Positions 1-38,333 of a DNA stretch of 38,333 nt are shown here, one piece after another. The position numbers and the translations under genes were made by a program. Positions within the stretch are counted from its first letter, which is position 1. Each line of letters opens with the position of its first letter. The DNA comes from Deltaproteobacteria bacterium (GTDB taxonomy: Bacteria > Desulfobacterota > Syntrophobacteria > Syntrophobacterales > Thermodesulforhabdaceae): assembly GCA_019309115.1 (NCBI GenBank), contig JAFDGW010000030.1, forward strand, positions 1 through 38,333, given 5' to 3'. The notes under the pieces are model-generated. The model ran no database searches and was not told where the DNA came from. It saw only the letters and a list, made by a program, of their open reading frames with translations.

Positions 1-194
1 GGAAGTGGTTTGACCTTGTAACGGGACTCAAAAGAGTAGTTAAGATAAGAATCTACAAGCTGGGTAAAGGTATCTCCGAGTCCCTGCTTTTTGCGGGGAT
101 AGGAGTAGAGGGTGGTGTGAACCCGCCCAGAGGGATAAGGGTAGGAGTGCCCTATCAAACTCCCTTAGAAGCTCCGTCCGTAAGGGCGGAGTAG
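1..194 (+). CDS. 3' end of a TnpB-like (IS200/IS605 OrfB) gene, partial
   Basis: The frame is open from the window edge (first full codon at base 3) to a TAG at 192-194. It gives about 63 residues ending in EAPSVRAE. None of the catalytic RuvC or zinc-finger part of TnpB lies in the window, so the call rests on the tail. The last codons are written by the hairpin of the element's right end, a typical arrangement in IS200/IS605 elements where the end of tnpB overlaps the transposon end and the omega-RNA. TnpB is an RNA-guided DNA nuclease that helps the element persist. Whether the gene is intact upstream cannot be seen. It could also be a remnant with only the right end preserved. Confidence 0.55.
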   Translation, partial: KWFDLVTGLKRVVKIRIYKLGKGISESLLFAGIGVEGGVNPPRGIRVGVPYQTPLEAPSVRAE

Positions 195-199
195 TTCAC
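171..199 (+). mobile_element. IS200/IS605-type right end hairpin / omega-RNA 3' scaffold
   Basis: Bases 172-179 pair with 184-191 (one G-T wobble) around a GTAA tetraloop, followed at once by TAGTTCAC (192-199). Subterminal hairpins followed by a short TTCAC-like motif are typical right ends of IS200/IS605 elements. In TnpB systems this segment is also the 3' part of the omega-RNA scaffold, so the guide would be read from the flank, starting near base 200. The hairpin is seen directly; the element class and guide position are inferred from the family. Confidence 0.55.
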
Positions 200-327
200 C
201 CTTTTGTGTTTAGTTGCGGTAATCAGGTACTTTGCAAGGAGCTTGAAAAGCCCGAGATGTTCGTGTTGTGATGGTACCTGTCCCTTGCAGGATGCAAAAA
301 GAAGAGTCGAGGGGGATCCAGTAGCCG

Positions 328-1416
328 ATGAATGTAAAAGTTGTCCTGAAAGGCAGTGAAGATAGATGCTACGAAGTACACTGCTCGGCCGGATTACGGC
401 ATTTTTTTGTCGAGCAAATAGAGAAAATTCACCCTGGGAAACGGCTTTTCTGTATATGGGACGAGAGGGTTTATAAAACATGGAAAGATTCATCTTTGGG
501 GGAACTTGAAAATTTGACCTGGAGGTCCTCTGAGGAGAGGAAAAACCTTTCAACGGTAGAGACTCTTGGTAGAAAACTGGTGAAACGTGGGTTGGATCGC
601 GGTAGTGTTCTTATAGCCGTTGGCGGTGGTGTCACTGGGGATGTAGTTGGCTTTCTTGCATCCATTTACATGAGGGGTATTCCCGTGGTGCAGATACCAA
701 CTACCTTGGTTGCCCAGGTGGATAGCAGCGTGGGTGGCAAAACAGGCGTTGATCTGCCGGAAGGTAAAAACCTGCTGGGTACATTCCATCAACCATCATG
801 GGTGGGAATAGATCCTGAGTTCCTCACAACTCTGCCGGATAATTTCTTTTATCAGGGAATGGCTGAAGTCATAAAAACGGCCTGGTTGGGTGATGAAGAA
901 CTAGTGGAAATGCTCAGGAATCAGCATGATCAAATAAAAGCCCGCCAATTAAAGGTGCTCGAAGAGATTGTATACAAGTGCGTGTCCGTTAAGGCAAGGA
1001 TAGTAATGGCCGATGAGCGAGAAAGCAATGTTAGAAGGGTTTTAAATTTGGGTCACACGTTCGGACATGCCGTAGAACAGGCTTCCAATTACTCAATACC
1101 TCACGGATATGCTGTTGCCATCGGAATGAGGTGTGCTGGTCTGCTTAGCCTAGAACTGGGGAAAATATCCCCGGAAGATTTTGCAACCCTAGAGTGGCTG
1201 TTAAAAATTTACAATCTTCCTGTACAGATTCCCGAGGAGCTTTCGATAACAAAGATTCTGTCAGGGTTCTATTCAGACAAGAAAAAACGTGGATCGGATC
1301 TAATTTTTATATTACCAGAACGGCCAGGTCGTACATCCATTTATACTACAAAAGACCTGAAGTTGGTAGAAAAGACTCTAAAAAAAGCCCACCCTAAATT
1401 TCAAAATGGTAAATAA
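328..1416 (+). CDS. aroB: 3-dehydroquinate synthase
   Basis: Cytosolic enzyme of the shikimate pathway that cyclises DAHP to 3-dehydroquinate using NAD+ and a divalent metal. The 362-residue length is normal. Family signatures are clear: the NAD-binding GGGVTGD at about residues 99-105, PTTLVAQVDSSVGGKTG at about 124-140, a metal-ligand Glu in GMAEVIK near 180, NLGHTFGHA near 240-248 and HGYAV near 259. The ATG at 328 has a G-rich possible SD (GAGGGGG) about 12 bases upstream, rather far. The gene sits just downstream of the IS200/IS605 right end and may have lost its original upstream partner. No terminator is evident after the stop. Confidence 0.97.
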   Translation: MNVKVVLKGSEDRCYEVHCSAGLRHFFVEQIEKIHPGKRLFCIWDERVYKTWKDSSLGELENLTWRSSEERKNLSTVETLGRKLVKRGLDRGSVLIAVGGGVTGDVVGFLASIYMRGIPVVQIPTTLVAQVDSSVGGKTGVDLPEGKNLLGTFHQPSWVGIDPEFLTTLPDNFFYQGMAEVIKTAWLGDEELVEMLRNQHDQIKARQLKVLEEIVYKCVSVKARIVMADERESNVRRVLNLGHTFGHAVEQASNYSIPHGYAVAIGMRCAGLLSLELGKISPEDFATLEWLLKIYNLPVQIPEELSITKILSGFYSDKKKRGSDLIFILPERPGRTSIYTTKDLKLVEKTLKKAHPKFQNGK

Positions 1417-1689
1417 TGAGCGACAAACTTTTGTGCATCAAAGAGCGGAACACTTCAATTTGACGCTCGATTCTCTTATTTTGCATTCCTATGTTCTTCA
1501 CTAGTCCCGCGTGTGTGACTCGCCAAACGACATCCAGAAACGAACTAAAATAATCCTCCAGAACGTATCCTTTGAAACACCATACACCATGCGCATCAAA
1601 TTGTCGAATAGTTTTTTCGAAGGGCGTCATTCAATGGGCGGGTTGGGAAGAAGCATGCTATCCCAAGGCCGCCCTCTATTTGAGTCTGA
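1417..1689. other. Intergenic stretch with an unrecognised minus-strand ORF
   Basis: 273 bases lie between the convergent ends of aroB and rbr. A 78-codon minus-strand ORF (1394-1630) crosses most of it and overlaps the aroB 3' end. Its product has aromatic and basic stretches but no motif I recognise, no clear ribosome site, and a TGA immediately before its first ATG. It may be the decayed tail of a transposase or other gene. I see no strong intrinsic terminator here. I do not call it as a gene. Confidence 0.3.
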
Positions 1690-2271
1690 TTACCAGTTTT
1701 CACCATAAAGTTCGAAGTATGCCCTCGGATGAGCACAGGCCGGACAGGTTTCCGGTGCTTCAGGCCCCTCGTGGACGTAACCACAATTGCGGCAGCGCCA
1801 TTTCACCGGTTGTTCTCGTTTAAAAACACGATCATTCTCAATGTTTGCTGCTAGATCCTTGTAGCGCTTTTCATGATACTGTTCTGCCACGGCTATGTTT
1901 CTAAAGACTGCGGCTATTTCAGGGAAACCTTCTTCTTCAGCGATTTTCGCAAACTCCGGGTACATTTCCGTATGTTCGTAATTTTCACCAACAGCGGCTG
2001 CCTTCAAATTTTCTAGGGTTGTTCCAATGACACCAGCTGGATAAGCAGCCTCAATTGTAACATCCCCTCCTTCTAGAAACTTGAATAACCTCTTAGCATG
2101 TTCCTTTTCCTGATTAGCTGTTTCCTCAAAAATTGCTGCAATCTGAACATACCCTTCCTTTTTAGCCTGACTGGCAAAGTAGGAATAACGGTTGCGTGCC
2201 TGAGATTCGCCAGCAAAGGCCGTTAAAAGGTTTTTTTCTGTTCTGGTTCCTTTAATGCTTCTCTTTCCCAT
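1690..2271 (-). CDS. rbr: Rubrerythrin
   Basis: Cytosolic NAD(P)H-dependent peroxide reductase of anaerobes, with a di-iron centre in a four-helix bundle and a rubredoxin-type FeS4 site. The 193-residue product shows Glu22 in GESQARNR, the Glu55-X2-His58 pair in QEKEHAKR and Glu130-X2-His133 in AEQYHEKR, all expected iron ligands. The rubredoxin module has Cys160-X2-Cys163 and Cys176-X2-Cys179. The start is supported by AAGGAGG just upstream, inside the end of perR. Two bases separate it from perR, so the two form an operon and rbr is probably controlled by PerR. An ordinary, complete family member. Confidence 0.97.
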
Positions 2272-2273
2272 GG

Positions 2274-2687
2274 TTAGCCTCCTTTCTTACTCATCTTGCC
2301 AGCACATTTTTCGCACAAACCCCAGAAGTCTATGCTGTACCCTTCCACTACGAAATTATTAGTATCGGTAATAACCTCATGAACATTGAAGTCTGAGCTA
2401 ATCTTTACGTCGCCAATACGTCCACAAACGGTACAACGCACATGGAAGTGAGGTTCCACGTTAGCATCATACCTTCGTTTTCTGTCCGCTCCCGGATCGA
2501 GCCTTTTGATTAAGCCTGCATCGGACAGCAATTCTAGATTTCTGTACACCGTTGCGAGACTTATCCTGGGAATTTGCTTTTTCAAAACCTCATAAAGTTC
2601 GTCTGCTGTAGGATGAGTCTTGAGTTTCCTTAGTGCATCCAGTATTGCTTTTCTTTGAGCAGTCATTCGCATAGAATCGCTCCTCAA
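2274..2687 (-). CDS. perR: Fur-family peroxide sensor PerR
   Basis: DNA-binding metalloregulator, 137 residues, with a winged helix at the N-terminus (recognition helix [12 protein letters not shown], about 43-54) and a dimerisation domain. Structural zinc would be held by Cys85-X2-Cys88 and Cys125-X2-Cys128. His25, Asp74, His80, His82 and Asp93 match by spacing the regulatory iron ligands of Bacillus PerR (H37, D85, H91, H93, D104). The Asp at the last position favours PerR over Fur. It is cotranscribed with rbr, a common pairing in anaerobes, and divergent from the ABC exporter gene, so it may also influence that promoter. An internal ATG at codon 6 is an alternative start. Confidence 0.92.
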
Positions 2688-2707
2688 TTGTTATCATAAG
2701 CAAAAAT

Positions 2708-2717
2708 AATAATTATT
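2708..2717. promoter_or_regulatory. Possible PerR/Fur-type operator
   Basis: A perfect 10-base palindrome, AATAATTATT, sits in an AT-rich run in the 60-base divergent gap between perR and the ABC exporter gene. Its composition and placement resemble the AT-rich Fur/PerR box. It could autoregulate perR-rbr and affect the exporter. Evidence is limited to one short palindrome. Confidence 0.35.
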
Positions 2718-2747
2718 CGCATGTAGTCAACCCGAGGTTTGTAAAAA

Positions 2748-5276
2748 ATGATGGCACACAAGGGGAGTAGGCAAGAAAAGAGAATTACCGAAAGGTCACT
2801 AACTTCCTGGATTTTCAAGAAATACCTAGGGTTACAACTACTTCTCGCCTGTTTGATCATTGTCACTATTTTCTTCAGAGTGCTGCCTTTAGAAATGCAA
2901 AAACGAATCATAAATATTGCAATCGGCATGAAGTCATTGAATCGTCTGTTTCTATATTGCGGATTGTACCTCGTTTCCTTTCTCATGGCAGGGATTTTAA
3001 AGTATTGCATCAATGTTCTGCAAAATTACATAGGGCAAAAAATCTTGTATCACCTCCGCACAGAGCTTTACGACCATATTTTACAGCTCCCTCTTAACTT
3101 TTTTAGAAAGACACCGCCAGGTATGGTCATATCATCTCTAACCTCGGAGCTTACCGTAGTGGGAGAATTCCTTGGTTCTGCAATTTCGACTCCCTTGGTA
3201 AACTTTCTGACCCTGTTTACCTTTGCTGGCTACATGATTTATCTTAATCCTCTGCTCGCAATTGCCAGCTTTTCTGTCTATCCTCTAGAAATATTAATTA
3301 TCCCCCTCTTTCAAAAGAAATACAATCGCTTGAACAAGATACGGATAGATACCACCAGAACCCTGAGTAATCGAATCGGGGAAGCAATATCGGGTATTCA
3401 TGAAATCCATGGAAACGCCAGTTTTAGGATCGAAGTGGATAGGTTTGATGGAGTAGCAAAAAAACTATTTAAAATCCGTTGCAAGATGAACAGCACTAAG
3501 TACCTCATTAAATTTACAAATAATTTTTTTCAGAATATGGGACCTTTTGTTCTTTTCATCTTCGGTGGCTATCTTGCAATAAAAGGACGTTTAGACCTAG
3601 GCGCTTTAGTTGCTTTTTTGTCGGCATTCGAAAAGCTCTATGATCCATGGAAAGAACTGATGGAGTATTATCAGATCTATCAGGATGCGAAAGTGCGTTA
3701 TGCCCGGGTTATGAGTTATTTTGACCAGAAACCACCCTTTAAGCTGGCTCCATTGGATCGAGAACTTCTGGATCTCTCGGGTGCAATAACTGTGGATAAC
3801 GTGGCTTTTTACGTGGATGGACATCCAATTCTCGATCAGGTATCGGTAAGTGTGGGACCAGGTGATCAACTGGCACTTGTAGGATTTTCGGGTAGCGGAA
3901 AAAGCACCTTGGTGATGATCTTGGGCCAACTGTATGAATATCACCAGGGACATGTTAAGTTCGATGAAATCGAACTTAAGAGTTTGACAAAACTAGATAT
4001 AGGCAGAAATGTAGGTTACATAGCTCAATTTCCTTTCATATTTGAAGGTACTATTCGCGATAACTTACTTTATGCATGTAATGCGATCAACATCAATTTG
4101 AACCCAGAGGAAGCTCAATCATATATGCCCAGTGAACATGAGATTTTGGAAACTATAGAAAATGTTGGGCTTGGTCCGGACATATTGTCTTTTGGTTTGT
4201 ATTCCCGATTAGATCTTTGTCAAGAACGGGAACTCATGGAACAAGTTCTTGAACTCAGATGCGCCTTTTTAAGGAAACATAGAGAAACTCTGAGCCGGTT
4301 CATTGAATACTTTGAAGAGAACGAGTTCCTGGATTATTGTTCTATGGCAACAAATCTGGTGTTCGGTTTTCCAGTGTCAGGAAAGCCCACTGAAGAAGCT
4401 ATAGCTGAAAAACCAGAACTAGTGAAAATTTTAAAGAAATTGGGACTACTTATGCCAATGGTGGTGCTTGGGAGACATATAGTTGCCGAAACCATCGAAT
4501 TAATGAAGCAAGTCGAATCCGATGAATTCTTTCTAAAATCTTCACCCCTTTTTGATAAAGAGCTTCCATACTATGAGGAACTGCTCAAGAAGTATTCTGG
4601 TATTGGGACGATAAAGCAAAAGGACCTGTGGTCTTTTGTAATTCTTGCATTCAGATATAACCCTCACAAGCACCCAATGGTTGTTCTTCCTTCCACCTTT
4701 AAGGAATATGTCGTGCGATCTAGGAGAGAATTCCGTAAATTTATCGAAAGCCACTGGCCCGATGAGTTTCAGTTTATTCACCCATCAAAATATCTTTCGT
4801 ATTGCACAATTTTCAGAAACATAATTTTCGGAACGGTGAAGAGTGAGTACTCAGGAGCTGAGGAAGCCATAAAAGGTGCGGTAATCGAGTTGATTAAGAA
4901 AGAAGGAGCGGAGGAATCATTAATTTCGAAAGGACTAGAGTTTCATGTTGGAACCAAGGGAGATCGCCTGTCAGGTGGGCAGAAGCAAAAGGTTGCTATT
5001 GCAAGGACTCTGTTGAAAGAACCTCGCATACTTATAATGGACGAGGCAACGGCTAGCCTTGATAATGCATCGCAGCTGAAAATCCAGCAACTACTAACAC
5101 AGAAATTTAAAGGGAAGCGCACTGTACTATCTGTCGTTCACAGGTTGGAGACTGTTAAGGATTATGATCAAATATTGGTTATGAAGGCAGGAAAAATAGT
5201 GGAGCGTGGTAGTTTTGACGAACTTATGAAAAAGAAAGGCATTTTCTATGAGCTTTACCAGGGACATACAGTCTGA
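2748..5276 (+). CDS. ABC exporter (fused permease-ATPase) with a large insertion in the NBD
   Basis: An 842-residue type IV ABC half-transporter, longer than the usual 570-600. Residues about 25-310 form a six-helix exporter domain (TMD). The ATPase domain starts near 345: Walker A GFSGSGKST (379-387), Q-loop Gln427, then TIRDNLLYA. The signature LSGGQ comes only at 741-745, followed by Walker B ILIMDEATASLD (761-772) and the H-loop His798. Q-loop and signature are about 315 residues apart instead of roughly 70, so about 245 mostly helical extra residues sit in the helical subdomain. The extra part repeats the motif N-[LI]-x-F-G (around 536 and 691), resembling the native Asn439 segment. All catalytic motifs are intact. 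The substrate is unknown. The next gene overlaps its 3' end. A GAGG lies about 10 bases before the ATG. Confidence 0.9.
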   Translation: MMAHKGSRQEKRITERSLTSWIFKKYLGLQLLLACLIIVTIFFRVLPLEMQKRIINIAIGMKSLNRLFLYCGLYLVSFLMAGILKYCINVLQNYIGQKILYHLRTELYDHILQLPLNFFRKTPPGMVISSLTSELTVVGEFLGSAISTPLVNFLTLFTFAGYMIYLNPLLAIASFSVYPLEILIIPLFQKKYNRLNKIRIDTTRTLSNRIGEAISGIHEIHGNASFRIEVDRFDGVAKKLFKIRCKMNSTKYLIKFTNNFFQNMGPFVLFIFGGYLAIKGRLDLGALVAFLSAFEKLYDPWKELMEYYQIYQDAKVRYARVMSYFDQKPPFKLAPLDRELLDLSGAITVDNVAFYVDGHPILDQVSVSVGPGDQLALVGFSGSGKSTLVMILGQLYEYHQGHVKFDEIELKSLTKLDIGRNVGYIAQFPFIFEGTIRDNLLYACNAININLNPEEAQSYMPSEHEILETIENVGLGPDILSFGLYSRLDLCQERELMEQVLELRCAFLRKHRETLSRFIEYFEENEFLDYCSMATNLVFGFPVSGKPTEEAIAEKPELVKILKKLGLLMPMVVLGRHIVAETIELMKQVESDEFFLKSSPLFDKELPYYEELLKKYSGIGTIKQKDLWSFVILAFRYNPHKHPMVVLPSTFKEYVVRSRREFRKFIESHWPDEFQFIHPSKYLSYCTIFRNIIFGTVKSEYSGAEEAIKGAVIELIKKEGAEESLISKGLEFHVGTKGDRLSGGQKQKVAIARTLLKEPRILIMDEATASLDNASQLKIQQLLTQKFKGKRTVLSVVHRLETVKDYDQILVMKAGKIVERGSFDELMKKKGIFYELYQGHTV

Positions 5277-5766
5277 GAAGTTACTCGAAGAATTCAAGAG
5301 CCAATGCCACATTGACCAGAACGTAAGGATTCTAAGAGAAGTTGAAGCTTTCGCCGTCGTTCCTATAAACAAACTTCGAGTTCTAGCAACTCTTTTCTCA
5401 CGCAAAAAATTTGTACGAAATTCCTTTTTATTTCGCCAGCACGATAGGGACCCTCATGGATACATTATTATAGAAGGAATTGTGCAGATTTATCGTCATT
5501 ACACCGATAAGTCTTACATGTTGCAGGAATTAACCCCCCATGATTTCTTTGGAGGATTAGCCCTGTTTGCGGATATAAAAAGATTATTCTCGGCAAAGGC
5601 TGCAACTGATGTAACTTGCCTGGTTATTGATAGGGAAACTTTTCACCGATTTACCCTTAACTTCCCAGAAGTAGCCACTAGAGTGCTGGAGACTATGATC
5701 AAAAGGGTTGTGGCCCTGGAAGATAAATTGTTAGACATGCAAATAGTTGAGTGCCGTTATGAGTGA
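5248..5766 (+). CDS. Cyclic-nucleotide-binding-fold (CRP-like sensor domain) protein without HTH
   Basis: 172 residues. About 35-150 match the cNMP-binding beta-roll: a FLFRQHDRDPHGYIIIEG strand-turn, then LQELTPHDFFGGLALF at the phosphate-binding cassette position, and VTCLVIDRETF. The C-terminal part is a helix with no DNA-binding domain, unlike CRP or FNR. The gene starts 29 bases inside the ABC exporter gene, so the two are translationally coupled and the protein probably modulates or senses for the exporter. The cassette lacks an obvious Arg at the canonical phosphate-binding spot, so the ligand, if any, is uncertain. A cytosolic partner of the ABC/HD operon is my inference. Confidence 0.82.
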   Translation: MSFTRDIQSEKLLEEFKSQCHIDQNVRILREVEAFAVVPINKLRVLATLFSRKKFVRNSFLFRQHDRDPHGYIIIEGIVQIYRHYTDKSYMLQELTPHDFFGGLALFADIKRLFSAKAATDVTCLVIDRETFHRFTLNFPEVATRVLETMIKRVVALEDKLLDMQIVECRYE

Positions 5767-5995
5767 TACTCTATTGCAGGAAGAAAACAGGAAAATACGA
5801 AAACTTCAGTTTCTGGTTGACTTCGCTCTTGCTTACATAGCCCAGTCGCCAGTTAGCCTTGAAGAGTGCCACAGGGTTGTTGAAGGGGTACGGCAATTTG
5901 CCTATAATCTTTTTCCTGATAAAAAGGAAACCTTTGAATTAATTTATGTACCCCGTTTTAGAAGGCTTATTGCTGAAAAATACCATTTGGATTAA
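5759..5995 (+). CDS. Small conserved-looking protein of the ABC/cNMP/HD operon
   Basis: 78 residues from the ATG at 5759, which overlaps the upstream stop by 8 bases; a TTG at 5747 is a less likely start. The product is mainly helical and charged (N-terminal EENRKIRKLQFLVDFALAYI), with no signal peptide or cysteines and no motif I recognise. Its place between two signalling-type genes, with overlap before it and 3 bases after it, argues that it is expressed and works with them. The function is unknown. Confidence 0.65.
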   Translation: MSDTLLQEENRKIRKLQFLVDFALAYIAQSPVSLEECHRVVEGVRQFAYNLFPDKKETFELIYVPRFRRLIAEKYHLD

Positions 5996-5998
5996 AAG

Positions 5999-6784
5999 AT
6001 GGATGAACGTCTTAAGGCTTTGAAACGCACTGCCGAATATCTGGCGTCGAAGTACAAAGTTCCTGAATTTTACAGCCATTTTTATCACCAACACGCGAAA
6101 GTTAGACACATTTACTTTAGCGATCCCTTGATTCAGCTCGTAAGGGAACGAGTTGAGCCTGAATTGAAACAAGTCGAAGATTTGGGTCACGGGCTTTATC
6201 ATAGTCGAAAAGTGAGCTGGGATTGTGGCACTCTGTTGTCAATTGAATTATTAGCTGTGTCACGGCGTTCCAGTCTGCAAAAACGCCTTGTAATTCTCGG
6301 CATTATAGCTGGTCTCTTTCACGACATCTGTCGGCATCAGGATAATCATGCCGAAGTAGGAGCGAGAAAGACTGCTGAAATACTTAAAGATTTTCCCATC
6401 TCTTCTGACGAAGTTACAATGATTTGCCGCGCAATCCGCAACCATGAAGCCTTTGTAAAACCTGTGCCATGCACGGACCCCTATGGACAGCTGCTGAGCG
6501 ATTGTCTCTACGATGCCGACAAATTCCGATGGGGAATTGATACCTTTACGCACACGTTGTGGTACATGATAAATAATCAGAAGCTGACCCTCTTTGACCT
6601 ACTCAAACGTTTCCCATGGGGAATTGCCGGCATACAACGAATAAGCTGGACCTTTAGAACACCTACTGGTAAGCAATTTGGACCTGAAATAATCGAGCAA
6701 GGAGTAGCTCTTGGACGGGAAATTTATCAACACCTCCGCAACCTGGTGGCCAACGATGACCAATACTACAATTACAGCCATTGA
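5999..6784 (+). CDS. HD-domain phosphohydrolase
   Basis: 261 residues. The HD metal site is visible: His68 in LYHSRKV, the His108-Asp109 doublet in GLFHDICRHQDNHAEVG, His149 in IRNHEAF and Asp172/Asp174 in YDADKFRWG. Enzymes of this superfamily hydrolyse phosphoester bonds in nucleotides and second messengers. About 60 N-terminal residues precede the domain. It is preceded by the small protein gene and overlapped at its end by the P1 peptidase gene. With a cNMP-fold protein two genes upstream, a role in nucleotide signalling is attractive but unproven. Confidence 0.85.
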   Translation: MDERLKALKRTAEYLASKYKVPEFYSHFYHQHAKVRHIYFSDPLIQLVRERVEPELKQVEDLGHGLYHSRKVSWDCGTLLSIELLAVSRRSSLQKRLVILGIIAGLFHDICRHQDNHAEVGARKTAEILKDFPISSDEVTMICRAIRNHEAFVKPVPCTDPYGQLLSDCLYDADKFRWGIDTFTHTLWYMINNQKLTLFDLLKRFPWGIAGIQRISWTFRTPTGKQFGPEIIEQGVALGREIYQHLRNLVANDDQYYNYSH

Positions 6785-7751
6785 TGGTTTGCGAGTGGGA
6801 CATGCCCACATTGACAATGTTTGTTCAGGTTGCACTGTTCTCCTTACGCCGCCTGAAGGTGCGGTTGCGGGTGTTGATGTGAGGGGTGGAGCGCCGGGAA
6901 CATATGGCACGGACACCCTGTCACCTGTGAATCTTGTTGATCGAGTTCATGGCATGTTTCTGAGTGGTGGGAGCGGCTTTGGCCTTTCCGTTGGCGATGG
7001 AGTAAGAAGATTTTTGCTCAAAGAAGGTGTAGGATTTGAAACCAGTTACGGAAGAGTTCCTATTGTATCTGGTGCAATAATTTTTGACCTGGGCATGAAC
7101 CGTTCTGGAAGGTTGCCTGATTCTGACCTCGGTTACAGTGCCTGCCTTATGGCTTCATCTGATCCGGTTCAGATGGGCAGTGTTGGCGCGGGGCGCGGAG
7201 CCACTGTGGGAAAGCTCTTTGGATTGCCGCGAGCCATGAAAGGCGGGTTGGGAAGTTATTGCATAGCAGCCCCAACGGGACTCAAGGTTGCGGCATTAAT
7301 GGTGGTGAACGCTTTCGGAGATATTTTCGACCCGGAAGGCGGACGCATAATTGCCGGCTGTAGAGAAAGCCCTCGAGTTCTTAATCTTGTTGATGCACGG
7401 CGCGAGATTTTAAAACTCACCCGGCTTTCCGGTTTTTCTGATAGTTATCATAACACCGTTATCGGTGTTGTTGCTACTAACGCAAAACTTTCCAAGCCTC
7501 AATTAACAAAAATCGCCCAGATGGCTCATGACGGCATAGCGAGAACGGTTGTACCGTCGCATACCCTCTACGATGGAGATACCATCTTTGCCATAAGCTG
7601 CGGACATCTGGAGGGTTACGATACATCTCTTATAGGACATTTGGCCTCAGAAGCCGTTGCTCGATCAATTATCCTTGGTGTAAAAGAGGCAACGAGCCTG
7701 AACGAAATACCATGCTGGAAGGATCTGGCGGCCGAAAACGTTAAGCAATAA
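6756..7751 (+). CDS. P1-family (S58/DmpA-like) peptidase
   Basis: 331 residues from the ATG at 6756; an in-frame TTG at 6711 would lie deeper inside the HD gene and is less likely. The protein matches the Ntn-type P1 aminopeptidase family: an early ITAIDGLRVGHA, the GxxPGTYGTDTLSP stretch, FLSGGSGFGL and GVGAGRGATVG. The junction YHNTVIGVVATNAKL is where the proenzyme normally cleaves itself, leaving an N-terminal nucleophile (here probably Thr rather than Ser). Such enzymes act on amide or beta-aminopeptide substrates. The gene overlaps the HD gene by 29 bases and converges with the SprA-like gene, sharing 11 bases at their ends. Confidence 0.92.
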   Translation: MTNTTITAIDGLRVGHAHIDNVCSGCTVLLTPPEGAVAGVDVRGGAPGTYGTDTLSPVNLVDRVHGMFLSGGSGFGLSVGDGVRRFLLKEGVGFETSYGRVPIVSGAIIFDLGMNRSGRLPDSDLGYSACLMASSDPVQMGSVGAGRGATVGKLFGLPRAMKGGLGSYCIAAPTGLKVAALMVVNAFGDIFDPEGGRIIAGCRESPRVLNLVDARREILKLTRLSGFSDSYHNTVIGVVATNAKLSKPQLTKIAQMAHDGIARTVVPSHTLYDGDTIFAISCGHLEGYDTSLIGHLASEAVARSIILGVKEATSLNEIPCWKDLAAENVKQ

Positions 7752-8355
7752 CAAAGAGTCGTGACGTTACAGAAGACCGAATCTGATTGGTCCCCATGAC
7801 AGAAGCTTGGCCGTAGGCTTGAGTTGCTTTCATTCGGGCAAGTTCCGCTCTTGCTTTCTGCATTTCCATAGAAGCCATGGCGGCGATGTGATAATCTTGA
7901 GCAGACGGTTGGGCAGGAGCAAGTGCAGCTCGCCTTACAACCTGCATTTTTCTTATGGTAGCTTCAGGATTATCGGGAATTGGAGAAACGTCAATCGAGA
8001 CTTCTCCGCCTACAGCGTAGAGTTTACCATCAGGCCCTCGCTGGTATTCGTAATGCGCACCACCTCGTACGTAGGGACCACCTGCCGCAATGTGAGCCTG
8101 TTCATGAGCTTTTACTTCTAGGTCCCGCCGTTTGAGCTCTTCTATTTCTCTTTGTTCTTCTTCACTGAGCCCACTATAGGGTTCAATACCGGTGTTGCTC
8201 TTTTCAACCTTGTCCTTGCCACTCGGGATATTTTCGGGGGCAATGTTATTGGCAGTATCATTCTCAGTATCGATATGTACACGTGGCTTTACATATTGTG
8301 GTGGCAAATCACGGATGGCCAGACTATAAATACTGGAAATGGTCCCTGCATTCAT
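7741..8355 (-). CDS. SprA-related / CJM1_0395-family putative metalloprotease
   Basis: 204 residues from the ATG at 8355, preceded by a G-rich ribosome site (GGGGGCGG); a GTG at 8376 is a less likely start. The first half is low-complexity and polar. The core has KAHEQAHIAAGGPYVRGGAHYEY, where HEQAH is an HExxH-like zinc motif, followed by YAVGGEVSIDVSPIPDNPEATIRKM and a helical AAMASMEMQKARAELA tail. This matches the SprA-related family, annotated as a putative metalloprotease. No signal peptide is visible. Physiological substrates are not known. It is a single gene, convergent with the P1 peptidase. Confidence 0.85.
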   Translation of the reverse strand: MNAGTISSIYSLAIRDLPPQYVKPRVHIDTENDTANNIAPENIPSGKDKVEKSNTGIEPYSGLSEEEQREIEELKRRDLEVKAHEQAHIAAGGPYVRGGAHYEYQRGPDGKLYAVGGEVSIDVSPIPDNPEATIRKMQVVRRAALAPAQPSAQDYHIAAMASMEMQKARAELARMKATQAYGQASVMGTNQIRSSVTSRLFVIA

Positions 8356-8552
8356 AGCACCGCCCCCGGTTTGCACTTAAGTCGTTAATTATATTAACAC
8401 AGCCCCGATATAGATTCAAGATAACGACCAAGATTAAACCACATTCTTTGTTGCAGTTTTTTGTAGCGGGGATATTTGATTGTACATCCCCGCTACATAC
8501 CTTTCCATGAAATCCCATGCCAAATTTTTCGAATAACCAGGATAATTACAGC

Positions 8553-9167
8553 TCAGCTCCGAAAGATGCTCACATCTCCGCTTCCTTCACGGATCACTTC
8601 GGGTTCATCATTAATAAGAGAAATCACACTTGACGGACGGGCAGGTACGGGCCCACCATCGACGATCATATCCACCACATGTCCCAGTGCTTCTTTGATT
8701 TCCCGCGGAGTTATAAGCTCTTCTCCCGTTTCCGGATGAGTAGCGGTACTGTTAATGATGGGATGTCCTAGCTCCCTGACAATTGCAAGCGCAACCTCAT
8801 TATCCGGCACCCTTATCCCAATGGTTTTTCTTCTGGTGAGCATGATTCTCGGGACAAGCCTGGAAGCCTCCAGAACGAATGTGTACGGACCGGGGAGGCA
8901 TCGCTTCATTGTTTTGTAAGCGAAATTAGTAACTTGGGCATACTCGCTGATGTTCTTAAGGTCACTGCAAACAATGCTTAGAGGTTGATCATGTGGTCTT
9001 CCTTTCAGCGCATAGATCTTTTCGATCGCTCCCCTGTTGAATAGGTCACACCCGAGACCGTAGTAAGTGTCAGTGGGATAGGCTATTATGCCACCATTGG
9101 CCAGTACTTCAACAACCTTTCTTATCTTTCTGGGTTCTGGATGTGCGGGATTGACTTCTAGAATCAT
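8553..9167 (-). CDS. YciO/Sua5 (YrdC)-family protein, threonylcarbamoyl-AMP synthase type
   Basis: 204 residues from the ATG at 9167, supported by an AGGGGG ribosome site; the ORF extends 23 codons further upstream but without such support. The YrdC fold is clear: GGIIAYPTDTYYGLGCD, IYALKGRPHDQPLSI with the basic K-x-R-P motif, PGPYTFVLEAS, RRKTIGIRVPDN and a C-terminal IREGSGDVSIF. Family members make threonylcarbamoyl-AMP for tRNA t6A37 (Sua5/TsaC) or are YciO paralogues of weaker activity. The middle and C-terminus look YciO-like, so the exact enzyme is uncertain. It is divergent from the Ppx/GppA gene. Confidence 0.9.
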   Translation of the reverse strand: MILEVNPAHPEPRKIRKVVEVLANGGIIAYPTDTYYGLGCDLFNRGAIEKIYALKGRPHDQPLSIVCSDLKNISEYAQVTNFAYKTMKRCLPGPYTFVLEASRLVPRIMLTRRKTIGIRVPDNEVALAIVRELGHPIINSTATHPETGEELITPREIKEALGHVVDMIVDGGPVPARPSSVISLINDEPEVIREGSGDVSIFRS

Positions 9168-9395
9168 AAGACCCCCTTTTCTGGCATGATTAATCCTAAG
9201 TCCTGTATCTAACACCTTAACTACGAAAAATGTCATGATGATTTTTAGTAAACACCAGCCATCTTCATCATGTCAACGTATAGAAAAAAATTCACATTTA
9301 TCATCGGAACATATTGACCCAAAGCACTGGAAGTCACCGGCTCTGGTGTTGTATAAGTCAACAATCGTTACAGAATCAACGGAGTGAAGGGGAAG

Positions 9396-10358
9396 ATGGC
9401 ATATTACGCAGCAATAGATCTCGGATCTCATACGGTCAGGATGCTAATCGTGTCAGTAAAAGGTGGCATTGTATCTCCTGTTAAGAACGAGCGGGTGGTA
9501 ACAGGGCTTGCTAAGGAATTTGCCCAGGAGAAAAGGCTATCGAAAACGGGAAAATTAGCAACCATAGAGACACTGAAGTATTATCGCCGAATAATGCATG
9601 AACAAAATGTAGAAAGCTACATTTGCGGGGCTACGGGTGTATTGAGGAAAGCAGCGGATGCCAGAGATTTTCTGGATGAGATATTCGATAAAACTGGAAT
9701 TGTCTGCACTGTTCTGACAGAAGAAGATGAAGCTCTTATATCTTTCAAAGGCACGACTTCGATGCTCTATAACTCAACTGACCCAGTCATCGTTTTTGAC
9801 CTAGGGGGCAGCTCTACTGAATTCGTTCTGGCAGAAAAGGAAAGGCCTGTATTTCTAAAAAGTCTTTTCATCGGGGCGTCAACCCTGACGAGCATGTTCC
9901 TCCAAAAAGCACCAGCACCACCATCCAGCGTACAACAGGCTCGGACCTACATTGATACCCTGTTACCGAACTCCCTTAAAGAATTACTCCAATTTATTAG
10001 GGGAAGACCTATTGGCACACTGATCGGAACAGCAGGAACGGTTGCAACTCTGGGGGCTATAAAAAAGCAAATGGAAAATTACGTTCCCTACAAAATATGT
10101 GGTCTGGAAATCGACAGACAGTGGCTTTCGGAAATCATCAATGAAATAGCCTCTAAAGACATCGAAGAGCGCCGTAAAATCAAAGGCCTTGAACCGGGGC
10201 GAGAAGACATCATTCTCGGTGGGGCAATAATAGTCGAAGGAATAATGAAGACTTTGGGTATGGAAAATATTGTGGTATCCGATGCGGGACTTCTTGAAGG
10301 ACTGGCCATAAAGGTTGCCGAAAGGGAAACGGAAACGAACTTGACATGGAAGTCCTGA
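9396..10358 (+). CDS. Ppx/GppA family exopolyphosphatase / pppGpp phosphatase
   Basis: 320 residues from the ATG at 9396, with GAAGGGGAAG just upstream; a GTG at 9384 is the alternative. It has the actin-like ATPase fold: AAIDLGSHTVRMLI (phosphate 1), CGATGVLRKAAD, the catalytic-Glu region LTEEDEALISFKG, VFDLGGSSTEF (phosphate 2), GTAGTVATLGA and SDAGLLEGLA. It is short, like the single-module bacterial Ppx/GppA proteins that lack the C-terminal HD module. It would hydrolyse polyphosphate or pppGpp. It stands upstream of guaB-guaA; a link between guanine nucleotide synthesis and pppGpp turnover is suggestive only. Confidence 0.92.
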   Translation: MAYYAAIDLGSHTVRMLIVSVKGGIVSPVKNERVVTGLAKEFAQEKRLSKTGKLATIETLKYYRRIMHEQNVESYICGATGVLRKAADARDFLDEIFDKTGIVCTVLTEEDEALISFKGTTSMLYNSTDPVIVFDLGGSSTEFVLAEKERPVFLKSLFIGASTLTSMFLQKAPAPPSSVQQARTYIDTLLPNSLKELLQFIRGRPIGTLIGTAGTVATLGAIKKQMENYVPYKICGLEIDRQWLSEIINEIASKDIEERRKIKGLEPGREDIILGGAIIVEGIMKTLGMENIVVSDAGLLEGLAIKVAERETETNLTWKS

Positions 10359-10436
10359 GCAGATAAAGGCGATGGCAATTTCTAGACCAGAATCATACAT
10401 CTGCAGGATGTTAAAACAAAAATGCAGGGAGACATT

Positions 10437-11906
10437 ATGGAAGGACACACAATACCTGAGGCTTTAACCTTTGATGATATCTTGCTTGTCCCGGCATATT
10501 CAGAAGTAATTCCTACAGAAACAAACGTGGAAACGTGGCTTACGCCGCAAATAAAGCTGAACATTCCCCTGCTCAGTGCTGCGATGGATACAGTTACGGA
10601 GGCTGATACGGCAATAAGCATAGCGCGCGAAGGCGGAATTGGAATCATACATAGGAATATGTCCATAGAAACACAGGCTCTTGAGGTGAACAAGGTCAAG
10701 AAGTCGGAAAGTGGTATGATTCTTGACCCGGTCACCGTTGAACCGGATCAGAAGATAGCTGAAGTTCTCGAGGTCATGGCTCGCTATAAGATATCCGGCG
10801 TTCCCGTGGTTAAGGATGGTAAACTTGTTGGCATTGTAACTAACAGGGACCTGAGATTCGAAGAAAATCTGGACACCAAAGTTGCTGATGTTATGACCAG
10901 CGAAAACCTCATTACCGCCCCCGTTGGTATCACTTTGGAAGAATCAAAGAAACTGCTGCACAAAAACCGCATAGAAAAATTGTTGGTTGTCGATAATCAG
11001 GGTAATCTTAAAGGTCTCATTACCATTAAGGACATAATGAAAATTAGAAAATATCCCAATTCTTGCAAGGACCAGTTCGGCAGACTCAGGGTTGGTGCTG
11101 CCGTTGGAGTTGGTCCGGATATGATGGACAGGGTATCAGCTCTTGTATCCTCTGATGTGGACGTACTGGTCGTGGACAGCGCTCATGGGTACTCCAAAAA
11201 TGTCATAGACGCCGTGAAGACCATAAAAAAAGCCTTTCCAGAAACACCTGTTATTGCGGGAAATGTGGCGACGGCAGAAGGTACAGAAGCACTTATTCGT
11301 GCGGGGGCAGATGCTGTAAAGGTTGGTGTCGGTCCAGGCTCGATATGCACGACCCGCATCGTTGCCGGAGTTGGAGTTCCCCAGGCGACAGCCATAATGG
11401 AATGTTCCCGGGTAGCATCCAAATATAATACACCTATTATCGCTGACGGAGGGATAAGATACAGTGGTGACATCACCAAAGCCATAGCCTGCGGCGCCAA
11501 TGCTGTAATGATCGGAAGTCTTTTTGCCGGAACTGACGAAAGCCCGGGTGAAACGATCCTATACCAGGGCCGAAGTTACAAGGCCTACCGAGGCATGGGA
11601 TCACTCGGGGCAATGAAGGAAGGGAGCCGAGACAGGTATTTCCAACTGGAGGTTAGGGAAACATCAAAGCTTGTTCCTGAAGGGATTGAAGGTATGGTAC
11701 CTTACAGGGGACCCCTTTCGGCAATTGTACACCAGCTGATAGGCGGCCTGAGGGCTGGTATGGGATATGTCGGGTGCAAAAACATAGAAGAACTGAGGAC
11801 AAAAGCAAAGATTATTCGTATCACAGCGGCGGGCTTTAAAGAAAGCCACGTTCATGATGTAATTATAACCAAAGAAGCCCCAAATTATCAGCTCGATATG
11901 AAGTAG
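10437..11906 (+). CDS. guaB: IMP dehydrogenase
   Basis: Oxidises IMP to XMP with NAD+, the committed step of GMP synthesis. 489 residues from the ATG at 10437, preceded by CAGGGAGA; an in-frame ATG at 10422 is less likely. The (beta/alpha)8 barrel holds [22 protein letters not shown], and the catalytic Cys in [11 protein letters not shown]. Two CBS domains are inserted at about residues 95-210. The flap region [17 protein letters not shown] is intact. No guanine or other riboswitch is recognisable upstream. It runs into guaA with an 8-base gap, a common operon. Confidence 0.98.
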
Positions 11907-11914
11907 GTGAATTG

Positions 11915-13471
11915 ATGGAAACCCTGAAAAAACCTGACGACAAAATACTTGTCTTGGACTTCGGATCCCAATATACCCAGCTAATAGCACGGCGCATACG
12001 TGAAAGTCACGTATATTGCGAAATACATCCCTATAACATGAGAATAGACGAGATTCGAGGGTTCCACCCCAAGGGTATTATCTTTTCTGGAGGTCCGGCT
12101 AGTGTGTACGATACTGAGGCACCGCTTGTCGATGAAGGGGTATACTCGCTGAAAGTTCCGATATTGGGCATTTGCTATGGAATGCAGATGATGGCTCATC
12201 AACTGGGCGGCAGGGTGCAACCAGCAATGGAAAGAGAATATGGCCCTGCTGTGATCCAGATAAATCATGCGGATTTGCTGTTTTCCGAAATCAACCCGGT
12301 CGATGTACGGGTATGGATGAGTCACGGCGACAGGATAGAAAAACTACCGCCCGGCTTTGAAACAATGGCATATTCTGATAATTCGCCAGTAGCGGCTATG
12401 GGCAACCTGAAAAAGCATTTTTACGGTGTGCAGTTTCACCCCGAGGTTGCACATACTACGTGTGGCAGAACGATCCTTGATAACTTCATCTTCAAAATAT
12501 GTAAGTGTTCGCCAACCTGGACCATGAAGTCTTTTGCGGACATGGTAATTACCAGCGTCCGGGAAAAGGTTGGGCGGGACGGCGTAATTTGTGCCCTCAG
12601 CGGAGGTGTTGATTCTTCAGTTGTTGCCGTACTCCTGCATAAGGCTATTGGTAAACAGCTACATTGCATATTTGTAAACAACGGCCTGTTGAGAAAAGGA
12701 GAAGCCGAAAGTGTTAGGCGCATATTCAAAGATCACTTTGAAATAGATCTTGTTTATGTTGATGCGTCCGATCTTTTTCTTGAACGATTAAAAGGTGTGA
12801 GAGATCCGGAAAAAAAGAGAAAAATTATTGGGAACCTTTTTATAGAAATCTTCGAAAGGGAAGCTCGGAAAATCCCGGATGCCAAATACCTTGCTCAGGG
12901 AACCCTTTACCCTGACGTCATTGAATCCGTGTCGTTTAAGGGACCTTCTGCGACCATAAAAACCCACCACAATGTAGGTGGTCTGCCAGAGCGTATGAAA
13001 CTCCGATTGATCGAACCCTTGAGGGAACTTTTTAAAGATGAAGTACGTTCGTTGGGTCGTCAACTTGGCATCCCTGAACGAATAATAATGCGACATCCTT
13101 TTCCAGGGCCTGGCTTGGCCATAAGAATCATTGGCGAAATAACCCCTGAAAAGCTGAGGATTCTTAGGGAAGCGGATGCTATAGTTATGGAAGAAATGGA
13201 AGCATCTGGCTGGCATGATAAGGTCTGGCAGGCTTTCGCCGTGTTGCTTCCCGTGAAGTCTGTAGGGGTAATGGGAGACGCGAGGACCTATGAACAGGTA
13301 ATTGCCGTAAGGGTAGTTGAAAGCGTGGACGCTATGACGGCAGACTGGGCTCGCCTACCCTATGACCTGCTTGCCAACATTTCAAATCGAATAATAAATG
13401 AAGTCCAGGGTGTTAACCGGGTAGTTTACGATATATCTTCGAAGCCGCCGAGTACAATAGAATGGGAATAA
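11915..13471 (+). CDS. guaA: GMP synthase (glutamine-hydrolysing)
   Basis: Converts XMP to GMP with glutamine and ATP. 518 residues from the ATG at 11915, with AGGTGA upstream. The N-terminal class I glutaminase has the catalytic Cys in GICYGMQMM and His-Glu in QFHPEV. The PP-loop ATPase motif is [10 protein letters not shown], and the C-terminal dimerisation domain ends in [10 protein letters not shown] as usual. Complete and normal in length. The downstream UPF0280 gene begins 10 bases before its stop. Confidence 0.98.
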
Positions 13472-14214
13472 AGAGAAAAGGTGAAGTTAGGTTTTACCGA
13501 TCTTGGCAGTTATCGCACAAAGGGAATTCAATATGCTACGAAGTTCGCTTCAGGCAAACAGACCTCTGGATCAGAACCAGACAGGATTACTCTGAACTTG
13601 CTACCAAGAAGGTAATCGAAGCCCACAGGGCTCTGCATTTCTATGCCTCGGCAAATCCAGCTTTTTTCTCTTCCCTACGCCCGTTACCTCAGGACCCCTT
13701 GGCACCACCACTTGTAAAAAAAATGCTTAAGGCGGCTCAATTTGCTAATGTTGGACCTATGGCAGCAGTTGCTGGAGCGATAGCTGAAACAGTAGGAAGT
13801 GCCATAAGACAACATGATTCATACGGAGAGGTGCTGGTAGAAAACGGTGGAGATTGTTATATTTATTCACCAGACCCAGTAACGGTTGGTATATTACCTG
13901 AGAAAACGATGAAATGGTGTAGGAAGCTTCCCAAGATTCGTATTATGCCTGAAGATATGCCTGTTTGCATATGCACTTCCTCGTCAACAGTGGGCCATTC
14001 CATAAGTTTTGGGAAAGCCAGTGCTGTTACTGTTTTATCCTTTGATGGAGCGCTGGCCGACGCAGTTGCTACCGCTATATGCAACAACCTCCGGTATTCA
14101 GAGGAAGTAGAAAAAACCCTTCAGGATTGGGCATCAAAATCACCAATTACCGCTGTTATGGCTGTTATTGACAATGTATTCGGTTTTGCCGGTAAGCTAG
14201 AACTTGTTGGATAA
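13462..14214 (+). CDS. UPF0280 family protein (ApbE-like fold)
   Basis: 250 residues. The family pattern is clear: an early [29 protein letters not shown], a [14 protein letters not shown] strand and [11 protein letters not shown]-like [16 protein letters not shown], plus the [13 protein letters not shown] end. These resemble the FMN/FAD-binding core of ApbE flavin transferases, but the activity of UPF0280 proteins is not established. They occur mostly in anaerobic bacteria and archaea. Its start overlaps guaA by 10 bases without a strong ribosome site, implying translational coupling. Confidence 0.88.
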
Positions 14215-14248
14215 AAAAATCCTCACCAGAAGCAGGGGGAGGGGAAGG

Positions 14249-14740
14249 ATGAAAAATCTCTGGGCTCCATGGAGGATCGATTACATACTGGGCGAACGGG
14301 AACCTTATTGCATCTTCTGCCCTGAAGGAAGTGGGCTTAGTGATGAAGAAAGACTTATTTTGTATCGGGGAAAGAGAATCATGGTTGTCATGAACAAATA
14401 CCCCTATAACAATGGTCACTTGCTGGTAGCTCCATGGCGCCATGTTTCTGACTTGGTCGATCTGGATGAAGAAGAAATCAGAGATTTGATGGTTTGTATT
14501 CAGCATTGCATTCGTATATTGCGCAAGGTTATGAGCCCGCACGGGTTCAACGTGGGGCTGAACCTAGGTGCTGTAGCCGGGGCAGGTATAGAAGAGCATA
14601 TACATTTCCATGTGGTTCCCAGGTGGGATGGGGATACAAACTTTATGGCGACCATAGCGGAAATTCGGTGCATACCGGAACATTTGCGCAAGACATACGA
14701 GAAACTCAAGCCTTACTTTCAAAAGGAGGTGCATTTATGA
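14249..14740 (+). CDS. HIT-family nucleotide hydrolase/transferase
   Basis: 163 residues from the ATG at 14249, preceded by a purine-rich GGGAGGGGAAGG; the TTG at 14204 is not needed. MKNLWAPWRIDYI and CIFC at the start, NKYPYNNGHLLVAPWRHV in the middle and the catalytic histidine triad EEHIHFHVVPRW mark the Ap4A-phosphorylase-like HIT branch common in Desulfobacterota and Thermotogae. It would hydrolyse dinucleoside polyphosphates or AMP conjugates. The pair CxxC near the start may bind zinc. The stop overlaps the next start as ATGA. Confidence 0.93.
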   Translation: MKNLWAPWRIDYILGEREPYCIFCPEGSGLSDEERLILYRGKRIMVVMNKYPYNNGHLLVAPWRHVSDLVDLDEEEIRDLMVCIQHCIRILRKVMSPHGFNVGLNLGAVAGAGIEEHIHFHVVPRWDGDTNFMATIAEIRCIPEHLRKTYEKLKPYFQKEVHL

Positions 14741-15051
14741 TTCGTCTGTTAAAGCTTATATCTACTTTTTTGGTGCTGGGCTTAGTGGTGCTCTTTATAA
14801 AGCAAAATATGCCCACTTTTTCAACCGATGTACCATTTTTTATTGACCTGCATATCAGGGAAAAAGTTATGTGGTACAATTCTGTAGGCGGCGTAATTGT
14901 TATGAGCATGCTATTTGGTTTTTTCGTCGGTTTTCTCTTAGGATTCAGAATGTATTGGCGTAAACGCAGAGAATGTATCGCTCTCAAGCAATCTTCCGGT
15001 GTTGTGCCGGCTTCTGAGCAACCAGTTCTTACGGAAACGGGTAGCACTTAA
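14737..15051 (+). CDS. LapA-domain (DUF1049-like) inner membrane protein
   Basis: 104 residues from the ATG at 14737, with an excellent AAAGGAGGT ribosome site. Two hydrophobic segments (about 7-22 and 48-70) flank a short polar loop, followed by a basic cytosolic YWRKRRE stretch and a polar tail. This is the layout of LapA/YciS-type proteins, which in enterobacteria help assemble lipopolysaccharide. The exact role here is not known. It overlaps the HIT gene by four bases and is followed 13 bases later by a small unknown gene. Confidence 0.8.
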   Translation: MIRLLKLISTFLVLGLVVLFIKQNMPTFSTDVPFFIDLHIREKVMWYNSVGGVIVMSMLFGFFVGFLLGFRMYWRKRRECIALKQSSGVVPASEQPVLTETGST

Positions 15052-15064
15052 GGAGGGGTATAAA

Positions 15065-15331
15065 ATGGAAAAGCGGACTCACAATCCGCTTACATACTTC
15101 CACCTCTACTTAGAAGTGGGGTCCTCCCGGCATTACTTTGGCCTTATCAATCACGTGCGGATTCTGGACAATTCGGAAAGCCCAACGGGATATCCTCATA
15201 TGGTGAGGTTTTGGGACGGGGATGCATATCGCTTTCTGGAGGGAACTGTAAACGTGGCGGAGGATGATCGGGAATTTGTTTTGGATATGGGTGGTGACAA
15301 AAGATATATTTTCAAAGTTTTTCACCGTTAA
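15065..15331 (+). CDS. Small uncharacterised protein
   Basis: 88 residues from the ATG at 15065, preceded by AAGGAGGGG. Rich in aromatics and beta-prone sequence (YFHLYLEVGSSRHYFGLIN, GYPHMVRFWDGDAYRFLEG), with no membrane segment, cysteine pair or signal peptide. It is probably a small beta-sheet protein. I do not recognise the family. It is the last gene of the run that begins at guaB, just before the terminator. Confidence 0.7.
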   Translation: MEKRTHNPLTYFHLYLEVGSSRHYFGLINHVRILDNSESPTGYPHMVRFWDGDAYRFLEGTVNVAEDDREFVLDMGGDKRYIFKVFHR

Positions 15332-15380
15332 GCCTGATTAGCAGGAACGAGTAACAAACGCTAACAAAAATCTCGTGACG

Positions 15381-15410
15381 CCCAATGGCTTTAATGCCAT
15401 TGGGTTTTTT
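15381..15410 (+). terminator. Intrinsic terminator
   Basis: CCCAATGGC at 15381-15389 pairs perfectly with GCCATTGGG at 15396-15404 around a six-base loop, followed by six T. A textbook rho-independent terminator that closes the guaB-to-15331 operon and separates it from the MFS gene. Confidence 0.92.
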
Positions 15411-15427
15411 AAAGGGTTTGAGCAGGC

Positions 15428-16621
15428 GTGGGCAGATTGTCCTGGTGGCATTTCGTTATCATCGTGTTTTCACGAGTTATCCTTAATATGAGTTACCGGA
15501 TTCTCTATCCCTTTTTGCCGGTATTTGCTCACAGCCTTGGGGTTTCTTTTGAAAGAGCTGCCCTTTTTGCAACCGTACGATCTTTTATGGGGCTTGTAAG
15601 CCCTTTCTTTGGAGGAATACTCGATAGGAAAGGACATCGAAAGGGTCTGTTTCTGGGTATGGTGTTGCTATCGGCCGGAGCCTGCTTGATTTTTGCGTGG
15701 CCAGCATTTTATTCGGTACTTGCGGCTTTCGCAGTCTTAGGTCTTGCAAAGGCAATATACGATCCGTCGGTTCAGGCCTATGTGAGTTCTTTTTCGTCCT
15801 ACCGGTATCGAGCAAAAGCAATTGGATTCACGGAATTGTCATGGGCAACCAGTTGGTTTTTGGGAATGCCTCTATGTGCCTTTCTTATCCAGAAGTGGTC
15901 CTGGCACGCTCCTTTTATTTTCATGGCTTCTGCCGGTTTAGTGTCACTTGCTTTAACATTGTCCCTTCCACCCTACCCTTCAACCCTTCCAGCCCCAGAC
16001 GACATCAAATCCGATCCAGAGCACCATTCTCAAACAAAGCTACCTACAAGAATTTATTTCATACTGGCTATGTCTTTTTTCATGCTCTTTTCCAATGAAA
16101 ACCTTATAGTCGTATACGGTGCATGGATGCAGGAGAGCTTCGGCGTAAAGTTGATGTCATTGGGAGCTATTTCATTCATTATTGGGTTTGGCGAACTGTC
16201 CGGTGAAATCACCGTTACAGCATGGGGAGACAGAGTAGGCAAAAGGCGCTTATTGACAATTGGGCTTACCGGGCTGGCTTTTTCGTATCTCGGTGTTGCA
16301 ATCTTCAGTGACAATCTAATGGCGGCAACATTGTGTTTGCTAGTGCTTTTTTATTTCTCGGAACTTGCCATTGTTTCATCGTTTCCTTTCGTGTCCGAAA
16401 TTCTGCCAGAGGCACGAGCAAAAATTCTTTCTGCAAATTACGCGTGCGCAATTGCAGGTCGTATGACGGGGTCAATCACCGGTCCTTGGATCTGGCATAT
16501 ATGGAAAAGTATTACTGCATCGGCAGTAGTGTCGTTTGCCGGCACATTTTTGGCCTTATATTTTTTGCTCTGTTACTCGAAAATGCCTTTAAAAAGGGCT
16601 AAAAAGATGAATCGATACTGA
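15428..16621 (+). CDS. MFS permease
   Basis: 397 residues starting with GTG at 15428. About twelve hydrophobic segments in two halves separated by a polar loop near residue 190-205 (PDDIKSDPEHHSQTK). The MFS loop 2-3 signature is visible as GGILDRKGHRKGLFLGM, with a second copy in the C-half (WGDRVGKRRLLTIGL). The substrate cannot be predicted; proteins of this type are usually proton-coupled drug or metabolite exporters. It stands alone after the terminator and is followed 26 bases later by the HDOD gene. Confidence 0.9.
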   Translation: MGRLSWWHFVIIVFSRVILNMSYRILYPFLPVFAHSLGVSFERAALFATVRSFMGLVSPFFGGILDRKGHRKGLFLGMVLLSAGACLIFAWPAFYSVLAAFAVLGLAKAIYDPSVQAYVSSFSSYRYRAKAIGFTELSWATSWFLGMPLCAFLIQKWSWHAPFIFMASAGLVSLALTLSLPPYPSTLPAPDDIKSDPEHHSQTKLPTRIYFILAMSFFMLFSNENLIVVYGAWMQESFGVKLMSLGAISFIIGFGELSGEITVTAWGDRVGKRRLLTIGLTGLAFSYLGVAIFSDNLMAATLCLLVLFYFSELAIVSSFPFVSEILPEARAKILSANYACAIAGRMTGSITGPWIWHIWKSITASAVVSFAGTFLALYFLLCYSKMPLKRAKKMNRY

Positions 16622-16647
16622 GTGGGGACGGAAACTGGAGGACTATC

Positions 16648-17493
16648 ATGAAGGTATCATCTCTGTTGAAAAAGATCGTTATGATCACCGGAGATCTCCC
16701 TACCCTGCCCCAAACGGGCCAGATAGTTATGCAAAAGCTGTCAGACCCAGAAGTAGATATAAAGGAACTCGAGAAAATCATAATGAGAGACCCATCTCTT
16801 ACATCACGAATACTGAAAATTGCCAATTCGCCCTTTTATGGGAGGCCAAGGACTATAAAAACCATATCAGAAGCGACCGTTGTTATAGGTCTCTCGACGT
16901 TGAAATCAATAGTCATAGCGTCTGCACTTCGGGAGATGCTTAAAAATTTCGGGCTTACTGAAAAATTACTCTGGGAACATGCGCTGGCAACGGCATTCAT
17001 AACCCGTTATCTAGCAGAAAAGCTTTGCTACAGAAACATTGAAGAAGCCTTCCTTGCGGGACTGTTACACGATATAGGCAAAATTGTTCTTCAATTAAGA
17101 GTCCCAGACCGAATGTATCTAGTGATGCAGGACGTTTACCATGGAGAAAATACTAACTCCATTGAAGTGGAAATGGAGGTTTTTGGGTTCACCCACGCCC
17201 ACGTCGGTCAGCTCGTTGCGAGGAAATGGCAATTTGCCGTCGAAATAGAAGAAACCATCGGATATCATCACTGGCCGGGTAGAGCCTCAGTTGACCCAAT
17301 GCTGGCTCACCTCACACACCTTGCCAACATCTTTTCACACAAAATGGAAGTGGGACCTATAAGAACCCCGGATGTAGAACTCAGTGAAACGGTGAGTGCT
17401 AAGTACTTAAAATTATCGGATGAACAGGTAAATGATTATTTTCAGGAATGCACATCAAAAATTCAATCGGAAAAGGAAGGGTTGTTATCATAA
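16648..17493 (+). CDS. HDOD-domain signalling protein
   Basis: 281 residues. The HDOD domain covers about 10-210: LPTLPQTGQIVMQKLSDPEVDIKELEKIIMRDPSLTSRILKIANSPFY-type opening, ISEATVVIGLSTLKSIV, and FLAGLLHDIGKIVLQ with an HD doublet. The later EETIGYHHWPGR is also typical. HDOD proteins are mostly non-catalytic scaffolds in signal transduction, often with response regulators or c-di-GMP proteins, but none is adjacent. The stop abuts the GTG of the ABC ATPase gene, so they are probably cotranscribed. Confidence 0.92.
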   Translation: MKVSSLLKKIVMITGDLPTLPQTGQIVMQKLSDPEVDIKELEKIIMRDPSLTSRILKIANSPFYGRPRTIKTISEATVVIGLSTLKSIVIASALREMLKNFGLTEKLLWEHALATAFITRYLAEKLCYRNIEEAFLAGLLHDIGKIVLQLRVPDRMYLVMQDVYHGENTNSIEVEMEVFGFTHAHVGQLVARKWQFAVEIEETIGYHHWPGRASVDPMLAHLTHLANIFSHKMEVGPIRTPDVELSETVSAKYLKLSDEQVNDYFQECTSKIQSEKEGLLS

Positions 17494-18354
17494 GTGGCTT
17501 CTAGGGAACCGAAACTGGCTGTTGAACTACGAAATCTCACCAAACGCTATCGAAAAGTGCAAGCCCTCAAAAGAATCAGTTTACAGGTTCAGGAAGGCGA
17601 ACTGTTTGCTTATCTGGGCCCAAACGGCTCTGGAAAAACCACAACGATACGAATACTGGTAGGTCTTACGAAGGCAACATCTGGCGATGCCTTTTTAAAC
17701 GGCTATCATGTAGAACGCGACTCAATCCACGCAAAAAGACAATGCGGCTATGTTCCACAAAGTCTTAATCTCGACCATGAACTCACCGTCGAACAGAATC
17801 TCGACATCCATGGACGCCTCTTCAACATGAGTCGTCGTAAGCGAAAGAACAGGATAGCATACCTTCTTCATTACATAGGCCTTGCGGATAGAGCACGGAG
17901 CCCGGTAAAAGAACTATCCGGCGGGATGAGGCGAAGGGTTATGATTGCCCGAGCCCTTCTTCATGAACCTCGTATTCTGTTCCTTGACGAACCTACTGTT
18001 GGCCTTGACCCCGCCATAAGGCGTAAGATATGGGCGCTAATCAAAAGGATTCAGATGGACGGAACAACCATTTTTCTGACCACGCATTACATTGAGGAAG
18101 CAGAGTTTCTGGCAGATCGAGTGGCTTTTCTTTCTCAGGGTGAATTGATAACAATTGGTCAACCGCAGGATTTGATGGATAGCCTCGGAAAATGGGCACT
18201 GGACACGGTGGAAAACGAACAAATGAAAACCTTCTACTTCCGTTCACAGGAAGAAGCCAGGCAACATGCGTCCGTCCATCCCGGGCCCTTTTCAATACGG
18301 CGAGTGAACCTGGAGGACGTGTTCATATCATTGACGGGTCGGAAAGTTGCATAA
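17494..18354 (+). CDS. ABC-2 transporter ATP-binding protein (DrrA/NatA type)
   Basis: 286 residues from a GTG start that directly follows the HDOD stop. Walker A is LGPNGSGKTTT, the Q-loop is VPQSLNLDHELT, the signature is ELSGGMRRRV, Walker B is RILFLDEPTVGLDP and the H-loop lies in TTHYIEEAEFL. The C-terminal 60 residues resemble the regulatory tail of DrrA-like ATPases. It powers the permease encoded next, which it overlaps by one base. Substrate unknown. Confidence 0.95.
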   Translation: MASREPKLAVELRNLTKRYRKVQALKRISLQVQEGELFAYLGPNGSGKTTTIRILVGLTKATSGDAFLNGYHVERDSIHAKRQCGYVPQSLNLDHELTVEQNLDIHGRLFNMSRRKRKNRIAYLLHYIGLADRARSPVKELSGGMRRRVMIARALLHEPRILFLDEPTVGLDPAIRRKIWALIKRIQMDGTTIFLTTHYIEEAEFLADRVAFLSQGELITIGQPQDLMDSLGKWALDTVENEQMKTFYFRSQEEARQHASVHPGPFSIRRVNLEDVFISLTGRKVA

Positions 18355-19088
18355 TGAGAGGCTGGAGTGCCGTTTTTTACCGAGAAATACTGATTTTAAA
18401 AACTAAAATATTCCGTCAGCTTGCGTCCATGTCGGTTATGCCGCTTCTCTACATCGTAGCATTTGGGTATGGACTAGGAAATGAAATGACCGTGAACGGT
18501 GTACCCTACCTGGCATTTCTGATACCAGGGCTAGCCGCCATGAGTAGCATGATTCAGGGATTTAACATAGCCAGCGAAATTAACATTACGCGCTTTTACT
18601 GGAGGGTATTCGAGGAGTTTCAGGTAGCGCCAATAAGAAGCATAGCTTATGTCACAGGAGAAGTCCTTTTCGGTGTCACCAGAGCGGCCATGGGTGTGGG
18701 AATAATTACCGGCTTAGCATGGCTTTTTGGAATCAGACTTTCTTATAATTTCTTCTTCTGGCTGGCAATGGTCATGAATGCATTTCTTTTTGCTTCTCTG
18801 GCGGTATCGCTGGCCATGCTTGTTCGGTCTCATGCTGACCAGGCACTGCTCGTCAATTTCGTCATAACACCTATGGGCTTTCTTGGCGGAACGTTCTTCC
18901 CGGTTGAAAAGATGCCTCACTGGGTTCAAATCCTTTTGGAGTACCTGCCAATAACACATGCGGCAAAGGCAATGAGGGCAGCGGCTCTGGGGAATCAGCC
19001 AGATCCTGAATCCTATGTGGTTCTTGGGATCATGGGCGTGATGTTTTTTGTTCTGGCTGTGATTTGTGTCAGCCAGGCAAAAGATTAA
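18354..19088 (+). CDS. ABC-2 family permease
   Basis: 244 residues from the ATG at 18354, which shares a base with the upstream stop (TAATG). Six hydrophobic segments, an N-terminal amphipathic stretch YREILILKTKIFRQL, and the ABC-2 signature near GFLGGTFFPVEKMPHWVQ followed by LPITHAAKAMRA. With the preceding ATPase it would form a DrrAB/NatAB-like exporter in the inner membrane. An in-frame extension upstream to 18192 only reflects an open frame within the ATPase gene. Confidence 0.93.
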   Translation: MRGWSAVFYREILILKTKIFRQLASMSVMPLLYIVAFGYGLGNEMTVNGVPYLAFLIPGLAAMSSMIQGFNIASEINITRFYWRVFEEFQVAPIRSIAYVTGEVLFGVTRAAMGVGIITGLAWLFGIRLSYNFFFWLAMVMNAFLFASLAVSLAMLVRSHADQALLVNFVITPMGFLGGTFFPVEKMPHWVQILLEYLPITHAAKAMRAAALGNQPDPESYVVLGIMGVMFFVLAVICVSQAKD

Positions 19089-19102
19089 AAGGGAGGGAAA
19101 TC

Positions 19103-19648
19103 ATGGGAAGGTTTTTTGGTGTGATTTTTATGGTGTGTGCTATTTTGTGTAGTGTCCTACCGGCAACGGCTCAAAATGGCTTTAGGCTGATGAGCCTTGA
19201 TTTCTCGAACGAGTCAGTACTTCCGGCATGGTGTGCCATGCCTGGAGCTGGAGGCAACAACATCTCACCGGAATTGCATTGGACGAATCCGCCCGATGAT
19301 ATTGCATCATTCGCTCTGGCGGTGATAGACGAACATCCCATCGCCAGACGCTGGGTGCACTGGGTCGTGATAAATATTCCGGCCAATGTGACCACGCTGG
19401 AGAGAGGAGCATCAATGAAGAAGATGCCTGAAGGGGTCAGGGAACTGATTAACTCCTATGGTTTCAGAGGCTATGGAGGTCCCCAGCCACCGGTGGGAAC
19501 GGGAGTTCACAGATATGTGTTCACCATTTACGCATTGAAAGTACCGCAACTGAATATTCCGGATCGGCTAAGTGCCGGAGAATTTGAAAGAGCAATAGGG
19601 CCGTACGTTATTGAAAAAACGTCAATTGTTGGCCTTTTTAGGCGATAA
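19103..19648 (+). CDS. Secreted PEBP/YbhB-YbcL family protein
   Basis: 181 residues from the ATG at 19103 after GGGAGGG. Residues 1-23 are a signal peptide ending in ATAQ, so export to the periplasm is likely. The mature part has the phosphatidylethanolamine-binding-protein signature: CAMPGAGGNNISPELHW, ALAVIDEHPIARRWVHWVV, and YGGPQPPVGTGVHRYVF. Bacterial YbhB-like proteins are called Raf-kinase-inhibitor-like, but no general function is proven. It lies 14 bases after the ABC permease gene and overlaps the convergent NUDIX gene by 27 bases. Confidence 0.93.
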   Translation: MGRFFGVIFMVCAILCSVLPATAQNGFRLMSLDFSNESVLPAWCAMPGAGGNNISPELHWTNPPDDIASFALAVIDEHPIARRWVHWVVINIPANVTTLERGASMKKMPEGVRELINSYGFRGYGGPQPPVGTGVHRYVFTIYALKVPQLNIPDRLSAGEFERAIGPYVIEKTSIVGLFRR

Positions 19649-20035
19649 GATGTTGGTAGATTCCACAATCAACCTTACAATCGGAACGTCAGCGGGGGCG
19701 AATTCGTATTTGTCCAGTGCATCTGGCGATACCCAAGATACAGCCGAATGGTCTTTTAATCTTGGTTCACCGTCAAGCCACCTTACCACGTATGCCAACA
19801 ATCGTATAGTTCGATTTGGGTATTTATATATGCTTTCTCCGATAAATCCGATTACTTCCACTTCCATGTCCAGTTCTTCTCGAATTTCCCGAACGAGGCA
19901 CTGTTCTGGCGTCTCACCGGTCCTAATCTTGCCGCCGGGAAATTCCCACATTTCATCGGAGAATCCAGGTACCTTTCTTCTGGCAATAAGAATTTTTCCG
20001 TTATGGATTATAACTCCTGCCGCTACATCAATCAT
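19622..20035 (-). CDS. NUDIX hydrolase (MutT/8-oxo-dGTPase-like)
   Basis: 137 residues. The Nudix box is complete: GGKIRTGETPEQCLVREIREEL, ordered as GX5EX7REUXEEXGU apart from its last residues (DM). VAAGVIIHNGKILIARR at the start and the short length resemble MutT, which removes oxidised nucleotides from the pool. It is divergent from nfo with a gap of only 34 bases, so two DNA-repair genes share a promoter region. Substrate specificity is inferred only. Confidence 0.93.
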   Translation of the reverse strand: MIDVAAGVIIHNGKILIARRKVPGFSDEMWEFPGGKIRTGETPEQCLVREIREELDMEVEVIGFIGESIYKYPNRTIRLLAYVVRWLDGEPRLKDHSAVSWVSPDALDKYEFAPADVPIVRLIVESTNILSPKKANN

Positions 20036-20069
20036 CGGTGGCTCACCTAGCCCCTAGAGGTTTCCGGTC

Positions 20070-20924
20070 ATGCCTCCCATCGGCGCTCACATGTCTATAA
20101 CTGGTGGATTCCACAAAGCCGTGGAACGCCTTCTATCCGTGGGTGGAGAGGCCCTGCAAATATTTTGCAAAAATCAAAGACAGTGGTCAGCCTCACCCTT
20201 GCAGCTAGAAGAGGTTAAACGATTTCGTCATTCTTGGCAATCATCGGGCAGAATGCCCGTGGCCGTACATGCAGGTTACCTGATAAATCTGGCATCCCCA
20301 GACAAAGCGCTGGCTATGAAGTCCGTGAAATCTTTTGTGGATGAGCTCGAACGCACCGCCACCCTCGGCATACCTTATATGATTATCCATCCCGGATCGC
20401 ACCGGGGATCTGGTCTCAGACAGGGAATCAAGCGATTTGCCCGTAATTTGGATCGATCTCTTAACGAAACCAGAGCTCGACCCATGTGGATTCTTTTAGA
20501 AACCACTGCTGGTCAGGGAACAAACCTCGGTAGTACTTTTGAGGAACTAGCCGAGATAATGGAAAAATCTAGGTATTCGCATTGCATTGGAGTCTGCATC
20601 GACACGGCTCACATATTTGCAGCCGGCTACGACATAAGAACTTCTGAATCTTTTGAAAAGGTGCTGGAAAGGTTCGACAAGCTCGCAGGCCTCGATAGGA
20701 TCAAGTTCTTTCATCTCAACGATTCAATCGGCGGGTTAGGAAGCCACAAGGACCGCCATACTCACATAGGCCAAGGTGCTATAGGCATCGAAGCCTTTCG
20801 ATTTCTCGTAAACAATCCCCGTTTCTCACATGTGCCGATGGTAATAGAAACCCCCAAGGAAAAGGGCCTTGAAATGGACAGGCGGAACATCACTGTTCTG
20901 AAGAACCTTATAAACTCATGCTAA
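20070..20924 (+). CDS. nfo: Endonuclease IV (AP endonuclease)
   Basis: 284 residues; cleaves DNA 5' to abasic sites during base excision repair using three zinc ions. The TIM-barrel ligand motifs are all present: IGAHMSITGG, VHAGYLINLASP, IIHPGSHRG, LLETTAGQG, CIDTAHIFAAGYD, HLNDS, DRHTHIGQG and IETPKE. An AGAGGT lies before the ATG. It is the last core gene before the tRNA and island. Confidence 0.97.
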   Translation: MPPIGAHMSITGGFHKAVERLLSVGGEALQIFCKNQRQWSASPLQLEEVKRFRHSWQSSGRMPVAVHAGYLINLASPDKALAMKSVKSFVDELERTATLGIPYMIIHPGSHRGSGLRQGIKRFARNLDRSLNETRARPMWILLETTAGQGTNLGSTFEELAEIMEKSRYSHCIGVCIDTAHIFAAGYDIRTSESFEKVLERFDKLAGLDRIKFFHLNDSIGGLGSHKDRHTHIGQGAIGIEAFRFLVNNPRFSHVPMVIETPKEKGLEMDRRNITVLKNLINSC

Positions 20925-21077
20925 TGCAATCAATTACAAGGCATTAGTGTGTTTAACCATTTAGGATCAGGCTTTTGTCCTTTGAAGTAAGAAGACAACG
21001 CATCTATAAAGACATTGAAAGTGAATTTGTGTGGCAGCCTACGGGTACTAATTTCTATGAAAACCCTGTATTTTTGC

Positions 21078-21106
21078 TTGACTCGAGCGTAGGTATTTGC
21101 TAGACG
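21078..21106 (+). promoter_or_regulatory. Possible promoter for tRNA-Asn
   Basis: TTGACT at 21078-21083 and TAGACG at 21101-21106 are separated by 17 bases. The tRNA begins 20 bases after the -10-like element. The -35 is good, the -10 is poor (three of six matches). The rest of the 20925-21125 gap shows no gene or terminator that I can defend. Confidence 0.35.
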
Positions 21107-21125
21107 ATAGGCGCACTTTACGGGT

Positions 21126-21201
21126 TCCCCGGTAGCTCAATCGGCAGAGCGGGTGGCTGTTAACCACTAGGTTGCTGGTTCGAGTCCGGCCCGGGGAGCC
21201 A
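21126..21201 (+). tRNA. tRNA-Asn (GTT)
   Basis: 76 bases with a full cloverleaf: acceptor TCCCCGG pairs with CCGGGGA, the D-loop includes AGCTCAATCGGCAGAGC, the anticodon GTT lies in the loop CTGTTAA, the T-loop is GGTTCGAGTCC, and CCA is encoded at 21199-21201. It marks the left edge of the island; no repeat of its 3' end was found further right in the window. Confidence 0.97.
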
Positions 21202-21243
21202 TTTTGATGGTTGTTTCAAACTCCTTCAAAGTGTCCTTCCAAC

Positions 21244-22151
21244 GTAAGCGATCACAGGGTAATCATAGTAGTGCTGCAGATTTTTTGTATCCAGTGAGCG
21301 GGCTTTGTGATAAGTAAGAGTAGTCTGAGAGGAGAAGATCGTTGAAGCGGAAGAAAGCACCCACCGTTGATATTTCGTCAAGTGCAGAAGCCTTGGGATT
21401 GCCTTTTTCGGAGGAAGACTGGGAGGCAACACCTGCATGGGTTGCCTATTAGTCTTGGGGCAATCCAGAAAGTGATTGACCGTGCTTCTGAAGCTATTTT
21501 GCCTCATTATGAAGCGATCCGAGACAAGGCTCGATCATCGAAAGTGAATCATATAGATGAAACTCCGTGGTATAACTCCGGGTGGTTTACACTGGCTGTG
21601 GGTTATGGTCAGTCCTGTGATAGCTTTTTTTATGGTTCATGGAAAGCGCTCAAAAGAGGCTTTTAAAAGCTGATTGGGCAGAAAGCTCCGGTGACGAATG
21701 GGCATTGAAGGAGCTGCACACCCTGGTGCGTATGGCAAGGGTTCCTCCAAGTGAGGGGCAATGGAGTGCTTTTTATGCCAGGTTGTGTCGTTTCATCGCT
21801 CTCTATTGCGAGAGCAAGAGCGAAGCGGGAAAGTTTGTCCGAAGGTTGGAGGAAGAAATGGAATGCCTTTTTGCCTTTCTTGTTGAAGAGGGTGTGGAAC
21901 TCACAAATAATCTGGCTGAACGAACCATTCGCTTTGAAGTTTTGTGGCGGAAAAGAAGTCAGGGTACCAGAAATGATAGAGGATGCCGTTGGGTGGAGCG
22001 AATTCTGTCCCTGCGCCATACCTGTAGGCTCCAATGCAGGTCCACCTTCAATGTCCTTGTGGATGCGTTCTCTGCTTATTTCAAGGGACGAAAACCTGAC
22101 CTTGAATGGTTAACCGAGATTGGTAATGTATAACACCCCGTGATCGCTTAT
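21244..22151 (+). mobile_element. Degenerate IS66-family element, left copy, with both terminal repeats
   Basis: The left end GTAAGCGATCAC (21244-21255) is repeated inverted at 22140-22151 (GTGATCGCTTAT, one mismatch at the tip); GTAAGCG tips are typical of IS66. Inside is a broken TnpC and no tnpA or tnpB, as in the ISBst12 subgroup. At about 908 bases it is far shorter than an intact element. The bases outside the two ends (21236-21243 and 22152-22159) do not form an 8-base target duplication. The right end lies only 18 bases from the start of the defence operon. Confidence 0.85.
21342..22133 (+). pseudogene. IS66 TnpC transposase, broken by two internal deletions and a frameshift
   Basis: The TTG start with AGGAGAAG matches the right copy at 37311. 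After about 30 codons (APTVDISSSAEALGLPF) it jumps, near 21433, to the GLPISLGAIQKVIDRAS region. Compared with the right copy, about 525 bases are missing (right-copy bases 37403-37927). One extra base near 21581 shifts the frame in the ETPWY region relative to the right copy (SGGLHWLW). After 21665 a second segment, normally holding the DGY/H-L-R catalytic region, is absent. The C-terminal IS66 part (NNLAERTIRFEVLWRKRSQGT) is readable to the stop at 22133. It cannot encode an active transposase. Confidence 0.85.
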
Positions 22152-22169
22152 GTAAAATGAGGTAACGAG

Positions 22170-25034
22170 ATGCAGCCTGGAAGCATCGTACTCTTCCGCG
22201 AAAGGGACTGGGTTCTCCTCCCCAGTGAAGATGAGGGCATCTACCGACTACGTCCCTTGACGGGTGCAACTGATGAAGTAACCGCTGTCCATAGAGATTT
22301 AATTAGCATTATTCAGAATATCTTACCGGAGGAGCGTATCCAGCCATCGCAATTTCCTCTGCCATCACCCGAAGATCTTTCAGACGCCGCTAGCGCCTAT
22401 CTGTTGTGGCAGGCTGCTCGGCTGACATTGCGCGACGGAGCTGCCCCCTTTCGGTCTCTGGGCAGAATATCCATCCGACCGCGTGTTTACCAGTTCGTGC
22501 CGCTTCTGATGGCGCTGCGCCTTGACCCTGTGCGATTGTTCATTGCCGATGACGTAGGTGTAGGTAAGACCATCGAAGCTTTGCTGGTCGCTCGAGAACT
22601 CATCGACCGCGGCGAGGTGCGCCGACTGACCGTCCTTTGTCCTCCGTACTTGTGTGATCAATGGGAAAAAGAGCTCCGCGAAAAATTCAACCTGGAAGCC
22701 GTCGTAATCCGCTCGAGTACAATTGGGCAACTCGAGCGCAGTAAACCAGCCAACAAGACCATCTATGAACACCACCCGATTCAGGTCATCAGCATCGATT
22801 GGGTAAAAAGTGAGCAAAACAAGTACCTTTTCTTGCAATTCTGTCCCGAACTGGTGATTGTGGACGAGGCGCATGGCGCGGCCGAAGCAAGTCCCCGTAA
22901 CAAAAGCCAGCAGCAGCGGCATCAGCTATTACGGGAAATTGCGCAAGACGAAAAACGCCATCTGATCCTGTTGTCCGCCACACCCCATAGCGGAGTCGAG
23001 GCCGCGTTTCGATCCCTCCTGGGCCTTCTCCGCCCCGAGTTTCGTGAGTGGGACATCGGATCGCTTGGCAAAACGCAGCGGATTGAACTTGCCCGTCATT
23101 TCGTGCAACGAACCCGTAAGGATATCATCCGCGATTGGGAGGGAGTACATTGCTTCCCGAAGCGCATAAGCGTGGACAAGACTTATAAGCTTTCTGGACG
23201 GTACTGGAAATTGTTCAAAGAGACCTACGCTTTCTGTTCCAAGATTGTTCGCACAGGTCAGAACCTGGAAGAAAGAAAGCGACGGGTGCGCTATTGGGGC
23301 GCACTGGCTCTGTTGCGGTGCGTGATGTCCAGTCCCGCCGCGGCCGTTGCCGCGCTGGAGAAGCGAGTCGGCAGTCCTGAGCTGAACGAAGAAGAGTCTG
23401 ACCCCGGTCGTTTCATCTTCGAAGCTTCGGATGATTTCACCGATGATGAAACCCCCACGCCACCCATCGAAAAAGCGGAGGTGAGTCTTTTAGACAGCGA
23501 ACGGCGCAGATTGCGTCAATTGGCGAGTTTGGCTCACAATCTTCTCCACACGCCACAGGACACCAAACTTGTTCGTTGTGTTAAAGTAATACAGGATCTC
23601 CTGAAAGAAGGATTTCACCCCATCGTCTGGTGCCGGTATGTGGCCACGGCCGAATATGTGGCGGAGGGGCTTCGCCGCAATCTGGATCAGGGCGTGCAGG
23701 TTGTTGCCATCACTGGCCGTATCGGCGACGAAGAGCGACGCATCAAGATTGACGAAATAGACACCAACCGACCTCGGGTCTTGGTGGCCACTGACTGTCT
23801 TTCGGAGGGCATCAATCTGCAGGAAAAGTTCACGGCTGTCCTGCACTACGACCTGCCCTGGAATCCCAATCGCCTCGAGCAGCGGGAAGGCCGGGTGGAC
23901 CGCTACGGCCAGACAGCCCAACAGGTCAAGGCCGTGCGCTTCTACGGCCGCGACAACCCGGTTGATGGGGCGGTCATCGACGTGTTGCTCAACAAGGCAC
24001 GCGAAATTCACCGCACTTTGGGCACCTACGTTCCTGTGCCCGAGGAAAGTGAAAGCGTGATGCAGGCGGTGTTGAATTCGCTCTTTTTGCGACGCCGAGA
24101 ACACATGCAACAACAGCTACTCTTTGAGGGTAACGAGGAGCTCCAGCGATTCCATCAACGCTGGGACCGCGACGCCGAGCGAGAACGGATCAATCGCACT
24201 CGCTTTGCCCAGCGTGCGCTCAAGCCGGAAGAAGTCAAACGCGAATTGGAAGCCACCGATGCCGTCCTCGGCGATCCGAGTGCAGTGCAGGAGTTCGTCC
24301 TGAGTGCTGCTCAGCGCCTGGGACTCATTATCGAGCCCGATCGTGGGCATCTCGATGTGTTCCGCGTCAACCTCTCAGCCCAAGCCGTGGCGACGCTGCC
24401 CAGTGCCGTGCGCTTTGAACTGCCTGAGACAAAAAGCGGCTATTGGCGCATCAGCTTTGTCTCCCCCACGCCGGAAGGTGCGGAGTACGTGGGTCGCAAC
24501 CACCGCTTCGTGGCGGCGCTGGCACGCTTTCTCCTAGAGGAGGCTCTCGTCAAGGGCAAGGATGCCGTGGCCTCCCGATGCGGTGTGTTGCGAACACGAG
24601 CCGTGAACATCTTAACGACACTGCTATTGCTCCGGGTGCGCTACCTGGTGGAACTTCCCCAGCGGGTACCACTTCTTTCCGAAGAGGTCCTCGTCCTGGG
24701 CTACCGGCCACTGGAGGTGGCCAGGGATCCTTGGCTCAGCGATGGCGAAGCACTAGATCTGCTCGCCAGCGCCAGGCCCGATGAAAATATCCCCTATGGA
24801 GAAAAGCGCGAACTCGTTGAGATGGCGCTTGAGGAGATTGGCGAGTGGGGGAAGGGAACCGATGTGCAGGAGGCCATCCGTCAACGGATTCGCCGGCGAG
24901 CACGGGAACTGGAAGCGAGTCACAGGCGCATCCGCAAGGCTGTGTCGCTACGCGTGCGGGAACTGAAAGTCAAACCACAGTTCCCGCCGGATCTACTGGG
25001 CATCCTGATATTGCAACCGGTGGTGAAACCATGA
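22170..25034 (+). CDS. drmD: SNF2/DEAD-type helicase, DISARM DrmD-like
   Basis: 954 residues; ATG at 22170 with GAGGTAACGAG upstream. Superfamily 2 motifs are complete: a Q-motif-like region RPRVYQFVPLLMAL (about 103-116), Walker A ADDVGVGKT (126-134), DEAH (232-235), SATPHSG (269-275), a C-terminal RecA domain with VLVATDCLSEGINLQ, and motif VI EQREGRVDRYGQ near 570-581. The wording LDPVRLFIADDVGVGKTIEA is characteristic of DrmD, the SNF2-like helicase of class 1 DISARM. The last 300 residues are charged and helical with no known domain. It is the first gene of the three-gene operon and overlaps the methylase start by four bases. Symbol by resemblance only; RapA-like helicases are the alternative. 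Confidence 0.85.
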   Translation: MQPGSIVLFRERDWVLLPSEDEGIYRLRPLTGATDEVTAVHRDLISIIQNILPEERIQPSQFPLPSPEDLSDAASAYLLWQAARLTLRDGAAPFRSLGRISIRPRVYQFVPLLMALRLDPVRLFIADDVGVGKTIEALLVARELIDRGEVRRLTVLCPPYLCDQWEKELREKFNLEAVVIRSSTIGQLERSKPANKTIYEHHPIQVISIDWVKSEQNKYLFLQFCPELVIVDEAHGAAEASPRNKSQQQRHQLLREIAQDEKRHLILLSATPHSGVEAAFRSLLGLLRPEFREWDIGSLGKTQRIELARHFVQRTRKDIIRDWEGVHCFPKRISVDKTYKLSGRYWKLFKETYAFCSKIVRTGQNLEERKRRVRYWGALALLRCVMSSPAAAVAALEKRVGSPELNEEESDPGRFIFEASDDFTDDETPTPPIEKAEVSLLDSERRRLRQLASLAHNLLHTPQDTKLVRCVKVIQDLLKEGFHPIVWCRYVATAEYVAEGLRRNLDQGVQVVAITGRIGDEERRIKIDEIDTNRPRVLVATDCLSEGINLQEKFTAVLHYDLPWNPNRLEQREGRVDRYGQTAQQVKAVRFYGRDNPVDGAVIDVLLNKAREIHRTLGTYVPVPEESESVMQAVLNSLFLRRREHMQQQLLFEGNEELQRFHQRWDRDAERERINRTRFAQRALKPEEVKRELEATDAVLGDPSAVQEFVLSAAQRLGLIIEPDRGHLDVFRVNLSAQAVATLPSAVRFELPETKSGYWRISFVSPTPEGAEYVGRNHRFVAALARFLLEEALVKGKDAVASRCGVLRTRAVNILTTLLLLRVRYLVELPQRVPLLSEEVLVLGYRPLEVARDPWLSDGEALDLLASARPDENIPYGEKRELVEMALEEIGEWGKGTDVQEAIRQRIRRRARELEASHRRIRKAVSLRVRELKVKPQFPPDLLGILILQPVVKP

Positions 25035-28000
25035 AGACCTTTACTGCTATCCGTATCGAAGGAGGCCTGTTCGCTCCAGACCTGATGGAGCAGGTTATGG
25101 CTGAGGAGCTTCCCGGCCAGAAAGCCAGTGACTTCGGCTTGGACAGCCGCCGGAGCCTGATTGATGAGATCGCTGCCGTCTTCGCTGATGCCCAGGCGCT
25201 CTGGCGGGTCTTCCAGCACCGGCTGGAACGTCTCCCTGAGTCGGATCTTGGGACGACAGTCACACGCGAGGCCTGGATGATCCCGTTCCTCGGCTTGCTC
25301 GGCTTTGAGCTGCGCTACAACCAGCGGGCTTATGTAGTCGGTGGCCTTACCTTCGCCATCTCACACCGAGCTGGCGAACCGGAAGATGCGCCGCCGGTGC
25401 ACATCATCGGCGTGCGCCGGGAACTCGGACGTCGAGGCCGGGAGCGGCTGGCGCCCCATTCCCTGGTACAGGAATTCCTCAACCGCACTGAGGCCCTGTG
25501 GGGTCTGGTTACCAACGGAAAAATCCTGCGACTCTTGCGCGACAGTACCTACATCCGTCGCCAATGTTATGTGGAGTTCGACCTCCAGGCCATCTTCGAG
25601 CAGCGCCTCTTTCAGGACTTCACTGTTCTGTACCGGTTGCTTCACCGTACCCGCCTCCCCAGAACTGGCGCCGACGTCCACCAGTGCCTGCTGGAGCAAT
25701 ACTACCAGCACTCCATCGAACAGGGTGGCCGGGTGCGTGATCGGCTCCGGGACGGCGTGGAAGAGTGCATCAAGCACCTGGCCAATGGGTTCCTCAGGCA
25801 TCCTAAGAACAACGAACTGCGGCGACTGATCCAGGCTGGTGAAATCACTCCCCAAAAGTTTTACTATCAGCTTCTTCGGCTGGTCTATCGCTTTCTTTTC
25901 CTCTTCGTTTCCGAAGACCGGGGTCTCGTCAGCCAGAACCCTCTTTATCTGGAGCATTACAGCGTCAGCCGTTTCCGCCGGCTGGTGGATACTCGCGCCG
26001 CCTATACCGAGCACGACGACCTCTGGCATTCCCTGCGGGTGCTCTGGAAACTGCTCTCGGACGATACACCAGCCCAGCAGGTTGGTAGCAAGCCCCTGGC
26101 CGCGCTACTCGACCTGCCCGTGCTCAACGGCGAATTGTTTGAACCGATTTCCCTCGACACCTATCGCATCACTAACCGCGACGTGCTCGAAGCTTTGCGG
26201 TTTCTGATTAACTACCAGGAAAGGCCTTCAGACCCGCCCCGACGGGTGAACTACGGTGTGCTGGACGTGGAAGAGCTCGGCTCAGTCTACGAGAGCCTGC
26301 TGGACTACCATCCGCAGATCGATACCTCTGGCCCGCTCCCTCGCTTTGACCTTGTCTCCGGCTCAGAGCGTAAGTCCACCGGCTCCTACTACACTCCGGC
26401 CGAACTGGTAGCCGAGCTTGTCCGTTCTGCACTGGAACCGGTGATGGAGGAACGACTTAAAAGGGCTAAAACTGCGGAAGAAAAAGAGCGCGCCCTGCTT
26501 TCCATCAAGGTGGTAGACCCTGCCAGTGGCTCCGGGCATTTCTTGCTGGCAGCCGCCCGCCGGTTGGGTAAGGAACTGGCTCGCATCCGCACCGGCGAGG
26601 AGGAACCCGCGCCTGAGCATATCCGCGAGGCAATCCGGGATGTGGTGGCTCACTGCATCTACGGCGTGGACAAAAACCCACTGGCCGTGGAGCTCTGCCG
26701 TGTCGCCCTGTGGATCGAGTCCCACACGTCCGGCAAGCCTCTCACTTTCCTGAACCACCGCATTCGCTGTGGCGACTCACTAATCGGCGTGTTTGACCTG
26801 GAAGCGCTCAAGCAGGGCATTCCGGATGAGGCATTCAAGCCTGTTTCGGGGGACGACAGGAAGCTCGCTGCCAAGCTCAAGCGCTGGAACCGCGAGGAAC
26901 GCCAGGGCCAGCTTACAGCCCTTGCCGTTTTGCTGTACAGAGTTTGCAAGACTCATGACCTGGTTACCGAGGTTCAGGCTATTGAGAGCATTGCTGACGA
27001 CTCACCCGAGGCCATCCGCCGGAAGAAGCAGCGCTTTGAAGCGCTACAACAAAGGGCCGAGCACGAACGCACTGTCTGCAATTTATGGACTGCGGCTTTT
27101 TTCCAGCCCAAAAACAACGAAACATCGCCCGCGGCGTCCATTACCACTGATATTCTGCGGAACTGCCTGAAATCAAACCCCACCTACTCCCAGGCGCTAC
27201 CAAAACACATCCAGCCCCTGGCCCAGCAAATCCAAGCCCTGGTCAAGTATGCCCGGGACTTGGTCCGCCAGCATCATTTTTTCCACTGGCCGCTGGAGTT
27301 TCCGGAGGTGTTCGCGCGTGGTGGGTTCGATGTGGTTCTAGGTAACCCGCCGTGGGAGCAGGAATTCTTTGCCGCCCGCGATCCCGAGATCGCCAACGCC
27401 CCCAACGCCGCCGCCCGCAAACGGCTGATCCAAAAATTGCCCAAGACCAACCCCGCTCTCTGGCAGGAATACCAGGAGGCCCTGTACGCCGCAGAAAGCA
27501 CAAGCCGGTTCTTGCGTGGATCAGGCCAGTATCCGCTTACCGGCCGCGGCGACATCAACACCTACTCAGTCTTTGCCGAGCGCATGCGCTGGCTGCTCAA
27601 GCCCGGCGGCCGGGCCGGTATCATCGTGCCCACCGGCATCGCCACTGACAACACCAACAAGTACTTCTTCGCCGACCTGGTGGAGAAAGGCGCCCTGGTC
27701 AGCTTGTTTGATTTTGAAAATCGAGAAAAAATCTTCCCAGCTGTGGATAGCCGTTACAAATTCTGCCTGCTCACTCTGCAGGAAGCACCAGAGCGCGAAC
27801 ACACAGGGGCTGCTACCCCGCTCACCTTTGCCTTCTTCTGCACCCGCGCTGAGCGCCTGCGCGACCCTCGTCGCGTCTTTCATTTGACAGCCGCCGACAT
27901 TGCTCGCATCAACCCCAACACCCGCACCCTGCCGGTCTTCCGCACACGCCAGGACGCAGAACTGACCAGGGCCATCTACCAACGCGTGCCAGTGCTGATT

Positions 28001-29170
28001 AATGAGGAGAGAGAGGAAAATCCCTGGGGCGTGCGATTTCTGGCGATGTTTCACATGTCCAACGACTCCCGCCTCTTCCGCACCCGGGAGCAGTTGGAGA
28101 AGGAGGGTTTCCGGCTGGTGGGGAACCGCCTCGTGAAGGGAGGCGAGGTCTATCTGCCGCTGTATGAAGCCAAGATGATCTGGCACTACGACCACCGTTT
28201 TGGGACCTATGAGGGCGTAGAGAGCCGCTCGAGTACCCACCTGCCCACGCCTGATGGGGCACAGCACGCCAACTCTGGTTTTGTTGTCCAGCCCTGGTAC
28301 TGGGTGCCGGCCAAAGAAGTGAAAACCCGCTTAGGCTATTGGTCACGCGGCTGGCTACTGGGGTTTCGCCGGATTGCAAGATCGACAGATGAACGCACAT
28401 CCATCTTCACGTTGATGCCGCGCGTCGGCGCAGGTGACGTACTGCCGGTGGTGCTTGGTCCACGGGCCGCGGAAAGTCCTTTTCTACTTGCGTGCTTTTC
28501 GACCATATCCTTCGACTTCGCAGCTCGGCAGAAAATCGGCGGAGTTCACCTGGATTTTCACTATGCCAAGCAACTCCCCGTCCTCCCGCCGGAGGCCTAC
28601 ACGCCACAGGATTCGCGCTTCATCGTGCCGCGCGTGCTGGAACTGACCTACACCTCCTGGGACATCAAACCCTTTGCCGACGACGTCTGGAACGAAGCCG
28701 ATGAGGCCCTGCGCTCCGCCATCCGCCGCCAGTGGGAAGAAAACGCGGAGCAAACCGGCGGGCACGTATGGCAGTTGCCCGACTGGATCAAGGCCTACCC
28801 GGAGATCGAGACCGATCCGGACAAAGGAATCCCCTTCCCACCCTTCAGGTGGAATGAAGCCCGCCGTGCCCGCCTGCGTGCAGAGCTTGACGCCTACTAT
28901 GCTCGGCTCTACGGCCTGACTCGCAAGCAACTCCGCTATATCCTGGACCCGGCGGACCTCACCGAGAAGGAGCTGGCCGACATCCTGGACCCGTGGGAAG
29001 AGGTCGCCGATCCGCTCGATCCCGAAGGGTATGCCACTCGGGTCGAAGCATCGGACTTCCCCGGCGAGACCTTCCGGGTGTTGAAAGAAAAGGAAATTCG
29101 GCAATATGGCGAATACCGCACCCGCCGCCTGGTGCTGGAGGCGTGGGAGCAGATGGCATCTAAACCCTGA
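25031..29170 (+). CDS. Eco57I-type N6-adenine DNA methyltransferase, DrmMI-like
   Basis: 1379 residues from the ATG at 25031 (ATGA overlap with the helicase stop); an upstream extension to 24845 is an open-frame artefact. Motif I is VDPASGSGHFL (about 495-505), then IYGVDKNPLAVELCRVALW, and the catalytic N-P-P-W at about 772-775 in VVLGNPPWEQ. A target-recognition-like region follows (YEAKMIWHYDHRFGTYEG near 1040). The N-terminal 450 residues are helical and resemble the N-part of type IIG enzymes and PglX/DrmMI, but I see no PD-(D/E)XK nuclease motif there. It probably marks host DNA for a restriction-like defence system. It could also work as a lone type II methylase. GC-rich like its operon partners. 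Confidence 0.87.
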   Translation: MKTFTAIRIEGGLFAPDLMEQVMAEELPGQKASDFGLDSRRSLIDEIAAVFADAQALWRVFQHRLERLPESDLGTTVTREAWMIPFLGLLGFELRYNQRAYVVGGLTFAISHRAGEPEDAPPVHIIGVRRELGRRGRERLAPHSLVQEFLNRTEALWGLVTNGKILRLLRDSTYIRRQCYVEFDLQAIFEQRLFQDFTVLYRLLHRTRLPRTGADVHQCLLEQYYQHSIEQGGRVRDRLRDGVEECIKHLANGFLRHPKNNELRRLIQAGEITPQKFYYQLLRLVYRFLFLFVSEDRGLVSQNPLYLEHYSVSRFRRLVDTRAAYTEHDDLWHSLRVLWKLLSDDTPAQQVGSKPLAALLDLPVLNGELFEPISLDTYRITNRDVLEALRFLINYQERPSDPPRRVNYGVLDVEELGSVYESLLDYHPQIDTSGPLPRFDLVSGSERKSTGSYYTPAELVAELVRSALEPVMEERLKRAKTAEEKERALLSIKVVDPASGSGHFLLAAARRLGKELARIRTGEEEPAPEHIREAIRDVVAHCIYGVDKNPLAVELCRVALWIESHTSGKPLTFLNHRIRCGDSLIGVFDLEALKQGIPDEAFKPVSGDDRKLAAKLKRWNREERQGQLTALAVLLYRVCKTHDLVTEVQAIESIADDSPEAIRRKKQRFEALQQRAEHERTVCNLWTAAFFQPKNNETSPAASITTDILRNCLKSNPTYSQALPKHIQPLAQQIQALVKYARDLVRQHHFFHWPLEFPEVFARGGFDVVLGNPPWEQEFFAARDPEIANAPNAAARKRLIQKLPKTNPALWQEYQEALYAAESTSRFLRGSGQYPLTGRGDINTYSVFAERMRWLLKPGGRAGIIVPTGIATDNTNKYFFADLVEKGALVSLFDFENREKIFPAVDSRYKFCLLTLQEAPEREHTGAATPLTFAFFCTRAERLRDPRRVFHLTAADIARINPNTRTLPVFRTRQDAELTRAIYQRVPVLINEEREENPWGVRFLAMFHMSNDSRLFRTREQLEKEGFRLVGNRLVKGGEVYLPLYEAKMIWHYDHRFGTYEGVESRSSTHLPTPDGAQHANSGFVVQPWYWVPAKEVKTRLGYWSRGWLLGFRRIARSTDERTSIFTLMPRVGAGDVLPVVLGPRAAESPFLLACFSTISFDFAARQKIGGVHLDFHYAKQLPVLPPEAYTPQDSRFIVPRVLELTYTSWDIKPFADDVWNEADEALRSAIRRQWEENAEQTGGHVWQLPDWIKAYPEIETDPDKGIPFPPFRWNEARRARLRAELDAYYARLYGLTRKQLRYILDPADLTEKELADILDPWEEVADPLDPEGYATRVEASDFPGETFRVLKEKEIRQYGEYRTRRLVLEAWEQMASKP

Positions 29171-29186
29171 CCATCGGAGGCCCGCA

Positions 29187-29640
<454 letters not shown>

Positions 29641-29684
29641 TTCCAACCCACGGGAAGTGTGGGACGCACAACATGGAGGTCGCC

Positions 29685-32600
29685 ATGAACACGATTTTTG
29701 ATCTTCACAGACAAGTCCTCAATGACTACCGCGACTTCGTCCATTCCTTCATCCAGATTGCCGACGACCGGGCTAGGGAGTTCATCGAGCAGGCACTCCT
29801 GGAGGAAGAACGCCTGTGGCCGGAACCACTGTTGCAGCTCTCGCCCGCTTACAAACAGGCAGCCAGCGTGGACCAATTGGCCAAGCGGGGCCTTATCCAC
29901 CACGAAACCGCCCGGATCTTCCGCACATATGACAATCGTCCTTTCCATCTCTACCAGCACCAGGTAGAGGCCATTGAAAAGGCCGTCCGCGGCGAAAGCT
30001 TCGTGGTCACATCGGGCACGGGCTCAGGCAAAAGCTTCTGCTACTTCATACCCATCGTGGATGCCGTCGTGCGCGAGCCTGACCTCCAGCGTCCCGTGGC
30101 GCTGATTGTTTATCCCATGAACGCGCTGGCCAACTCGCAACTGGCGGCACTTGAGCAATTGGCTAAGGAGTATCTCCAGCGGACGGGCCGGCAGTTCCCC
30201 GTGCGCTTCGCCCGCTACACCGGGGAAACGCCCGAGAAAGAACGCCGGGACATCCGCAACGATCCCCCACATATCCTTCTTACCAACTACGTGATGGCCG
30301 AGCTAATGATGGTCCGTCCTGAGGATCGTGGACTGAGGTGCGAGGGCACTTCGCGGCTGTTCTTAGTCTTTGACGAACTGCACACCTATCGGGGCCGTCA
30401 GGGGGCTGATGTAGCCATGCTGGTGCGCAGGCTTAAGGCGCGCATGGGCCGAGAGCCGGTGATCCACATCGGCACCAGCGCTACCATGGTAGCACACCGG
30501 GAGGCCACACCTAAAGAACGTCGCCAAGCCATAGCCGACTTCGCCTCGCGCTTTTTCGGTCATCCCATCGGTCCCGATGGGGTCATCGAAGAGACCCTGG
30601 AACTAATCACGGAAGGCGGCCCGCCGTCCGAGGAGGAAGTGAAGGAAAACTTTGAGACGCCTCTGCCCCAGGAGCTGCAGGCGTTCTGCCGCCATCCCCT
30701 GGCTCGGTGGCTTGAATACGCCCTGGGTGTCGAAACCGAAGAGGATGGAAGGCTACGTCGGCGGGTGCCCCGAACCATTTCCGACGCCGCGCGGGAACTC
30801 GCCACCATCAGCGGGCGTGATGAAAAAACATGCTGTCAGAAGTTGCGGGAGGTCCTATTGCACGCGCTACGTATCCCATCTGAAAACGGTCAGCCCGTCT
30901 TTCCGTTCAAACTGCATCAGTTCATCAGCCAGGGGCGTGCTGTCTATGCCACGCTCGAGCCACTTGAGCAACGCCGATTCAGCCTGGAAGAGCGCTCTTC
31001 AGACAGGGGCGAGACGGTCTGGGCGCCGCTGAGGTTCTGCCGTGTTTGTGGCCAGGATCATTACCGTGTGGTACAACAAAATAACCGATTCCGAGCACTC
31101 CCGCCGGATGCCGAAGATCTGCTCGAGGAAGGAACGCCTGGCTACTTGACGCCTGAGTTCCCAGACATGCCGGATGTCAAAGAAATGATCCCCTCGAGCT
31201 GGTATAACCGAAGCGGCCGGCTGAATCCTACCTGGCGTGGCAGAGTACCCCAACGAGTGTGGGTCTTCCCCGATGGCAAGTTTAACTTTGAAGAGGTGGA
31301 GGGTGCCACGCCCATGTGGTGGCAGCCGGAGCGGTTCTGGCTCTGTCTTCGCTGCGGCGAGCACTATACAGCGCGAGAGGGAGAGTATTCCAAGCTGGCT
31401 ACACTTTCCACCGAAGGCCGGTCGTCTGCAACCACGGTGCTGGCCACGGCTCTTCTCCGGAATGCCAGACAGACCAGAGTTCTAGAGCCGAAGCTACTGA
31501 CCTTCACCGACAACCGCCAGGATGCCTCGCTTCAGGCGGGCCATTTCAACGATTTTGTTCAGGTGGCCGTCTTACGGGCGGCCCTCTATCGAGCCTTGCA
31601 AGAACAGAAAGAGCTTCGTTTCAACACGGTGGCTCGGGAAGTCGTTCGCCATATGGGGCTAGAACTTTCAGTCATCGCACAGAACCCAGAACTGGATCCG
31701 GAGAGCCATGCGGCCCGGCAGGTCTGGGAAACGTTCGAGGAATTGACGGAATACCGCCTCTATGAAGACCTTCGACGTGGTTGGCGGATTGTGCAGCCGA
31801 ATCTCGAGGATGTGGGCTTGTTGCGGATAGAATATAACGGGCTGCCCCAACTATCGGAGCGAGAAGATCTCTTTCGTAATTTACCGGGCTTAAGCGATTG
31901 CAGGCCAGACGAACGCGTCCAGGTGTTGCGGGCTGTGCTCGACTACTTCCGCAAGCGGTTGGCCATTGAGGCCAAGGTGCTCCGGGAGAACCAGCAGCGA
32001 GGGTTGCAGCGCCGCTCGGGGCAATACCTTAACGAATTTTGGGGGCTCGATTCGGATAACCCAAACCTGCGGCAAGCCACTATCATGGTACGCCCCGGCC
32101 AATCGTCACGCTTGCCCCGCGGCGCTTTCAAGCTTACTGCGCGATCGCTCCTGGGACGTTACCTCCAACGAACGCTCAGGCTTGATTCGAGTGAAGTTGA
32201 GACGCTGGTGGATAGGCTGCTGGAGTTGCTAGTCCAGCAGGGATTTGTGCGTGAGCTGAAACGGTTCCAGGATCACCGCTGTTTTCGTCTGGACGCTGGA
32301 TGTCTTGTCTGGCGTTTGGGGAACGGTACGCCGCATCTGGACTCCATATGGTCGCGCCGGGAGACGGATCTACGTCCGCTGGTCAACCAATTTTTCCAGC
32401 GGTTTTACCGAGAAGCGGCCAGCGAGCTGGCCTCACTGGAAGCACGAGAGCACACGGCACAGGTGGTGGCTGAGGGCGAACGTGAGCGGCGTGAACGCCG
32501 CTTCCGCGGTGAGGAAGGCCCTCCGCTGCCGTATCTGGTCTGTTCGCCCACCATGGAGCTGGGCATCGACATCGCCGATCTGGATGCCGTTCACCTGCGC

Positions 32601-34709
32601 AACGTCCCTCCCACGCCGGCCAACTACGCTCAGCGTAGCGGCCGGGCTGGGCGTCAGGGACAACCAGGTCTGATCGTGGCCTACTGCGGTGCCTACAGCT
32701 CCCATGACCAGTATTTCTTCCGCCATCGCGAGGAAATGGTAGCGGGCAGCGTGCGCGCGCCCAGGTTCGACCTCACCAACGAAGCCTTGGTCCGCGCCCA
32801 CGTACAGGCTGAGTGGCTGGCGCAGGTGAGCCTGCCGCTACGGCAGTCGGTTCAGGAGGTGATCGATATCGATCAGCTTGAGGCGCTGCCCCTTCGGGAA
32901 TCTGTCACTCCTCAGCTCGAGCTTAGTGATCGTGCGCTGGGTGAGCTGCGGTCGAGGATTGAGCGCATACTGGTCCATGACCATGATGAGCTGAAGCGTT
33001 CGGGCTGGTTCAGCCAGGAGTGGCTGGAACGGGTTTTGGACGAAGCGCCAACGAGTTTTGACCATGCTTTTGACCGATGGCGAGAGCTCTATCGGGCGGC
33101 AAGCGTCCAGCTCAAACGTGCACAGGAGTTGATGTGGAAGAACGACAGGCAGGCCCAAGAACGGGCACGGAAGCTGCAGGAAGAGGCGATCCGTCAACGC
33201 AACCTGCTGCTGCAACAGGGTGTAGCACGTGAGGAGGGAGACTTCTATCCCTATCGGTATCTGGCCAGCGAAGGATTCCTGCCGGGTTACAACTTCCCGG
33301 CCCTGCCGGTGCGGGCCTGGGTCCCGCGACGGGAGCAAGGCGAATTTATCGCACGTCCACGTTTCCTGGCGATCCGTGAGTTCGGTCCGCAAAACATCGT
33401 CTACCACGAAGGTTCCAAGTGGGAGGTAGTACGGTTTCAAGTGCCGCCAGGCGGGCTAGCGCAGCGCCGGATGCAAAAAAGGCTATGCCTGACATGCCTG
33501 GCTTTTGCCGAAGTCGAAGACGATCTGTGCTCAGTCTGCGGTACCCGCTTCGACGGTTCCAACTCTTCCATTGTGTCACTTTTGGAAATGCCCAACGTTA
33601 CCCTACGCCGTCGCGAACGCATCACCTGTAATGAAGAGGAGCGCATCCGCCGAGGATATCGCTTAGAGATGGCCTATCGCTTCGCACCTGCTGAGAGTGG
33701 TCACCGGGTTGTGAAAGCCCTGGTACCGGGTCGTTTGGAGCTCCAGTACGCCCCTTCGGCTACCATTCTGATCGTAAATCACGGCTGGCGGGCTCGGCGA
33801 GTAGAAGGGTTTCTCATTAACCTGGAATCAGGAGAGTTGGTATCTGAAAGCGCTTTGGAAAACAATCACCATCAGCCTTTGGCTGATCGTGCTTCAGTCC
33901 AGCGTGTCAAACTTTGCGTACAGGACACGCAGAACCTCTTGCGCCTGAGGGTTTTGGAGCCGTCGTTGCGTAACGATCACGTTTTCGAGACAAGCCTGAT
34001 GTACGCCCTGGAACGAGGAATCGAGCGGGTCTTCCAGCTTGAGGATTCTGAACTGGTAGCGGATGTCGTGGGTGAAGGCGAAGGACGTGCGCTGGTGCTC
34101 TATGAGGCGTCCGAAGGCGGCGCTGGGGTGTTGCGTCGGCTCGTTGAGGAACCAGGTGCCCTGGCTGAGGTGGCTCGAGAAGCCTTGCAGCTGCTACATT
34201 TCGATCCGGAAACCGGTAAGGACCTGGCCAAGGATGAACACCGGGCCTGTTACGAGTGCCTGCTGAGCTTTTCCAACCAACTCGTGGCTCATCTGCTGGA
34301 CCGACATCGGGTTTGTGATTTTCTGCGCCAGTTGACTGACTGCCAGGTGGAAATTCAATATGGCTCACGCAAACGTGAGGAACACTACCGCTGGCTTCGT
34401 GGGTGCACTGATCGCCGGTCCGATCTAGAGCGAACGTTTCTGGACACGCTCTATCACGGTGGATATCGTCTGCCGGATGAGGCGCAAAGGCGGATTTCAG
34501 ATCCGGAGTGTATTGTTGACTTTTTCTACAAGCCGAACGTCTGCATCTTTTGTGATGGTCCGGTTCACAATGAACCGGAACAGCAAATTCGTGACGAAAA
34601 GGTCCGCCGTCAGCTCCGAGTCCGTGGTTACCGCGTCGTCTCCATTCGGTACGATCGTGACCTGCTGGAGCAGGTGCGACAGTATCCGGAGGTATTCGGG
34701 AAAGTGTAG
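29685..34709 (+). CDS. Giant DEAD/DEAH helicase with DUF1998-like Cys clusters and C-terminal nuclease-like domain
   Basis: 1674 residues from the ATG at 29685, preceded by GGAGGT; the frame stays open upstream to 29448 only because of the RAYT remnant. Motifs: Walker [10 protein letters not shown] (109-117), [14 protein letters not shown] (230-233), GTSATMV (about 263), a C-terminal RecA domain with [25 protein letters not shown] and [10 protein letters not shown] (about 980-990). Cys pairs occur at CRVCG (about 452), CLRCG (about 556), CLTC...CSVCG (1267-1285) and CYEC (about 1522), the last ones matching the DUF1998 end of MrfA/YprA and DruE. Residues about 1585-1674 ([50 protein letters not shown]) resemble a DUF559/Vsr-type endonuclease. 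Likely the effector or translocase of the island's defence system. Confidence 0.85.
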
Positions 34710-35208
34710 GGTAAAGGATTACAGGCTAATTGTAATTTGTATACCTGAATCCGTGAGGAAAATGCAGTAAATGTACCTTAACCTCTTGTTTTTTAAGACA
34801 ATATTGTACGAACGGAAACTCACCCAGCGGGTGAATTTTCTGATCATATAAATTTTACTGGAAGAATAAGAGGTTAGCCAATATTTCACCATGTCTTCTT
34901 CATGGATTCAGGTTTTTTAGATATTCCTGAAATTCTCTAAGCATAAAAACACATATTTTTAAGCAAGTTTATAACACTGCTTTTAATAATAACTTCCTGA
35001 AACCTTTTACAGCATAAGGAGACCACCGTCAAAGTAAAATTTCAAGGGAGATCGTTGTTGACCAGCGGGCTAAGCATGGGTTACATAGGAAAAACTAAGG
35101 TAGAAGAAATGCCCTTTCTTAACACAAAAAAACCGAGTGTGAAAAGAGGTTAAGGAAAAAAGAAGTGCTGGAGAATAAAAGAGAGTTAACCATATGGAAT
35201 GAATAAAT
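34710..35208. other. AT-rich gene-less stretch
   Basis: About 500 bases with no coding frame that I trust. It holds a small hairpin (TCACCC at 34820-34825 with GGGTGA at 34829-34834, then ATTTT) that could weakly terminate the defence operon. Around it lies a 9-base inverted repeat, TAACCTCTT (34779-34787) and AAGAGGTTA (34868-34876). The composition shifts here abruptly from GC-rich to AT-rich. A promoter for the next gene must lie here, but I cannot pick one confidently. Confidence 0.5.
34820..34839 (+). terminator. Weak intrinsic terminator after the defence operon
   Basis: Six-base perfect stem with an AGC loop followed by A and four T. It lies 110 bases after the helicase stop. The short T run makes it weak. 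Confidence 0.35.
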
Positions 35209-36426
35209 ATGAACGAGTTAGTACCATCTCCAACAGCTGAACTCGTACAAGCCTCTGAGGTTCCAATACTATTAAAACAAATACGGCCGGCTTGGCAGGC
35301 GAAGAATCTTATTGAACGCGTGCGCCGATTATTGACAGTTGATCCTAGTAGTGCCTGTCAGAGACTATTCAATGCCGCCATTCATGATTTACGGGAAAAA
35401 GTAATTATCGCCGGTGTAGATATAGCTGCTGAAGCTGCTAAGCAATTTAAGTTACCGCCTATTAATAATTCGGAAGATGTAGAAAGATATCCAACAGCTA
35501 AACTTATAGACCTTTCTTATAGGATGGGAATTCTCTCTCGTCCTGACTGGCGTAGATTGTCACGTTGCTACGAAATTCGTAGAGACTTAGAACATGAGGA
35601 TGATGAATATGAGGCTGGCATAGAAGATTGTGTTTATATTTTCCAGACTTGCATCAATGTTGTCCTATCTAGAGATCCAATTCATTTACTAAAAGTAACT
35701 GATGTTAAGGAGTTAGTAGAACAACCACAACCTGCTGTTCCTGCTCCAAGCCTGATTCAAGATTATGAGCACGCTCCACAACCAAGGCAAGAAGAAATAT
35801 TGAAATTTCTATCATCTGTGGCCTTGGATGAATCCCAGTCAGATTTAGTAAGACAAAATGCATTTATATTTCTATCCCATTTTTCAAATATAACTCAGAA
35901 TCAAGTAAAGCTTAATATCGCATCACATTTGCAGAAAAAAATAACTCGCTCTGGTCCTTCAAAGCTTATTATTCGTGTCGCATATGCTGCAGGAGTCCTT
36001 CCCTACTTAAAACAGGCTCATTTAAGAGACTTTTTCAAATCATTTTTCGTTATTATGCAAAGAACCGGATATCATTGGAGATCTTATAATGCACATGGAG
36101 AATTGTTGAGGTCTTTTAAGGATGTTGGTGGCCTTGTGTATTGCCCTAGTGATGTACGAAAGGATATATTGAAATGGCTTGTACTGGCTTATTTGGGGGA
36201 ACCAGGAGGAAGAACATCTTGGGGTAATATACGACATGTGTTCTATAGCAATACAGCTGCCCCTATTATCCGAGAGCTGATCAGAGAAGCTTCTAACCTC
36301 ATTCGTGACGATTTATATGACCTCGCTGATGATAGTGATATAAAGAGAGCAATCTGTACAGAACACATTCAAAGGAGGTTTGACTCGCTCCTTGACATTG
36401 TTGAAGAAGGAAGTAGCGATGGTTAA
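35209..36426 (+). CDS. Unknown 405-residue protein with a HEPN-like RX4H motif
   Basis: The N-terminal 150 residues are helical and end with YRMGILSRPDWRRLSRCYEI-R-R-D-L-E-H, then an acidic stretch and IEDCVYIFQTCI. Arg-x4-His after such helices is the ribonuclease signature of HEPN domains, common in toxins and abortive-infection proteins. The remaining 250 residues look like helical repeats (ARM/HEAT-like) with no motif I know. No signal peptide. Codon use is AT-rich, unlike the adjoining GC-rich operon, so it was acquired separately. The stop TAA lies inside the 5' edge of an attC-like palindrome, as in integron gene cassettes. HEPN assignment is by motif only and may be coincidental. Confidence 0.7.
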   Translation: MNELVPSPTAELVQASEVPILLKQIRPAWQAKNLIERVRRLLTVDPSSACQRLFNAAIHDLREKVIIAGVDIAAEAAKQFKLPPINNSEDVERYPTAKLIDLSYRMGILSRPDWRRLSRCYEIRRDLEHEDDEYEAGIEDCVYIFQTCINVVLSRDPIHLLKVTDVKELVEQPQPAVPAPSLIQDYEHAPQPRQEEILKFLSSVALDESQSDLVRQNAFIFLSHFSNITQNQVKLNIASHLQKKITRSGPSKLIIRVAYAAGVLPYLKQAHLRDFFKSFFVIMQRTGYHWRSYNAHGELLRSFKDVGGLVYCPSDVRKDILKWLVLAYLGEPGGRTSWGNIRHVFYSNTAAPIIRELIREASNLIRDDLYDLADDSDIKRAICTEHIQRRFDSLLDIVEEGSSDG

Positions 36427-36505
36427 CAAGCGGGTGCACTTGACCGCCATTTCGCTGCGGCCTTCGGCCTTGCTCCATGTCGGCAAGTGACCCTTGTCGT
36501 TGTGC
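36421..36505 (+). repeat. attC-like imperfect palindrome (possible integron cassette site)
   Basis: 85 bases. GGTTAAC (36421-36427) at the left and GTTGTGC (36499-36505) at the right carry the AAC and GTT core triplets. Inside, GGGT/ACCC, CACTTG (36437-36442)/CAAGTG (36484-36489) and CCG/CGG pair, with single unpaired bases at 36436 and 36443, both on the left arm. A central GGCC-TTC-GGCC hairpin closes it. This resembles the L/R boxes and extrahelical bases of attC. The right R box deviates from GTTRRRY at one position and the left box from RYYYAAC at one. No integrase gene is in the window. Confidence 0.45.
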
Positions 36506-36588
36506 TCAAAAAAGCTAATATTCATGAATTCTCCCTTAATAGCGTTTTAAGGGTTGACTTGTTGATGGCCAAGAGCTAAAATATTTAG

Positions 36589-36843
36589 ATGTATAAAATC
36601 ACTTTTAGCAAACAGGCTGACAAAACTCTTCGAAAAATGCCTCGAAATTTAGCCTTAAAAATTGCTAAAAAAATAAAAGAATTAGCTAACCATCCAGAAA
36701 AAATGTCAAATATTAAGAAATTAACCAATCATCCTGGATACAGGATGCGAGTGGGAGATTGGCGTATAGTTTATCTGGTTAATGATAATGAAAAAAATAT
36801 TCACATTATAAAAATAAAGACGAGAGGTGGAGTATATAAATGA
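36589..36843 (+). CDS. RelE/ParE-superfamily toxin
   Basis: 84 residues. MYKITFSKQADKTLRKMPRNL opens the family fold, followed by two helices and GYRMRVGDWRIVYLVND, then a strand IHIIKIKTRGGVYK. These are the RelE signature parts; the R-x-R-x-G-x-[WY]-R-[IV]-x-Y stretch is diagnostic. RelE-like toxins cleave mRNA at the ribosome and ParE-like ones poison gyrase; the sequence alone does not decide. It is followed by, and overlaps by four bases, an HTH antitoxin. AT-rich composition. Confidence 0.9.
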   Translation: MYKITFSKQADKTLRKMPRNLALKIAKKIKELANHPEKMSNIKKLTNHPGYRMRVGDWRIVYLVNDNEKNIHIIKIKTRGGVYK

Positions 36844-37211
36844 ATGTTCAATTTATTGAAAAAAATGGTAAGCCTGAATGGGCAGTAATTCCTTATAAAG
36901 AATATATAAAAATTCAAGAATTAATGGATGATATTGAAGACAGAAAGGATATCGAGAAATATGTCCAAGCAATAGAGAACGGGGAAGAGCAGAACATTCC
37001 TGGTGAAGTGACCTTTGCTATTTTAGAGGGGATTCATCCCATTCGGGCATGGCGTGAATACAAACAGATTACGGTTAGAGAGCTTGCAAAACGAGCAGGT
37101 ATTACGTCTTCATATCTTTCTCAGATAGAAACTGGGAAAAGAAATCCCACAATAGATACATTAAAATCAATAGCAGAGGCCTTGGGGATAGATGTTGAAA
37201 TATTAATTTGA
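36840..37211 (+). CDS. XRE-family antitoxin of the RelE-like toxin
   Basis: 123 residues. The N-terminal 70 contain WAVIPYKEYIKIQELMDDIEDRKDIEKY, similar to the antitoxin part that binds toxin. The C-terminal 55 hold a Cro/CI-type helix-turn-helix: TVRELAKRAGITSSYLSQIETGKRNPTIDTLKSIAEALGI. The gene overlaps the toxin stop (ATGA). Toxin-first order with an XRE antitoxin is found in HigBA-like and RelE/XRE systems. It probably represses its own operon and neutralises the toxin. Its stop is only two bases before the start of the right IS66 copy. Confidence 0.9.
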   Translation: MNVQFIEKNGKPEWAVIPYKEYIKIQELMDDIEDRKDIEKYVQAIENGEEQNIPGEVTFAILEGIHPIRAWREYKQITVRELAKRAGITSSYLSQIETGKRNPTIDTLKSIAEALGIDVEILI

Positions 37212-37213
37212 AG

Positions 37214-38141
37214 GTAAGAGATCACAGGGTAACGATAGTGTCATTGCAGATTTTTGTATACAGTGAGCGGATATTATGATAGGTGAGAGTGGTCTGAGAG
37301 GAGAAGATAGTTGAAGCGACAGAAAGCACCCACCGTTGATATTTCATCAAGCGCAGAAGCTTTGGGATTGCCTTTTTCGGAGGAAGACCGGAAGGCAACG
37401 CCCACAGTGGTTCGGCATTTTATCATTGAGGATGAAAAGACGATAGCCAAGCTTTCGGAACGTGTTGAAAAGCTTGAAAGACGGATTGAAGAACTTTTAA
37501 ACCGCGATTCTTCCAATTCAGACCAGCCTCCTTCGTCGGATGGTCCTTATCGTAAGCCAGGGGCGAGCAAGGAGAAGGGAAAGAAGCCGCAAAGGAAGAA
37601 AGGCCATCCTGGAGCAAAGCAACAGTTATTGGAACCCACCGAAGAGCATCATATTTATCCGGAACAGTGCAAGTGTGGTTGTTGTGAGTTTGAAGGTATT
37701 CAACGTTATTATACACATCAACATATTGAGCTTCCTGCAATTCCCCTAGAAGTGTCACATTTTCATTTTTTCAGAGGCAAGTGTTGTTCGTGCGGCAGTG
37801 AGGAAAAGGGTTATGTTCCTTCGGAATACCAGGTGGGATATGGTCCCCGGCTTTCTGCACTTATAATTGAGCCTTGCGGGGATAGCGGGAAATAGCCGCA
37901 GGATGGTTCAGGGTTTTTACCATTCGGTGCTTGGATTGCCTATCAGTCTTGGGGCAATCCAAAAAGTAATCGACCGTGCTTCTGAAGCTACTTTGCCTCA
38001 TTATGAAGCGATCCGAGACAAGGCTCGATCATCGAAGGTGAATCATATAGACGAGACTCCGTGGTATGACTCCGGCGGTTTACACTGGCTGTGGGTTATG
38101 GTCAGTCCTGTGATAGCTTTTTTTATGGTTCATGGAAAGCG
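37214..38141 (+). mobile_element. Degenerate IS66-family element, right copy, truncated
   Basis: It begins with GTAAGAGATCACAGGGTAA, aligned to the left end of the left copy, and stays closely similar through the same start codon region. It retains the N-terminal TnpC segment that the left copy lost, but homology stops at 38141 (CATGGAAAGCG), after which unrelated sequence begins. The right terminal repeat is therefore missing from the window. Same orientation as the left copy. Confidence 0.82.
37311..38141 (+). pseudogene. IS66 TnpC transposase, frameshifted and 3'-truncated
   Basis: The TTG at 37311 has GAGAGGAGAAG upstream. The N-terminus has a coiled-coil helix (KLSERVEKLERRIEELLNRDSSNSDQPPSSDG), a basic linker, and zinc-ribbon pairs CKCGCC and CCSCGS, all typical of IS66 TnpC. 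An extra C near 37872 shifts the frame: the first frame ends as CGDSGK, while the other continues LAGIAGNSRRMVQGFYHSVLGLPISLG to HIDETPWYDSGGLHWLWVMVSPVIAFFMVHGKR. The C-terminal third is missing. It cannot be active. Confidence 0.85.
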
Positions 38142-38333
38142 TGTAATGACCCCTATAAATCAAGACCAAAATTTGCGTTATTTAAAACACCCTATCCTTC
38201 CCCTGTCTATCTGTAGCAGGAACAAAGCGTTGTGATCTTTTGGCCTTCGCTCCAGACCTTGACAACCGGCTCTGGGCCTGATGGCCGGAAGGCGGTTTTG
38301 GCGGTTGCACTGGGGAAAAAGCGTCGGGTGCTG
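38142..38333. other. Unassigned sequence right of the truncated IS66 copy
   Basis: About 190 bases beginning TGTAATGACCCC. Several frames are open to the window edge, but no product is recognisable. The abrupt junction suggests another insertion (possibly an element with TG ends) or a deletion; neither can be tested within the window. Confidence 0.3.

Follow-up and report, generated by a model that had tools for sequence, protein, structure and literature searches.

An ABC exporter family of Desulfobacterota with extra copies of a helical-lobe segment in its ATPase domain and a cNMP-fold gene as neighbour

What fills the long gap between the Q-loop and the signature motif of an ABC exporter encoded on contig JAFDGW010000030.1 (hereafter the window, the whole stretch of 38,333 nucleotides that was analysed), and what might it do? 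In an ABC motor the power stroke reaches the permease through the helical lobe, and the segment of concern here contacts the permease in ordinary exporters. The first-pass annotation placed an expanded nucleotide-binding domain (NBD) at positions 4056-4960, which corresponds to residues 437-737 of the open reading frame at 2748-5276, and we confirm this expansion. It also gave about 315 residues from the Q-loop to LSGGQ, where we counted 314 (Q427 to L741 of LSGGQ); for ordinary exporters it gave about 70, and the consensus of 19 NBDs from related genomes has 56. The roughly 258 extra residues are largely copies of the lobe. We know of no described case in which a helical lobe has been copied within one chain and kept, and our searches of Pfam, NCBIfam, the PDB and the literature turned up no description of such an architecture.

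The exporter gene (2748..5276, forward strand) encodes an 842-aa protein with a permease domain of the ordinary type (PF00664, residues 52-295, 1.6e-31) that is N-terminal to the NBD (PF00005, from residue 362, 7.6e-27, matched in two stretches). This single-chain order is that of a type IV ABC exporter half-transporter. As had been proposed, the catalytic motifs are kept. Walker A (GFSGSGKST, residues 379-387, 3882..3908), the Q-loop, the signature motif LSGGQ (residues 741-745, 4968..4982), Walker B (ILIMDE, residues 761-766, 5028..5045) and the H-loop (H798, 5139..5141), all on the forward strand, form a complete set; the tested positions, among them Walker A, the Q-loop, S742-Q745, D765, E766 and H798, show 100% conservation across the 75 family members that were aligned. 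D772 is also present. The best NCBIfam score was to MsbA (TIGR02203, 305.7 bits), far under the 602-bit cut-off for assignment to this lipid A flippase. The gene product is probably a half-exporter with the type IV (ABCB/MsbA-like) fold, and would most likely work as a homodimer in which both ATP sites are normal. It shares a permease and NBD on one chain and all ATPase motifs with the type IV exporters MsbA (TIGR02203), TAP1, Sav1866 and TmrAB, but differs from them in the approximately 258 extra residues between Q-loop and signature motif.

Three copies of the lobe segment can be delimited on the forward strand. Copy 1 (residues 419-487, 4002..4208) is the true Q-loop strand with Q427 (codon 4026-4028) and N439, followed by helices, and matches the profile of ordinary NBDs with an E-value of 5.3e-12. 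Copy 2 (residues 488-586, 4209..4505), which hhalign aligns with both other copies and with ordinary NBDs, consists of a long helix with R504, the strand-like IEYF, N536, FG540 and helices, and is without any ATPase motif. Copy 3 (residues 642-735, 4671..4952) aligns by hhalign to copies 1 and 2 and runs on into the ordinary NBD match; it has a long helix with R659, an FQFI strand, N691, FG695 and helices up to the signature motif. The strands of the three copies read VGYIAQ, IEYFEE and FQFIHP, and the motifs that follow are TIRDN439LLYA, MATN536LVFG and IFRN691IIFG, with the three asparagines at the residues given by the first-pass annotation and 100% conserved in the 75 aligned members. Between copies 2 and 3 lies a spacer of about 55 residues (587-641, 4506..4670) that matches neither the copies nor ordinary NBDs, and that carries conserved F595, P600 and E605 just ahead of the invariant H642. 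The proposal of an internal multiplication of the helical-lobe segment thus stands for the copies, which match each other and the ordinary NBD profile, but not for this spacer. The spacer and the conserved partner genes described below were absent from the first-pass annotation.

The repeat was examined by hhalign of profile segments drawn from the 75-sequence family alignment. The earlier impression that the second and third copies resemble each other most is borne out, with a score of 51.0 for this pair versus 34.6 for copies 1 and 2 and 34.4 for copies 1 and 3. When the preceding helix is included, the score for copies 2 and 3 rises to 72.6 (E 2.2e-13), so that the self-similarity scores span 34-73. 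Column-shuffled controls (100 per pair) averaged about 11 and peaked at 22; in 54 comparisons against unrelated windows from elsewhere in the protein the highest score was 14.4. These controls rule out a chance repeat. A separate profile, built from the 19 insert-free NBDs of ordinary exporters in related genomes, placed the insert, taken by itself as residues 492-663, on the homologous Q-loop strand and TIxxN helix with a score of 36, compared with shuffles of 13.7 +/- 2.5 and a maximum of 21.9; for a longer copy-2 segment against the same profile, one shuffle reached 27.8. The profile of the insert also retrieves an ordinary 774-aa exporter (in genome G197) at E 5.8e-4. This protein was considered as a possible intermediate with fewer copies and was rejected as such.

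One could ask whether the insert is a helical domain of unrelated origin that has only a short motif in common with the lobe by chance, and the low direct pairwise identity among the copies (13-24%) would fit such a convergence. We consider this very improbable, because the alignments are collinear over 49-84 columns and many standard deviations above the shuffles, and because the independent profile of ordinary NBDs also aligns the insert above its shuffles. A known domain of other origin, which had been named as a possible refutation, was sought among Pfam, NCBIfam and PDB sequences and with Foldseek; none of them gave a match, with no Pfam or NCBIfam hit to the insert, a best E-value of 0.85 in the PDB, and no Foldseek match below 0.001 for a model of the insert alone. 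By the profile alignments, the segment made up of Q-loop strand and helical lobe is present in three homologous copies, around N439, N536 and N691. As the alignments start at or near the Q-loop strand, the repeat unit is larger than first noted; the segments with the asparagine motifs were correctly recognized, but each copy also takes in the strand upstream. Like R753, R504 and R659 do not vary, and from each of these two it is 32 residues to the invariant asparagine that follows. This hints, but no more, that the long helices preceding copies 2 and 3 are decayed signature helices; the profile comparison did not reach them.

An AlphaFold2 model (29-sequence alignment) has a mean pLDDT of 84.7 and a pTM of 0.76, and most blocks of the insert have a pLDDT of 85-95; modelled alone, the insert has a pLDDT of 80.9. 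The insert is thus predicted to be an ordered module. Within model residues 331-839, 245 of the 251 residues of the TAP1 NBD are aligned (rmsd 1.9, Z 30.4), which accounts for one normal helical lobe and leaves the rest as extra. The predicted fold is that of a solved exporter, Sav1866 (Z 30.3, rmsd 3.8 over 445 residues). Short strands are predicted at 519-521 and 540-542 in copy 2 and at 674-676 and 695-697 in copy 3. Their equal 21-residue spacing suggests, without proof, that copies 2 and 3 are a matched pair. The best VIA-align match of the insert alone pairs residues 524-664 with residues 737-807 of the ABC exporter subunit IrtA, and is weak (Z 3.9, 71 residues, rmsd 2.9).

Homologues with the same insertion, the search for which had been suggested, were found in 36 of 60 genomes of relatives, in 21 of 297 genomes sampled from the whole phylum, and at 48 loci of a genome contig collection, all titled Deltaproteobacteria or Desulfobacterota groups. 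As the patterns for this contig scan came from one part of the family, its finds speak for Desulfobacterota only; a contig search with a single sequence as query gave no match. The statement that no standard family has this layout is therefore correct as far as Pfam and NCBIfam go, neither of which has a model covering the insert, but the proteins constitute a widespread family of their own, carried by sulfate reducers and related bacteria. All 68 loci listed, a set in which some genes occur twice, have a distance of 360-380 residues between Walker A and LSGGQ. A longer insert, indicated by a long match span at one of them (L082), was dismissed, as the distance there is only 361 aa. Throughout the 75 members N439, N536, N691, R504, R659 and R753 are invariant, and within the insert so are N536, G540, P600, H642 and R659. 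The insert nonetheless diverges faster than the core, with a median identity to the window protein of 26% versus 50-60%. In a core tree from which the insert was left out, all insert-bearing proteins fall on one side of a single branch (support 100/99); some ordinary exporters in this tree are long-branched, which limits what it can say about the sister group. Because the insert-bearing proteins are held together across one branch, a single origin of the insert in Desulfobacterota is the simplest reading.

The exporter gene overlaps by 29 nt a gene (5248..5766, forward strand) that encodes a 172-aa single-domain cNMP-fold protein (PF00027, residues 53-135, 4.1e-18). Like CRP/FNR transcription factors it has the sensor domain; unlike them, it lacks a C-terminal helix-turn-helix domain in Pfam searches, and the sequence after the sensor domain is too short for one. 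In the genome contig collection a cNMP-fold gene, usually overlapping, directly follows the exporter in 44 of the 45 loci whose contig continues past the exporter. The same was seen at 10 of 11 additional loci and at all 20 of another set that overlaps in part with the earlier ones and includes one (L199) whose exporter was known from the phylum-wide genome draw. The cNMP-fold gene is a near-obligate neighbour of the insert-bearing exporter. In 20 control loci of ordinary exporters from related genomes (12-13 kb around each), cNMP, RsbW and STAS genes were found in none, and a SpoIIE-like match in three. Two insert-bearing exporters have no cNMP neighbour (L086 and L114), so the insert can persist without this gene, and these two may show which part of it is independent of the partner. 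Four loci (L186, L187, L188 and L189) have another cNMP-fold gene some 1-2 kb past the first. In the ligand cassette of the partner, the glutamate position of the canonical cAMP/cGMP site is Gly in 34 of 52 sequences and Glu in two, and the arginine position is Arg in 39 of 52. With the usual cAMP-contacting glutamate missing, the partner is unlikely, as judged from its sequence, to be a plain cAMP receptor.

Other regulatory genes are found near many of the exporters. An RsbW-type ATPase and/or a STAS gene occurs within about 4 kb of the exporter in 46 of 48 loci of the genome contig collection, a sample biased towards the families used as query, and the linkage was seen in 8 of 20 loci of another sample. 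The RsbW, STAS and SpoIIE genes occur in several orders and strands, and the SpoIIE phosphatase often bears MASE10, HAMP or Cache sensor domains. SpoIIE, STAS and RsbW genes also adjoin the exporter at L086 and L114. Beside many of the exporters there are genes of the kinds that make up the RsbU/RsbV/RsbW partner switch, for a SpoIIE phosphatase, STAS and HATPase_c_2 proteins. The classic target of that switch is a sigma factor, whereas here the constant neighbour is the exporter. The window gene and its nearest relatives have no adjoining HATPase_c_2/STAS/SpoIIE partner switch; the window's genome has one RsbW/STAS pair, away from the exporter.

We favour, with a confidence slightly short of even, a regulated exporter in which the extra lobes serve as a docking platform for the cNMP-fold subunit; the alignments establish the anatomy alone, and the docking is what we infer from it and from the neighbouring gene. 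In a single ancestor within Desulfobacterota, the region spanning the Q-loop strand and the helical lobe would have become threefold and the 55-residue spacer would have been added, in an order that can only be surmised. Placed between the ATP site and the signature motif, close to the coupling of NBD and permease, the added segments would make up an ordered accessory module. This module may dock the cNMP-fold protein encoded directly downstream; when that subunit binds a ligand or a protein, closure of the NBDs may be permitted or blocked. In many relatives an RsbU/RsbV/RsbW-type switch could set the state of the subunit. Counting against this explanation are the two loci without a cNMP neighbour (L086, L114), the partner's lack of the usual cAMP-contacting glutamate, and the absence of an adjoining partner switch at the window gene and its nearest relatives. 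A more specific version, in which the NBD has been rebuilt as a receiver whose lobes bind a cNMP-fold subunit set by partner-switch phosphorylation, so that small-molecule and stress signals gate the pump post-translationally at the joint of ATPase and permease, is possible but doubtful. If the copies do dock the partner, the two genes would make a system in which the gating of an exporter by signalling is directly testable.

There is precedent for exporter function that needs a cNMP-fold domain. HetC of Nostoc is a peptidase-containing exporter with a fused cNMP domain that is essential in vivo, and its N-terminal part binds ppGpp rather than cAMP (PMC10986499). In HetC, however, the cNMP fold is fused at the N-terminus together with a C39 peptidase, whereas in the window it is encoded by a separate gene and the NBD bears the insert; Pfam finds neither a C39 peptidase nor a cNMP-fold domain in the window exporter chain. 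In the ABC importers MetNI and ModBC an extra NBD-linked domain controls transport (PMC10710835), but these regulatory domains are C-terminal, have other folds, bind the substrate itself and are not copies of the NBD lobe. None of the three uses copies of the NBD's own lobe, and the pairing of exporter and cNMP-fold gene suggests a form of on-off control over exporters that has yet to be described.

Other roles for the copies have to be weighed against a docking platform. Since the copied segment is the permease-contacting one in ordinary exporters and every TIxxN asparagine is invariant, the extra copies could instead enlarge the interface between NBD and permease, with more than one copy touching the coupling helices and altering the stroke while the cNMP partner acts elsewhere. 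The permease domain is ordinary (PF00664), though, and a lobe of ordinary size already fits the model (the 245 of 251 TAP1 NBD residues), and we regard this as unlikely. Somewhat less likely still is a cargo- or membrane-handling adaptor, whose extra helices would bind a cytosolic substrate, or the carrier of one, and hand it on to the permease. Order in the model and a conserved length, combined with faster divergence than the core (26% versus 50-60%), are what a recognition module may show; against this, no cargo gene is conserved beside the exporter and the conserved neighbours are regulatory in type. The duplication could also be a frozen accident, its copies first tolerated and then needed for folding, with no regulatory role and with the cNMP gene as a separate operon partner. 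The extra copies lack most lobe residues, and one origin and a fixed length fit a frozen event, but the invariance of N536, G540, P600, H642 and R659 despite an insert identity of about 26% points to a selected function, and we think this account improbable.

Several features elsewhere in the window may be recorded. Directly before the exporter, at 1690-2687 on the reverse strand, are divergent genes for a rubrerythrin and a Fur-family regulator, and the exporter start is close to that of the Fur gene. A fragment of an IS66 transposase (21639-22133, forward strand; PF03050, 6.7e-9) directly precedes three large adjacent reading frames (22170-34709, forward strand) that look like a phage-defence island. 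They encode an SNF2-type helicase (best PADLOC model DpdE, 1.2e-181, then DrmD), an Eco57I-type DNA methylase (DrmMI, 3.5e-88, then type IIG models) and a 1753-aa helicase (DruE models, 2.9e-91), a mixture that no single named defence system appears to fit cleanly. After the island, at 36840-37211 on the forward strand, a small helix-turn-helix protein is encoded that matches PADLOC control-protein models (HTH_VI, 3.6e-20).
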